DNA from: Ustilago trichophora
Taxonomy: Eukaryota; Basidiomycota; Ustilaginomycetes; Ustilaginales; Ustilaginaceae
Assembly: GCA_900323505.1 (NCBI GenBank)
Contig: OOIN01000010.1
Span: 496,001 to 560,000 of the forward strand
Direction of reading: 5' to 3'
Length of the DNA: 64,000 nt
Of the stretch, positions 1 through 64,000 are shown in pieces. A program made the position numbers and the translations under genes. The notes beneath the pieces are model-generated. The model did no database searches and had not been told where the DNA came from. It worked only from the letters and a program-made list of their open reading frames with translations. Position 1 is the first letter of the stretch. Each line of letters starts with the position of its first letter.

Positions 1-606
1 AGTCCAGAGTGATGTGCGGGTGGGGAGGCGAGCAACGCCGCTAGCTGGAATGCCGATAGCGAAGGCCGCTCGTCGGGCGAAGTCGGCAAAGAGGTCGAGA
101 TTGGGAAGGCCGTCGGCATAGGAGCGCAGGTGGAGGGTTGCTACGTGCACGCCATGAGTCGGGGCGAGCGACTCGGTGGGAAGAAGACAGTTGGGCATCA
201 CGAACTGCTCCTCCTCCTTGGAAGCGGGGGCGGCGTTGGACGGAGTAGATGTTGAGGAGCCGCTACGAGCTGGGACGCGCTGTTGGGTGGCATTGCGGAG
301 TTGGTCCAGGGTCACCGCTGAGGAAGTGGATGCGTTCGAGCGGCTAGATGAGGTGCTGTGAAGGTAGATGCGATGCATGATACTAGATGTCAGCTTGAGC
401 TGCAGCGGAAGCGTACGTATTGAGCTGGGCCAAGTCGGATGAACCAAGCTAGAACAGACCCTTCGAGCATGAAAGAATGCTCAAATCAAATGTGATACTT
501 ACGCATATGTCCTAGCGACAGGAGCTGCTGCGCGGGTAGATGCGCGAGAGCCAGCTGTGGCAGCAACCACCAGCTGGCGTGCGACGCCTATTGATCTGGA
601 TGCCAT
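1..606 (-). CDS. RSM10: Mitochondrial small-subunit ribosomal protein S10 (uS10m, Rsm10-like), 3' end beyond the window
   Basis: Component of the small subunit of the mitochondrial ribosome. Exon 1 runs 606 to 503 and encodes a basic, Ala/Arg/Ser-rich leader starting MASRSIGVARQ, typical of a matrix-targeting presequence. A GTAAGT donor follows at 502 and a CTAG acceptor at 384-383, giving a 120-bp intron with the frame kept (GC+T = Ala). Exon 2 runs from 382 off the left edge. After a Ser/Thr-rich linker it contains the S10 fold signature: a beta strand (VHVATLHLRSYA), then LDLFADFARRAAFAIGIPASG and VARLPTRTSLWT, which matches the family pattern lrSyd..ld.f..fa..aA..lgip.sG...lP.r...wt. The stop codon lies outside the window, so the C-terminal part of the fold is not visible. 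Identification rests on the S10 core and is firm; the splice sites were read by eye. Confidence 0.85.
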
Positions 607-1187
607 CTTCAGAGGTATGAGTGTTGCGGATGGGCTCAAATGATCCAGTAGTTGGAGTCGTGCTACGATGCGGAGACGATGGCAGTACGCAAGAATGATA
701 ATGAGAAGAAAGCTCAGGTATTCCGAACTGGTCATCCCGAAAAAGTGTGGCATCACGTGAGTCAGTCACAAATTTCTCGTACGAATTAAGTGTACAGTAT
801 GTCGCGCCTGCTTCTCAACACTGCCTCTCTGCTCCCGCCAAATTTCGGTAGGAAATCCAGATGGCAAACAACACAGTATGAAAGACACGCTACTGCACAG
901 GGACACATACACACGGAGCTCACAAAGTAGGAGAGACATGGTTGAGGATGAGATGGCTATAGGAATGTAAGAACTAAGCATGCAATACAGTCGCTCAAAA
1001 AAAAGATCAAGAGCCCGAAGTAGCCTAGAGTGCGAATGCGAAATGTCCATGGATTTCAGGAGCGATAGTGGGTGAAAGTCGATGCCTCGAGGGTAAAGGA
1101 TGGGTATAGAGCTCGCCGAGCTTGGAGTGGGCATCGTCAACCACAGACCGCCATAGTGGGTGAAGAGGTTTATGAACGTGTTCGAGC
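607..1187. other. Spacer between S10 start and Whi2-like stop
   Basis: Holds the S10 promoter and leader and the 3' untranslated region of the Whi2-like gene, both on the minus strand. A GTACAGTA element lies at 792-799. No convincing coding sequence was seen on either strand. Confidence 0.6.
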
Positions 1188-2387
1188 TTAGATCAAGCTG
1201 AGCTCTAGTGTCCAAACTCTTCGTGCCCAAACGCGCACTTTCCTGCCCTTTCCTGACTTGAGCAGCTCAATCTCCTTTGCAGTCAAGCTGGCATCGTTGA
1301 GCTCCTCCGGCTGCGTGGTCTGTTCCGCCTGCCTCTGCACGTCTCCTTCGGAAGCAGGCAGAACAATGTCGATGCCATCCCACCAACACTTTCTTGCGGG
1401 TTTTCGCCAGAAGAGAAGCAGCTTTTGCGCGGTTGCAAATTGCTGGTGATCCACGCGCATGTTGGACATCATGCTTGTCTGTCCGCTTGGATCGTGGTAC
1501 TCGCTAGCACCGAGGGATTCAGGGTTGATGCCTTCTGCCTCGAGCTCTCCTGCATGGGTGATTCCGGTTTTGAGCAGAACAAGTGCGATAGAGGTGATGC
1601 AGCAACGGTTCGGCTCGAGTGCTCGGAAGCCCCATGTGTCCTCGCGATCAAAGCCACTCATGCAGAGCATATCAATGAGGTGCTGCTCTGCCAAGTTGTT
1701 CTCCTTGTTGACATTCCTTTGCAATGCGGTGAAGATCTGTTTGCGATCGAGCAATGCATCTCCGCAGGCGTACTTAAGGCGGAGCAGCGCTGGTGTCGGA
1801 TGACCCGTGGATGGATCGGTGCCTTCGAACGTCTCCGGGTCAAGCTCGGGAGAGAGTGCATCTCCACTGATGGAGGCGGAGGCGGCAGCTGCGGCCTTCT
1901 TGGGTGGGATGGCAAAGTACTCGAGCTCCTCGCGCAGGACGATGATGGGCTGCTTGTTCATGAGCGGGATCTGGGACATGCCGCCTTGGTTCATGCCATT
2001 CGGGTCGGCACCTTCACCGGATGTCTGAGCATAGTGGTAAAGACCGGGACTGCCGTACGAAGAGCTGGGTCGGTACTTTCCTGGAAGTTCAGGAGTGCCG
2101 TAGAACTCATCTTGTGCTGTTTTGAAGAAGCTGAGGACGTAGGAGAGGCATTGGGGGTCAAAGTCGACGAGGTAAAGCTCCTCTTCATCCTCTTCGCCTT
2201 CCTGATCCAACAGAGAAGGGATTCGAGGTTGTCGGGTGAGGATGAGACCGTTGGGGAACAGGCAGAGCAGGACGGATTCGGGCAAGTTCATCATGGTCTC
2301 GCGCTCGATGGTGAAGCGCGTGCCGCGCAGCTCCAAGGTGAGGTGGGTGCTGGGGTCTTGCTGAAAGTCATTGACGTCGTCCATCAT
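1188..2387 (-). CDS. Whi2-like BTB/POZ-domain protein (stress/growth regulator)
   Basis: A 399-residue intronless protein resembling yeast Whi2 and its fungal relatives, which act with Psr-type phosphatases in the general stress response and in nutrient (TORC1) signalling. The N-terminal block LELRGTRFTIERETMMNLPE, followed by SVLLCLFPNGLIL and LYLVDFDPQCLSYVLSFFK, is the characteristic Whi2 version of the BTB/KCTD fold. A Ser/Gly-rich linker follows, then a second conserved region (LIDMLCMSGFDREDTWGFR) and a C-terminal basic stretch near the stop. I chose the ATG of MMDDVNDF at 2387. The frame stays open upstream for about 40 codons but has no ATG, so a short upstream exon is possible. Sec22 is divergent from it across a spacer of about 0.9 kb. 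The role is inferred from the family. Confidence 0.75.
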   Translation of the reverse strand: MMDDVNDFQQDPSTHLTLELRGTRFTIERETMMNLPESVLLCLFPNGLILTRQPRIPSLLDQEGEEDEEELYLVDFDPQCLSYVLSFFKTAQDEFYGTPELPGKYRPSSSYGSPGLYHYAQTSGEGADPNGMNQGGMSQIPLMNKQPIIVLREELEYFAIPPKKAAAAASASISGDALSPELDPETFEGTDPSTGHPTPALLRLKYACGDALLDRKQIFTALQRNVNKENNLAEQHLIDMLCMSGFDREDTWGFRALEPNRCCITSIALVLLKTGITHAGELEAEGINPESLGASEYHDPSGQTSMMSNMRVDHQQFATAQKLLLFWRKPARKCWWDGIDIVLPASEGDVQRQAEQTTQPEELNDASLTAKEIELLKSGKGRKVRVWARRVWTLELSLI

Positions 2388-3324
2388 TTTGAAGTTGGCC
2401 GAACAGACAGTGAGGTGCAGATAGATGCCGAATGAGACGCCTTGTCCTACAGGATCGGAGAGTTGGATGCGTTGACACTTCCGTGTTGAAGATGGTTGAG
2501 GCGGATTCTGCACGCTCGAAAGAGCACGGAGAGGGCAGCTCTGTTAGCGCTGGCACTGATGTTAGCGTTGAATGCTGTGGGTGGATGTCTGGCTGATAGG
2601 AGAGAGATGAAGGCCAAGAAGGTGGGAAGAGACAGGCTGCACGTCAAGTGGGTCCAGTTGTATCCAATCGTAGTTGTTGGCGGCGAGGACTTGGTCGGAG
2701 AAAAACCTCAGGTGGAGTGCCGTGCTCTTTTTGGCGGGGATGCTGGTCACAGTCACAACTTGCAACTCGCAACTCGCAACTTGCACTTCTCTCAACACTC
2801 GCCTGCAGCGTGTTGAGAAAGTGGAAATAGATATCTGGAAACAACAAACGAGACCTGTCGCGGAAAAAAGGACAGGCTCGCGCTCAGACTTGGTCATAGT
2901 TTCAGTAACTACAGTACAGTAGCCTGGAGAGCAACGCAGCGCGGATCCCCCGCGATGAAAACACGAACCCTCGCTTGGCTATTTTTTTGCACCAAGATGT
3001 GAGATCTTCCGTTGTCTTGATACGTTACCACCCAAATCATTCCTCCACGTATTTCGACGGCTTGCACTGGCCACGCTGTCGAGACGCAGTTGAAAGGCCA
3101 TGTCCCCGTTTCTTCCAACGACCATCATCCCTGCGACACAGCTGTCATCTTTTCTCGCTTTCATCACAGCTACCGAACAGATCTCGACTCCGTTGACATA
3201 GCTCTCCGACCGTCTAGCTCACCTCAACATCCCGTCGAAGCATCTTCTGAGCTGCTCCCTCCTCTGGTCCATCAAGCACACACCACCGACTCGCCTCGAC
3301 GCAAGTCTACACACCGACGCAAAG
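2388..3324. promoter_or_regulatory. Divergent promoter region, Whi2-like (-) / sec22 (+)
   Basis: About 0.94 kb between two start codons that read away from each other, so it should hold both promoters and leaders. It contains a short tandem array of GCAACTC/GCAACTT units at about 2760-2790 and the motif ACAGTACAGTA at 2911-2921. No TATA box was assigned and no other gene was seen. Confidence 0.6.
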
Positions 3325-4005
3325 ATGCCCCTCTCAACACAGATCGCACGAGTCTCGGACGGCTTGCCATTGGCACAGAGTGTGGATGACGGCAAGACCG
3401 AGACGGACCTCTCGGAGCACAAGCAGCAGGCCAAGCTCATCTTCCGACGCATCACACCTTCTTCCGAGCAGCGCTGCAGTATCGAGAGCGGCAAATACAC
3501 ACTTCACTACCTCATCTCGCCACCGCCGGCCATGCCCTCATCGGTTGTCTACTTGACGATCGCCGAAAAGTCGTACCCCCGCAAGCTTGCCTTCTCGTAC
3601 TTGGACGAGCTCTCGAAAGAGTTTGAGCGAAGCTACGGTAACCAGGTAGAGCAGAGAAACTTGCGACCGTATGCCTTTGTCAGCTTCGACACGTTCATGC
3701 AGCGAACCAAACGACTCTACGAAGATTCTCGCACAGCGCAGTCGGCAGCATCTTCGAACTTGGACCGATTGAACGAGGACTTGCAGGATGTGACACGCAT
3801 CATGACCAAGAACATGGAGGATCTGCTCTGGCGAGGAGACAGTTTGGACCAAATGTCGACCATGTCGTCTTCGCTGCGAGACGAGTCGCTCAAGTACCGC
3901 AAAGCGGCACGACAGATCAATTTGGACGCTCTCCTCCGAAAATGGGCACCCGTGGGCGCTGTGGGTTTCCTTTTCCTGTTTATCATCTGGGTCAAGTTCT
4001 TTTAA
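3325..4005 (+). CDS. SEC22: Vesicle-trafficking R-SNARE Sec22
   Basis: A 226-residue tail-anchored SNARE of the ER-Golgi shuttle. Residues about 1-125 form the longin domain (KYTLHYLISPP; VVYLTIAEKSYPRKLAFSYL; NLRPYAFVSFDTF). Residues about 140-200 form the R-SNARE coiled coil with the family string LNEDLQDVTRIMTKN and the ionic zero-layer arginine R170 in LLWRGDSL. A single C-terminal membrane anchor spans about 208-226 (VGAVGFLFLFIIWVKFF). Length and domain order match yeast Sec22 (214 aa). The gene is intronless, and the ATG lies in a good context (CAAAGATGCC). In S. cerevisiae it pairs with Sed5, Bos1 and Bet1, or Ufe1 in retrograde fusion. I saw nothing unusual. Confidence 0.95.
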   Translation: MPLSTQIARVSDGLPLAQSVDDGKTETDLSEHKQQAKLIFRRITPSSEQRCSIESGKYTLHYLISPPPAMPSSVVYLTIAEKSYPRKLAFSYLDELSKEFERSYGNQVEQRNLRPYAFVSFDTFMQRTKRLYEDSRTAQSAASSNLDRLNEDLQDVTRIMTKNMEDLLWRGDSLDQMSTMSSSLRDESLKYRKAARQINLDALLRKWAPVGAVGFLFLFIIWVKFF

Positions 4006-4717
4006 TCCGGTCTCGATGTGAGAGCACAGTATCTGGCCATGGATACATACACTGATTATCTGATCGCATCCCTCTCGAGGCTTGTATGACAATCCTGAGC
4101 GTGATCTGCACACTACGCTTCCTGTACTATATTTTCTCAACACATTTCACTAACGCATACTACTGTGATATCCGCAGGTGCAGCTTTATGCATGCTTCAG
4201 AGTGGCGGTCGCATGGAACTCTGCACGACTCATTCGTATTGTGTCGGCTTCATTGTATCGTCAAGCCAAGCGTTTGAATACCACATTTCACGGTCAGACG
4301 ACACCGTCGTCTCTGGCTCAACATCGGCTGTCAGAAACTTAACTTCAACTTGCGCTATCACGAAGAAGCGGCTGAAAGGTGGGTCGCCTGTTCAGCTGCA
4401 TCAAATATGGTTGGTCCCCAAACAGACAAACGAAAACAGACGGCTCTCGCAAGACAAAAAGCTACCTACTGTGTCTTGAAAGCGGAAGAATCAGGAGATA
4501 GGACAAAGTTGAGGAGTGAGACAGACAGGTGGCCCCTGCTCGTCACCCCTGTGCAGCGTTGCGCTAAAATTAAGACTCTGATCCCCAGCTCTGGAAATGT
4601 GTGCATTTGTGCATGTGTGTTTGTGTATGTGTGTATTTGTGTTGTGCTGGGCAGAGGGCCTTGTGCTCTATGCTTTGCTGGACCCCTCAACTCAAACAGA
4701 GAGGCTCCTTTTCCTTT

Positions 4718-4760
<43 letters not shown>

Positions 4761-5268
4761 ATTCTCAAGGAGCTCTGGTGTTGGATCCGCTCGGTCGACG
4801 TGTCGGGCTGCAGCCGTGTACAATTTTTTGGATCGGCGGCGTAGCACAGTTCTACGTTAAGTGAGAGAGGACCCTCTTTGACGCTCGCCTAAATTCTGTC
4901 GGTGCGGCACCTCCGCCATTGCACGACACATTCGCCCTTCCTTTTCGGCTTTGCTCTGAGACATCATACAACCGTTTACTTTTCAACCTCTCGAGCTCGT
5001 CGTTGCTGTGATTCGATCTTCATCTTCAAGAATCCTCACGCCGATTTTGACTTTCATCCGCGTCGACAATATCAACATCGCGAGCCGAGCCTTTCTACAG
5101 CTTGCAAGTGATCAGCTGTTTCAGCTAGCTTTTCAGAGCAAGTCCGACTTTGATCAGACCCTACTAGCCTAAACAGTCCGTCTTGGGAAGCAGACATCGA
5201 GGTCGCACTTTTGCAAGCGGATCACATCGAGAGCAGCCTTTGAGGCTGTTCAGCACATTCTCTCAACC
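4006..5268. other. Gene-free spacer, sec22 3' side and pseudo-helicase 5' leader
   Basis: Contains the sec22 3' untranslated region, a GT-rich run near 4600-4640, the 40-base T tract at 4720-4759, and a pyrimidine-rich stretch before the next start codon at 5269, probably the promoter and leader of that gene. The frames crossing the T tract code only for poly-Phe or poly-Lys and are not genes. Confidence 0.55.
4720..4759. repeat. Poly-T tract, 40 bases
   Basis: Uninterrupted run of 40 T on the plus strand in the sec22 / pseudo-helicase spacer. I saw no target-site duplication around it that would mark a retroposed insertion. Confidence 0.9.
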
Positions 5269-8200
5269 ATGTCTGTCTCGCCTTTCCTGCCAGGCAACAG
5301 TATCTGGTCCAATGCACCTCCGACACAGCAAGGTCGCGCTACACAGTCCGGACTCGGAACATCCGCTAGCGGCAACCAGAGCAGTCTCGACGCAAGCTCA
5401 GCTCTATCCTCATCTGAACGCGCTGAAGTCTCACGTATCGGAGCTCATCCGTTGCCCAACAAACCTGCCGCGCCCACTCGCAGCAACTCTGCCGTGTCAT
5501 CAAGAAGCAATGGTCCTGCTCCTGACGATGCCGTGCGTTCCGTCGACTCGGCCATGACAAACGCAGCGCTTCGGCCTGGTGTCATTGGTGGGGCTCGAAA
5601 CGGCTCTCGTGGTCAGAAGCCAGCAGAGGTCAGCCGATCCAACAGTCTTGCCGCATCGATTCAGAGCTTCCGTTCCGCCAACTCAGGCTCGCCCCTTCCT
5701 GGATCATCACAGCAGTTCGGTCAGGGTGGTCTGAATGCACAAACTGGACTCGCAATCTCGATTCAGTCTCCATCTCTGCAAGCGAATGGCTTGAACTTGC
5801 ACGACCGTAGCATCAACACCAGCTCAGAGTCCGAGTTTGGCACTCCGCGACTCTTTGTCGACGCCCAGCACACTTTTGATCACGATGATCAATCGGCCGC
5901 TATGGCATTCAGTCGATCCCCTTCCACATCCGGCCACATTGGCAAGCCTCGACCCAACTCTTGGATGCACCCTTCCAGCCACGACAAACCGGCCGATTCC
6001 ATGAGGTCACTGCATCGCGACAGCTCGGACGCTGCCCTCCCCAGACCGGTCAGCAGCCAAGGCAACCATTCCAATCTGCTTTCGGGTGCTGATGCTGCCT
6101 TCAACAACGGTGTTGCGCCTTCGAAGCGATCGTCCTCTATGCACTTTGGCCATGGTCCCCTCGATGCATCCAACGCCCTCGATTCCTCTGATCTTGGTCA
6201 AAGCGGCCTGTTAGGCCATGCGAGCAATCCCAACTCTCCTGGCCTCCCCTCCGGTCCACTTGGACGTGGGGGACGACCGGATCTCTCGGTTTCCGCTGGA
6301 CGGGCGACTCCAACGTTGAATGTGCCTTCGTACATGAACCTGGCTGGAGGCCTACTCTCGCCCACTGCAGCCGCAATCGGAAACACCGGGCCGTCCATCG
6401 CCCACTCGCCCGTTGGAAGTCCACTTGGTGGATCCGGCTTCCACAACCCACTGCCCCATCGCTCCGTCTCTGCCGGCCACATCTTTGACAAGCCGGTCAA
6501 CAACGCCGAAGATCTCATGAACGAATCACCTTTGATCAAGGACATGCTCGAACGTCTGACCCGCGTCGAGAGCGGCATGAAGGACTTTTCGCGTCAAATT
6601 TCGGGCATCTCGAGAAATGTGTCACTGTTGCTCGAGCGCACCAAGGGTCTTCCACCTGCCAGTCTCTCCAGCAGCGGTGCAAATGCATCTCAACACGCAA
6701 CTGCTGCAACCGGTGGCAACACTGCCGAAGAAGTGCGATTGCTCAATGCCCAAGTCAGCGCCCTTGCTAACAGCGTGTCGCATCTACTAACGCTTCAAGG
6801 CAATGGTCTGGGTGGTCCCGGTGGATCGGCTCCTCCGCTGAATGGCTTGGGCCTCGGCCCGACTGGTGGCTTGCTGGGAACACCGCAAATCGGAGGGCCA
6901 AGCGGCCTAGAGCGTGCCGCATCTCCTCGTGTCGGCACCAACCCGAATGGCCAATTCAACGCCGGTCCCAATGGATCCTTCGTGCTCTCCAACGCGCTCA
7001 GTCCGCGTCCATCAGGAAATGGTCGTGGCTGGAGCGGTCAGAACAACCGAGGTCAAGAGCACGGCGGTGATCGACGTTGGAATACATCAGGTCAGAGTGG
7101 CAACGGTCGTAAGGACAATGCAGCTGGCGCTGGTGGCTCAGGCGCTGCGGGTATCCCGACCACGCCCAGTCTTGAGGATGGCGGCGGTGCAAGTAGCGCT
7201 GCTCAGACCGGCACCGGTTTGATTCAACCCAATGCCATTGTCTCGAAATGGGAACACCTCAACCTGAATGCTGATCTGTTGCGTTCCATTCTCAAATATG
7301 GTCTCGGACCACCTAACAAGATCCAACAGCGTGCTTTGCCTTTCCTCTTGCGCGGCAGCGACATCATTGCACAAGCCCCTCCAACACAAGAGAGGATAGC
7401 GTCCTACGTCATCCCATCGCTACAGCTCGTGCTCAATGTTCTCAAGGAGACTGGTGGGCCCGGACAGACTGCCTCCAACCGGGGACCCGTGGCACTGATC
7501 GTCTCAACCACCGTGGACCAGGCAACTCAGGCCCAACGCATGGCGCTTGGTCTTGGAGCTCCTCTCGGCATACGTGTGCATATGGTGGCAGCCAGCAGCA
7601 TGGATGTGCACCAGGAGGCTCAGTCCCTCGTCCAAGCATGGCCACACATCGTGGTTGGCACTCCGCAAAAGATGAGCGAGCTTTTCACTTATATGACCAA
7701 CAATACTGCCTCACTTCATGTGCACGGCAGTGGGCCGGGCGCTTCTGCAATCAAGCCAAGCGAGGTGCGACTCGTCGTACTGGATGAAGTGGATCAGCTA
7801 ATCGCTCGCAACCTCGCCGACCACGTCAGCACCATGCTTCGAGTGCTGCCCTTGCCCTCTGCACCTGCAGGTGCCAGTGCCAACGCAAGAGCCGCTGGCG
7901 GTCTCAGTCCAGGTCTGCCTCAGGGCACCAACAACGCCATCTTTTCGCCCTTCGATCAGGAGAATGAAGGCACTGGGTCTTCTTCTACAGGCGCTGCCTC
8001 CACCATCGACCGCCAAGTGGCTCTCTTCTCCAACACGGTGCCACAAGACGTGCTCAACTTTGCCCAGTCCATCCACCTTCGCGAGTCTGTCCGCGTCCTT
8101 GTCCGACGTGATGGCGCAGGCGGTGCTGGCAGCAGCATCATGCAGACTCCTTCTGGCGGTGCTTCGAATATGGGGGGTGCCAACGCTCCAGGCTCTGGCA

Positions 8201-8976
8201 TGCAGTCTATGGGCTCTCAGCGTGACATGTCGCAGCCGACTAATGCGCTCGGTGCTCACCCTGTCAATTCTAGTGTCAGCACCAGCAAAGACCCTCTGCT
8301 GGCAGCATTGAAAGGACTGCGCCAGTACTACCTCTACGTCGCAGTGACCTCGAATACCGGCATGGGAGCATCCAGCCCCATCCCAGGCCTCTCACACAAC
8401 CCCGCAGGAGAGATGAAACTGGACCTGATCTCCGATCTGCTAGAAGACATTGAATTCGGCCAAACTGTTATCTACTGCGCCAACGTGGCCACCCAAGAAG
8501 CGCTCATCTACAAGCTCTGCTCCAAAGGCATCGAAGCGCTCGGTCTGAACCGCGAGATGAATTCGTACACTCGTCAGCAGACCATTGCCAAGTTCCGATC
8601 CCCTTCCTCGCAGTTTGGGACCAATACCATGATCAGCAGCGCCACCTTTGCCCAACCCGGCGGTTTTGTCGGAGTCAATGCCGGTAGCAGAGCTAGAAAG
8701 GCTCTGGTGGTGTGTGACTTGGCGGTCAATCCAAAGGAGGTCCATCAGATCCCGCTTATTGTCTTCTACGACATGCCTCGCTCGGTCGAGGATTACAAGG
8801 ATAAGATCAGCTGCGCTGCTGCAGGTGCCATGGCCAGACCCAGCGTCTGCGTGAATGTGGTCACTGCATCAGGTGGCCCCAGAGGCGACGTCGAGATGTT
8901 GAGGACCCTCGAATGTCATCTCGGCTGCAAGATGGCTGAGCTTCCTATGGATCCCAAGCAGATTCTCAACTTCTGA
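5269..8976 (+). CDS. eIF4A-derived DEAD-box pseudo-helicase with a long disordered N-terminus
   Basis: A 1235-residue intronless protein. Residues 1 to about 650 are Ser/Gly/Asn/Pro-rich, with one helical block near 415-460 (LIKDMLERLTRVESGMKDF). From about 660 to the end the protein aligns by eye with eIF4A across both RecA domains: NADLLRSILKYGLGPPNKIQQRAL (Q-motif region), RGSDIIAQA, VLDEVDQL, LFSNTVPQDVL, LRQYYLYV, FGQTVIYCANV, a closing ELPMDPKQI. The ATPase motifs are damaged. Motif I AQSGTGKT reads AQAPPTQERI (701-710), with the lysine now R709. TPGR reads TPQK, DEAD reads DEVD (839-842), and SAT reads SNT (near 920). Motif V ARGID is absent, and HRIGRxGR reads DKISCAAAG (from 1178). 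Two long insertions flank motif III. It should not hydrolyse ATP. A scaffold or RNA-binding role in translation or mRNP control is inference only. Confidence 0.8.
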   Translation: MSVSPFLPGNSIWSNAPPTQQGRATQSGLGTSASGNQSSLDASSALSSSERAEVSRIGAHPLPNKPAAPTRSNSAVSSRSNGPAPDDAVRSVDSAMTNAALRPGVIGGARNGSRGQKPAEVSRSNSLAASIQSFRSANSGSPLPGSSQQFGQGGLNAQTGLAISIQSPSLQANGLNLHDRSINTSSESEFGTPRLFVDAQHTFDHDDQSAAMAFSRSPSTSGHIGKPRPNSWMHPSSHDKPADSMRSLHRDSSDAALPRPVSSQGNHSNLLSGADAAFNNGVAPSKRSSSMHFGHGPLDASNALDSSDLGQSGLLGHASNPNSPGLPSGPLGRGGRPDLSVSAGRATPTLNVPSYMNLAGGLLSPTAAAIGNTGPSIAHSPVGSPLGGSGFHNPLPHRSVSAGHIFDKPVNNAEDLMNESPLIKDMLERLTRVESGMKDFSRQISGISRNVSLLLERTKGLPPASLSSSGANASQHATAATGGNTAEEVRLLNAQVSALANSVSHLLTLQGNGLGGPGGSAPPLNGLGLGPTGGLLGTPQIGGPSGLERAASPRVGTNPNGQFNAGPNGSFVLSNALSPRPSGNGRGWSGQNNRGQEHGGDRRWNTSGQSGNGRKDNAAGAGGSGAAGIPTTPSLEDGGGASSAAQTGTGLIQPNAIVSKWEHLNLNADLLRSILKYGLGPPNKIQQRALPFLLRGSDIIAQAPPTQERIASYVIPSLQLVLNVLKETGGPGQTASNRGPVALIVSTTVDQATQAQRMALGLGAPLGIRVHMVAASSMDVHQEAQSLVQAWPHIVVGTPQKMSELFTYMTNNTASLHVHGSGPGASAIKPSEVRLVVLDEVDQLIARNLADHVSTMLRVLPLPSAPAGASANARAAGGLSPGLPQGTNNAIFSPFDQENEGTGSSSTGAASTIDRQVALFSNTVPQDVLNFAQSIHLRESVRVLVRRDGAGGAGSSIMQTPSGGASNMGGANAPGSGMQSMGSQRDMSQPTNALGAHPVNSSVSTSKDPLLAALKGLRQYYLYVAVTSNTGMGASSPIPGLSHNPAGEMKLDLISDLLEDIEFGQTVIYCANVATQEALIYKLCSKGIEALGLNREMNSYTRQQTIAKFRSPSSQFGTNTMISSATFAQPGGFVGVNAGSRARKALVVCDLAVNPKEVHQIPLIVFYDMPRSVEDYKDKISCAAAGAMARPSVCVNVVTASGGPRGDVEMLRTLECHLGCKMAELPMDPKQILNF

Positions 8977-9607
8977 TGACCTCCGCACGCAGCATCTTTT
9001 TCAGAACAATTCTACCTTCCACAACGTCTTTCTCATACCATCTCATTCTCGAGCCTCAGCATACGGTACCGAAGCTTCAACAACCATATACCCTAGACTC
9101 ATCAATAACACCATCTTGCGCTTTCCCTCTGAACTCTTGCTACACTACGTTCCATCCTCCATCTCAGCATGTCTTTGTCTCCCCATGTGCTCCATTTGCG
9201 AAACTTCTAACCCCCTTTCCCCCCCTAAAACTCATTCCGATACACTGCATGCCTTGCCTTAGCTTGTTTCCACGCTGCTGTTCCCGATCCTGCTGTATGC
9301 CTTTGTTGCCAATTCTCCAAGCTTTTTCGTGTGCCCTCTTTGCTGCACTGTGTTGCGATGTGTTTTGTGCTTTCAGAAGGAACAGCAGGAGCTAGTTGCG
9401 GGAGTCGGAAATTCGGGCTGCTTTCACGCAGGCCGAAATCACGGGTGCGAAATGTGGAGATGCTAGGATCCGCTCAACCGAACACAACAACCTCTCTTGC
9501 TCTGTTTTCCCGTTACAAGCGCTCATTACCACCATCACCACCATCACCACCATCACCACCATCACCACCACGAATATTCTCAGCAGCACCGCAGTACATC
9601 ACACAGC
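8977..9607. other. Spacer, pseudo-helicase 3' UTR and leader of the next gene
   Basis: Pyrimidine-rich sequence with no convincing coding region. It ends in a 9-bp tandem repeat at 9528-9569, 39 bp before the next ATG at 9608. Confidence 0.5.
9528..9569 (+). repeat. ACCATCACC tandem repeat in a probable 5' leader
   Basis: Four exact copies of the 9-bp unit ACCATCACC (9531-9566), flanked by partial units. It is in frame with the downstream gene and would read as poly-histidine, but no in-frame ATG precedes it, so I treat it as untranslated leader. Confidence 0.85.
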
Positions 9608-10960
9608 ATGGTCGATGAGTCAAAAGGAAAAGGCAAAGCTGCCGCTCAACGCGATGATGACAACGCCGGCACAAACCAACCAACTTCTTCCTCCTCCTCG
9701 GGAAATGCCGCCAGCACCGCTGCACAGACGCTAGCTTCTGCCCTACGCACCACCATGGCATCTTCTCAGCTTGGATCGCTGATGGCCAGCGCTTCGGGTG
9801 GTAAAGCCGATTTTGTTGGTACTGCTGCTGGTGGTGGTGGGCCAGGGGGAGAGTTGAGGGATTGGTTGGTTCAAGACTTGCGTTCTTCTCCTGCCAGTTC
9901 AGATGCAACTTGGGCTGCTGGGAATGTGGGCGGGAAGAGGATGTTTCGCTCAGCTGAACAGAGCGGTGTAGAGGCTCAACAGCGGGATCAGAAGCTGTTT
10001 GACGATTTCCAGCAGGGTCTAAGTCTCAACTCCACATCAGGGGCTGAGTTTGCACCAACATCACAGACAGCGTTGGTACAGGGTGACAACAACGCAAGTT
10101 TCAACAGTGCATGGGAATCTAGTGTACAAGGAAGCAGAGCGAGCAGATGGGAAGCAACAGGCTTAGATCCAGCCATCGCACAACCAATACACTCTTATTC
10201 TCAGCTCGATAGCCCTCTCCACGCCTCTGTACGCTCTGATTATCACCACCAACCAGCCATTGCTCGTCCATCCGCCCCCGCCAATGCAGCACCCTTAGCT
10301 CAAACTCAAGACATCTTTGCCCTACTTGACGAAGAAGGACAAACCTCCGCTCCCACAACCGTTGCCCCGATGAGCGTCGCATCGACCTCCACCACCCGTC
10401 TTCCCGGGGATTTGGGTCCAAATCAAGACCTTTCCCATGAAGTCCTATCAAAGTTCGACCCAATTTACCGCCGTCCCTCGCCGACAAACTCGGGTTTCAG
10501 CCGAGAGCAAGCCACTCTCCACCTTCAGCTTGCAGAAGCACAAGCTTCGGAACAGGGCCGACAGGAATTGGCCGTACCCAGGCCAGATAATCCGGCGCTA
10601 GAAGAAGGCGTATATGCCCGCACAGCCGAAGACGCACTCAGGAGTATATTTGATGGTAGAGAGGAGTCGAATGAGGTAAAAGAGGAAAAGGAGCGGTTGC
10701 AGGGGGATAGGGGTAAGGAAGTGGTGAGGAAGATCACGAGATGGTTTGCGGGAAGTAGCTATATTCAGGATGTGTATGGATTACCGCCGTTGTTGAGGGA
10801 GACCATCGAGGTGGTGGAAAAAGATGGTGCGGATGAGGAGAAGAGGGAGAAGGCGATTCGAAGGTTGGAAAGTCTGTGGGGTCATTTGAGCAATACCAAT
10901 CCCCAGTCTCACTCTCAGGGTTCGGATTGGGTCGATGGTTGGTTGCGGACCAACACCTGA
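9608..10960 (+). CDS. Hypothetical protein, 450 aa, family not recognised
   Basis: An intronless gene starting at MVDESKGKGK. Residues 1 to about 330 are low complexity (Ser, Ala, Gln, Gly) with scattered short Trp-containing motifs (LRDWLVQDL, NSAWESSV, SRWEATGLDP) and an acidic QDIFALLDEEGQ. From about 335 to the end the protein is more ordered and probably helical: REQATLHLQLAEAQASE, then AEDALRSIFDGREESNEVKE, then VVRKITRWFAGSSYIQDVYG, ending in SDWVDGWLRTNT. There is no signal peptide, membrane segment or known catalytic motif. The Trp motifs recall ligands of peroxisomal or adaptor proteins, but I cannot assign a family. It converges on the PLA2-PPTase gene, with only 67 bp between the stop codons. 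It is considered real because of the long open frame and the ordered C-terminal block. Confidence 0.6.
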   Translation: MVDESKGKGKAAAQRDDDNAGTNQPTSSSSSGNAASTAAQTLASALRTTMASSQLGSLMASASGGKADFVGTAAGGGGPGGELRDWLVQDLRSSPASSDATWAAGNVGGKRMFRSAEQSGVEAQQRDQKLFDDFQQGLSLNSTSGAEFAPTSQTALVQGDNNASFNSAWESSVQGSRASRWEATGLDPAIAQPIHSYSQLDSPLHASVRSDYHHQPAIARPSAPANAAPLAQTQDIFALLDEEGQTSAPTTVAPMSVASTSTTRLPGDLGPNQDLSHEVLSKFDPIYRRPSPTNSGFSREQATLHLQLAEAQASEQGRQELAVPRPDNPALEEGVYARTAEDALRSIFDGREESNEVKEEKERLQGDRGKEVVRKITRWFAGSSYIQDVYGLPPLLRETIEVVEKDGADEEKREKAIRRLESLWGHLSNTNPQSHSQGSDWVDGWLRTNT

Positions 10961-11027
10961 TTCACACCCAGTTCGATCTCGCACTTGGCATATCTTTAAA
11001 GCATTCACCATCTTTCTACACAATACA

Positions 11028-14000
11028 TCATGAAGCTGTAGATTCTACAGCGTCGATTGCAAGCCGAGCAGCTTTTTTCTCAAAGTAAACCTTGCGCATG
11101 ACCTGCTTGATCATTTGCAAAGCGTACAGTTCCAAGTTGGCCTCTGATGTGGTTAGTAGCGACTTGACCTGTGCAGGGGTCCAAACGAGGTTGTACGAGT
11201 TGCTGAAGGCTGCTTTGCTCGGATCGTAGTCTGGATTTGTTGGGTTGGGAAGCAGGGGGCAGTAGATCAGGTAGAATGTTGTGCCGTTTTCTTTTCTAGT
11301 CCCTTTCAACACGCGGGCGTATTGCGAGATGAACCTCTTCTCCAACTCCCTCGCCAAAGGTGAGGAAGAAGGTGGGAGGCTAGCGGGTGTAGGTTGGGTG
11401 AAGAGATGCGTGCAGTCCTCGAGGGTAATGTGGCAGTCATCGGCAAAATTGTGAATCCTTCGCATGGCTGAGCCGGCTTGAACGTCGGATGAGGCATCAA
11501 AGGTGATGATGATTTCTGCGTTGCGTTGGGGTCGTGCGAGAACGTGCGTGGGGAGATTGTTGGACATCCCAGCGTCCATCAGTCTAATGCGACCTGCTGA
11601 TTCCCAGGAGCTGTCGAAGGAGCTATCTTCTTTTCGCTTCGCTGCCGTTGTGAGGGGATGCGAAGACGCCGCCGATGAAGATGGTGTAGATTTGCCGAGT
11701 TGTAGCAGGGTACCGTCTTCGAGAGCACCTGACTGTGGGGGGAGGGTGACACTGAGATCACCCCAATCGGGAGCCTTGCTGGGGGCTATTGAATCTCGGG
11801 GAGAAATAGAAGCTTCTTCTGCCAGCACGTTCGCGACCACATAGTCTCCATCATGAGACAAGCTCAAGTGTAACTTTGGCAACTTGTCAACGCCAGGATG
11901 CTTCGTTTTCCACTCATCCGAGAATGCCAACTCTGGTTTTTTGGTGCGGAATCCTTGAGCCTCGAGTTGTGAGAGATCCACACCGTCGATGGGGCCAACG
12001 TTGGAGGTTGATCCAGGCTTGTGCATGCAAAGATCTTTCCAGGAGACCAAATATTTTGGGTATAATGCTTTGTACGCTGCTTCTTTGGCGCTCCATCGAT
12101 TGGCAAGGTATGATTGCAGCTGTGTCACGTCATCAGCAGCAGGAAGCGATTGTGCAAGTAGGTCGTATTCGCGCCGTTCAGAGTTGCTGAGGATGCGCTT
12201 TGCTAGCTTGTCGAGACCTGCCCGTTCAGTGATGCATGGCTCTGATGGGCTCGAATTCGTGTGACTGGGCAAAGAGGTTCTGGCCCGCCTCTGCACCAGG
12301 TGAAGCAAGCGCGGCAAGTGCAAAATGTCGACGCCGATCCCCAAGATGTTGGTCTTGCTCTTGTCGTCGCTGTCAATCTTCCGTACAGGGCTGACATTGA
12401 GCCCGTAGAAAGGATTCGGCTCGTCACCTGCACGAATAGGATTACCCCACCTGCGCTCCCACCGCTTCATGCGAACAAAGTTGTTGAGAAAGTGAAGGAT
12501 GCGCGACATTGCCGTGCCCTTTGGCAGGGAAGCCAAAAGAGCCGAGATGTATCCAGTCAATGGGCCTGCAGGAGCGCTCGTGCACTGTCCCAGCAGAAGT
12601 GAAAGCGACTCTTCTGGTCTGCGATCGAGCGAGTGACCCGAGACGAAAGGGCGACCCCATGCCCATGTAGGGATGTAACCTTGCACATCAGCGCTTCCAA
12701 CTTCGAGTGGTGTCGCTTCAAACCATTGGAAGTAGCCTTTGGCCGCGGGAAGCGCGAAGACGTCGGTTCTATCGTCGACACCTGTTGCTGCAGAATCAGG
12801 GGCTGCATCGACGCTTGATAAAGTCTGAGGTGGAGCTGTAGAACCGCTCCTGTAGGTGAGTGCTTTTGACGCGGCCGACTGATGCTGGGTTAAAGCACGC
12901 TTGGGAGGTTGGCCTTTGCTGAGGGATGAATCTGTGTGAGGGCGCACACCTGGCGCGTCCTGAGGCGCTACACGGACAGCAGTGAAGATGGGCAGAGGTT
13001 CAGCGCCCGAGCTGACGCCAGATCGAGACCATACTTTGGAGAATTGAAAGCTGGCTCTGCTGAGCCTTGCTCGTGGCTCCCTCGACAAGAATTGATATGT
13101 CGTAGTCAAGGTGGCGTAAAGATCCATGATTCCAAGCCCAACAATGCCGGCTTGAGCCTTACGAATCAATGGCCCCAAGAGAAAGTATACCCCGCGACTA
13201 CTCCTGGCGACAGTGTCGAGAGCGTGCACACTCATGGGATGGGCGAGCTCGCTAGCAACCTCTAGGTAGTGTCGCACCAGTTTGTCGGCATCTTGATAGG
13301 CGATTGTGTAGTAGGCCGCCAGAGTCCAACAGCTTCCGCTGACCCCACCAGCCCATGCGATATTGTCCCACAAATTTGATCGCTTGGCGGCAGCAATGAA
13401 TCCAGCGAAGCCGTACATGGCCCGATAGCCTCCTCCTGAGCCGCCCAATGCTACTAGAGGAACATCGCGGGGATCCACGTGTTCATTCGTTGGAAGGTCC
13501 AGAAAGTCCTTCAAGCGATCTGTGCCATTAGATGACAGTCGCTCCTGCCTCTTGCGGAGAAATTGGACCTCCTGGGGATGCAGCGAGGGAGATCGTCGCA
13601 CGGTGGCATCCCAGTCTACCTCGGGGTAGGCCTTGCGATCGGAGATGTCAGCGCGAAGGAGCTGCTTGACGTGCGCCAAGTCTCTGGCTCTTTGTGACCA
13701 TCGATTCAAGAGTCTGCGGACTGAAGAGCCCTGAGCTGCTGCTCCGAGAACATCGCTAGAGATGACGACCTCGCTAGGAGGAGGAGGAGGAGGAGGAGGA
13801 AGCGGTTGGCCAGCTTGATTTGATGATGCAGTGCTTGAGCTCGGAAACCAGACTGACTCTTCCACCGGTACGATACGTGGACCTAAGCGTGTCCGAATAA
13901 GCCTGTACTTGTTGAGCTGAAGTGTTTGACCAAGCTGCGGGATGCGAGAAGATACCGGTGCGGCCTGAAAGAGGGTGACAAGCGCACAGAGGCAGTAGAC

Positions 14001-14051
14001 CTTGACGTAGAGATAGGTCGGGCTCTGCCGTAACGAGGTCAAGATGGGCAT
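11028..14051 (-). CDS. Cytosolic phospholipase A2 with an AcpS-type 4'-phosphopantetheinyl transferase nested inside its catalytic domain
   Basis: One uninterrupted frame of 1007 codons from the ATG at 14051; upstream codons stay open but have no ATG. The first 63 residues hold basic residues and no acidic one, and include a hydrophobic stretch (about 13-29), so the leader looks mitochondrial. PLA2 part 1 has LGGSGGGYRAMYGF (S205, R210, oxyanion/Arg), AGGVSGSCW with nucleophile S238, then YIPTWAWGR and NPFYGL (546-551). Residues about 568-742 form a complete AcpS-type PPTase: ILGIGVDI (D575), ILSNSERREYDLL, NRWSAKEAAYKAL (K656, E657) and LHLSLSHDGDYVVANV (H733). After a Ser-rich linker, PLA2 part 2 resumes with RIRLMDAGMSNNLP (dyad D826) and IIITFDASSD. 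Key residues of both enzymes are present. Predicted activities are phospholipid acyl hydrolysis and transfer of phosphopantetheine from CoA to an acyl carrier protein. Confidence 0.88.
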   Translation of the reverse strand: MPILTSLRQSPTYLYVKVYCLCALVTLFQAAPVSSRIPQLGQTLQLNKYRLIRTRLGPRIVPVEESVWFPSSSTASSNQAGQPLPPPPPPPPSEVVISSDVLGAAAQGSSVRRLLNRWSQRARDLAHVKQLLRADISDRKAYPEVDWDATVRRSPSLHPQEVQFLRKRQERLSSNGTDRLKDFLDLPTNEHVDPRDVPLVALGGSGGGYRAMYGFAGFIAAAKRSNLWDNIAWAGGVSGSCWTLAAYYTIAYQDADKLVRHYLEVASELAHPMSVHALDTVARSSRGVYFLLGPLIRKAQAGIVGLGIMDLYATLTTTYQFLSREPRARLSRASFQFSKVWSRSGVSSGAEPLPIFTAVRVAPQDAPGVRPHTDSSLSKGQPPKRALTQHQSAASKALTYRSGSTAPPQTLSSVDAAPDSAATGVDDRTDVFALPAAKGYFQWFEATPLEVGSADVQGYIPTWAWGRPFVSGHSLDRRPEESLSLLLGQCTSAPAGPLTGYISALLASLPKGTAMSRILHFLNNFVRMKRWERRWGNPIRAGDEPNPFYGLNVSPVRKIDSDDKSKTNILGIGVDILHLPRLLHLVQRRARTSLPSHTNSSPSEPCITERAGLDKLAKRILSNSERREYDLLAQSLPAADDVTQLQSYLANRWSAKEAAYKALYPKYLVSWKDLCMHKPGSTSNVGPIDGVDLSQLEAQGFRTKKPELAFSDEWKTKHPGVDKLPKLHLSLSHDGDYVVANVLAEEASISPRDSIAPSKAPDWGDLSVTLPPQSGALEDGTLLQLGKSTPSSSAASSHPLTTAAKRKEDSSFDSSWESAGRIRLMDAGMSNNLPTHVLARPQRNAEIIITFDASSDVQAGSAMRRIHNFADDCHITLEDCTHLFTQPTPASLPPSSSPLARELEKRFISQYARVLKGTRKENGTTFYLIYCPLLPNPTNPDYDPSKAAFSNSYNLVWTPAQVKSLLTTSEANLELYALQMIKQVMRKVYFEKKAARLAIDAVESTAS

Positions 14052-14416
14052 CACCGCATCTGTGGTCGCATGTTCGCGGTCCTTGGCCAAGGAAGGATGT
14101 CGTGGCAGTGAAGATGGTGGTTGACGAAGGAGAGAACCTTTTGGTCAGAAGAAGAAGAGCGTAACCGAGCGTGGTTGAACGTGTCCCACGTTTCATGCAG
14201 GAAGGGCAAAAGTGTCACATCCGCGGATCAGCCGAAGCTCCACTTTTGCGTACTTTCTCGAAACGCGGAAATTCTCGGTTACGGCGCATAGTTGAAGTTG
14301 TTTGGGTGACTGGGAGCATCCTGCCTTCTCGCTTCGTATCACCGTCATACCTACGATCAACTCATTCTTCACTGAAGACGAAACACACAGCTCAGCTACA
14401 AGCTGATCGAAACGCA
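14052..14416. promoter_or_regulatory. Shared divergent promoter, PLA2-PPTase (-) / COX16-ERV1 (+)
   Basis: 365 bp between the two start codons, so both 5' leaders and promoters must fit here. A short minus-strand frame from an ATG at 14196 begins MKRGTRSTTLGYALLL. It is out of frame with the PLA2 gene but looks like a presequence, so an unannotated upstream exon cannot be excluded. Confidence 0.6.
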
Positions 14417-15549
14417 ATGCCTACGTTCGAATCCAAGCCGTTGCGCAAGTCCAATTCCGTGCTGGCGAGGCTTGCTCCGCAAGTTCGACGCAGGCCTCTG
14501 CTCTTCTTCGGGCTTCCCTTCTTGGCCACCATCGTTGGTGCCAGTTTCGGATTGGCCAACCTCACGCAAACGCGATATGACTACAATGCCACCAAGGTGC
14601 AGACCATCTCGAAGGAGGAGGAACTGCGAATGAAGAAGGATCGTAAGAAGATCGACATTCGTGAGGAGTACTTTGTAAGTATCCGTACCCTACTACTATG
14701 CTTTGCTCCTTGTCTGCTGGAGCTGCTACTGACGTTTATTACCCCTTGAAATGTGCTATTCGCTCTGTACAGAAATTGCAATCAAAGGAGGACGAGCTGG
14801 ATGACTGGGAGCCGAAGCGAATCGAGCGTCCTGACGGTGTCGCGGAATGGGGTGTTGCCCCTACGGCATACAAGTCGATTCAAACCCAGGGCCTCTCCGG
14901 ACAAGATGCCGAGCAAGAAAAGAGCAAGGGATTTACCGTCGACAATGTTCGTACATCACGTCAGCAGCCTCAAGTAGTGCTTGGCCCAGACGGCAAACCG
15001 TGCCGTGCTTGCAACTCGAAGCTGGCTTTTGCTGCGGCCATGAAGGGAACAAGGATGCCACCTGCGACTACCAACTCCAAAGATAGCTCTTCGAGCAAGT
15101 CCGCAACAACAGCAGCGGGTGCGGCAACAGCAGCGGCAATCGCCACAGTCCCAACTACCAGCCGGGAATGCCCACCAGACGGAGAGGAGCTTGGCCGCTC
15201 AGCATGGACACTGTTGCACTCCGCCGCAGCCTATTTCCCGGAAGATCCATCGGCACAACAGCAAACTTCAATGCTTGCGCTATTCCGTGCCCTTCCGCAC
15301 ATCTATCCGTGCCACTCGTGTGCGGAAGCACTCGGCGAAGAGTATAAGCGTGAGGAGAAGGAAGGTGGATGGGAAGACCGTAAATTGAAGCTAACTGACG
15401 CCGTGCGTTCGGGACCGTCATTGCGAAAGTGGCTCTGCGGTATTCACAACGAGGTGAATCAGAGGTTGGGGAAGCCAACTTTCCCGTGCACTGAGGCCAA
15501 ACTGAACGAAAGATGGCTCGACGGGCCTGCTGATGGCAGCTGCGACTGA
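14417..15549 (+). CDS. COX16-ERV1 fusion: cytochrome c oxidase assembly factor joined to the FAD-linked sulfhydryl oxidase
   Basis: Exon 1 is 14417-14674 and exon 2 is 14773-15549, with a 98-bp GTAAGT..ACAG intron in phase 0; the product has 344 residues. Residues 1 to about 113 are Cox16: a basic N-terminus, a membrane helix at about 28-47 (LLFFGLPFLATIVGASFGL), then TRYDYNATKVQTISKEEELR, REEYFKLQ and DDWEPKRIERP. After a 40-residue linker the C-terminal part is Erv1/ALR: shuttle pair C163/C166 in DGKPCRACNSK, GRSAWTLLHSAAAYFPEDPS, the redox-active pair C266/C269 in YPCHSC, then WLCGIHNEVN (C308), KPTFPC (C325) and ERWLDG. Yeast Cox16 is an inner-membrane protein with its C-terminus in the intermembrane space, where Erv1 works with Mia40, so the topology is compatible. 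No internal ATG lies between the Cox16 part and the CxxC pair. Confidence 0.88.
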
Positions 15550-16430
15550 GCTTTGCAGCATGGCCGGCTGAACAGCGTGTCTTCTACACTATGCATCTAG
15601 CATCACACCACTTCTTCATGTATACTCTCTCTATCTCATCATGTACTTTTACTCATTGAACAAGCTGCATTGTATCGCAGCATGCAATGCGATTGATACT
15701 GCACTGTACTCTGTCCATTGAGCTCGGTTTTGAGTAGAATTTGTGGACAAAGGCTCAGTTGATTGCAAGTGCATCGGGGGAGCTTGCTTATCGGGCTCTC
15801 CGATGCGAAACTGTTGCCTCGGTCCAATTTCACGCGCTGAAAATGCGATCCGACAGAGTGTCTGTGATTGGTCGCTCAAGAGTGACGCGAGGCTGCAGCA
15901 AACGCATACAGTACATACACGCACAACCAAGCCCAACCGGCAGCGCATTCTCCAATCAGCCGGTGAGCAGAGCAGACTTTTCTGTACCTCTGTAGTGACA
16001 CAGACTACTGCGCACTCTCATTGCACAACGTATACACTTGGCCAAGTGCAGGAGTGTTGCTTCTATCGAGCTGATTTGACGTGGGCTCGACACTGAAGAA
16101 AGCAGAGCGGACAAGATCGGAAATAGTCTGAGAGGTGCAAAGAAGAGAAGGAAAGAGCGGGGAATGAGTGAGATTCGGGTGAATCACTTTTGAAAAAAAG
16201 AGCGTGGCTTTCAAAGGGAGGAAAAGAGGGAGAGAGAGAGAGTCAAATCAGGCGAGGAAATTGGAAGAATTCGGCTAATCACGCCGGGCCTGAGCGTTTT
16301 GTCTCTGCAAGACGGAGAAGCAAACACGGAGAGAAATGAGGAGGAGAGGGAGAATTGACCGATTTCAAAACGGCAAAGGCGATTCAACAGCGACAGAGAA
16401 AGAGAGAGAATGAGAGGTGAAAGCGGGGAA

Positions 16431-16444
16431 GTACTGTACAGTAC
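16431..16444. promoter_or_regulatory. Perfect 14-bp palindrome GTACTGTACAGTAC
   Basis: The longest and only perfect 14-bp copy of a short palindromic element found repeatedly in the noncoding DNA of this window. A related copy (TGTACTGTACTGTA) follows at 16475-16488. It lies about 350 bp upstream of the carrier start codon. Function is unknown; a dimeric transcription factor site is one possibility. Confidence 0.5.
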
Positions 16445-16560
16445 TTGGCGATGACAGCAAATTTATTCAAGTTATGTACTGTACTGTAGCTTGCTTTTGC
16501 CCGGCAAATCTGGTCGAGCTCGTTTCCGGGGTTGATGGACGAGACCAGCCCGGTCGCTTT

Positions 16561-16584
16561 GGTCGGTCGGTCGGTCGGTCGGTC
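16561..16584 (+). repeat. (GGTC)6 microsatellite
   Basis: Six exact GGTC units about 200 bp upstream of the carrier start codon. Confidence 0.9.
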
Positions 16585-16785
16585 ATCAATTTGATTTGCT
16601 CTTCTCCTTTCCTCTCTTCCACTCTCTCCACCTTCAACTCGATTCATCATCATCACTTGCATCCATCCTTCAACGCAGGTGTCACGGTCATTGACGAACT
16701 TATCGCAAGCTACTCTCAAATTTGATTCGGATCCAATTATCATCAACCTTCGCCCATCTCATCCACACAGCATAATATAGTCAAG

Positions 16786-17948
16786 ATGGCCGACGATCAG
16801 ACTTCCGCAGCGATCAAGGACGAGGAGTTCGAGCAGAAGAAGCAGGCCACCTCCTCGGTCAAGTCATTCCTCTCCGGTGGTTTCGGTGGTGTATGCTCCG
16901 TTCTGGTCGGACACCCCTTCGATCTTACCAAGACTCGTCTTCAAACCGCTGCTGACGGCAAATATACGGGCGGTCTCGATGTAGTCCGGAAAACGATCAA
17001 GGCAGACGGTATCAAGGGGTAAGTTGGGACCTCAAAATCGCCTTTCTGCAGAGCTATTTGCAGCAGAACAGTGTGATGTAAACATGATTCGTTTAGCAAG
17101 ATGTTGGTTGACAGTAAACTGACTCTTTATGTTGCTTCTTTGCACATCTGAAAACAGAATGTACCGCGGTATGGGCCCACCCTTGATCGGTGTTACACCC
17201 ATCTTTGCGCTCTCCTTCTGGTCGTACGACATGGGCAAGAAGCTCGTCTACGCAATGACACCAAGCCGAACAGACCCCAAGCTCTCGATTCCCGAACTTG
17301 CCTTTGCCGGTTTCTTCAGTGCCATCCCCACTACCCTCGTCGCTGGCCCAGCGGAACGCGTCAAGGTTCTTCTCCAACTCCAGGGTCAAGCGGGTGCCAC
17401 CGGTCCCACCTACAATGGCCCCGTTGACGTCGTTCGTCAGCTGTACAAGGAAGGTGGACTCAAGTCGATCTTCCGTGGTACCGGTGCCACCCTTGCTCGT
17501 GACGGTCCCGGAAGTGCGGCCTACTTCTGCGCATACGAGGCTTCAAAGCGCATGTTGACACCCGCAGGACAGGACCCTCAGCAGCTCAACTTCCTCAACG
17601 TTCTCACCGCAGGTGGTCTCGCAGGTATGGCCATGTGGGCTCTTGCTATCCCTCCCGATGTCATCAAGTCGCGTTACCAGGGCGCTCCCCACGGCACTTA
17701 CACCGGCTTCCTGGACTGTGCCCGTCAGACGGTCGCAAAGGACGGCATGAAGGCTCTCTTCAAGGGTTTCGGTCCCGCTATGGCTCGTGCTTTCCCTGCC
17801 AACGCTGCCACTTTCGTAAGTCACTCTTGCAAATCACATCGCGAAAGCTGGGTCGATACGATTACTGACTTTTCTACAATTGTCTTTTTGAACGCACAAA
17901 CAGCTCGGTGTCGAAGTCTCACTCCAGGCTATGAACAAGCTGTTCTAA
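16786..17948 (+). CDS. CRC1: Mitochondrial carnitine/acylcarnitine carrier (Crc1-like)
   Basis: Exons are 16786-17018, 17158-17815 and 17904-17948. The introns are GT..AG (139 and 88 bp) and the product has 311 residues. It has the three-repeat layout of the mitochondrial carrier family, with signature PxDxxK/R boxes [22 protein letters not shown] and [11 protein letters not shown], each at the end of an odd-numbered helix. The [12 protein letters not shown] and [13 protein letters not shown] contexts and the ending [14 protein letters not shown] fit the carnitine/acylcarnitine subfamily. This carrier exchanges acylcarnitines for carnitine across the inner membrane for beta-oxidation of fatty acids, including those exported from peroxisomes in fungi. 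The last exon codes for only 14 residues. Substrate assignment is by family resemblance; the carrier fold itself is certain. Confidence 0.88.
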
Positions 17949-18571
17949 GTCGAACGCAGCCACGCACATACGTTCAGTTAAGAAGGTCTGCCAAAGATCA
18001 TTTTCACGTGTTCATACCAACGCTCCCTTTCCGGTTTCCAAACCTAGACGAAATTTATGCCCAGATAGACCTGATTTCTTTGAACAGAAGCGCGCGTTTC
18101 ACGGCTGCTACGGGCCTCAGCATGGCACTGTGAAGCCTGTTGCAGCCTTGATGATCGATCTGAACAAGTGTATCCGACGATAAGATTTGGCATTTTGGAG
18201 AGCTTTGATTGCGTGCGATTCTCGCCAATCTCGCATTCCTCATTCGTCGAGAAAAAGACGCGTGCCAAGAATCCGTGTTGCCAGCCTTGAGAGAGCGAGC
18301 GTGTGTGGTGTGTGTGTCTGTGTTTGTGTTGCTTCGCAATTTTCAAAAAAAAAGAAAAGGAAAAAAAGGTCGGAGAAAAGTGTGCATACTCTGTACTCCG
18401 CATACAGAGTATTGCACCCTGTTTTGCCGCCCAATTCAACTTTCACCATCTTTGCCCACCGTTGCTTCTTTCTTTTCATCCCCTATTACCACCAACCACA
18501 CTACTGTCACCTCTGACCACCATCATAATCTATCGTGGATATAGGTTCGCACAGGTCCAGACGTCGAGAAA
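17949..18571. other. Spacer, carrier 3' UTR and LCHN-like promoter
   Basis: No gene seen. It contains an imperfect hairpin at 18386-18412, a purine run near 18350-18370 and a pyrimidine-rich leader before 18572. Confidence 0.5.
18386..18412. repeat. Inverted repeat, 10-bp arms (ATACTCTGTA / TACAGAGTAT)
   Basis: Perfect 10-bp arms at 18386-18395 and 18403-18412 around a 7-base loop, about 160 bp upstream of the LCHN-like start. It could be a hairpin in the leader or a two-fold binding site. The arm core is related to the palindromic element found elsewhere in the window. Confidence 0.6.
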
Positions 18572-20950
18572 ATGAGGCCATCTCAGCCGGAAGCAGGCCC
18601 AAGCAGCGCTCCCAACCTTAACTTGCGCCCAGCCAATGTACTCACCATCTTTCTGGCACGCTTTCATGTGCGACATGGAAATCAGATCGAATATCAGTAT
18701 CCACCACCACCCAAAGCCAAGGGAGAACTTATCGACGTTGATCAAGACTCGGAATCCAGTGAAGGGCTCGACCTCGCGGGGGTGGAATGGAAAGTTTTGC
18801 CCAGCGGTGGACATCTCATTGAGAAGGATGTAATCTATTTCCAAACCTCTTCCTTATCCTCGTCCTCGAAGAACAACACTACGGGGGTTGCATGCTTTCG
18901 TAATCTCAAGCTGGAATCCACGGATTCAGATGCGGCCGGGCAGAGAGGAGCACGGATGCTCAGCGTTGGGCTGGTACTCCAGTGCGAGGGGGATGCAGAT
19001 CAGCCAGCGTCTGCCTTGGCACAGCAGCTGGCAATCGTACCGCATCTGGGTAACCTCGAACGACTTGCTGACGAGGTTGCGCACGATCCTGAAGACACGT
19101 ATCCTCTCAAGGCCTACTACGACGCACATAAAGCCCGCATCAACAGCAACAGCTCCGAATTGGACGGCAAACGAATGAAGCAGTTGCGAATGCGACGCAG
19201 ACGAGACCCGCGCAACCTCCCCCACGATCCCATCTCCCACATGCCCGCCCTCTGTGGCTCACTCGGCGCTCTCCTCCCACACCTCCTCAAGAAACTGATG
19301 CTTCCGCATCACCGATTGCTCATCTTCTCCCCCTCTCCACCGCTCGTCCATGCCGCTTGGCTCGGATTCAACCTCGCCGATCTCATCGCCTTGGCAATCG
19401 CCCGCTCCGGCAAGCGTCACGAAAATCTTCAATCCTTTGCCCGCCGCGGCATCGTAACCGTGAAAGGTCAGATTGGCGTTCACGACATCCCCACACTCGA
19501 AGATGAAGAAAAGCAACGCAATTCAGACACACCATCGCACCGGGCAAAAAGTTGGATCGCATGGTCTACGGATAAGATTTTGCTTGAAAAACCACATCTA
19601 TTCGATAGCGTGCTTGACCTTACCCCTCTCATCGGCAGAGAATCGAGCGGCGGAATATTGGACGAAGCAGCTTTGGAAAGCGCTTCGTCCATGGCGCGGT
19701 TAATGACCGTTGTAAGGCCAGCAGAAGCAAAACCGCACTTGAAAGTGGAACGCCATACAACGCGCGAATTTGCCACTTTCAACGAGCTCGATGCGCAAGC
19801 TCAACGTCATGCCGAACGGGCGGAACGATTTGGTGGAGCCTGTGTCAGTCGTCGAAAGTCTCGTTCCAAGTTTGGAAAGAGTGGCAGTCGTAACCACGAT
19901 ACACCTCTTCAAGAACAGACGCAGACGCAAGAAGCGGTGGAGCAGTGGCGTGGAGGATGTTCAAGATCACCCCGTAGGAGTGCGGGCACTTTGAGTGCAG
20001 TGCTTGCCTTTTTGAGGTATTGGTTGGCCGGGTGGTGGTTTTTGCCGAGTCATTGGAGGTATGGTTTACCAGCAGCTTATGTGTTGCCGTTGGGTATTAG
20101 GGGGGATGGAGGGGTGAGGGCTAGTATATTGCTTATGCCGGAGGATGAGAGTGATGAGGAGGAGGAGGATGTGGATGAGGAGGATCGAGAGATTGCGGCT
20201 GAAGATGAGGAGGAGGAAGAACGAAGGTCCGCTCTTGCTGCTGAACCCGATGTGCTTCTCGCGACTTTGAAACCGGGTGATGACGCTCATCTCCCGCACA
20301 TGCATCCGGACCAACAGACGAGCACCAACAGCTCCTCTGATACCGAAGGTCTCCCCTATCCGCAAACCACACACCATCATCACCATCTCATCCCCCCCGA
20401 TCCACTCCTTGCCGCCGTAGGCGCCTCCCCCGTCTTCCGTAACGGCGAATCCGACCGTCACTCGCATTCTGCCTCTCTCCACCGTCGCCGCTCCACCGAC
20501 CGGAGCCTCTACGCCCGCTCCTCCGTCTCTGTCAGCGATATGGACGAAACCCTGTTTGATGAAGGTGAACTTCGATTCCGCTCCATCCTCTCCGACTCGC
20601 TGTGGATGGTGTGGTCCCACTGGACTACTGCCCTCGTCTCCGGTCTTCTAGATATCCTCGAGGACAGATTGGCACAAATCGAAGCGGATGACGAGGAAGA
20701 AGTGACGGAGGAAGGCGACGTTTCGCAGCTTCTGGTGGCGAAAGTGACTGAAGGATTGGAGGTCAAATTGGGCCAAGCAGATATGGCTTCGTTGGGACTG
20801 AGCGCGGGGAGTAGGTTGGATGTGGATCTGGTGGAAACGTTGGGTTCGCAATTTTTGGGATTGTTGACCAGTTCAATTTGCATGAGTGGCGGAGAGGAGT
20901 CGAGGGTGGTAGTCAGGCGCGGATGGGGGATGTTCCGTTGGTTGCTGTGA
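18572..20950 (+). CDS. DENND11/LCHN-like protein (yeast Anr2-related)
   Basis: A 792-residue intronless protein. The N-terminal VLTIFLARFHVRHGNQIEYQ and the following GVEWKVLPSGGHLIEKDVIYF are the opening strands of the LCHN/DENND11 family, a divergent DENN-domain group. Further family-like blocks are RMLSVGLVLQ, SHMPALCGSLGALLPHLLKK, RLLIFSPSPPLVHAAWLGFNLADLI, ILLEKPHLFDSVLDLT and the C-terminal FRSILSDSLWMVWSHWTTALVSG. Long Ser- and acid-rich insertions (for example 525-555, rich in Asp and Glu) separate them. DENN proteins are usually exchange factors or regulators of Rab GTPases; the substrate here is unknown. Its stop codon lies only 28 bp from that of the convergent gene at 20979. Confidence 0.75.
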   Translation: MRPSQPEAGPSSAPNLNLRPANVLTIFLARFHVRHGNQIEYQYPPPPKAKGELIDVDQDSESSEGLDLAGVEWKVLPSGGHLIEKDVIYFQTSSLSSSSKNNTTGVACFRNLKLESTDSDAAGQRGARMLSVGLVLQCEGDADQPASALAQQLAIVPHLGNLERLADEVAHDPEDTYPLKAYYDAHKARINSNSSELDGKRMKQLRMRRRRDPRNLPHDPISHMPALCGSLGALLPHLLKKLMLPHHRLLIFSPSPPLVHAAWLGFNLADLIALAIARSGKRHENLQSFARRGIVTVKGQIGVHDIPTLEDEEKQRNSDTPSHRAKSWIAWSTDKILLEKPHLFDSVLDLTPLIGRESSGGILDEAALESASSMARLMTVVRPAEAKPHLKVERHTTREFATFNELDAQAQRHAERAERFGGACVSRRKSRSKFGKSGSRNHDTPLQEQTQTQEAVEQWRGGCSRSPRRSAGTLSAVLAFLRYWLAGWWFLPSHWRYGLPAAYVLPLGIRGDGGVRASILLMPEDESDEEEEDVDEEDREIAAEDEEEEERRSALAAEPDVLLATLKPGDDAHLPHMHPDQQTSTNSSSDTEGLPYPQTTHHHHHLIPPDPLLAAVGASPVFRNGESDRHSHSASLHRRRSTDRSLYARSSVSVSDMDETLFDEGELRFRSILSDSLWMVWSHWTTALVSGLLDILEDRLAQIEADDEEEVTEEGDVSQLLVAKVTEGLEVKLGQADMASLGLSAGSRLDVDLVETLGSQFLGLLTSSICMSGGEESRVVVRRGWGMFRWLL

Positions 20951-20978
20951 TGTGATAGTAATATTATAGGAAAGTTAC

Positions 20979-21968
20979 TCAATCTTGCTCCATGTCAGTT
21001 TGTGCTGATGTTTCGTGAGATGGTGGTTGTGCATTTGCATCTCCACCGTGTGGCTTTCGTTCGACACTCTCTGCTCCTGCCTCGTCTTCTTCTCCTACCT
21101 CATCGTCCTCATCATCTTCCTCATCCTCTGCTTCGTCATCCTTACCATCTGGCTTCATCATCTCCCCCACCGTCTCACCGATTCTCCGCAACACATCTCT
21201 TCCCAAACTTCCATCTCTACTCAACAGTCCCTGCGTTCCTCCTTGCACCACATGCTTATCTGTGACAATATGTCTCACGAGCAAGTCATAAAGGGTAGCA
21301 TCGCCTTCCTCAACCGCGCCTGGATAGTCGACATTCTCGCTCTCGAGTAGCTTCAATAATTTGCTCTGTTGTCCTCTCGCATCATCCAAGCGTAAGGAGT
21401 CGTGTTCTTTCTCGACTTGATATCGAAGTGGTCCACTGGAGAGGTAGTTGAGGAACGAGGTTTTGTTGCCAATGTCCAGGGTGATTTTTGGATCCGAAGC
21501 TGAGGTCGAATCTGTTGCTGGTGCTGTTGCTAGTGTTGGTGTTGGTTCTAATGTGGATGCCGTGGTGATGGAATTTGTTGACTGTGTTGAACTGACGCCT
21601 GATACACTCCCTACAGACGACTGCTGGGCAGTAGATAAGGCTCCTTGTGCATCAGAATTGGCAGGCGCAGCTTTGGACACCGTTGCCACGATAGCTGCTT
21701 GGCTTTTTGGCGCCGGGCTTGCGTTGAAAGCATCAAACATCTGTCGCCGCAACTGGTCGATGTAACCACATTTTTGAAGCTCCTGAAACACTTGCTGTGG
21801 TGTCAGGCCAGTAATGGGTTCTGAAATTGCTTTTTGAGGATCTTGGGTTGCATTTACGGTTGCCGTTGTTGTGTCTGTGCTCGCTAAAGAAGGTGGAAGG
21901 GTCTCTGACCTAGCAGGCGCGATAGAGGCCGCTGTTGAAGCTTGTTCTGGTTGCAGCGCGGTACTCAT
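20979..21968 (-). CDS. Probable COMPASS subunit Shg1 (BOD1/SHG1 domain)
   Basis: A 329-residue intronless protein starting MSTALQPEQAS. The frame continues upstream without features typical of coding DNA. Near residues 55-85, TPQQVFQELQKCGYIDQLRRQMFDAF matches the BOD1/SHG1 domain, in which a short helix with a Lys/Gly-x-D-x-L-R motif is the hallmark. A Ser/Thr/Ala-rich linker follows, then a second ordered block (SFLNYLSSGPLRYQVEKEHD, LYDLLVRHIVTDK) and a strongly acidic C-terminus (DDEAEDEEDDEDDEVGEEDE). In yeast, Shg1 is a small subunit of the Set1/COMPASS histone H3K4 methyltransferase. The domain hit is short and was judged by eye, so the assignment is moderate. The gene is convergent with the LCHN-like gene. 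Confidence 0.55.
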   Translation of the reverse strand: MSTALQPEQASTAASIAPARSETLPPSLASTDTTTATVNATQDPQKAISEPITGLTPQQVFQELQKCGYIDQLRRQMFDAFNASPAPKSQAAIVATVSKAAPANSDAQGALSTAQQSSVGSVSGVSSTQSTNSITTASTLEPTPTLATAPATDSTSASDPKITLDIGNKTSFLNYLSSGPLRYQVEKEHDSLRLDDARGQQSKLLKLLESENVDYPGAVEEGDATLYDLLVRHIVTDKHVVQGGTQGLLSRDGSLGRDVLRRIGETVGEMMKPDGKDDEAEDEEDDEDDEVGEEDEAGAESVERKPHGGDANAQPPSHETSAQTDMEQD

Positions 21969-23216
21969 CTTGGGTGAGTGAGAGAGAGAGAGAGAAAAAG
22001 TGTGTGTGTATCTCTCTGGAAGGGGACGCGGGGACGCCGTGCTTGTTTCTGAAGAATGGGAGGAGAAAGGGAAGAGGATAGACAACTTGAAGGACCCTGG
22101 ACAACCGCTGTTGGCCCGGCTTCCGAGAATTTGTTCAGTCGCGAAAAGCGCGTTTGCTTGGCTTCTCGAACAGCCACACGCTGACCGTCGAGACAAGAGC
22201 ACACATAGGGAAGCAGGATATCGTTCGAACATGGCATGCAATTCAAGACACACGAACCTGCCGGATGAAGCATGTCGCTGCTTCCCAGAGGAGCAGAGCA
22301 CGCTGCGACAGCATCTCGTTCATATCCTTGGATCTCAATCTCACAGACAATCATTAGGTCGTTGCAGACAGAATACACTCAGCCCAAGCAAATGTGTATC
22401 TTCAGAAGCAATTTTCTTCATTCAGTGATCCTATTGATGAGCAGTCGAAGGAAGCAGAAGATGAATGTCAGCAACAGCTTCTTGGCGACGAATGGAGCAG
22501 TCATCTGCTCGCTTCCACCTCAACCCAGCAACATATCCGCACAGCCCGACATCTAGTGAAACAACCCTTGCTCGCAGCGCAGAGCAATGCAACGGCAGGG
22601 ACCACTGAAATCAGTATCCGATGTAGATATCAACAAATGTCTGACCCTTATTTATACACTGGCCATTCAATCAAGAATGAAGAGCGTCTTGCCCACGCCG
22701 CTCAAATTTGTACACTAGAGCTAAACGTAGGAAGAGAAGGGATGCAGGGGTGTTTATGTCCGCCCATCGGGGTAAGTATCATCCTTTTGGGTGGTCCTGT
22801 GCTGCCTTGCTCCCCAGGTTGGAGGAGTTGAGATTGCGAGAGAATGCGAGAGTGCGGGTGTGCGGATGTGCGGTAATGGGGAGTGTGGGTGTGTTGTTGA
22901 TGTGTCGAAGGTGACACTTACTGCTTGTATGGGTAGCCAATAAGCCAACTTGAGAGGTTACTGGCTAGTTACACCGAGGAGGTATGGTGGTAAGGAAGAA
23001 GGATGTGGTTGAGAGTTGGATGAGCCAAGTCGCATGGTGCCAATTTTTTTCTTTCTTTTCTTTCTTTTGCAGCAAATACAGTACACGCGCGAGAGAGGGA
23101 CGATTTTCGGATCGCGGAAGTGGACCCCTCGAGGAAAGCAACATTGCTTTTCTGTCCGAGCTTGCATTCTTCTTTCTCCACCGCTATTCGCAATCACCCC
23201 GCACAGCATACACAAC
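21969..23216. promoter_or_regulatory. Divergent spacer, Shg1-like (-) / FMC1 (+)
   Basis: About 1.25 kb with a CT/GA-rich stretch next to the Shg1-like start and a TACAGTAC element at 23077-23084. An open frame at 22394-22831 (+) has no recognisable content and I do not call it. Confidence 0.5.
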
Positions 23217-23961
23217 ATGTTCGCAACAGCAACAAGATCTTCCGCTGTCAAGGCACTGTACCAGGACGTCCTGACGGCAGCACAGCGCTCGGTATGTACA
23301 TGCGCGACAATCTCAACAGCTTCAAAATGTGACCATTGACTGAAGAACTTCCACATTCTAATCTCGGTGTGATACAATACAGGCAAAGACAGGCCCGCTC
23401 GTCACCTATCTGAAAAAGGCATACTCTGACGCTGAGAGCGGAACTCTCTCATCCTCCTCGAAGCCAGCTGGCGACTATACACCCTTTATCGCCCCCGCCA
23501 AGACCCCAGAAGAGTTACGTCAACAGAACCTCGAAAATTTGCACGTTTTCCTCCAGAACAAGGCTTTGCATGCCGTAAGTCGCGCCCTCTCTCCGCTCGT
23601 TACCTTGTCCCTGTCTCATTTCTGTACTGACCTCTCCACTCTCTACTATCTCTGGTCTGGACTCTGTCAACAGGAATTGCTGCAACGATACAACCCAACC
23701 ACAGGCATGACAGAAGAAGAGCGGGTCCGACTCACCGCCCGTCGCGTTGGTCTTGACGTACCCCTCACCCACGACCCCACCTCCGCTTCCGCCCCCACTT
23801 CTGAATCGGACGCATCCAGCAACAACTACCGAGAATCGGCACAAATCGCACAAGATCAGTACAAACAGGACAAGGACAACCGCGAAGACCAGTTGTATTC
23901 GGGCAAAGGAGACGGCCTCAATGTCGGTGGTCCCCTCCGACCGCCTCTTTCCAAGGAGTAA
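23217..23961 (+). CDS. FMC1: ATP synthase assembly factor Fmc1 (LYR-type mitochondrial protein)
   Basis: Exons are 23217-23291, 23383-23574 and 23674-23961, both introns in phase 0; the product has 184 residues. The short N-terminus MFATATRSSAVKALYQDVLTAA contains the family's helix with an LYxxVL-type LYR variant. The diagnostic block is in exon 3: HAELLQRYNPTTGMTEEERVRLTARRVGLDVP, closely matching Fmc1 (ELxxRYNP..x..EExxRxTAxxVGLxxP). The C-terminal 70 residues are a hydrophilic extension beyond the usual family length. In yeast Fmc1 works with Atp12 in the matrix to assemble the F1 part of ATP synthase. The gene converges on the serine racemase-like gene with 54 bp between stop codons. Positions were fixed by splice consensus and frame. 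Confidence 0.85.
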
Positions 23962-24015
23962 AAAATATGTACAGTATATAAGGAAGATAAAGTCATACAG
24001 AAAATCGGGAAGAAT

Positions 24016-25320
24016 TTACAGTCCATACTCTTCGAATTTGGCCACGACTTTACTGACCTCGACGTTGCCGCCGCTCCAGATGACGCCAATTCGAATTTCT
24101 GGGCTGGCGTCTCCTGCCTCGGTTTTCTGTTGGGCAATGTGATGGACCCAGTCCTTGAGGCCCCAGAGCAATTTGTTGTCAGAGTTGTTGGAGGTAGAAG
24201 TTTGTTGCGCTGCCTCGTTGAAACCCTGCAAAACGGTAGCGAGACCGACGGCGGCACTGGGTTCGACGAATTGCTTTTGTCGAGTCCAGTGAAGTTGGAG
24301 AGCTTTGAGTACGTTTTCCTCTCGTGCGGTGACGATGGTATCTACATGGTGTTGGATGTGTTCGAGTGTCAGGGGAGAGAGGGAGGTGAGGAGGCCGTCG
24401 CAGATGGTTTTGGGCGGTTGAGGAGGTAGTTGGACCGATCCGGATTGAAGGGAATGGAAAGCGTCATTGACGAGATCTGGTTCTGCACCAATGACGACGA
24501 TTCGAGCATCGGCTCCTTTGACTGCGGTCGAGACGCCGGATAGCATTCCACCTCCACCGACAGGGGCAATAACGATGTCGAGTACTGGTGCTGATGTGGA
24601 TCGCTTTTGCCAGGCTGCTTCAGCTTTGGGTCCGGAGGGAGGAACGTTTTTGGATCCATGCAAGGGTCTGCTCGAAGCAGCAGGGATTGCCTCTGCTGCG
24701 TGCGAGCATGCCGCCCTGACTTCGAGCTGCGGCGCCTGATCTAGAAGCTCTAGCGCCATGGTACCCTGTCCAGCAATAACCAATGGCTCGTCGTAAGGAT
24801 GCACGAATCGCACCGTATATCCTTCCTTTTCGTAGCCCTCCATAACCGCTTTCGCCGTGGATTCACGAGCCTCGAGCGTAGGCTTGCAGAAAGTAATCTT
24901 TGCCCCGTACCCAGCAACCGCTTCCTTCTTTGGCTTTGGCGCATTCTCGGGCATCACTACCGCCGCGATACAGCCGGCAGACTTGGCAGCACACGCAAGT
25001 GCCGCCGCATGATTGCCGCTAGAATGGGTCACAACCACGAGCTTTTCGGGTTTAAAAGCGGCACCGTGTTCGGCCTGTGCGGAAGCGAGGTGGACGAGAA
25101 CCGAATTGGTGGCACCTCGGTATTTGAATGCTCCCACTCGTTGAAGGTGTTCCGCCTTGAAGGCTAGGCGTACTCGCGGGTTGGATTGCGAAGAGGAGGA
25201 GGTGCCGAAGAGCGCTTCGGTTGCAAGCGTGTCAATAGCCTGATTGGTGAGAAGAGGGGTATAGTGGGTAAAAGGCGACACGCGTGCATGTGCTTGCTGA
25301 ACGTCGTTGAACGAGACCAT
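24016..25320 (-). CDS. Serine racemase / threonine dehydratase-like PLP enzyme (Sry1-like)
   Basis: A 434-residue fold-type II PLP enzyme. FKAEHLQRVGAFKYRGA carries the PLP lysine K66. THSSGNHAAALA is the substrate-binding Ser-Ser-Gly-Asn-His loop, and PVGGGGMLSG is the glycine-rich phosphate-binding loop. CDGLLTSLSP and the C-terminal VIWSGGNVEV complete the serine racemase/threonine deaminase pattern. Expected reactions are racemisation and/or dehydration of L-serine, L-threonine or 3-hydroxyaspartate. Yeast Sry1 has 326 residues. The extra length here includes a roughly 45-residue Ala/Ser/Pro-rich insert at about 197-245, just before the Gly loop, and a short insert near 385. Substrate preference cannot be told from sequence. 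The gene is divergent from TOM70. Confidence 0.82.
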   Translation of the reverse strand: MVSFNDVQQAHARVSPFTHYTPLLTNQAIDTLATEALFGTSSSSQSNPRVRLAFKAEHLQRVGAFKYRGATNSVLVHLASAQAEHGAAFKPEKLVVVTHSSGNHAAALACAAKSAGCIAAVVMPENAPKPKKEAVAGYGAKITFCKPTLEARESTAKAVMEGYEKEGYTVRFVHPYDEPLVIAGQGTMALELLDQAPQLEVRAACSHAAEAIPAASSRPLHGSKNVPPSGPKAEAAWQKRSTSAPVLDIVIAPVGGGGMLSGVSTAVKGADARIVVIGAEPDLVNDAFHSLQSGSVQLPPQPPKTICDGLLTSLSPLTLEHIQHHVDTIVTAREENVLKALQLHWTRQKQFVEPSAAVGLATVLQGFNEAAQQTSTSNNSDNKLLWGLKDWVHHIAQQKTEAGDASPEIRIGVIWSGGNVEVSKVVAKFEEYGL

Positions 25321-26010
25321 CTTAGCAAAGTGAGTGATGCAAGCTTCGTCGTGGTGATGTGATGGACCGAGTGGAAGGCAGGGTCTTGCAGGATTCTTAA
25401 TCGCTCCGTTTCTGTTGGTTCGAGGTTAGTTGTTGATATGCTGTTCTGTTTTTCCGCCGGAGTTTTGATTGGCGCCTTTGCCGGCGTCCAAGCCGGAGTC
25501 GTTGAAGCAAAAAGCTGAAATTGGATTCTTCTTTCCGCACGATAGAAATTCAACAAGAAAATTGCTCCACATCTGTTTAATTTTTATTTTTAGGCTAGAA
25601 AAAGAAAAGAAAAGATTCCTTTCACTTCCTTTTACGAGAAATTTGTGTGTGTGAATCGGCTGTTCCCATTGTGATTGCCGCTTGATCGCGATCCAGAGAA
25701 TAAGAAAGAGAGAGACAGGGAGAGAGAGAGAAAGCTGTGACAGCTTTTGCCTCTCTCAAGGGATCGTGCGTCGATTTCTTCGCGCAGCTCAGAGTGTGAG
25801 ACTGGGAAAAAGCTATGTCACTGGTGCATAAGGGTAACAGCTTATTGGAGGCTATCACTTCCGTCTCTGGCCGGCAAAGGCTTGTGTGTGCATTCTCTCC
25901 ACTACTACACTGTCTTCTTCTTCTTCTTCTTCTTCTCCTCCTTCCTCTGTATCCTCTTTTTCAAAAGCGCTTCAATCTCGCGTTCCCCTACTTGAAGCTA
26001 CTCTGGAATC
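25321..26010. promoter_or_regulatory. Divergent spacer, serine racemase-like (-) / TOM70 (+)
   Basis: 690 bp with GA-rich DNA at 25700-25735 and a CTT-rich pyrimidine tract at about 25915-25960, directly upstream of the TOM70 ATG. No further gene seen. Confidence 0.55.
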
Positions 26011-27984
26011 ATGGCGCCAATCCCCAACGCCCAGCAGGCTTCTCAACAGGCCGCCCGTGCCGCAGACCGTGCCCAGGTCACCGCCAACAACACGGCCAAC
26101 AAGCTCTCAAAATGGGTCGAGGAGAACCGAACCCTCGTCATCGCCCTGGCTACCGGAACTCTCGCTCTCGGTGGATACTACCTCTACTCTCGATCTTCGT
26201 CCAAGGCGAAAGCCAAAGGTACCGTCAGCGACAGTGATGATGAGGAGAAGGCAGGTTCGTCCAGCGGTGCTGCGTCCGGCTCTGCCAACAAGAAGAAGAA
26301 GAAGAAGGGAACCAAGAAGAAGTCGACTGCTGCTTCTGGATCGACCGCTGGCTCTTCGTCCACTGATGCACCGGCACAGCGCTCCGATGGTTTGCCTTCC
26401 GATCCATCAGGCCCCTTACTGGACGAGGCGACCGATGACCAGCTCGCCGAGCTGCCCGAAGCAGAGATCCTCAAGCTTCCCAAGGACAAGCGCGAGAGCC
26501 TCTCGCAGCATCTCAAGACGCTCGGTAACAAGGCCTACTCCAATCGTCAGTTTGAAAAGGCCATTGGCCACTACACAAAGGCCATCGCTGCCCACCCCAT
26601 GGCCGTCTTCTACTCGAACCGTGCCGCATGCTACGCCAACCTGAGCCAGCCTGAGCAGGTGGTGGCTGATTGCGACGAGGCGCTCAAGATGGACCGTGTA
26701 TACGTCAAGGCTCTCAACCGACGTGCTGTTGCCAAAGAGCAGCTCGGTAACCCTACCGAAGGCCAAGAAGGTATCGGTGAGGACAGAGCCCAGCTTCTCT
26801 TTGACTCGCTCGCCGACTTTACCGCCGTTGCCATCCTCGGACAGTTCAAGGACCAGACGGCCACCGAGAGCGTCGAGCGTGTCCTCCGCAAGCTCGCCAC
26901 AGGTAAAGCACAGGACATTCTCAAGAGCCGTGAACCCAAGCTCCCCTCCCCCACTTTTGTCACAGCCTACCTCGAAGCCTTCCGATCCAAGCCCAAGCCC
27001 ACCCTCCCCGAGAATCCAAGCCAGGGTGACGAGACGCTTCTCAAGGCCTACGGTGCTCTCGAGGCCAAGTCGTATCCTCACGCATTCACACTCTTCAACG
27101 AGGCCATCGAACAGGGTCTTAGCAACGAGGATCTCGAGGCCAACGCACACAACATGCGCGGAACCTTTAAGTTTGTCATTGGTAACGCAAAGGAGGCTCT
27201 TGCAGACTTGGAACGTTCCACTTCACTTCGACCCAACTACGTCCAGTCGTGGGTCAAGAAGGCCTCGGTCCACATGGAGCTCTCGGACAAGGAAGCTGCC
27301 TTCCAAGACTTTGACAAGGCCATTGAAGCCGATGCACAGGACCCGGACATCTACTACCACCGTGGCCAAGTCAACTTTATCCTCGGCGAGTTCGACTCTG
27401 CCATCAAGGACTACGAGAAATCCACTTCGCTCGACGACACTTTTATCTTCTCGCAAGTTCAATATGCCGTAGCCCACTACAAGAACGGAAACATTGGACA
27501 TTCCACTGCAGCATTCCGCAAACTCCTCCGCAACTTTGACACCTCCTCGGAAGCCTACAACTACTACGGCGAGCTGCTGCTCGATCAACAGAAATTCGAG
27601 GAGGCCATGGAGAAGTTTGACAAGGCCATCGAGATTGAATCGTCCAAAACTGGAAGCACCAACGTCCTCCCCATGATCAACAAGGCTCTTGCGCTCTTCC
27701 AGTGGAAACAGGACATTGGCGCCGCTGAAGAGCTCTGCAGACAGGCACTCGACAAGGACGAAGATTGCGACGTTGCAGTCGCCACTCTGGCCCAACTCAG
27801 CTTGCAACAGGGTAAAATTCAGGATGCCATCGAGTACTTTGAGAGAAGTGCCAAGATTGCCAGGACCGAACCGGAATTGATCAACGCACTGACTTATGAG
27901 AATGCAAGCAGGGCTCAGTTGAAATTTATCAAAGAGTACCCGGAACAGGGAGCTGCACTTGGTCAGATGGCTGGAATGATGTAG
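26011..27984 (+). CDS. TOM70: Mitochondrial import receptor Tom70
   Basis: A 657-residue intronless outer-membrane receptor. Residues about 44-61 (TLVIALATGTLALGGYYLY) are the N-terminal membrane anchor, followed by a Lys/Ser-rich cytosolic linker with a run of Lys (KKKKKKGTKKK). The clamp-type TPR domain begins near 165 with LKTLGNKAYSNRQFEKAIGHYTKAI and FYSNRAACYANL, KALNRRAVAKEQLG. The clamp binds the EEVD ends of Hsp70/Hsp90. Further TPRs run to the C-terminus (AHNMRGTFKFVIGNAKEALADL, YYHRGQVNFILGEFDSAIKDY, YNYYGELLLDQQKFEEAMEKF). The order and the spacer SKPKPTLPENPSQGDETLLKAY are specific to Tom70. It docks carrier-type preproteins, such as the acylcarnitine carrier encoded at 16.8 kb. 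Confidence 0.93.
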   Translation: MAPIPNAQQASQQAARAADRAQVTANNTANKLSKWVEENRTLVIALATGTLALGGYYLYSRSSSKAKAKGTVSDSDDEEKAGSSSGAASGSANKKKKKKGTKKKSTAASGSTAGSSSTDAPAQRSDGLPSDPSGPLLDEATDDQLAELPEAEILKLPKDKRESLSQHLKTLGNKAYSNRQFEKAIGHYTKAIAAHPMAVFYSNRAACYANLSQPEQVVADCDEALKMDRVYVKALNRRAVAKEQLGNPTEGQEGIGEDRAQLLFDSLADFTAVAILGQFKDQTATESVERVLRKLATGKAQDILKSREPKLPSPTFVTAYLEAFRSKPKPTLPENPSQGDETLLKAYGALEAKSYPHAFTLFNEAIEQGLSNEDLEANAHNMRGTFKFVIGNAKEALADLERSTSLRPNYVQSWVKKASVHMELSDKEAAFQDFDKAIEADAQDPDIYYHRGQVNFILGEFDSAIKDYEKSTSLDDTFIFSQVQYAVAHYKNGNIGHSTAAFRKLLRNFDTSSEAYNYYGELLLDQQKFEEAMEKFDKAIEIESSKTGSTNVLPMINKALALFQWKQDIGAAEELCRQALDKDEDCDVAVATLAQLSLQQGKIQDAIEYFERSAKIARTEPELINALTYENASRAQLKFIKEYPEQGAALGQMAGMM

Positions 27985-28754
27985 ATGCAAGAAACGAAAA
28001 GGTGGGGGGGAGGGACAGACGATGCCACCACTCGACTCAAAAAGAGGAGATCTTTGTTTGATTATGCGCCGTCAGAGACTACACATTTACTTTGTACCAT
28101 TCTCGTGATTCTCACTTTTTCTTGACAGCAAAACTTCAGAACTTGTCTTTAAGGAGAATGTTGCGTGTATTTCTTTTTGAAAAGATGGATGATGGACCAT
28201 AGCAGAAGATTGGAAAGATAATTAAGTGATAAGATTGTCCACCACCACCACTGCCACTTCTACTACTACTGTCGTCGCCGATCTGCCAGATGAAATGCAT
28301 CGCTCGGCACCGAACTGAATCTTGAGCACCATTTATCAGTGGATTCTTTGACGGTGACGTCCTATTCAGCCACAGACTTAGTCCACGCTTGTGGTGTGTA
28401 AATAGAACCAAGTCGCGGTGGAAAGCAACAATGGCTTGAGAGTGTGTGGCAAGCGCGATGACGTTTGTTTCTGAGTGATTTTGGACCCTTGTTGTGTGTG
28501 GCTGGCAGAATGCGGTAACACGTACGCTCACGATCGGAAAGCAAGCTATCCGACTGTGCAGCTCGGCTTGCGTTTTTGTTTTTGTTTTCGTTCTTATACT
28601 GTCAGAAAGTTTTACAACCCTAACCTCGCCTCACGCGCCTATTTCGGTATCCAACGCCAAACAAAACACATACAAGCCATGCCTTTCTCCATCTCGTACA
28701 AAAAAAATGTCAAAGCTGATCCATCACACAGTCTGTTTGTAGTGGAGAGATTCA

Positions 28755-28777
28755 ATGGATGGATGGATGGATGGATG
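28755..28777 (+). repeat. (ATGG)5 microsatellite
   Basis: Five exact ATGG units followed by a partial unit, in the TOM70 downstream spacer. Confidence 0.85.
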
Positions 28778-29101
28778 TTGGGACAGAAGACAGCTCGGGA
28801 TGATACAGAAGAAATGAGCAAGAAAGGGTCTGTTGGTATACAGTACAGACCAGCATTGTCATGAGCCAAGGAGGGCGTCGAAAAGTGACTCAGCCACGCG
28901 AACCCGTTTTCACTACAATACTGTACTAGTTACTGTATCATCAGCTCTGGGTCGAATCTACTCCCCCACACAGCTAAAACTCACACTGTCCTCATGCCTG
29001 CCTGACTTTTCATGCGCATGCACAAAGACCGCAACCGAAAGCCACACAAGAGATTTCGTAGGAGAAGCCCCCCTCTCTCTCGCTATAGGAGGACGTCATT
29101 C

Positions 29102-29113
29102 TACTGTACAGTA
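29102..29113. promoter_or_regulatory. Perfect palindrome TACTGTACAGTA
   Basis: 12-bp perfect copy of the recurrent noncoding palindrome, about 45 bp before the long T tract and 480 bp upstream of the small membrane-protein gene. Confidence 0.45.
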
Positions 29114-29155
29114 CAGCATTGTCTTGTACCGAAACGATTAAGCTCGGACTGTCTT

Positions 29156-29156
<1 letters not shown>

Positions 29157-29218
<62 letters not shown>
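29157..29218. repeat. Poly-T tract, 62 bases
   Basis: Uninterrupted run of 62 T, the longest homopolymer in the window. It could be a strong nucleosome-excluding element for the gene at 29590 or a relic of a reverse-strand poly-A tail. I saw no flanking duplication that would favour the latter. Confidence 0.9.
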
Positions 29219-29219
<1 letters not shown>

Positions 29220-29589
29220 GTTGGATGTGCGGCTTCGCTAAGAGCACGAGTGGTGGCTGAGTACAAAGCACTGTGCTATGAGGTGATGGTTGTTCTGCTT
29301 TTGCCTTCGTTTGGCCGCAGTTCCGGTGCCGGTTCCGTTTGCTGTTCGATGTAAGTGGATGATGGAGTTAAGGTACATGAGACACCATGTGACAGAGTCT
29401 AGCTAGTGCATTCCCGAGAGACACCCTCGTACGAGCTCTGACTTGAGGAGGCGAAAAGATACTTAAACCCCCCTCCTCAAGCACAGCAAAAAAAGCCATC
29501 ATCCTATACTCAACGACGTTTTCAGTCTCTATAATCACCCATCCGCAAAAGCTCCAATACACACGACAACCATCAACCAATTGCCCAAC

Positions 29590-30069
29590 ATGGGAGGTAA
29601 GTCTCTATTATCCTACCACTCTTCCCATCCACATTTCCGCACAAGACAAAGAAATTCACATCTTGAACACAATCATTCACACATTGTGGAAACTACAGCC
29701 GTCGCATCTTGCTTGAGCTCCATCGTATCAGCCATCGCAAACCTCTTCCATACCATTTTTTCGGCTATCGGTAGCATCTTACACACCATGTAAGTACCTC
29801 TCCGACTTCTCTTCCTCAGGAGTCTGCAACAGGATCACTAACCACTCTATCCTTGTACAATTTTTTTCCATCTTCACAACGCCCACCGCCCACCGCCCAC
29901 CGCCCACCTCTCCTTACTACCACACTCATCACAATCGCTTTTTTCTCTTTACGCACAACACAGCGTCTCGGCAATCTCCTCGTGCCTAATCGCAACCTTC
30001 AACTGCATCGCCGACGTTCTCTGCTGTCGATGTGGCGGTCGTGGAGGTAGGCGTCGGTCAAAAGTCTGA
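29590..30069 (+). CDS. Small (67 aa) putatively myristoylated membrane-binding protein, three exons
   Basis: Exons are 29590-29596 (7 bp), 29699-29789 and 29964-30069, each boundary with a clean GTAAGT donor and CAG acceptor and the frame kept (phases 1 and 2). The product starts MGAVASCLSS, which fits the N-myristoylation rule (Gly2, Ser6) with Cys7 available for palmitoylation. It continues as a repeating amphipathic pattern of small and aliphatic residues (IVSAIANLFHTIFSAIG, then a similar second half) and ends with a Cys cluster and basic tail (DVLCCRCGGRGGRRRSKV). Short proteins of this layout, with Gly2, IxxAIxxxIxxI-type helices and a GRRR tail, occur widely in fungi as far as I recall; their function is unknown to me. 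Intron 2 holds a 7-bp tandem repeat. The gene is too small and too split for ordinary ORF detection. Confidence 0.75.
29880..29907 (+). repeat. (CGCCCAC)4 in intron 2 of the small membrane-protein gene
   Basis: Four exact heptanucleotide units between the donor at 29790 and the acceptor at 29963, likely prone to length variation between strains. Confidence 0.9.
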
Positions 30070-30737
30070 TTCCTAACCCACCCTTTCTTAGACGTACAGA
30101 ACACTCGTGTAAAAACGTCCAAGTCAGGTCAAAGACTGACGGGTCCCTTTTTCCGCCGTTCAGGATGCAATATCAATGATACCCTTCTTTTGTGTTCGCA
30201 AAGCATCTCTTGATCCTATCCTTCAACGAGCTGTGCTGTCCTTTTTCGTATATGTGTGTGTGTGTGCTGAGTCGTTTAGCCGGAGATGAGATGTATCTAA
30301 TACGACATGTATGCGGTGAGACTAGAACAGGATCCAATCTGGAACCTGGACAGCATAGAGATGGAAACAGAACAAATACATTGGTCGAGAAAAAGACGAG
30401 TACAAAGGATGAAGCCATCCGCTCGGGGTGCAAGGGTGGCAGGATGACAGGGATGATTTGTGGAAAGGGGCGAGAAGCAGGTGAAGTCACAATGGGCGGC
30501 TGGGTCCCTTGTGACGTACAAAAGTAGTAACACGTGCTGCTGAATTCTAGATTTGCGACAAACAGTCCATTGAACGGTTACGCTGCAGTGGCTGCGGGAG
30601 ACAGGGAGTGCGGAGAGCGCTCTGGAGGGAGGATGCAGGATGGCACGAATGGCTAGCTGCGGAACTGTTGTTGCGGGAGATGGGGGTATACGAAGGTGCG
30701 GTCAAGAAGCTTGAGATAGCGTGGAATGCGGGCTCGA
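30070..30737. other. Convergent spacer, small membrane protein (+) / SUMO (-)
   Basis: About 670 bp of two facing 3' regions. No gene was recognised. Confidence 0.5.
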
Positions 30738-30903
30738 TTAGCAGCCGCCGAGCTGCTCAATCATTGCATCGATCTCGTCCTGGTCCTCCATGTTGAGCTG
30801 TTTTTGGGATTTCAAGGAAGCGGGAAGCGAGACGTCAGCGGCAATTCTATGGAATATGCGGGAATCTGAGGCATGGCATCGGGAGCAAAGCCGCATGAGA
30901 TGA

Positions 30904-30949
<46 letters not shown>

Positions 30950-31196
30950 ACAAGGGGAGCGGGAAGATACTTACGGTCTCGGCAGTGTCATTGTCACCGA
31001 TACGCTGACCGTCAAAGATGAAGCGGACGCTGTTCTCAGGCTTTCCCATCCTCTCTGCATAAGCCTTCTTAAGCTTGGAGAGCTTGGTGGTACGCTTGAC
31101 CTTGAAGAAGACCTCGTTTCCATCGGCGTCCTTGACCTTGATGTTGAGCTGCTCGCCGCCCTCGGGCTTGGGCTGAGGGATCTCTGCGTCGGACAT
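30738..31196 (-). CDS. SMT3: Ubiquitin-like modifier SUMO (Smt3)
   Basis: Exon 1 is 31196-30975 and exon 2 is 30797-30738, with a 177-bp GTAAGT..ACAG intron in phase 0; the product has 93 residues. After a short flexible N-terminus (MSDAEIPQPKPEGGEQ), the ubiquitin-like fold follows: LNIKVKDADGNEVFFKVKRT, SKLKKAYAERMGK, VRFIFDGQRIGDNDTAETLN, MEDQDEIDAMIEQLGGC. The TxxxLxMEDxDxID and EQxGG ends are diagnostic for SUMO rather than ubiquitin or Nedd8. The conjugating di-glycine is followed by a single Cys, so the Ulp-type protease would remove just one residue. The intron carries a CAG/CTG repeat. Divergent from the CSL transcription factor gene across 744 bp. Confidence 0.93.
30905..30948. repeat. 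CTG/CAG trinucleotide repeat (about 14 units) in the SUMO intron
   Basis: 44 bases of uninterrupted TGC on the plus strand, that is CAG in the SUMO pre-mRNA, starting about 26 bases after the donor. It supplies many AG dinucleotides upstream of the true acceptor at 30798. Confidence 0.9.
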
Positions 31197-31940
31197 TATT
31201 GATGTGTGAGGTTTTGTGTGTGTAGAGGAGAGAAGTGTGGTATGCGTGTGCGTGTGCAGAGGGAAGATGTGGTTGAGAAGAAAGAAGCTGAGTTGGTCGA
31301 CGTGCGGAACAAGTACTCAGACTTCCAGAAATGCGGTATTGTTGAATCGCGTTGACACCGCGTTGCACAAAGCGCTGTGCAGTTAAGTTAGCCAAAACAT
31401 ATTACTGCACACACACTACCAAATCGGAACCGAGCGCACCGTCATCTGTGGGATCCAAGAGGTGGAGGGCCGATTTTCCGTATTTTTCGACTGCTTTTTT
31501 GTTCCTTTTTTTCCAAGCGATATTTTCTTTTTCTTTTTTGGCAAGCGGAAGCAAAGGTGGAGAAAAAGTCGACATACAGTACAAAAAAAAAACGGGTCCG
31601 TGTTCCGCTGCCTGGAAATTTTTCCAAAAAAAGTTTGGTGTAAGTGAAACCCTGAACTCGCACCGACATCTTCTCTTTTGCTCTGCATCCTCATCTTACA
31701 TTCATTTGATCACAAGTCCACATTCACCTGCAAACCTCAACATTGTATACGCTACTTCCATATATACTTCCGCGACACTGCAGCTTCTCCGTGATAGCAC
31801 ATCTGGACAGTCACTAGTCACGTCAAACTCTCTTTCCTCAAAGAGCACTTCCTTCAGATCACACCAGTGACCACCTCAAAGTAGTCCACGTGAATGCCTT
31901 TTGACAATCACAGCTCCGATCAGGCGTAGCACTCGGCACC
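31197..31940. promoter_or_regulatory. Divergent promoter region, SUMO (-) / CSL factor (+)
   Basis: 744 bp with several A or T runs and a TACAGTAC element at 31575-31582. No other gene was seen. Confidence 0.55.
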
Positions 31941-34900
31941 ATGGAGGCTGGAGAGTCAATAGATCCCGCCGCTGGGCCCAGCTCCAGCACTTCAACGTCG
32001 AATCCTTCACAGCCACAACCACTTACCACCGACAGCAACTCTGCACAACATGTCGAACCATCTACCAAGGAGGAAGCTGACGCTGTTGATTCGCTTCCGG
32101 ATCTCACAATCATGGACGGCATCCCAACCCTCGATGCTGCCAACCTCGCAAACTTCCTGCCCGCCGCTGCCACTTCGCAAGACAAGTCGAGTCAACATGA
32201 GCCTTCGCTTGAAGAGCAAATACAGGCCTTCACAGCACTTGCTGGTCAATTCGGAACACAACCTGAATCACTCCATACACCTATGGACGCTTCGACGATG
32301 AACACAGCATACAACACACCAACGCAAGGTCAGGGCACACCAGCTACCGCAGAGGACATCGCTTCTTTCGAAACGCTCATCGCTTCGCTCATGCCCACAC
32401 CGCAATCAGGCTCACCCGTGCCAACCCAAGCTGATAATCCAGCCGTTCAAGAGGCTACGCAATCTGCTGCTGCTTCGGGCAACGAGACCGCCTTCGCGAC
32501 ACCCGAGCCTCAAGCATCCATCTCAACAGACAATGTCGCCCATTCTTTCGTCGACCAGTCCTTCGTCGACAATCTGCTGCGTGAAGCCAACCTCTTTTCA
32601 ACTGAGACCGCAAATCAGCAACAGCAATCCAGCAACACCTCCCAAGATGCTGTCCCTGCAGCAACGACGGAAAGCGGACCGCAGCCTAGTGCGACTGGCG
32701 ATGATGCACTCGCAGCCAGCCTGGAACAGTTCATGGCCACTCTTCAAGGCAGAATCTCCTCCAGTCTCGCTACGGAAGCAACCAAGGAGCCACAAGAAAC
32801 TCCCAAGTCCAAGTCGCCAACAAAGCAAGCCAAAGTCGTCAAGAAACCCAAAAAGACTCTCGGCAAGCGAAAGTACCGCGAGATTGGACCCATGGAGCGC
32901 CGCAGTAGAGTCGAGAAGGCCATCTCCGAGTACATTGCAAGCATCGACACGCTCACCAAGCCCAACACCGTCACTGGACCCATTGCTGCTGCAGACGCAT
33001 CCAAGACAAAGATGACCACCATCCGCTGCGCACATGCCTCCGTAGCCCAGAAGAGCTACGGGTCCGAGAAGCGATTCTTCAACCCGCCGCCTATCATCAG
33101 CGTCACCGGACCGCTGCGAAGGTATGCAGAACACGGCGCTGCCACCCTTACCACCTCGTCAACCTCGGAAGATGCCGACGAAGAGGATCAGTGTCGGGTC
33201 AGCTTGCTCGTTCGAGGAGATACGGATGAGTTCTACTCGAACGAGAATGTCGCGATCCTCGACAGCCGGCTTGAAACCAAAATGCGTTCGCTCTACGTCA
33301 CACCAACAGGACGCTCAAAGTCTTTTCGCTTGCAACTCAACTTGCTTCGTCCGACAGGGCTAGAGCCGCATCTTCCCATCTTTAGTCCACTCAAAAAGTC
33401 GCGCGCTGCCGATGCGCTTTCTCCAGCAATGAGTGTCGACAGTCCTGCCACCGATCAAGTCGACAATGGACCTGAGACGCTCTCTCGACTACCAAAGGGT
33501 CAAGCTTGGGCATCCTTTGAGTCGGCACCTGTCACCATCATCTCGAAATCCTCGAAAAAAACCGCCAAACCCAGAGGCCAGACCAACCAAGTACAGAACG
33601 GCTCACTCGTATCGCTCTTCAACCGCATCAACTCGCAAAGTGCTAGAACAAAATACATGCACAGCAGCGGTGATGGCAGCCTCCTCGTGCACGGCGGCGA
33701 ATGGTCTACCTATCGAATCACGCTCATCTCGCGTCCACCTTTGGCCGATCTCGCTGGAGCTGAGGAGGACAGCGTCACTTATGGCTCCACCATTGTCTTG
33801 ACCGACGTCAACACGGGGTTCAGCAGCGATCCTCTCGTTGTGTGCAAAGTGGATAAAGGTCAAGTGCAGCTGCCGCAGTTGGATCCGCCTGCCGAACTGC
33901 TTACGGCTGGCTCGGGAAACAAATCCAAGAGGGTTGCGATTGATCGAGCGTTGCGTGACAAGCTCGCAGCTGTTAGCAGCAAGTCTGCTTCGAATGGATC
34001 CGCCAACCGCAACGGCACAACCAACAATACACCGTCAGGCAGCAAGAACCCTGCAGAGAAACCGGGAAGCACCATACAATCAGCCATCAAGATCGAAGGC
34101 GAAAGTTCCAACGCTACTATGGCAGCGGCAGCAGCTCCCGCATTGAATGCAAACGGAAGCGGCGAGGCCAAAGACGATCTCAATCTCTACGGCCCCGTTG
34201 GTCAGCTTCAAAAAGTAGCGCTCATGCGTTTTGTACCTAGCAGTGACAGCGAGACGGTATCCGGCGATTCCGAGCATCTCGAATCAGACTTCTCCCTCCC
34301 ACGCAGTTATCTCTGCGCCATGATCCCGGACGAGTGGAAGCACACCTCAGCCGAGAAGCTAGGCCAAGAACCACTTGCGATCAACTTTGCACATACTCAC
34401 GAGGAAGGGTTTGGATCCGACGAACCGCCCAGCGACACAGTTGATGCGAATAAGACAGGTGAGAGCAACTCTGTTGTTTATGTCACCCCCAAGACCGTCA
34501 CTGTGGCCAAGGAGCATGGGGCTGGCGAAAAGGTGGTGGATGAGGTGGATGATGCGTTTGTTTGGACGGTGATTGGTGTTTCGAGGTTTGAATATTCTTA
34601 CTTTGACACGAGTGCTACGCAGGCGTCTAAGGATGAAGGTCCTTGCGAGGTTCCCATGACACCTTTTCCGCTGATTACGTCGATGCCCACTTATGATCAG
34701 ACCAAACATACCCTCGTCACGACGGTGACAAACTTTATCGTCCCCGCAGCAATCACTTCAGATCCCATCCCCCTCGACGTATGGGCTGGCAGCTTGGGCC
34801 CTCTCAAGGTCGAACATTCCAACAAACGTCCCAATCCCGGTAGCGACCCGGAAGCTTTCATCACCGTCAATTTACCTTCCATTCGAGACATGCTCAAAAT

Positions 34901-35159
34901 TGCCCTCCGAGGCAAACTTTCAACACCCATAACAGCAGGCGGTGTACCAGCCCATTTTTTGCTACCCCTCATCTTTGTCAACGACTCTGATGGAACTGCC
35001 TATCACAGCGGTCGTCACATCGTCTGCGAGGACCTCGTCCAACTCATGAAGGCTACTGGTCACGATACCACCTCAGAGGTATTGAAACAGCTTGGTTTCG
35101 GTCTAGGAGAGTTGGCCGGTCCTCCAACCCAAGGCGCTTGGAGTCTTCGCATCATTTAA
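31941..35159 (+). CDS. CSL-family (CBF1/Su(H)/Lag-1) transcription factor
   Basis: A 1072-residue intronless protein with start context GCACCATGG. Residues 1 to about 290 are a Ser/Thr/Gln/Pro-rich disordered region, then a basic stretch KKPKKTLGKRKYREIG. The CSL DNA-binding signature lies at about 361-385: IRCAHASVAQKSYGSEKRFF followed by NPPPII, nearly the metazoan CLHAKVAQKSYGNEKRFF. The N-terminal Rel-like domain continues with VAILDSRLETKMRSLYVT and SKSFRLQLNL. The beta-trefoil domain begins near 530 (VTIISKSSKKTAKPRG, SLFNRINSQSARTKYMH) and is interrupted by a long Ser/Asn-rich insert (about 655-745). A C-terminal Ig-like domain ends the protein. Fungi lack Notch, and fission yeast Cbf11/Cbf12 act in cell adhesion, lipid metabolism and cell-cycle control, so a similar GTGGGAA-binding role is expected. 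Fungal CSL proteins typically carry such long inserts. Confidence 0.9.
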   Translation: MEAGESIDPAAGPSSSTSTSNPSQPQPLTTDSNSAQHVEPSTKEEADAVDSLPDLTIMDGIPTLDAANLANFLPAAATSQDKSSQHEPSLEEQIQAFTALAGQFGTQPESLHTPMDASTMNTAYNTPTQGQGTPATAEDIASFETLIASLMPTPQSGSPVPTQADNPAVQEATQSAAASGNETAFATPEPQASISTDNVAHSFVDQSFVDNLLREANLFSTETANQQQQSSNTSQDAVPAATTESGPQPSATGDDALAASLEQFMATLQGRISSSLATEATKEPQETPKSKSPTKQAKVVKKPKKTLGKRKYREIGPMERRSRVEKAISEYIASIDTLTKPNTVTGPIAAADASKTKMTTIRCAHASVAQKSYGSEKRFFNPPPIISVTGPLRRYAEHGAATLTTSSTSEDADEEDQCRVSLLVRGDTDEFYSNENVAILDSRLETKMRSLYVTPTGRSKSFRLQLNLLRPTGLEPHLPIFSPLKKSRAADALSPAMSVDSPATDQVDNGPETLSRLPKGQAWASFESAPVTIISKSSKKTAKPRGQTNQVQNGSLVSLFNRINSQSARTKYMHSSGDGSLLVHGGEWSTYRITLISRPPLADLAGAEEDSVTYGSTIVLTDVNTGFSSDPLVVCKVDKGQVQLPQLDPPAELLTAGSGNKSKRVAIDRALRDKLAAVSSKSASNGSANRNGTTNNTPSGSKNPAEKPGSTIQSAIKIEGESSNATMAAAAAPALNANGSGEAKDDLNLYGPVGQLQKVALMRFVPSSDSETVSGDSEHLESDFSLPRSYLCAMIPDEWKHTSAEKLGQEPLAINFAHTHEEGFGSDEPPSDTVDANKTGESNSVVYVTPKTVTVAKEHGAGEKVVDEVDDAFVWTVIGVSRFEYSYFDTSATQASKDEGPCEVPMTPFPLITSMPTYDQTKHTLVTTVTNFIVPAAITSDPIPLDVWAGSLGPLKVEHSNKRPNPGSDPEAFITVNLPSIRDMLKIALRGKLSTPITAGGVPAHFLLPLIFVNDSDGTAYHSGRHIVCEDLVQLMKATGHDTTSEVLKQLGFGLGELAGPPTQGAWSLRII

Positions 35160-35549
35160 AAACGTCACGCACCACACTTCTCAGGCAGTCATATCACCAT
35201 TTCTTCTCATCCACTTTTTTTTTGTTGTACTTGTACCGTTCACTGTTTTCTCATCACATCTGCCAAATCACATGCATTGCATCCACTCAACCCTCACCAA
35301 ACCTGTGTGATCTAGCCATGTGATCCCCGTCAGATGATCCATCATCATCCTTCTCAAGCTTAAGTTATTTACAATGATTGAGATTTCGAGGAAAAGAGAA
35401 ACCCTGAAGAACAAACATGATGTTAGTTGATAACGAAAGCACAGTAATTTGACTAAAGAAGAAAGAAAGAAGGAGCTATTGCGAGACGAGAATGTTCAAA
35501 TTAAAACAGAGATCGAGAAGTTACGAAGTTCTTCGACGGGGGAAAAATT
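35160..35549. other. Convergent spacer, CSL factor / multicopper oxidase
   Basis: 390 bp holding the facing 3' regions of both genes; A-rich near 35390-35520. No further gene. Confidence 0.55.
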
Positions 35550-37754
35550 TTAGGCTGGCAGGATGATGTCGAGCGCCGGACCTGAAGTCGGGCACAGATC
35601 GAGCACCTCTTGACTGAAGGGCAACTGTTGCAATTTTTTGGGATGAATCGCCACGGCTGCCATCAGACCTTGAGCCACATGCATTGCAATATGACAGTGT
35701 AAAGGCCATATACCCGGCAAATCGGTAATGATGCGGATAATGATCCAACTAAGTCTCTCGACAGTAATCGTATCTCTTCTCAAAGGATTCTTGATGTTGA
35801 GACCGACACCGTTCTTGTTGATTTCGATCCATTCGGCTTGAGTAATGTTACCTTGACCACGAGCAATGATGTGCATATCGGTGCCGTGGAGGTGGAAGGG
35901 GTGGTCAAGGAAATTGTCTTCATTGTTAATAATGATATCTGCCACCCAGATGTCGTCGGTCACAAGCAGAGAGGCAATGGTAGAACTGTTGATCGGAATC
36001 CCCCTATGCGCAAGCTCGAGATACGGCTTGTTGACATAATTGACATACGTAGTGTTGTCGATAAAAAATCGACCAAGCGTCGTACCATTGGCCAATTGCA
36101 GATTGCCGAACTGCGAATTGAAGATTCCCAACGAACGCAGATTATGGTTGGGTGGGACACTTGTATCGATAGCCGGAATCAAATCCGAGTCCTTGAGATC
36201 CTGACACGAAGTACCCATCTTATCCTTCCAATCATGCGGAACAGGCGCACGACTCTTGACTTTACTACCTTTGGCCTTGTACTGTAGCGTCAAGTTTGCC
36301 ACTGGATCGAGCAATGGGTCGACAAATGCAAAACAAGCAGTCATCATTGTGGAACGCAACAAGAAACTATCGCCGTCTTTACCGACGTTGGTCTGAACCA
36401 GCACCTCGTGACGTTGACCATTGTGGATGGGGATTCGGTGGACTTTGTGCGGCTTGACAGGGGTACCATCAGCATAGATGACGTGCATTTCGTGATTGTC
36501 GATGCTGATAATGTGCTGGGCGTGCGAACCGACGTTGATGAATCGGAAGCGATATTTCTTGCCCGGTTCAATGTCCATCGTTGGAGTGCCTAACTGAGTA
36601 CATTTGCTAGGCATACCAGGTTGATGACCCTTTGCCTTTGCTAGAGCTGCACAATTGAACTGACCCACCCCGTTGATCAGACCAGATTGAGGTGAAGGAG
36701 CCGCAGAAGTACCGTTGTATCCCTTGGACGAGAGCAATTGATCAACAATGTCGTTGGCGAAATCGTGATAGTTGTCATTGAACAGAAAAACTCGTTCGTC
36801 GTCGTAATCCCTGCACTTCTGATAAGGGTCATTTTTGCTATGCACGATCAATCCACCGTACAATCCATCGGTGTACTGCATCAAACTATGGCTGTGGTAC
36901 CAGTAAGGACCCCACTGACCGATGATCTTGAATCGATACGTCAGCTCTCCACCAGGAGGAATGGGACACTGGGAGAATCCAGCAATGCCGTCCATGAAAG
37001 GGGTACTGTTCTGATACATGCCGTGCCAGTGGATCGAGGTTCCCTGATCGATAAAGTTTTTGACCTTGATCACCAGAGTATCACCCTCATTGACTTCGAT
37101 GAGGGGTCCAGGCGATTGACCGTTGATGAGAATACGCTTCTTGAGGAATCCATCGGGTGCTGAAGGGCCGTAGGTGATGGACCAGTCAAACTCGCGAACC
37201 TGAGGAGTGAAATCGCGCTGCTTGCACTTGCCAATGCTGTGAGAGTGGTGACCACCACCACCACCACCACCGCCGCCGCCGCCGCCGCTGTGATGATGGC
37301 CTCGATCGTGATCGTGATCATGCTCGTGATCATGCTCGTGCTTATGCTTGTGCTTGTGCTCGCGATCATGTTCATGTTCATGTTCATGTTCGTGGTCATG
37401 CTTATGCTTATGCTTGTGCTTGTGCTCGCGATCATGTTCATGTTCATGTTCATGTTCGTGCTCGTGTTCATGGTGGCGATGGCCAGGCCAATGACCGGGA
37501 ACGGGACCGAGACCGTACGACTCTGGATTCTGACCGGCTCTTTGGATGTCCTGGCTAACGTGAGCGAACAGCTCATTGACGCCGCCGCCGCCCAGAATGT
37601 CTGGTCCATAGAAGTCGCCATTGCCATCGGGATTGCTCACATCGCCTATGTCGTTGTGTGCGTTGGCATCTCCCAGACCGGTCGAAGCTGGAACGGCCAC
37701 CACGGACCTAGCCGCCACAGCGGCCAGGGCGAGCGAGACCCAAGAGAGCCTCAT
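35550..37754 (-). CDS. Secreted multicopper oxidase (laccase-like) with an N-terminal His-rich insert
   Basis: A 734-residue intronless protein. Residues 1-20 are a signal peptide (MRLSWVSLALAAVAARSVVA). Residues about 93-155 are almost only His alternating with Glu, Asp or Lys, then a run of 12 Gly. The three cupredoxin domains follow, with all copper sites visible: H242-W-H244-G, H287-S-H289, HPFHLHG (618-624) and HCHIAMH (686-692), the last containing the type 1 Cys687. The axial position after MHVAQG is Leu, typical of higher-potential laccases. Several NxS/T sites suggest glycosylation. The reaction is one-electron oxidation of phenols or metal ions with reduction of O2 to water; the substrate is not deducible. 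The His-rich segment is not a usual laccase feature and probably binds metal. A GC-rich inverted repeat lies about 350 bp upstream of the start. Confidence 0.88.
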   Translation of the reverse strand: MRLSWVSLALAAVAARSVVAVPASTGLGDANAHNDIGDVSNPDGNGDFYGPDILGGGGVNELFAHVSQDIQRAGQNPESYGLGPVPGHWPGHRHHEHEHEHEHEHEHDREHKHKHKHKHDHEHEHEHEHDREHKHKHKHEHDHEHDHDHDRGHHHSGGGGGGGGGGGGHHSHSIGKCKQRDFTPQVREFDWSITYGPSAPDGFLKKRILINGQSPGPLIEVNEGDTLVIKVKNFIDQGTSIHWHGMYQNSTPFMDGIAGFSQCPIPPGGELTYRFKIIGQWGPYWYHSHSLMQYTDGLYGGLIVHSKNDPYQKCRDYDDERVFLFNDNYHDFANDIVDQLLSSKGYNGTSAAPSPQSGLINGVGQFNCAALAKAKGHQPGMPSKCTQLGTPTMDIEPGKKYRFRFINVGSHAQHIISIDNHEMHVIYADGTPVKPHKVHRIPIHNGQRHEVLVQTNVGKDGDSFLLRSTMMTACFAFVDPLLDPVANLTLQYKAKGSKVKSRAPVPHDWKDKMGTSCQDLKDSDLIPAIDTSVPPNHNLRSLGIFNSQFGNLQLANGTTLGRFFIDNTTYVNYVNKPYLELAHRGIPINSSTIASLLVTDDIWVADIIINNEDNFLDHPFHLHGTDMHIIARGQGNITQAEWIEINKNGVGLNIKNPLRRDTITVERLSWIIIRIITDLPGIWPLHCHIAMHVAQGLMAAVAIHPKKLQQLPFSQEVLDLCPTSGPALDIILPA
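37341..37460. repeat. Exact 54-bp direct duplication in the His-rich segment
   Basis: Bases 37341-37394 and 37407-37460 are identical, with a 66-bp period (22 codons), so the duplication is in frame. It codes for the repeated His-Glu / Asp-Arg-Glu-His-Lys block of the oxidase. Exact identity at the DNA level points to a recent duplication or ongoing slippage. Confidence 0.85.
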
Positions 37755-40452
37755 TCAGGTAAGCTGTAGTCCCACGAAGTGTATCGAGTAAGGGACTAGA
37801 GGAGGGATAGGAGTTGATGAAGAGGAAGATGGGTGTTTCGCTAAGCTCTAGCGAGTATGTGCAGAGCTCTGATGATGAGAACGAGGAGGGGGGCGACATG
37901 GGATGCTAAGTTGGGCATTCTTATACCTCATTCTTTCCCAACTCATTCGACCCTCAAAGACGGGAAACGACTGAGCCTCACACTGCGCTGTGTATGAAGG
38001 CCACTGCCACCGATAGGGTCCCATAAGCCCGGGTGGGCCGATGAGGATTACGTGTGGTGCTTCTTCCTAACTGCGCTATGGCAGTGGTGGCAGAGTGAAC
38101 CCCACCCGGAGCCCACACAAGCAAGCCCGCCGGGTGGGGTTCCCGTGCAACAGGAAGATGACGGGCTAAATTCGCTCAGCCCGATCTCATCAAAGGGGCA
38201 AAAGTCCCGCTGACTAGCCGTACCCGGACCAGGATGAGGTCTTTTGTGATTGCGTTACCGTTGACTCGTCATCTGCACGGTATATGAGGTTGAGGATGAG
38301 GCTTTTTCCCCTCCCTCTTTTTCGCGCTCTCCTTGTTCACACGTGTGATCACGAGATGAAGAAGGGCTAGTCTTTCTTGTCGACACTTGTCGTCACATCG
38401 ATTGTGGCTGCGCTGGAAGGCTGTCGCGATGGTCGGACACTTCCGAGGAGGTGTCAGATCGAGAGAGTGTTGACCAATCGTTCTTCTGATTGGTCACGTT
38501 CGAAGACAAGCAGGTCAAAAGTCTGGACAGAGTTGCCGCACTGGGACCAGCGTCACGAAAAGAGCGGACAGGATTCCGGGTGGGGGTTGTGTGTCACGGA
38601 CGGACATGCATCGACGGCGAGCTCTCGAGGTGTACGCGGCAATTCGGTGGGTCTCGGCCTTGAGTTGCGGATATTCGGTACCCTACTCCAGCAAGCGGCG
38701 AGTTGCCTGTGCAAGCTCAACCTCCTGTTGGCAGCTCCAGTGGGCTACAAAAGCTCATCGAAGTGGGACCCGTCAAACATCACTCCTAGGCGTGTTTGCA
38801 TGAAAGCCAAACAAAGAGCCTTTCTTTGTTATTTTTTTTTTCTTGCTGCCATGCACTACATGTCAGCATTTCCTACCGACATGAAGTACCGTCTTCCGAT
38901 ATGAAGAAAAAGGCTTGGTGGGGCTCGACGGACCGTCTGACCTCCCCATCATTTCGTTGCCCCTTTCGATAGTCGAGCGAGGAGAGGATGGAAGTTCCGA
39001 AGACGATTTGCTGTGTACTGTAAAGCGGTACGGTATTTGACAGGTTTGACGTTGCCGAGAGGAGAAAAAAAAAAAAGAGGAAAGATTTGCTACGCGTGAT
39101 TACAGCTTGTGCGACATCGTACCAACCGACAAACCAGAGTCAAGAGTTGCAGATGCAAAAGAGCAAGAGCGGCAGAATGGGAAACCCCACTCAACGTTGT
39201 CGTACAAATGCGGCTTTATCCCGTCCCACCTGTTGCCCTTTGTGAACGCTTGGCGAGGGCGAATGAGCCGAGATTGACTTGATCACGCCACCACTCTTTG
39301 GGAGATGTAGCAATTGAGCTGCCACTCCTGGTCCCTAATCTGTGATGTGAAGGTATCACGATTTGCCACTCGGCGGGAGCAGGTTGACAAACCAAGATCA
39401 ACCCTCCAAATAGCCTTTGGCGTATTGGATGTCGTACAATTTTGAAAAAGATCGACATTGAGGCGCTACAACATTGTTTGCCCTCCCTTTCCCTTGCTCC
39501 CTCGAAATCGGTAGTCCTCTTGCAAGTGGAGGAATCAGGAGCAAATGAATTCGTGCGAGCCACACCGACACAGCCAAAGACGGGGGTACATGGGTGGTGG
39601 GGCTATGTACCCCCCTTTTTTGTTTTTGTACAGGAAGGCGGAGGAGTTCCGACCAAGTTCCAAGTTCTGGAATAACTCAAATCTGAGTGAATATCAACAC
39701 AATGTAGCAAGTTCCTGACAAACTTTGTGCGGATCTTCCGAGATTCTTCTGCCTGACCTTATTGCTCGTGTATGCTCTTGGCAAAATTGTGTGCTCTCTT
39801 ACAAACAAGTCACACGGGGTAGATAAATTCGAAGCTTGTTCGCCTTGTCACATGTTTATCGAGCAGAGTTCGGGCCTCGACGGGAAGATTTATTGCATGG
39901 GTATAAAGATCATTCAGTATCTGTGCCCCAAATAGTAGTGCTGGATTGCAAAGCCTGGGCTGATGCTGAGACTCACAACCCCTACGCCGTCACTCGCTGT
40001 AGCCCCACCATGTCGCATCTTCAGCCCCACTAAGCTTTGCGAGTAGTGCGTTTTATTAGCTCTCCAAGTCCTGGAAGTTGTCTGCTTCAGATTCGGCTCA
40101 TCTCGGAGACTCAACGCTCAGATCCCGTCCACTTAGCCTGGGTCGGATATACAGACTGGCTAGCGTGACTGAAAGGCAATCTCAAGTCAAAGTTAGTAAG
40201 TCTTCGACTCATCATTTACGAGCAATTTGACCTCACCTAGCTTCATCCACGCCTCTTCGCAATTGGCGTGCTCCTCATCACGACCTTGTCCACCCACGTT
40301 CTTACCAAGGAAAGGGCCCTCGCACAAGCACAAAGTCAGCCAGAGCTGGGCAGAAAAAAAAAAGAAAAGAAAACGAGACATATATTGGTACATACATAGA
40401 GAGCCTGAATATGAGCAGGCGCGAGTTAAAATCATGGGGCTCTCCCCATCAA
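37755..40452. other. 2.7-kb gene-free stretch upstream of the oxidase
   Basis: Between the oxidase start (-) and the 3' end of PRE4 (-). The oxidase side holds several GGTGGG-type sites and an inverted repeat at 38097-38142. A GTACTGTA element is at 39014-39021. An open frame at 38377-38904 (+) has no family resemblance and I reject it. I found no transposon ends, tRNA or other feature. Confidence 0.5.
38097..38142. promoter_or_regulatory. Perfect 13-bp inverted repeat (GAACCCCACCCGG / CCGGGTGGGGTTC)
   Basis: Arms at 38097-38109 and 38130-38142 around a 20-base spacer, about 345-390 bp upstream of the oxidase start codon. A third copy of the core (CCCGGGTGGG) lies near 38026. The core includes GTGGGG, which fits the SYGGRG consensus of CreA/Mig1-type carbon repressors, so carbon control is a reasonable guess. 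It could also form a hairpin. Confidence 0.6.
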
Positions 40453-41253
40453 CTACTGCGTCTGAGGGCCATAACCGCGCAACATCTCAGCAAAGCCCCA
40501 CGAAGTGGGTACGCTGTACGGTTCCGAAATCTCACAGCCCTGCCTTGTAACCTTTGCGACAATGAACCTGTTCAACGACCTTGCATCTCTGTAAAAGAGA
40601 ACCTTCATGCAGTTCTCCATGATCTCTCTTGCCTCTGCCTCCTCCAGGGTATCTTCCCTTCCTTCCACCATCTTTCTCAGCAGTGGTTGGGCGAGGTGCA
40701 TTCCGAAGCCGGTGGCGATGGTGCTGCTGGTGAAGGTGGTTCCGAGCAGATCCACGTATCCTAGGAATGGGGTGCCGTCCTTGGGATCCACACCGCCGAG
40801 GACAAACGAGTTCCAGAGCGGGTTGATATCGCTTCTCCTCTTGTACATAACACGCGCCAGATAGGCGTAGATCTGGGTGGGCGTCAAAGCATGGCCATCA
40901 GCAGCAACGTCTTCAGAGGTGATGAGCTTGTTCAGCATGTGTTGGGCGTACTGCCAGTCGCTCATGTCGCCGCTGGCGCCGATCAAGGTGTTTTGGCCAA
41001 ACTGAGAGATTCGTGTGATATCCATGAATCGGGCCAGAGAACCGTAGGATGCGAGGGTATCGGTGGCAAGCATGATACCGTCCTTGTACTTGAGACCGAG
41101 AACAGATGTGCCTGTGACAATGGGTTGCGTTGTGTGGGAAGTAGGGTCTGATGAAGAAGAGGCAGCGGCGGAGCTGAAGGACGGAGTGCCCATGTTGGCA
41201 TAAGTTTGGTTCGGGTTCGAAGACCATGTCTGGCCGGGGTGGAAGTTGATCAT
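40453..41253 (-). CDS. PRE4: 20S proteasome subunit beta-7 (Pre4 / PSMB4 type)
   Basis: A 266-residue non-catalytic beta subunit of the 20S core. After a 40-residue Ser-rich propeptide, the mature start is TQPIVTGTSVLGLKYKDGIML, followed by ATDTLASYGSLARF, almost the yeast Pre4 sequence at this position. The rest of the Ntn fold follows (GASGDMSDWQY, LTPTQIYAYLARVMYKRRSDINPLWN, FLGYVDLLGTTFTSSTIATGFG). The Thr nucleophile of active beta subunits is absent, as expected for this subunit. Length matches yeast Pre4 (266 aa). It is intronless as read and divergent from the SF3A2 gene across 547 bp. Confidence 0.93.
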   Translation of the reverse strand: MINFHPGQTWSSNPNQTYANMGTPSFSSAAASSSSDPTSHTTQPIVTGTSVLGLKYKDGIMLATDTLASYGSLARFMDITRISQFGQNTLIGASGDMSDWQYAQHMLNKLITSEDVAADGHALTPTQIYAYLARVMYKRRSDINPLWNSFVLGGVDPKDGTPFLGYVDLLGTTFTSSTIATGFGMHLAQPLLRKMVEGREDTLEEAEAREIMENCMKVLFYRDARSLNRFIVAKVTRQGCEISEPYSVPTSWGFAEMLRGYGPQTQ

Positions 41254-41800
41254 GTTGTCGATGTGTTCGCTGAAGCTGCTGTTTGTCTAGCGGTGATAGG
41301 TGGTAAGAAATCGTAAGCGCTGGAAAACCTACGAGAGGCAAAGATGGTGGAGGACAGTGAAGTGATGTGCTCGAAGGAGAGCGTGTGAGTGTGCATAGAG
41401 GTGGCTTAAGCGCTTTCTCTGGGCTTGCGTGGCTGAGAGAACGCGTTTCAAGGCATAGGTCTGAACTGCGCTCATGTGGAGTGATCGTCCAAAATTAATA
41501 GAGCTCAGGAGCACGTGATGCTCATTCAATAACTGTTATTTTAAGCGGCATAACAAACCGCTGAAAAATTTATGAAAGTTCGGACATCGGAAAAGCCAAC
41601 ACCGCAACTTTGATAGCTCCACTACTTGGTCAACCTCTCCTTTCGAACTTGATTGTCATCCATCCTCGCAAAACGGTCACGGACGGTTCGAAGATCGCCA
41701 AGCTTCATTACATACCTCTCGTTCTTCTCCGGAGTCACCCAACACGACGAATTTCGAACAATTTCTTTTTCTCTGTTCCACTGCATCCACGTTGCTCAAG
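41254..41800. promoter_or_regulatory. Divergent promoter region, PRE4 (-) / SF3A2 (+)
   Basis: 547 bp between start codons, with an AT-rich centre near 41490-41575. I could not assign a proteasome (Rpn4-type) control element. No other gene. Confidence 0.5.
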
Positions 41801-42520
41801 ATGGACTTCTCCTCCCGAGCAGGTAACAAAGGCGCGGGTATAGCTGGCAGTTCCGAGAGTAACGTCGATCGACGAGATCGACTCCGCAAGCTCGCACTTG
41901 AAACCATCGATCTAGCCAAAGACCCTTATCTGCTCAAAAACCACCTGGGTGGGCTTGAATGTCGCCTCTGTCTCACCTTGCATACCAACGAAGGCAGCTA
42001 CCTTGCGCACACCCAAGGCAAGAAGCATCAAACAAACCTCGCACGAAGAGCAGCGAGAGAAGCAAAAGAAAACGCCTACGACTCCAACAAACTTCTCACT
42101 GCCTCCGCCGCCGAGGTCGTCCCCAAGAAACAATTTGTCAAAATCGGAAGACCGGGATTCAAGGTCACCAAGATTCGAGAACCCATCGTTGACGATGGTG
42201 AAGGAGGTGGTGGAAGGTTGGGATTGTTGTTTCAAGTTTCGCTACCAGAGATCAAGCATGGTGTAGTACCAATGCATAGATTCATGGGTGCTTTTGAGCA
42301 GAAGGTCGAGACTCCAGATAAGAATTATCAATATTTGGTCATCGCTGCGGAACCATACGAGACCATCGCCTTTAAATTACAGAGTAGAGACATCGATAGG
42401 AGAGATACGGGATTGATCACCTCTTCAGCACCTGGCTCAAAACCCAGACCCGAACCTTCAACTTGGAGCTACTATGATCCTGATGGAAAAACTTTTTCCA
42501 TTCAAATCATGTTCAAGTAA
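41801..42520 (+). CDS. PRP11: Splicing factor 3A subunit 2 (SF3A2 / Prp11)
   Basis: A 239-residue intronless protein of the SF3a complex of the U2 snRNP, needed for stable U2 binding at the branch site. The N-terminus MDFSSRAGNKGAG, then SSESNVDRRDRLRKLALETI and DLAKDPYLLKNHLG, is nearly identical to human SF3A2. A matrin-type C2H2 zinc finger is intact (C54, C57, H70, H76 in ECRLCLTLHTNEGSYLAHTQ). The C-terminal KIGRPGFKVTKIREP, GLLFQVSLPEI, ETPDKNYQYLVIAAEPYETIAFK is also conserved. It lacks the Pro-rich tail of the human protein, as is usual in fungi. Confidence 0.95.
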   Translation: MDFSSRAGNKGAGIAGSSESNVDRRDRLRKLALETIDLAKDPYLLKNHLGGLECRLCLTLHTNEGSYLAHTQGKKHQTNLARRAAREAKENAYDSNKLLTASAAEVVPKKQFVKIGRPGFKVTKIREPIVDDGEGGGGRLGLLFQVSLPEIKHGVVPMHRFMGAFEQKVETPDKNYQYLVIAAEPYETIAFKLQSRDIDRRDTGLITSSAPGSKPRPEPSTWSYYDPDGKTFSIQIMFK

Positions 42521-42753
42521 AACACAACGACTCAACCTTTGCTTCACAGACCAACCAAATACCCCCTCGAGCACATCTGCTTTGCTCGAAAGTTCCCCTT
42601 TTCCTCAGCACTCTTCTTGTACTTGTATCATCATCTGTACTTCATCACACACAAAACACACCATTGTCAGCGTCTCTCATCACGAGTTTCTCGACTGTTG
42701 ATTGCGAAAATTGTTCACAAGTTATCATGATCATCCAGCATCCCATCCAAAAT

Positions 42754-45700
42754 TCAAAAGCTAGCCAGCTTAGTCTGACCCAAAGAGAGCCACGAGCTAT
42801 ACGCCCTTACTTTCGCCTCTGATGCAGCAACACCCGCCGTCAGCATCATCGAAGCTGTACCACCGCCTACCGTACCCGCACCATTTATCGGCAACGTCGA
42901 GTTGTTGGCCACCGCAAACGCTAGCTGACTGACTGCGTTCGCGTGCGACACTAGCACCGGATCGATCGTTGAGTACCGCACAAATCTGTCCACCGCCGTC
43001 GGTTTACCATCGCTGACCGCTACGCCATCTTCGTAGATCTGAATGTCTTTTTCGTCGATCAGATGGTGGTCGGTCAAGGCTGCGCTTGTTGGTCGAGCGT
43101 GTCTGATCTGGCTGGCGTGTTGGGCATCTTCGGTGGCATTGCTTTCGTCGTTCGGCCGTGCGTGCTCGTCGAGGAACTGCGTCGTGTAAAACACATACTC
43201 GGATTCTTCCTCTTCAGAGATGTGCGGATTGCACGCTTTGGTGAGAGCTGTTTCGATCGCTACGTTGGATCCGGCGACGGCGGGACCAACCGGGTTGACT
43301 GTCTGCCATCGTCCGGCAAAATTGAATGTGTGAGGATCGAAGCCGCCCGCAGCACTGGCTGAGGGTAAAGAAGATCCGCCAGGCCCAGCAGCGCTGCGGT
43401 TAGGCGTGGCAGCATCTCCACGCCTCGTATCGCCATGGTCACCGTCACCGCCTTCCGAAGATGCGATGCTGTAACGCTTGCTAGACTTGCGCATGCCTCC
43501 AAGACGAGGCGATCCACCTGGTCGGTTGATCGAGATCCATCGTCTCACCCCACCGATAATCGCTTTCGAGGGCGGCAAAGCACTCGTCGATGTGGCAGGC
43601 GAAGAAGAAAAGTGCTGCCCACTTCGCGGAGACACAGGACTGCGAGCGTCATTCACCATCGTCGTCGAGGTCTGCGTCGTAAAGCTGCGCGCGTCGTCCA
43701 GTGAGCGCCGACCGTGCTGCTGCGAGCTTCTGTAGGCGGAATCAGCCGCTACTCCTCGAGGCTTGAAGGGACTAGGGTACTCGACCATCACTTCAGCTTG
43801 CATCGGGTTTTGAGTTGCCGAAGAAAGGCTCGTGATGGAACCGGACCGAACATGACGTTGAAGATCGGCAGTACCGCCAATCTGCGTCGAGTACATGCTC
43901 AGAGCACCTGCCGACTGACTATGAGGCATCCCAAGCCCTCCTGAGGAATGCGAGACTCCCCCATGAAGGTGCGAGTACTGATGCACAGCGGTCATCTTGA
44001 AAGCATGGTGGCGGTTTAAATCCGTAAAGAGACTCGGGCGATAGTACTCAGCCCAGAATCCAGCATCGGCGTTGGCGACTTCCTTGAGTCTGCGCTGGCG
44101 GGTCTCGATCGAGCCACGCGGCTTCAAGTGCAGAGGGTCGAACCAATGCTGATAATGTGGCCTGAAGGGGACCGCACGCACCGCTTTCGTGGATGGCTCA
44201 CTGCCGCTCTTGTTCGCTGTGGGTATCTGTATGGTCTCTGGGAAGACGTGTGGCGAAAAGTCTGGCGCCATCGGATCTACGCCGAGGAACAAGTTGATCG
44301 CCGCTTGCTTGTCAGCGTCTGCGAAGGAGTTTGCATAGTATCGCTTCATGCTTTCCAGCACGTCGCGCGAATGCGAGGTCCATTGGTTGATCTTTCGGTA
44401 TGTGTCGGTGGTGTGGGCTAGGGCAGAGCCTCCGTACTGCATGGCAATCGTGTCGCCAAGATCGTGGTACATTTCTGTCAGCATATTGACGGCGTCCGAA
44501 TCGAAGGGCAAGGAGGGGTCATCGAGCAGTCCGAGAGCATGCAACTGATGTCCGAAAGCTGCTTTGCCGATCACAAACTGAGCGGCGTTGGTCCTGTCAA
44601 GGCAATCGACACAATTGACTCTGGCCACACCTTCTTGAAGCAGGATTGTCTCCCTGCGCACAGGTCGTCCGGTACCGTCCCGTGAAGTTGTCTTCCAGTT
44701 ACCATCGCGCACACCAACGGCTGCATGGTCGTTTTCTGCGGTTTGCACCGCGTTGCGGGTACTTGCTTGCGGCCGAACGGCGCTAGGTTCAGGGCCAGAA
44801 TGGAAGAAGTGCGTAGTCTCAAGGGTCTCTTGTGCAATGTCCTCCAAGATACCGATGACGTCTTGGTCGTGGGACTTGCTGGCTCGACTCATATCCCACG
44901 CAATGTACCGAATCTTCTTGTTTGTCGGTAAGAATTGGTTTAGGTAAGCGATGCACTCCCCGAACGTTCGTAGGAGCTTGACTTCTCGCTCCTGCTTTTC
45001 CTTGCTCTTGATCAGATTGAGCACGATGACTGGGGTTCCGTAACGGTGGAAGAGCTCGTCGAAATGGAGCGCTGCAGCCGAATAGTAAGGGTCTACCAGG
45101 GAGATCTCGATGGGAGGTCTTGGTGACATGTTGGTAGAATCTTGTGTCCAATAGACGGGGATACTGCCTCTCATCATGACATACGAGGTGTAGCGAGGCG
45201 AGGCGTCGAGTGGCAAATCGTCAAAGTCGTCATCATCTTCCTCTTTGTGGGACTGCTTCGTTTCCTTGGCATTTCTCTGATCCGCAGCTATCGATGATGG
45301 CGGCTGAAAAATTGGCTTCTCGCGCAATCTGCTGGCGCGGATCAAATCAGGACCCCCTCTCACTCGACCCGAAGCAGATCGCGCGTGCCGGTCTCTAGGT
45401 TCAAATCGCTTGCGTCCGGGAGCGAAGAAGGGCGTAGTGAGCGCTTCGCTGACGATTTGTTCTGTCTCGACATCGTTGGCCACGTGACCTCTCTCGTTGA
45501 TACCACGCTTGAGGAAACGTGCGCCTGCAAAGTGGCGCGATCTACGAGCGATCAGAGTCGTATAGACAGTACGATTGAGCACACTCAGCTTGGCCTGATC
45601 GACGAAGCCATATACGAGTGGCAAGACCCACTCGTTCCTTGGATCCTCATGGGGTTGAAGATGCTCCGAGGCGGCGAATGCTGGAAGAAGCAAGTGATGA

Positions 45701-47436
45701 TTCCAAATAAACTTTTCGTTGTAGCCCCACGCTGTAAGGGGCATCTTTGAGGGCGAGACCGAACTGGCTTGTTCGAGGGGATTGCCTGGAGTGGAAGTCA
45801 GATTGTCCTGAAGTGTCTTGGTCAGGTCGTAGGTGTAGCTGAAGTAGAAGTTTTTGCTCAAGTCGACCTGCTTGAAGAGGTGAAGAAGTCGAGCTTCTTC
45901 TTGCTCCATCAGTTTTGTTCGCCCTGGAAGTGATGCGAGAACGGACTGATGGCACACTGGTAGGATGACAGTCTCATCGCAGTGGTATATGTAGTGCCCG
46001 CCGATCAAAGCAACGACGCTACGACGACTGATCAGTACCATGTAGTAAGTGCTGGTGAAGCGAATGAAGCCAACGATGCCAAAGAAGCGGCCGACCTCGT
46101 GGAGACCGCCGGTGGCGCGGTTGCCTTCCCGGATCATCTCGAGCAGCTCGGCTACCTGAGTGCGCGAATAGACGACACGGTCCGAGGTCACATTGAGCTC
46201 CCATTCTGCTAAACCATTCTGGGCCGAAGAGCCGGCAGCTTTCGAAGTTGTGGCCCCTTCTGCCGGCTTCAATGTCGAAGCAGTGCCCGTGACATTGACC
46301 TTGGCATCGGTGGCTGAGCCCGAGGCAGTGGCAATCTTGGAAGACGCACTGGCAGCTGGAGCCTTGCTAGAGCTCCCTGCTCCAGCGGGACTTGTTCCGG
46401 CGGCAGACTCGCGAGGCACTTGCTTGGCATCGAGCATTCTTCGATTGAGCCGACAAATCTGCGGATCATCGAGCGAGAGGTAACGCTGACCACGAACCGA
46501 GCAGTCGGCTGTATTTGTCGTGGAGCTGCCTTTGCCTCCTTTGCTAACATCTCCTTTCGTGTCACCGGGCTTGGAGGATGGACCAGCCGTCGAGATGTAA
46601 GACGCAGAGTCGGCCAAGGCCATGGCCTGGCTTGATGTGGCTGCACTGGTTGTATCTGCGTTCGCGTCACGAGGTTTGCCAGCGTCTGCATTCATCTTTG
46701 ATGGTGCGCTTGCGCTTGGCGGCGTACGGTCAACCTTGAGAATACGGAAGCGGGTTTGACTGGTGTTATAGGCGACGAGATAGAAGCGCGTCTTGGTCTC
46801 CCACAAAGTAAAGCGTTTGAGATCCCCAATCCTTCCTGGTTCAGCAGCTTCAGCACGTGCAGCAGCAGCAGAGGCAGCGCTTGGACCCCATGTTGAGCCA
46901 GGAGTCAAAGTAGGCGTGGGGTTGATCAACGAAGAGGTAGCCATACTTGGCCGTGGCGGAGGAAGCATGTTGGGCCTGGAGGCGGATAACGAGACAGCCG
47001 GGTCGGGGATGGTGTTGGCAGTCTTGATGTTGGCAACAGCGCGGGCCTCTTTGGTTGCCGTGTGGCTCTCGTGTGGCGCGACCTGACCTTCTGCATGGTT
47101 GGCTGGATGCCTGTTCGGATCTCTACGATCTGCAGGGGCCATGGATGATGCAGTCACAGCATCGTTGGGTGGGATGTGGGGCGCTAGAGTAGCATCTGTG
47201 CTGTCAGAACTGCCGGTGGTATCAGACGCACCATTGGAGGAGGGAGGAAGCGTGGCAGTAAATTTGCCGCTATCAACATCTTGGCCATCATCTCGGGTCC
47301 GATCCGCCGAAAATGCCTGCCTCTCACGAGCTTGGTTGTGTGCCTCAGCCTGCGGTCCGATGTGGTCCTCTGCCGAGATGGGATTGGTCGTGGTGGGTTG
47401 AAGGTCGCCCTCTTGATTTGTTCGCGTTGGCTTCAT
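42754..47436 (-). CDS. FIG4: Polyphosphoinositide 5-phosphatase Fig4 (SAC domain)
   Basis: A 1560-residue intronless protein from the ATG of MKPTRTNQ. The frame continues upstream without an ATG. After about 200 disordered residues the SAC domain runs as FTLWETKTRFYLVAYN, YLSLDDPQICRLNRRML (split by a Ser/Ala-rich insert), GIVGFIRFTSTYYMVLISRR, GGHYIYHCDETVILPV, FYFSYTYDLTKTLQ, TLIARRSRHFAGARFLKRG, RGSIPVYWTQD. The catalytic CX5R motif lies in RVNCVDCLDRTN (C942, R948). The string YRKINQWTSHSRDVLES and the C-terminal region fit Fig4 rather than Sac1 or synaptojanin. Fig4 dephosphorylates PI(3,5)P2 on the vacuole in a complex with Vac14 and Fab1. At 1560 residues it is much longer than yeast Fig4 (879), owing to disordered N- and C-terminal regions. 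Confidence 0.92.
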   Translation of the reverse strand: MKPTRTNQEGDLQPTTTNPISAEDHIGPQAEAHNQARERQAFSADRTRDDGQDVDSGKFTATLPPSSNGASDTTGSSDSTDATLAPHIPPNDAVTASSMAPADRRDPNRHPANHAEGQVAPHESHTATKEARAVANIKTANTIPDPAVSLSASRPNMLPPPRPSMATSSLINPTPTLTPGSTWGPSAASAAAARAEAAEPGRIGDLKRFTLWETKTRFYLVAYNTSQTRFRILKVDRTPPSASAPSKMNADAGKPRDANADTTSAATSSQAMALADSASYISTAGPSSKPGDTKGDVSKGGKGSSTTNTADCSVRGQRYLSLDDPQICRLNRRMLDAKQVPRESAAGTSPAGAGSSSKAPAASASSKIATASGSATDAKVNVTGTASTLKPAEGATTSKAAGSSAQNGLAEWELNVTSDRVVYSRTQVAELLEMIREGNRATGGLHEVGRFFGIVGFIRFTSTYYMVLISRRSVVALIGGHYIYHCDETVILPVCHQSVLASLPGRTKLMEQEEARLLHLFKQVDLSKNFYFSYTYDLTKTLQDNLTSTPGNPLEQASSVSPSKMPLTAWGYNEKFIWNHHLLLPAFAASEHLQPHEDPRNEWVLPLVYGFVDQAKLSVLNRTVYTTLIARRSRHFAGARFLKRGINERGHVANDVETEQIVSEALTTPFFAPGRKRFEPRDRHARSASGRVRGGPDLIRASRLREKPIFQPPSSIAADQRNAKETKQSHKEEDDDDFDDLPLDASPRYTSYVMMRGSIPVYWTQDSTNMSPRPPIEISLVDPYYSAAALHFDELFHRYGTPVIVLNLIKSKEKQEREVKLLRTFGECIAYLNQFLPTNKKIRYIAWDMSRASKSHDQDVIGILEDIAQETLETTHFFHSGPEPSAVRPQASTRNAVQTAENDHAAVGVRDGNWKTTSRDGTGRPVRRETILLQEGVARVNCVDCLDRTNAAQFVIGKAAFGHQLHALGLLDDPSLPFDSDAVNMLTEMYHDLGDTIAMQYGGSALAHTTDTYRKINQWTSHSRDVLESMKRYYANSFADADKQAAINLFLGVDPMAPDFSPHVFPETIQIPTANKSGSEPSTKAVRAVPFRPHYQHWFDPLHLKPRGSIETRQRRLKEVANADAGFWAEYYRPSLFTDLNRHHAFKMTAVHQYSHLHGGVSHSSGGLGMPHSQSAGALSMYSTQIGGTADLQRHVRSGSITSLSSATQNPMQAEVMVEYPSPFKPRGVAADSAYRSSQQHGRRSLDDARSFTTQTSTTMVNDARSPVSPRSGQHFSSSPATSTSALPPSKAIIGGVRRWISINRPGGSPRLGGMRKSSKRYSIASSEGGDGDHGDTRRGDAATPNRSAAGPGGSSLPSASAAGGFDPHTFNFAGRWQTVNPVGPAVAGSNVAIETALTKACNPHISEEEESEYVFYTTQFLDEHARPNDESNATEDAQHASQIRHARPTSAALTDHHLIDEKDIQIYEDGVAVSDGKPTAVDRFVRYSTIDPVLVSHANAVSQLAFAVANNSTLPINGAGTVGGGTASMMLTAGVAASEAKVRAYSSWLSLGQTKLASF

Positions 47437-47771
47437 CGCATCATACTGAGACGTCAATACACCAGAGGGCGCTACCTAGACGTCGATTGATCCCAACTCA
47501 GCAATGTAAAAGTACGGTCGAGCAAGGGATGGAGGCGTCGCAGCAAGAGGGATGGTGGTCGAGATAGCGCGTAGAGTTCCTTTGCGTGAGAGCGACTCCA
47601 GGGGCCTTGACATTTCAAAAGATTGCGTCAAAGCGTGCGTCGAAAAAGTGGAGCACTGGGGTATTGTACACGCGTATCAGGAGAGAACAACAAAGCATCG
47701 ACACAATCACACCATCATCAATTTAAGAAGAAGGTCATGAGGCCATTGTGTTTGTATTGACTCTATGATCG
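47437..47771. other. Spacer, Fig4 leader and Ngl-type nuclease 3' UTR
   Basis: 335 bp, tandem minus-strand genes; no feature recognised. Confidence 0.5.
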
Positions 47772-49607
47772 TCACAGCTCGATCTCGGCACCAATCGCAA
47801 TGTGATCCGAGGCACAGACGCCCTTTCTCGGTACACCCGGTTGCAGAGTCTCGGTCTTGTGTGTCCTAAGCAGCCTCGTCACCATTGGATACTGTCCCGA
47901 CTCTCCACTCTCGCATTGCTTTGGCTTTGGCAGCATGAAGATGTAGTCGAGTGTGAGCGAGAATAGGCTGGAAAAGATGGTCCACATTGGCTCGGTGCTG
48001 TCCCCCGTATGGCAGTTGGGTGTTTCTGGTGTCCAGTCTGGGTCATTCCATCGCTCTCGACCTCGTGCGGGCGAGCCGAAGAAATTACCCTCTTCTGATG
48101 GATCCTGAATGCGACCGTAGTGCAGACCATACGCTGAGCCTAAGTGCGTTGATTGCGCAGCAGCTTGGCTCGAGTCGGACTGAGTTTGGGATGAGCCAGG
48201 ACGGGGTCGACTGACATCGTGCAGCTGAAGCAATTCGTCCATCGACAACAAAGCGTCTTGTGACGTAGCGGCACGGCAGTTTTTCAGCATTCGATCGTCG
48301 GCTTCTCCTTCCTCTTCTCCTTCCTCACCTTCCTCGTCTTCTTCTGCATCTTCTGCCTCCTCCCCATCGTTGTTCTCCTCCTCAGGTTCTTGCTGCGCGC
48401 CGTCCTGTGCCTGCTTCTGAGCATCAGAGGTATCCACCTTCTTCATAGGAGCATCGCGGGCAGGCTCGGTTGTTCCCGGAGCAAAACCATTCGACATTCC
48501 GCCCCTCTCCCTGCGCTCGTCCATACTCTTGTGTACCACGCTCGACGACTTCACCTCTTCGTAGCAATGCTGCGTCAGTTCTTTACCAGTCAACAAATGA
48601 TACGTTGCAGAGTGAGGCTGATCGTTAAAGTCGCCAGCAAGGATACAAGCTGCGTCTTTCCACTTTTCGCCCAGCTCCTCTCTAAATTCCTGCAACCTCC
48701 TAACCAAGATGCCAGACTGCCGTGCCCTTTCATACGCATGCATGGGGTGCCAGAACAGATGCGTCGTTGCCACAATCAGCCCTGGCTTATTAGCTGCACG
48801 CAGAGCCACAAACAGCCCGACGTTCCTGGTAACGCGCGAGCAGGCTGTCCTCAGAGGCTCTCCTGGTGATGATACGCTCTCAGCATCGAGATCGATCGTA
48901 AGCTGGCTGTGCGCGCGGTCTCCGAACAGGTCCCTTCTCCAAGCCACAAGCAATCCGTGCTGCTTCTGTCGATATCCCTTTTCGTACACGTAGCTGAAGC
49001 CGTCCTTTGCCAGCGTCTCTCCGTGCACATCCATTCGGTCAACTTCTTGGAAGCAGCCCACATCCCACCCATGTCCTGTTCGACTCGAGAACTCGGCAGT
49101 GAGCCCAACGGATCGGTCTTTGAACTTGAGACAGTCTGAGCCGGGGAAGAGGGTTCTTCGTACCAAACCTTGGGCGAGGATATTCCAGCTGACGATGCGG
49201 ATTTTTTGTCTGTCTTGCGAAGAGGAACTCGTGACTGAAGCCCAGTCTCGAGGAACGAAGAGGGTGTTGCCCCGATCGTCGAGGTGGCCGTTGGGGATCT
49301 TGCCATTCGCAGCAATGGCTGCGGCAAGTTCAGCTTCTTTGGCAGCTTTTTCGGCTGCTTCCTTCTCCTTCTTGGCTGCTCGTTCGCGACGCTTGGCTTC
49401 GATTTCTTCGGGTGAGGGACGATTGGTTTGCTTGCCTTTCTTTGGTACAGGAGCAGCAGGAGCAGCAGCAGCGGAGGGAGCGCCAGGCCCACTTGCGGAC
49501 TCAGTCATCGTGCGGACTGTTCCTTGATGCCGAATGAAGCTGTATTCGTTACGATTTGAGAGCGATCTGATCACCAGTGCAGATCTATGGAGGTTCCTGA
49601 TCAGCAT
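47772..49607 (-). CDS. CCR4/Ngl-type exonuclease (endonuclease-exonuclease-phosphatase family)
   Basis: A 611-residue intronless protein of the CCR4-Nocturnin-Ngl group of 3'-5' RNA exonucleases. Catalytic landmarks are RIVSWNILAQ (N142), CFQEVD (E188), LAGDFND (D326, N328) and the final CASDHIAIGAE (H602). An acidic, Glu-rich insert (about 400-435) follows the GDFND block. There are no leucine-rich repeats, so it is Ngl-like rather than Ccr4. Yeast Ngl2 trims 5.8S rRNA 3' ends, while Ngl1 is reported as mitochondrial. The first 33 residues (MLIRNLHRSALVIRSLSNRN..) are Arg-rich and nearly free of acids, like a mitochondrial leader. A second in-frame ATG at residue 34 (MTESASG) would give a form without it. 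A Lys/Glu/Ala-rich coiled segment lies at about 65-98. Confidence 0.8.
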   Translation of the reverse strand: MLIRNLHRSALVIRSLSNRNEYSFIRHQGTVRTMTESASGPGAPSAAAAPAAPVPKKGKQTNRPSPEEIEAKRRERAAKKEKEAAEKAAKEAELAAAIAANGKIPNGHLDDRGNTLFVPRDWASVTSSSSQDRQKIRIVSWNILAQGLVRRTLFPGSDCLKFKDRSVGLTAEFSSRTGHGWDVGCFQEVDRMDVHGETLAKDGFSYVYEKGYRQKQHGLLVAWRRDLFGDRAHSQLTIDLDAESVSSPGEPLRTACSRVTRNVGLFVALRAANKPGLIVATTHLFWHPMHAYERARQSGILVRRLQEFREELGEKWKDAACILAGDFNDQPHSATYHLLTGKELTQHCYEEVKSSSVVHKSMDERRERGGMSNGFAPGTTEPARDAPMKKVDTSDAQKQAQDGAQQEPEEENNDGEEAEDAEEDEEGEEGEEEGEADDRMLKNCRAATSQDALLSMDELLQLHDVSRPRPGSSQTQSDSSQAAAQSTHLGSAYGLHYGRIQDPSEEGNFFGSPARGRERWNDPDWTPETPNCHTGDSTEPMWTIFSSLFSLTLDYIFMLPKPKQCESGESGQYPMVTRLLRTHKTETLQPGVPRKGVCASDHIAIGAEIEL

Positions 49608-49967
49608 GCAATGACGGGTCGATGATGGCAGAGAAGAAAACGAGACGTCATGACAAGGCTCGTGCTTTCGTCTTCTGATCTGCCCACGCTCACAAAACTC
49701 AGCAGAACACGGCCATCTAATCTCGAAAGACCCTGAATTTCACCGAGAAATTTCCCGCGGCATCGACATCAAGCCATTGCTATCCTTCGAAGACTTGCAA
49801 CACACCAGCTCGCGGCCCAGCTGGTGCTGCAGACATCCGCAGACTACGCACATTACAAATGACTCGCTGCAATAGCGACGATCGACCATTCACCACAGAA
49901 CTGCAAAAGTACAAATTGCGGGTATTGACAGCACGACAAAAACAATTCTCCAGCATTCAACGGGAGT
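49608..49967. other. Spacer, Ngl leader and 3' UTR of the next gene
   Basis: 360 bp between tandem minus-strand genes; no feature recognised. Confidence 0.5.
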
Positions 49968-51206
49968 TCACGTCTCGGTAGGCTTCTTGATGCCCATCTC
50001 CTCGACAGTTGGCTTTGGGAAAGGCACATGTTCCTCCAACGCATCCACCCCTTTACTCTCTTTATGCTTGTCCCCATCCTGAGCGACAAAGGTTCCTGCT
50101 TCGGGCAACCTCGGGTCGTCCGCCTTCAACTCTTCGCCTTGGCTAGTAACAGGCATTCCTGCTTCAGCCACCCGTGCAGTCTCTGACCTCAACCTATCCG
50201 CCATATTCTCTTGCTTTTTCGTCGCTGGCTTGGCAGCACCCTCGAGCTGCTTGTTGCGCCTGTCTCGTCTCCACTCCTTGGAAGCCTTCTTCGCGACCCC
50301 CTTTGTCGCAGTCGACCCTACATCCACAGGTACACGGTCCTCTACAACGTCCGCTGATTTCGCGTCCTCGCCACTTGGGCTTCCCCGTGTCGAACCGTCC
50401 AGCGTACCCATATTCGAAAACTTGACCGTGCCGATGTCTTCCTCTGCAACATTCCTCAATGAGCTAAACAGAGTAGGCAGGTAGAACGACATAGCGTGGC
50501 AAGAATTCTTAAAGCCATGCGGGATGGCGTACGAGCGCAACTTTTTCGCAATATCCTTTTTCTCCTGCTCCGAAGTCTGCTCTGATCGGTATTTCTCGAG
50601 TATCTCTCTGACCTTGCTCCCGTTCTCCTTTGCTGGGTATGGAGGCTGAATCCCCACATGCGAAGGCAGGCCGATCGTCAACGTCCTAGAGCCGGGATCG
50701 AGTAAAATCACCGGCTCAACTTTTCTAAACTTTCCCTGCAGCGTCGAGATCAGCTCCCGATGGAACCGCCACAGATGGCGCCCGGAGGGAAAGTGGAACG
50801 AGTTGTACAAGAATTCGGGACAAAGATGGGCGGTAGCTGGATCTTTGAATAGGCTAGGATTCTCGCGGCGGGGTAGGGGGAGTCCGGGCGGCGGAGGTTG
50901 CCAAAAGTTGCTGGCGCGGATGACGAGCGGAAGAAAGGAGAGTTGATCGTCTTGCAGCTTGGAAACCAGTGTAGTTTGGTTGGGTTCGGCGGGATCAGAG
51001 AGCATGTATTCGAGGCGACGAAAGTGGCTGGCTTTTACAGATTCATCTTGTTCGATGGTGTTGCGGGCGATGGGAGTGTATGTGATGTTGCGAGCCGTGA
51101 GGAGGGTGCGGGTGAGGGAGGGGCCAGCGAGCCTGATTGTTGGTCGGGCAGCCCTGGCTGTGATGGAAGTTTGCACGAGCAGACGCCCACTTGTTCTGGC
51201 GAGCAT
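49968..51206 (-). CDS. Hypothetical mitochondrial protein, 412 aa, family not recognised
   Basis: Start chosen at MLARTSGRLLVQ. It opens a classic matrix-targeting leader rich in Arg, Ser, Thr and Leu (MLARTSGRLLVQTSITARAA..) without acidic residues for about 50 positions. The ordered middle (about 65-275) includes FRRLEYMLSDP, LQDDQLSFLPLVIRASNFWQP, LCPEFLYNSFHFPSGRHLWR and RTLTIGLPSHVGIQPPYP. The C-terminal third is charged and disordered (KKASKEWRRDRRNKQLEG, ending EEMGIKKPTET). I see no catalytic motif or membrane helix. Conserved-looking Trp, Pro and His residues in the middle suggest a real domain, but I cannot name it. A mitochondrial ribosome or RNA-binding role would fit the composition but is only a guess. 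Confidence 0.65.
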   Translation of the reverse strand: MLARTSGRLLVQTSITARAARPTIRLAGPSLTRTLLTARNITYTPIARNTIEQDESVKASHFRRLEYMLSDPAEPNQTTLVSKLQDDQLSFLPLVIRASNFWQPPPPGLPLPRRENPSLFKDPATAHLCPEFLYNSFHFPSGRHLWRFHRELISTLQGKFRKVEPVILLDPGSRTLTIGLPSHVGIQPPYPAKENGSKVREILEKYRSEQTSEQEKKDIAKKLRSYAIPHGFKNSCHAMSFYLPTLFSSLRNVAEEDIGTVKFSNMGTLDGSTRGSPSGEDAKSADVVEDRVPVDVGSTATKGVAKKASKEWRRDRRNKQLEGAAKPATKKQENMADRLRSETARVAEAGMPVTSQGEELKADDPRLPEAGTFVAQDGDKHKESKGVDALEEHVPFPKPTVEEMGIKKPTET

Positions 51207-53161
51207 GACGAGCAGATAAGAAGTGGTCTGTCTGATACTAGGATGAAGAAGTGAAGTCTTTGATGTCGAGAAGGTGTTACAAATGTCCCCTTCGTGCACG
51301 TTAGGCAAGAAAAAGTACTGTGTGACAGTACAGCCGCATCGAACGGCGTCCATGCGCCAGTGTGGAGGTAACTTTCCATCCGGCCGGAAGTGCAAATCAT
51401 AAAGAAATGAAGAGAAAAGAAAAGGCGTAGCGCAGTCGCGTGCCGAGAACTTTTTTTCCTGCCAAGAAAGTTTTTGTCTTCACCTCGTCTTGTTCTATCT
51501 TCCTTTCTCTCCTCCAACTATACACACGGCAAAACACGGAGCCCTTCCTTGGCAGAGTGGTCTGCTGAAAGCTTACCATCCTTCTCGGGCAAGTGCATCA
51601 TCCTGCTACCTTGTAGCATCACCTACGTAGGCCCAGTTTCAACAACCGACCTCTCGTAGACTCCATTGATGGTGCAACCCCTCCTCCGTGCTTTTTTTTT
51701 GCATGTTGGTGACTTACACCATCTCTTATCCCCTTTACAATCCGGAGAGACGCGCAAAGGACCGCTCGAGATTTCTTCTTTCTGGAGAATCTTTCTTTTT
51801 GCAGCCCTTTCCCCTTATTAAGGAGGACATGCTGTAGGGAAAGTCCCCGGACACATCTTTTGACACGGAAGATTCACCAACGGATACATAGCTAGGCACA
51901 ATCTTTTCCGACATTGGTTACGTACGGACACTGTTTCTATTTGCGTTAGACCATACCTTGTTCTCTCGCCTCATGCATTTCACCTGCGCATCTCGCTGTT
52001 GTGGAAACGATGGGGGATAGGGGCACGATCAGAGACCATCTTCCAAAAGGAAAGCGGGCGTCGCCGTAATGGTGCGTGAATTGTTTTGTATGGCCGTCTT
52101 TGCCCCCCGTCCTTCTTGTTTCTGCATCGCAGGTGTGCATTATGGGTGGAATGGAGGTGATGTAGGCCGGGTAGTGCGTCGTTTGACCGTAGATAAGGGG
52201 ACAGGTCTGGAGAACCGTTGGAAGACTTCGATCCTTCGTGGGAGAAGCTTTTTTGGGGTTGTTGTCGGCATGATTTTGTCGTTGGATTAGAAGTCTTCGT
52301 TGCTGTCTGCTAAGTGGTGGTGTTGGGTTGCTGGAGAGGGAGATTTGGGCAAGGGTCTGTTGCAGGACCGGCGATTTCTAGAGACTCTTTCTTTTCGGAG
52401 AAAGGTGTTGTTGGTTAGGTTGCGATCCTATGCCACCTATCCCAGTTTGCACTTTGAAAAGGGGTTGGGAGGTTTTTGCGAAGATACGAGCGATCAACCT
52501 CACTCCAACCATCCCTTCTTCTCCGTATTTACTGGATGGGTAGACATACGTTTACTGTTTGATCCAACATTTCTAGACCGGATTCGGTTACTCCTTTTCC
52601 CCTCCTTTCTTCCCAACCCTCGCCATTTTAAAACCACAGAGTCTTGACAGTGACATAATCCCATTTGACCTAAGCAAAGCGAAGTCAAGTGATGCTTTTT
52701 TTTTTGAGATATTGTTTGTCATATGCTGATAGTTATGCGGTCGCCCTTTTTTTTGGGAAAAGGGTAACTTAACGGGGCTTACTCTTGCGATCGTCTCTCC
52801 ACCCTTTTTTTTTTCATTATTATTATTGTGGCTTCAACAGCCGGTAGTTTTTCTCCCATTTGCTTTCTTTTTGGATGTTTGGATGATTCTGTACTGTACA
52901 GCATCGAGTAGAGTCCTTGCACATGTTATATCATTTTCTCAAGCTTGACGTTGGATCACACGTTCTGTACAAAACCTTTCAAAATCATACTGAAAAAGAA
53001 AAAAAAAAACTAATCGAATCTCACATCACACCAATCATCACAATTTGCAAAACAAAACGTTTTAAAAAGACATTGACAAAAATCCACCGCCAACCCCAAC
53101 ACCTCCTCAGTTATCCCATCCTAACACTTCCAAACAACTGTATCATAATCATCTAGATCAT
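51207..53161. other. Gene-free stretch, 1.95 kb
   Basis: Holds the leader of the mitochondrial protein gene and the Vid21 3' region. A GTACTGT-GTG-ACAGTAC inverted repeat is at 51315-51331 and GTACTGTACA at 52891-52900. The DNA is T-rich with several short A or T runs (for example 52692-52704, 52805-52820). Small open frames at 52069-52290 and 52300-52647 have no recognisable content. Confidence 0.5.
51315..51331. promoter_or_regulatory. Inverted repeat GTACTGT-GTG-ACAGTAC
   Basis: Perfect 7-bp arms with a 3-base spacer, about 110 bp upstream of the start codon of the mitochondrial protein gene. It is a spaced version of the recurrent palindrome found elsewhere in noncoding DNA here. Confidence 0.5.
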
Positions 53162-53243
53162 CTAACTAGGTCGTGGAGTAGGCGGGCGTGGATGACCTAC
53201 ACCTACACCCTGTTTTGCTCCACCTGTCACCGCCGCACCCTGT

Positions 53244-53275
<32 letters not shown>

Positions 53276-56200
53276 ATTCTTCTGATTCTGTGCGGCCAAA
53301 GCTTGAATAGCCTGGTTGAGGATTTGCTGAGGAGGTCTTGGGCCTGCGGAAGCGTTTGCGCCTTGTTGTGTGGGTGGAGGGGTTGGTCTGACCTGTCCTG
53401 CCTGTTGCGATTGCTGTTGTTGTTGTTGTTGGGCCTGTTTATACAGCTGTATGGCCAACCCGTTGATTTGCTCTGGGGACAAATTCGACGTGGCTAGAGA
53501 AATGGCAAGTTGCTGTTGCAAGGCTTGGATGGTAGCCGGCATCCCTGGGGGAGATCCAGCAGCATTACCGCCTGCAGCGTTGGCAGTGGCACCGTTGGAA
53601 GGCGTGGCCGGAGGACGAGGAGGTTGAGGACTTTGCTTCTGCCCCGTCGCCGTGGGAACTGGTGGTGGACGATTGGCGAGAGTGGAATTATTTCCTCCTC
53701 CGGGTCGTACTACTCCATATTGCTGCTGTTGCTGTTGCTGCTGTTGCGATGGCTGCTGAGCAGGGGGACGCATCTGTGCCTGAGCCTGCACTTGGGCAGC
53801 TTGACGCTGCTGCTGCTGATACATCTGTAGAGCGGCCGCTTGAGCTTGTGCCTGCAGGTTTGGTGGTCTCGGTTGATTCTGCTGCTGCTGTTGCTGCATT
53901 GTATTTTGCTGTTGTTGCTGTTGTTGCTGCTGCTGCTGTTGCTGCTGCATAAGCTGGAACTGGGCTTGCGCTTGTGCGTTAGGAAGCTGGAAAGCAAGCC
54001 CTTGGACACCACCAGCGCCAGCTTGAGCTCCTTGCTGGGCGGCAGCAACGGCAGCCATCTGATTGCGAAGCTGCTGTTGCTGGGCGGCTGCCGTAGCGGC
54101 GGCAAGTTGGGCGTGATATTGCTGCTGTTGTTGTGGGGTCAGTGTTGCCAACTGTTGCTGCGTCAGCGGTCCAACGGGTGGTCGAACTTGACCCATCCCT
54201 GCGGCCGCCTGTCCAAGCTGCTGGCTTTGCTGCTGCTGCTGCTGCCTCTGCTGTTGCTGAATTTGGGCATAGAGGTTCTGCATCTGAGCAGCTTGCGAAG
54301 CTTGGAATTGCGACTGCAACTGCGCTTGCACCTGCTGCACCTGCTCTTGCTGTTGCTGCTGTGGCGGTTGCTGCTGCTGGTTTTGCGCAGCTTGCTGAGG
54401 TTGAGCTTGCTGCTGCTGCTGCTGTTGCTGAGCGACTTGCGGAGTTGGTATCTGGCCTGACACCATTTTTTGCTGTGCTTGCGCGACCTGTCCAGGCTGA
54501 GTTCCGGGCGTGCTTCCCGGTGGCAAGGTGAGAGCAGCCGGTCCACCGGCACCTGCAACCGAAGCAGCGACAATGGGCTTACCTGGCTGCGCCGCATTTG
54601 TAGCAGCCTGTCCTGGCGTGGCACCTGCCGCTTGCTGCTGAGCCATACGTTGAGCCTGCGCTTGCTGAGCGAGAAGACGCTGTTGCTGCTGCTGCTGTTG
54701 CTGGTAGGCAAGCTGGGCCCGCTGCTGCTCGTAGTACTGTCGAAGCGCAGCTTGGTCGCGTTCCGCCTTGAGAGCACTGAGCGACTGCGGCGTGATAGCA
54801 GGTCCAGCTTTGATCTGAGCGTGCGTCTCGTGCGTGTTGAGGTTGACCTTCTTGGTCTGCTGCGTCTGCTGTGCCTGCTTGCTGGCTTCGCGGCGCTTGG
54901 CAGACTTGCGCATTACCTCCATCAGGTTGCTTCGACGAAGCTTCCTCTTTGAGCCATCGTACTTGGAACCCAGCTTCTTGCTCAGCTTGTCGCGCTTGGA
55001 GGCTGAGGCATCCCCACCGTCCTTGCCGTCACCCTTCTTGTCCTTTTCCTTGTCGGCTTCTGCTGCAGCAGAAGGCAGTTGCGGCGGGCCGGGAGGTGGC
55101 TTGCCTTCATCCGCAGCCTGCTGAATACGTCGGCATCGATCGTAGCAGTCCCAAGGCTCTCGCTTGTCGGTCGCAGTGTTGAGTCGAGTCGAGTTGAACA
55201 AGTCTGCGACGAGAGACCAGTTGTTGTGATACTGCTTGGCGAGGGTCATAAGGTAGTTGTCCTCGTCTGGTGTCCACATGAACAATGCTGCTCTAGCACT
55301 CGGCTGAGCAGGCTCTGCAGGGTTGGTTGATGCTGGGTTGTTGGTCTCCTTGGCAGCACGGTTGCTCTTACGAGCAAACAGGAGAGAGCCAGGCATCGGC
55401 GGCAAACCTGCATCAGCACCATCCGTGACACCACGCAGTGGGTCCGACTGTTCAGCAGCCACCACCCAGTCGCTGTCTGGTAACCATCGACCATTGGCGC
55501 GGTTCTTAGATGGCTCGAGCGTGCTAACGAGCAGAGGACGGGAATCGAGCAGCTTGGTCACATGCGTCAAGCGAGGGGGCTGATTCAGGCTGCCCTCGTC
55601 CCATCGTCGGTCGCTCTTGCTGCTTGGGTCAGGAAGCGAGACGCCTCCGTACAGGGGCAGCTCCGGGAACATCTTGCTGAACGAGAGCGAGGCAGGCTCG
55701 AGCAAGTCCGCAGCATTGGACAGATCCCCCACTTCGATACCAAGCAGAGCGGCCGCGGCCTCAGGGTCCAACGATTCGAGTAGTGCTGCTGGCGACACGA
55801 CCGTGGTTGTGACGTTGGTCGAGAAGATGGGTGCTCGAAGCGTCGCGAGCAGCTGCGGTGGCAGCTCGGCGGTGAGCGTCGACTCGGCATCTTTGGGCTC
55901 AGAACGCAGAGCATTGGCAAGCTTGCCGTCAGAGCTTTGAGCCTCTTTGTTGGATGCATCTGCAGGTGTAGCGGATGTTGCTGCGGGCTGAGATCCAGCA
56001 CTGAGGGTCGGCATGGGTTCAGGTTGTGCCAAAGGTTCTCGAACGACTTCGACCTGCGGTGGCTTGGCTGGTTCACCTGAAACAAGCGCAGCAGTGGCAG
56101 CTTCCACATCGTCTGCGTCCGCATCTGCATCGTCGTCTTCTCCATCTGCATCAATCTCCTCCGCACGTGCACCTGCCGCCTCATTGGTGGTCTCTAGCGC

Positions 56201-58303
56201 ATCTTCGACTGCCTTCGTCACCGCTGCATCTACGTCTTCGTCTCCTTGCATCGTCACATCACCATCGTCGGATGCTTTGACGACGGCGATTTCAGTCTTG
56301 AAATCCGAGCCAGATGGCCCATCGCCCTGCAACTGTGTGGATGGGGCAGTGTCTGGCATTTCCTCGTCAGCTTCGGCGGTGGCAGCTTCCTGCTCGGTTG
56401 CTGACTGTCCTACGTCGTTCGTAGACTCTGCAGTGGAAGCCTGTTGCTCGACGTTATCCGAGACTGTTCTGCGGCGGTAAGGTCGCTGCACCGAAACGCA
56501 GAACGCAGCACGCTCCGCAGCTGTACGTGCCCGGTGCCATGCGGCGACTTCATGCGCCAAGTGGAATGCAACAGTCATCTTCCATCGCCTCTCCTCGCGA
56601 AAGTCGGTCTGAAGCCACTTCATCTCCTCCAACAGATGGTCCCAGTGAGCTTTGCGAACAACAGGCCCTTTTTGCTTCTTTGGTTGGCGGAAACTCCATT
56701 CCCCCTGCGCCTTGAGCTTTTCAATCCTTGCCATGGCACGAACGAAGCGCTGCTCGTTGAACGCTACCTTCCAGTCGCTCGTCATGAGGCACTTATCTGC
56801 TTTCCCTACCATACCCGCTCCCGGCGATGCCCTCGCACGAACGTACCATCGGTACAGATCGGCTTGACCAGATCCAGCGGGTCCGATCTTGGCAGCTGCG
56901 ATGCTCGAATACGAGTTGATGTTGGAATGATTGGACAGGCTCGAGATCTTTCTTCCACTGCGGTGGTGAATGGCACCACCACCAACGCCGGCTCCTGTGA
57001 TGCGTCGAGTCGGGTCGGGCGGAAGAGGTCGAAGCGAAGCGGCGTATGTGACGGACAGCGGATTTGGTGCGAGCACCTGCAGGGTGGGATGGAGGGGCGG
57101 TGCTGCGATATTGTCAGGGACTGTGGGTACGACCATGGGCGAGGGTGGAATGCGGATGCCTGCAGATTGCGCTGTAGCATTGCGAGCGAGGCCGGGTACT
57201 GGAGAGACTGCCTTGTCGAGCGCGTTGGGAGCCCTTGACGCAGATGATACGGTCTTTCCGGGTGATTCGACCTTGACAGCGGGCGTTGCAGACTCGGCAT
57301 TGACCTCGCCTGGTGATGCGGCTGACAGGCCGGGCTTCGCTGCGGTGAGGTCGGCCGCATCGGTAGTAGATGGACCGGCACCGGGTACAATAGGCGCGAT
57401 AGGTGTGGTAGATTCGATGACGAAACTAGGCACCTGGCCTGGTTGAAGAGGAGCCACGCGAACACCTTGACTTTCAGCAGCTGTGATGGTGAGAGGCTTG
57501 ATCTTTGCTACACCTTCAGCGATGGCACGAGCCTGGACTGCAGCAGCTGCACGCGAAACCGCCTGGCTACGATGCAAAGCCGCCTTGTTGCTCTGTTCCA
57601 GCTCCTTTTGTCGGTCACGGTCACGGTGAGCATCTCCGGCGGAGGGCGCTGTTGCACTGGTCGGTGTAGGTGGAGGTGCAAGCTCAACAGGTCCTGTCTT
57701 GAGCTCTCGCGAAACAAGCTCTCGAATAGCCTTTGGCTGATCCAACACGTGATCTTTGATGGATGTCTGATTGTCGAGCGACAAGCGGTGCTTTGTCAGG
57801 AAAGCCTTTACATCTTCGCGCGAATCATCCTCTGCCACTTCCATGCTCTGTGCCAGCTTCCAAGGGCTTCCTGCAACATCAGCCTTGTCGTAGCTCTCCG
57901 ACATGAAGAGCATCTCGCGCAGTGATTCGCGATGTGTCCTCTCCAAGTCTTTCAACTGTTGTTGCCGTTGCTCCAGAAAAGCGGTTCTGAGGTCGTCGAG
58001 CGTCACCATGCTGGTGGATGCAAGAGCGTTCCACTCATTTGGATCGAGCAGTGTCGCAGAGAGAGCGACTGTAGCTGCTGCTGCTATCGATGCTGGATGG
58101 TTGGCCGTGACATGTTGTTGCGGCTGTGTTGATTTTTGCGGCGTAGCTGATGCTGCTGTTGGTGGTGGTGGTTGCGGCTGCTGTTGCTGCTGCTCTGATG
58201 ATGTTGCTTTTGCCGGTTGAGCAGCTGCAGAAGTCGATGCAGGTGCATTTGCTGGGGTAGCTGGTGCTGGTAGCTCCAGAGATGGTACTGGATCGGAACT
58301 CAT
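53162..58303 (-). CDS. EAF1: NuA4 histone acetyltransferase scaffold Vid21/Eaf1
   Basis: A 1713-residue intronless nuclear protein starting MSSDPVPSLELP. The HSA domain lies at about 545-590 (HWDHLLEEMKWLQTDFREER followed by RWKMTVAFHLAHEVAAWH) and binds actin-related proteins. A SANT/Myb domain lies at about 1003-1050 (FMWTPDEDNYLMTLAKQYHN followed by NWSLVADLFNST, and WDCYDRCRRI). A basic segment follows (KRDKLSKKLGSKYDGSKRKL). From about 1140 to the end the protein is extremely Gln-rich, with many runs of 5-15 Gln, mixed with Ala and Pro. This HSA-then-SANT order with a Q-rich tail is that of Eaf1/Vid21, the platform subunit of the Esa1 acetyltransferase complex, and matches p400/Domino without the ATPase. 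An N-terminal coiled segment (about 95-145) precedes HSA. Confidence 0.9.
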
Positions 58304-58997
58304 CTCGATGGTTGCTTCCAAAGCCGGCACGAGTACCTGGCTGGCTGCGACACTGTTGTGTATGTGTCCAATACGTGCAATCGATCAGCAAAATAAGGTG
58401 AGGACGGTATATGGGCCGATGATGTTGTCGTCCGATGTGTGCAAAAGCACAAAGGATCCCCGAATGCAGCTGAGAAAGCGACGTCAAGTGTCGAGATCGA
58501 TCGAGATGATGGTGGTGGATTAGCAGATCTGCGACGAGAAGCATGTTTTCAACAGTCTCACACTCAATCGCGAACGCGTTTTCTCGCCCGGAAGAATGAC
58601 AGTTAAAAAGAAGAAAAAAAAAAAAAAAAAAAAAAAAAAAACAGGAAGAAAAAGAAAAGAGCCGCACACAGTTGACTTGCGCTAAGATACTCCTTCTGGG
58701 TTGCTGCCGTAGAAGGTTGTTTCTACCGTACAACCGTACAGTAAATGAGTTGCGAGCGATGCTCGACAAAAGATGTCGACATTTATCGCTAAGCCCTTGG
58801 TACAATTTCTCGTCGAACGATTGCAAGGTAGCATGAATGGCTCACAACAAACCAAAAGAAATGAGAGCCAAACATACAGCAAGGGAAAAGACTGCTTGCT
58901 TGCAGAGACGTTGCTATTCATACAAGGGAAAATACAAGATTTGATTGTACGATCAATGTGAATTTGGAGCTCAGACGGCTAAAGTGCGTTGGCGTGC
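58304..58997. other. Spacer, Vid21 promoter and Ros1 3' UTR
   Basis: About 0.7 kb with a 28-base A tract at 58614-58641 and a GTACAGTA element at 58737-58744. No gene seen. Confidence 0.55.
58614..58641. repeat. Poly-A tract, 28 bases
   Basis: Uninterrupted A run on the plus strand in the Vid21/Ros1 spacer. Confidence 0.9.
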
Positions 58998-61747
58998 TCA
59001 CGAGGTGGGCCTGGTCAACATCACCTTTTCCAACCCCGAGTCATCCGTCGGATTGGCATCGCCAGCTTCACTGCGATACTGGTGGTGATAGCCCGGGTCG
59101 TGCGACGTGCCAGGGCGAGAAGAGAAGGACTGGTTGGCATCGGCTGCGTTGTTGCCCTCCGGAACGGTATCCGACGACCACGCCTGCTCATTGTGAGTCG
59201 ACGCGGCGCCCACCTCGTTGGTTGGGTATGGATGTGTCGGTGCGTAGCCGTCTTGCGCATGTCGACCAAAGGCTTGCTGATCCAATTGGACATTATCATG
59301 CTCCGGAGCTGGATGAGACGTCTGCTGAGGATAGAAAGACTGTTGCTGTCCTTCCATCTCGTTGACAGGCCTGCCGTAGCCGCCAAACCCAGACGCCTCA
59401 TTCCCGATCATTTGCTGTTGCTGCTGGTGTTGCTGATGCTGTTGATGCTGTTGATGCTGTTGATGCTGTTGATGCTGTGGGTGGAGGTGATGAGATCGTG
59501 GATACGGACTTGTAGGGTCCGAGTGGACTTGTAGAGCCTCCAATGCTCCTGTTCTCACCATGCCTGCCGAATCCAGATCGCCCGTGTATCCTCCCTCGCC
59601 AGCGCGCGAGATTGGTCGGGACGAATAGCTTGCGTCCTCAAGCCGAGTGGCGGCAGGTGGATGCACGCCATCCACCAGCTCCTCAATGCGTCCTGTTGCA
59701 TGACCACCACCGCTGCCAAAGTACGAATGTCGACTGTCGTGAGACGAGCTCGTGTTGGGAGGAGACCCAGCCAAGCGCCCATACACTGGCCCGGCAAAAT
59801 TGCTCGGACTGTGAATGGGGATCGCCGTCAATCCCTGACTGGTTGCTGGGGGTTGTTGAAGATTATGCACGAACGAGTTCGAATGACTTGGCTGATTCGA
59901 GTCCCAGCTTCCTCTTGTGAGGCGCGAGGAAAAGTGAAAGGGGTCCACTTGTTCCTGCTTCAGGCCTACCGCTTCAGATCTGCCAGGCATAAAGTCGTTG
60001 CTCGCAGAGTAGCCTACACTGTTGCGAGTAGGCTGGCTGGGGACCATGGGCATCAGGGCCCCGGCCTGAAAGGACTGCTGCATATTGTTATGCTGATCGA
60101 CCTGTTCCATCGACGGATGCTGCTGGTCGAGATGACCTGGATGTGGAGCGCCATTCTGACCCATCTGCCCGATCGCAAAAAAGCCCCCATCCTGACGTTG
60201 CACGCCAAAAGACGCATGCTCGGAAGCGTGCATCTGCTCTGGTTCTTCGTATGCTCGGGAAGGCCCATAAAAGGGCCGGCGGCCTGATGGCGATACAGGG
60301 CCGTGATCCATGACCGAGCCATTCGAATAGAGTTGAGTACCCAACATGCCATGACCAAAATTCGTTGCCGATTGATATGGCTCGTATCGCGAGTTGGCTC
60401 GCCTGCGTGGAGCGTCGGACGAGCGCCGACTTCGGTACGGCAACGAAGACGTCGACGAGGAGGGCAAGGTGGCAGTAGTTGGAAGCATGCCATCACCACC
60501 GATCTGGTGCGGATAACGGTTGGTGTAGAGGTCCGTGTGACCCGCATCTGAGGGAAGCGCTGGCGTGTAGATCGATAACGAACGACTGGCTGCTCTTCCG
60601 AGCCCATCATGCCTTGCCTCGGACCCAGAAGAGTAGCTCTCGTTGCCGCTACTAACATGCCCCGAGGCACGCATAGCGTTGTCGGTTGATTCACCGACGT
60701 ATCTTGGCAAACCATCTGGACCGATCTCGACAATGGGCGGATAGCGGAAGTTGCTCTTGTTAAGGAACATGGGCGAGATGCTGAGAGACGAGATCTCTGG
60801 CAAATTGGAGGGGATCGTCAAGCGTCCATTGTGGACATCATCGATCTTGTAGTAAGAGATGAGGTGCTGCGTCGATCCCTCGACCTGTATAGAGATCGTC
60901 TTCTTGCAGAGACCGTCGCGCACGAAAGGATAGCTGCTCGTCAAACTGCCGACAATTGTCCTATCGAGCTCGGCCGCTTCGCGCTTGACCGCTGACGTTG
61001 ATGGAGCGCCCTCGTCCATCAAACCTACAAGCCCAGCTGCTTGCGCATGTGTCGGCGCGTGTGTGGGATGTGTCTGGTGAGGCTGATTGCCAAAGAAGCC
61101 GTCTTGCTCAGAGTAGACAGTGTTTGAAGAGGAGGAGACGCCTTCGAGCGGGTGGTAACCAGTAGGTTCTTGCTTATAGTGCATCATTTGCCCATCTGGA
61201 TCCATCGCGTTGGGCATCAGAGTCAGAGGTACGGAGCGGACTGATGAGTGCTGAGCTGAATGGCTGCTATTGCCGCCGCTTCCGTTGAGCGCGCCGCCTT
61301 GCATTGCGAAGTTGGGGTGTGTCGTGGCGAATGCGGGCTGGTCGGGCGCTGGTTTCGGGTCCTTCTTCTCTACTTCGCGATAGACGAGAAAGTTGTTCAG
61401 AATCCGACTTGGACTCCAGATCATCCCATCGGTCCATCTCTTGATGCTGGACTCGACCTCGTCGAATACAAAGATGGTGCCACTCTTGATCAGCTTGCGC
61501 TCATCGTCGCGAAGGCGTCGTGTGATTTTGGGCAGAACGCCGCGCCTCACCGCCTCAAAGATGAGCAAAGCATCTCGAGTCGAGTGGCTATAGAAACCAG
61601 TGTGGAAGAGATGAACGGCACAAGGAGAAAGACGATCGTGGTGTCAGCAAAGCAATGTAATCGCAAGCAGAATTGAAGCTCAACCTGGATTAGAGGAGGA
61701 TCGACTTACACGTATCCTTGGAAGGTTGCGACTTGGTGCGAACCCAT
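58998..61747 (-). CDS. ros1: WOPR-domain transcription factor, probable Ros1 (Gti1/Pac2/Wor1 family)
   Basis: Exon 1 is 61747-61710 (38 bp) and exon 2 is 61587-58998, with a 122-bp GTAAGT..ATAG intron; 875 residues. The splice joins MGSHQVATFQGYV to HSTRDALLIFEAVRRG, restoring the WOPR start. WOPR box a continues with LPKITRRLRDDERKLIKSG, VFDEVESSIKRWTDGMIWSP and SRILNNFLVYREV. After an insert of about 120 residues, box b runs as FVRDGLCKKTISIQVEGSTQ, HLISYYKIDDVHNGRLTIPS, NLPEISSLSISPMFLNKSNF. The rest is Ser/Gly/His/Gln-rich and disordered, with an (HQQ)n tract near 695-715. In U. maydis the WOPR protein Ros1 drives spore formation and late effector expression in the plant. The family call is certain; the choice of Ros1 over a second smut WOPR paralogue is likely but not proven. 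A very long gene-free region lies upstream. Confidence 0.82.
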
Positions 61748-64000
61748 ATTTGTTTGCTGCCGTGTCGGATAAGGTGTCAGTTCAGACGAGTGCTGCGGCA
61801 ATGTTGAAAGTGGTGGTAGTAGAAGATGAAGCAAGAGACACTCGGGCAAAGATCAATGCCTAGATATGGCCTCTGCGTCGTGATTCGGTTGTTAGAAATG
61901 CGCAAGAGATCAAGCGTCGCACAGATTCAAGGGATGCAACAGCGTGACTGAGGCGGACGCAGGTCTTGATGGAAGGAAAGAGACACGTTCCTTGTCCGTC
62001 GGGTATGACGAGCAAGATGGCTTGTGATGCTGGAAAGGTTCGAGCGACCAGGTCGAGTGGGGATCAAGACGAAAGCAAAGGTGAGTTCGGTCTTCTCACA
62101 ACGCCGGTCAACCGATGTATCGAAGTCGAGGGATAACCTTGTGTCAGGATAGACTCGTCGTTGGAGCGATCTTAAGAAGGAAGCCGACGGAGGGGCAAGT
62201 GGCTGACGATGTGCTGATCGATCTGCAAGAGTAAGATGAGCACCAAGACACAAAAGACAACCCCAGCGAGAGGGACCGCGTGATGGATTGTGCGGTAACA
62301 AAAGGGAGTTCTGCCGGCCAAGAAGCGGGGCTAGGCGAGTACCACTGGATTGGGTCTATCTCCGATGGCGTGAAGAGAGAGAGATCGCTGCGTGATGCCG
62401 AGTATCGCCGTAGTGATGAGACGCCTGAAATACGACGAGGAGCGCAGAATTACGCACTGTGCGTGCTACCTTGGAAAGATCAAGCAGATCAAAGTTTGGT
62501 CAAGAATGGCTGCGTGCAAGTGAGGCGGCGTGTTCTGTTTTTGGTGTGCGCGTACGAGTAGAGTCAAGGTTGCGCTTCACAAGCTTAAGCTCGGCCGTGG
62601 CACAGGACGCGGTATTGGCCGAATTGAGTTTTGAGTCGTGCGCGTCGTCGAACAATCGAGATCGAGACGCAGCTTTTTGTGCAGGAAGGTCACACGTCTG
62701 CTATGTACTGTAACAGAGGCGCGATTCAGCGCAGCCAGTGATGCAGAGCCCGCCAAGGACGTTGCAGCGAGAGATTCGGCGAGCTCGGCGTTGATGTGCT
62801 GAACGCTCCCCTGCTGGCAACCGTTGCTTTTTCCCACGATGGTCGTGCCGGTTTTCGGAGCGATTTGGAGCGATGCACAATCGAGCCAAGGATGAGCGAG
62901 ATGCAAGCACCGCTGAAAAGAGCGGCAATCAAGCGTTTGGGGCGATGTGAAGTGAAGATCGGAGGTCAAGATTCCGTGCGGAGCAGCAGTGCGATGCCTG
63001 GTACAGCACGCTAAAGTTGTGTGGCGCTGGGCTGCGGTTCTGAAAGGCTGTGTACCTTTTCACAGTGCAGACATGGACTGCGGTGCCGCGGGCTGGATAT
63101 GAAGTGAGGGTCGATTATTCGAGGTCTAGCCAGCGTGAACCTCTCCGAGAAAGGTCGGATTTGAGGCTCGTCTTGTGCACCTTTGGAGTATGGATGGTAC
63201 TGGGAGAAAGCCAGGTGTGCCCCGCCGGCTCTGACGAAAAGGTTGTGAATTGAACGTCAAGATTAGGTCTTGGTCGTCCAGATGTTTGCGGTGGAACAAG
63301 GAGCACTTGATCGGGCGAGAGAAAAGCACGCGGTGAGGCAAGCTAGTTCTGTCCACAGCCGTAGTCGTTTCCGAACGTTGATTGACTGATCCGAAGCTAA
63401 GCTCTTGGACTTGGAACCACACTGAAGGAAGTCCTATCGCGCACTGACGAGGGCGTTTCTGCAATGTGACAAAGGTGACACACAAGCAAGCGCCGATGCG
63501 ATGTTGAGCACGATGGTTGGGTGGGACCGTGCAGGGATGCTACCGAAAGGACTTGGCTGAGTTTCCGCCTGGCTGGCTGGTTCGTGGCAACGAGCTCCAA
63601 GAAAGGCGATGCAAAGGCGATTGAATGAGGAAAAGGGCCAGACTGGTCCGAGCCAAGACGGAGGAGGATGCGAAACAAGTTAAGGTTCGAGCAGCGACAC
63701 AACCTTGATAGATGAAATGAAGTTGAGTTTCGTGGGCAAAAGGAAAAGACGCGTGAACCCGTCGGATTGAAACGTGCCCTGCGAGGATTGTCAGATGGAG
63801 CGCCGCCGTTCTATCCGGTTGTCGTGTTGCTGCAGATGATAAGGACGGCTAATGGTGAAATGAAGAAGGAAGCTTCCACGGCGGAATTGCGTTGGCCTGC
63901 AGCTCGAGGTGCAAGATGAGCTAACGATCGTCGGATCCGACCACGCGGAAGAGCAAAGGCTAGAGCAACCCACTTGAGGTGTGATAAAAAGGACCAGCCA
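61748..64000. promoter_or_regulatory. Long upstream region of the WOPR regulator
   Basis: More than 2.2 kb, continuing past the window, with no credible gene on either strand; the longest open frames are about 130 codons and resemble nothing. It includes a GTACTGTA element at 62705-62712. It should contain the ros1 promoter and possibly a long leader with introns or upstream reading frames. Confidence 0.5.

Follow-up and report, generated by a model that had tools for sequence, protein, structure and literature searches.

What does a phospholipase gain, or a cell lose, when a second enzyme is built into its catalytic domain? The question is raised by one open frame of Ustilago trichophora, which lies on the minus strand at 11028..14051 of the window (the whole analysed stretch of 64,000 nucleotides from contig OOIN01000010.1). 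It encodes a cPLA2 with a nested AcpS-type phosphopantetheinyl transferase (PPTase). In the fungi studied, Ppt2 is required for mitochondrial acyl carrier protein (ACP), lipoate and iron-sulphur cluster assembly (PMC4659657, PMC4991935).

The frame runs from an ATG at 14051 to a stop at 11028 with no internal stop. It specifies 1007 residues plus the stop and needs no intron, and no in-frame ATG occurs between this start and the nearest in-frame stop upstream. A Pfam scan of the 1007-residue protein gave PLA2_B (PF01735, E 7e-14) and ACPS (PF01648, E 6e-9), both above the curated cut-offs, and reported no C2 domain. In a phmmer search against solved structures, residues 151-249, 440-516 and 819-855 align to human cPLA2 (1cjy), leaving a big gap from about residue 516 to about residue 819.

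The protein opens with a conserved segment (residues 1-62, 13866..14051, minus strand like all parts below) that stands out by composition and dN/dS. Within it, the structure model places a hydrophobic helix at about residues 11-30 (13962-14021), with low pLDDT. Part 1 of the cPLA2 catalytic domain (residues 150-551, 12399..13604) contains the nucleophile S238 (13338-13340) and is broken by a disordered stretch at 381-437. Linker 1 (residues 552-565, 12357..12398), mostly of pLDDT below 50, leads into a PPTase lobe of AcpS/Ppt2 type (residues 566-749, 11805..12356), which carries D575 (12327-12329), K656/E657 (12081-12086), K661 (12069-12071) and H733 (11853-11855). Linker 2 (residues 750-815, 11607..11804) is Ser-rich and disordered, with pLDDT below 50 over residues 752-811, and is followed by part 2 of the cPLA2 domain (residues 816-1000, 11052..11606) with the dyad aspartate D826 (11574-11576). 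Profile and predicted fold both identify a PLA2_B catalytic domain, and structure prediction gives the insert a single-lobe AcpS fold. The first-pass annotation gave no strand, but its numbering of S238, D575, K656/E657, H733 and D826 was correct throughout. The linkers that it placed on both sides of the insert are indeed disordered in the model, and the structure prediction that it called for recovered both the cPLA2 core and the AcpS lobe.

The assembly holds a second full-length copy of the fusion on a different contig (G000:C42); it is 88% identical and shares the motifs. In the database, 19 more full-length rows have their parts in the same order. One of them, P0003 (Ustilago trichophora), matches the C42 copy exactly and does not count as separate evidence. 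The C42 copy and these rows rule out chance or misassembly, and the rows from database searches rule out an oddity of a single genome. The nesting of a PPTase within a cPLA2 in one frame, as first proposed, is thus confirmed by the open frame, the Pfam scan, the second copy and these 19 rows, and is certain in practice. Most genes searched in the assembly (45 contigs, 38.8 Mb) come as diverged pairs. Together with one fusion copy identical to Ustilago trichophora and the other at 88%, this is as in an interspecies hybrid or a two-nucleus assembly.

Database searches returned 21 further rows with an intact nest (P0002-P0022), 19 of them full length and 10 named to species; all 10 are species that we take to be Ustilaginales. 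In 20 full-length rows, host and insert are read in one unbroken frame. All 22 smut-type rows retain D575, K656, E657, K661 and H733; S238 is kept in all 21 rows that span it, and D826 in 22 of 22. The search for the same nesting in other smuts, suggested at first pass, therefore found it conserved there, and the claim of two intact active sites stands in that the catalytic residues are present and conserved in smut-type rows. As judged from these rows, the arrangement is shared among smuts and is old. The lobe is very likely an active enzyme by its sequence; for D575, E657, K656, K661 and H733 we assume the roles of their counterparts in bacterial AcpS.

The other PPTases of the genome were surveyed by profile and by query. 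PF01648 run over the whole genome at E <=10 gave six matches, two each from fatty acid synthase (FAS), the Sfp-type PPTase and the fusion. A Sporobolomyces Ppt2 query matched the fusion pair only. A Tilletia Ppt2 query matched the fusion pair (E 2e-26 and 3e-24), followed by three weak matches (E 0.21, 0.84 and 2.8). The first two of these are a homeologous pair (G000:C33:155909-156103 and C35:456060-456251) that matches residues 69-132 of Tilletia Ppt2 within frames of about 1355 residues. The check for an AcpS-type PPTase besides FAS and the fusion, also proposed earlier, found none beyond these weak matches by the profile and two Ppt2 queries, in an exon-by-exon search that could miss a diverged gene broken by introns. 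A candidate client is present: two paired small genes encode a mitochondrial-type ACP, whose start is basic and free of acidic residues and which, in the unspliced reading, has the motif LGLDSLDAVEVV in the following exon.

A profile of the lobe matched 781 proteins in the protein database. Among the 120 listed of these matches, with the taxonomy of named rows presumed from their names, a stand-alone Ppt2 occurs in Tilletia as well as in many other basidiomycetes and Mucoromycota; no intact stand-alone Ppt2 stands under a named Ustilaginales species, and no named ascomycete appears. Three rows were considered as stand-alone Ppt2 and rejected. P0168 is a fusion fragment whose start is cPLA2 sequence, P0169 has a partly scrambled frame, and P0174 (UDID_19284, Ustilago sp. 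UG-2017a) is a partial extra copy of the lobe without the GIGVD part.

Probably a single membrane-anchored polypeptide serves as group-IV-type phospholipase and, at the same time, as the mitochondrial-type holo-ACP synthase (Ppt2) of the organism; its enzymatic activity, substrate, location and replacement of Ppt2 are what we infer. The N-terminal hydrophobic helix 11-30 would anchor the protein in a membrane. The phospholipase core would fold from its two separated halves, and the S238/D826 dyad would hydrolyse acyl esters of phospholipid. Tethered by the two disordered linkers, the complete AcpS lobe would lie between these halves and precede D826 by about 60-75 residues. Through D575 and E657 it would bind CoA and Mg2+, and it would transfer phosphopantetheine to the serine of mitochondrial ACP. 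In Ustilaginales, the lobe would have replaced the stand-alone Ppt2 of other basidiomycetes and would for that reason be preserved intact; among the phospholipase's ascomycete relatives, it would have lost its catalytic residues or be absent. The reading offered at first pass, a mitochondrial holo-ACP synthase housed in a lipase that may link phospholipid turnover to lipoate synthesis and ACP-dependent complex assembly, is supported in part; the mitochondrial site, the synthase activity and the link would be proposals.

The Sfp-type pair in the genome gives rise to another account, in which the lobe is an active PPTase but the Sfp-type enzyme arms mitochondrial ACP, leaving the lobe to another carrier protein or redundant. 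The single Sfp-like enzyme of humans serves mitochondrial ACP, and the report describing this leaves room for similar breadth in fungi (PMC4659657). Against such a division of labour, the lobe clusters with stand-alone fungal Ppt2, its five active-site residues are kept throughout the smut-type rows, and the searches above turned up no further Ppt2-type gene. We regard it as unlikely.

The Sfp-type PPTase is itself in one open frame with an indoleamine 2,3-dioxygenase ahead of it, in both copies (L039:171-3479 and L040:120-3533, on G000:C23 and C20; 1103 and 1138 residues). A literature search on an indoleamine 2,3-dioxygenase-PPTase frame found nothing.

Selection was estimated by comparing the two fusion copies of the Ustilago trichophora assembly. 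The lobe has a dN/dS of 0.27 (0.16-0.46) and its conserved blocks 0.15 (0.07-0.27), and it is under purifying selection. It evolves faster than the phospholipase parts (0.00-0.11); linker 2 has a value of 0.37 and a 30-residue variable loop a value above 1. The constraint on the lobe codons argues that the region is not always spliced out. Another alternative is that the lobe is freed as a separate product by alternative splicing, an internal start or proteolysis, with the full-length protein acting mainly as a phospholipase. Two long disordered linkers could indeed be cut. Yet the frame requires no intron anywhere, there is no Met between residue 528 and the start of the lobe at 566, and host and insert are read through in every full-length row, all of which makes release of the lobe quite unlikely.

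The N-terminal segment is among the most constrained parts of the fusion protein. Residues 1-62 have a dN/dS of 0.017, lower only in cPLA2 residues 438-551, and contain 8 basic and 0 acidic residues. The pattern is common to 90 rows, smut and ascomycete, 87 of which have no acidic residue before position 39. A mitochondrial signal-anchor with a basic segment after it is found in Bcs1. The basic, acid-free N-terminus would suit an arrangement of this kind, and other membranes would fit too. By its composition and predicted helix, it is a putative hydrophobic anchor rather than a plain cleavable matrix presequence, and how it would reach an ACP in the matrix is not obvious.

The extent of the arrangement was not visible to the first-pass annotation, and it now includes a decayed counterpart in ascomycetes. 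Eleven relatives, 8 of them named, carry a homologous insert of similar length at the same site. The named rows belong to Stachybotrys, Paramyrothecium, Thelonectria, Mariannaea, Dactylonectria and Ilyonectria, all presumably Sordariomycetes; the other three were assigned to ascomycetes by tree position. Their inserts are segments of 205-255 residues between the NPFY and DxGM motifs. D575 is replaced in all 11 (by S in 10 and G in 1) and E657 is lost in all 11, with K656 kept in 11, K661 in 7 and H733 in 3. The phospholipase residues S238 and D826 are both kept in 11 of 11. Of the 7 ascomycete-type rows scanned with Pfam, 1 has ACPS above the cut-off, 4 have it below the cut-off and 2 lack it; two ascomycete-type rows are labelled holo-ACP synthase by JGI despite the missing catalytic residues. 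Insert-free relatives (44 chosen) have a linker of 19-116 residues at the site in the 39 measured; the remaining five lack the NPFY motif from which the linker is measured.

The decayed ascomycete inserts show that the phospholipase can dispense with a working PPTase. A structural or regulatory role for the insert, as a pseudoenzyme within the phospholipase, holds for the 11 ascomycete-type inserts on the evidence of residue loss; these persist as sizeable segments. For smuts such a role is highly improbable: retention of the five residues in every row and purifying selection on the lobe speak against it and also rule out a pseudogene.

Trees were built for the lobe and for the host. The lobe trees (74 and 46 rows) were rooted on Mucoromycota and one blastoclad and were made without ascomycete PptB. 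The first host tree included 83 of 167 proteins and the second 75 of those 83, with PlaA dropped. The lobe groups with stand-alone fungal Ppt2, on the Basidiomycota side of its tree. Smut and ascomycete inserts form one clade in the lobe trees (95/86; 96/92), and the ascomycete inserts adjoin Testicularia and Pseudozyma flocculosa (95/78; 90/50). P0022, a C-terminally truncated fusion row, falls outside the joint insert clade without a firm placement. Constraining the smut inserts as one group was not rejected (p-AU 0.37 with P0022, 0.43 without), nor was a single clade of all fusions (p 0.45). With PlaA removed, the host tree rejects one clade of insert-bearing rows (p-AU 1.7e-5), and the presence of the insert requires three changes. 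The fusion lies far from the PlaA rows in the host tree, with a branch of 4.65 on each side, and PlaA is too distant to serve as a root. The joint insert clade and the scatter of insert-bearing rows in the host tree would fit one insertion event, then decay and repeated loss among ascomycetes, combined with either transfer between the phyla, in either direction, or very patchy retention.

The two enzymes have known counterparts. The lobe shares its sequence family, the motifs GIGVDI, KEAAYK and SHDG and the AcpS fold with stand-alone fungal Ppt2/PptB, and Tilletia stand-alone Ppt2 rows are 34-43% identical to the lobe or the matched region. The Ppt2/PptB rows compared stand alone and are 119-251 residues long, whereas the lobe lies inside another enzyme with a predicted membrane anchor. 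The host resembles fungal cPLA2 (PLA2_B, PlaA group) and human cPLA2 alpha and delta, relatives of solved structure, in GGSGGGYRAM, the GVSGS serine, the catalytic Asp and the fold, but differs from fungal cPLA2-like proteins in the whole PPTase inserted just before the catalytic Asp and in its own N-terminus. In type I fatty acid synthase, the PPTase is C-terminal and acts on the same complex; in the fusion it is nested between the halves of a lipase, and both kinds occur in this genome. The ascomycete homologues share the subfamily, the insertion site and the homologous insert, and differ by the loss of the catalytic D and E in all 11. No description of a PPTase nested in a phospholipase was found in the literature searched, which leaves out most subscription papers; public databases already give both Pfam labels to these proteins.

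If the fusion is indeed the Ppt2 of smuts, a core mitochondrial function sits in a protein that databases name lysophospholipase, and the missing stand-alone Ppt2 gene in smuts is explained. The insertion site, occupied by an intact enzyme, a dead one or a linker, also offers a natural series for an enzyme entering another and then being kept or decaying.

A stronger version of the proposal, an order-wide move of mitochondrial holo-ACP synthase into a membrane-bound phospholipase with physical coupling of both activities, is doubtful. Bacterial AcpS is a trimer, and the lobe might likewise trimerise the phospholipase; trimer formation is again something we infer for the fusion. Since the lobe would lie beside the catalytic Asp, the level of CoA or apo-ACP might alter lipid hydrolysis, or the reverse, and ascomycetes would show the nest after the inner enzyme died. 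Such coupling of the phospholipase and PPTase activities is speculation.

The frames next to the fusion, of COX16 and Erv1 type, are mitochondrial. The divergent neighbour is a frame for COX16 (cytochrome oxidase assembly; 14417..14746, plus strand, Pfam E 1.8e-21). It is followed by a frame with an Erv1/Alr-type domain (14698..15546, plus strand, Pfam E 7.5e-26), with a weak match to the end of COX16 ahead of the domain. The COX16 profile is split: positions 1-58 fall in the first frame, and the second frame opens with a weak match to positions 58-79 (E 0.0069). The stretch 14417-15546 may encode a COX16-Erv1 fusion across an intron. As a hint to the location of the phospholipase-PPTase protein, these neighbours are only suggestive.
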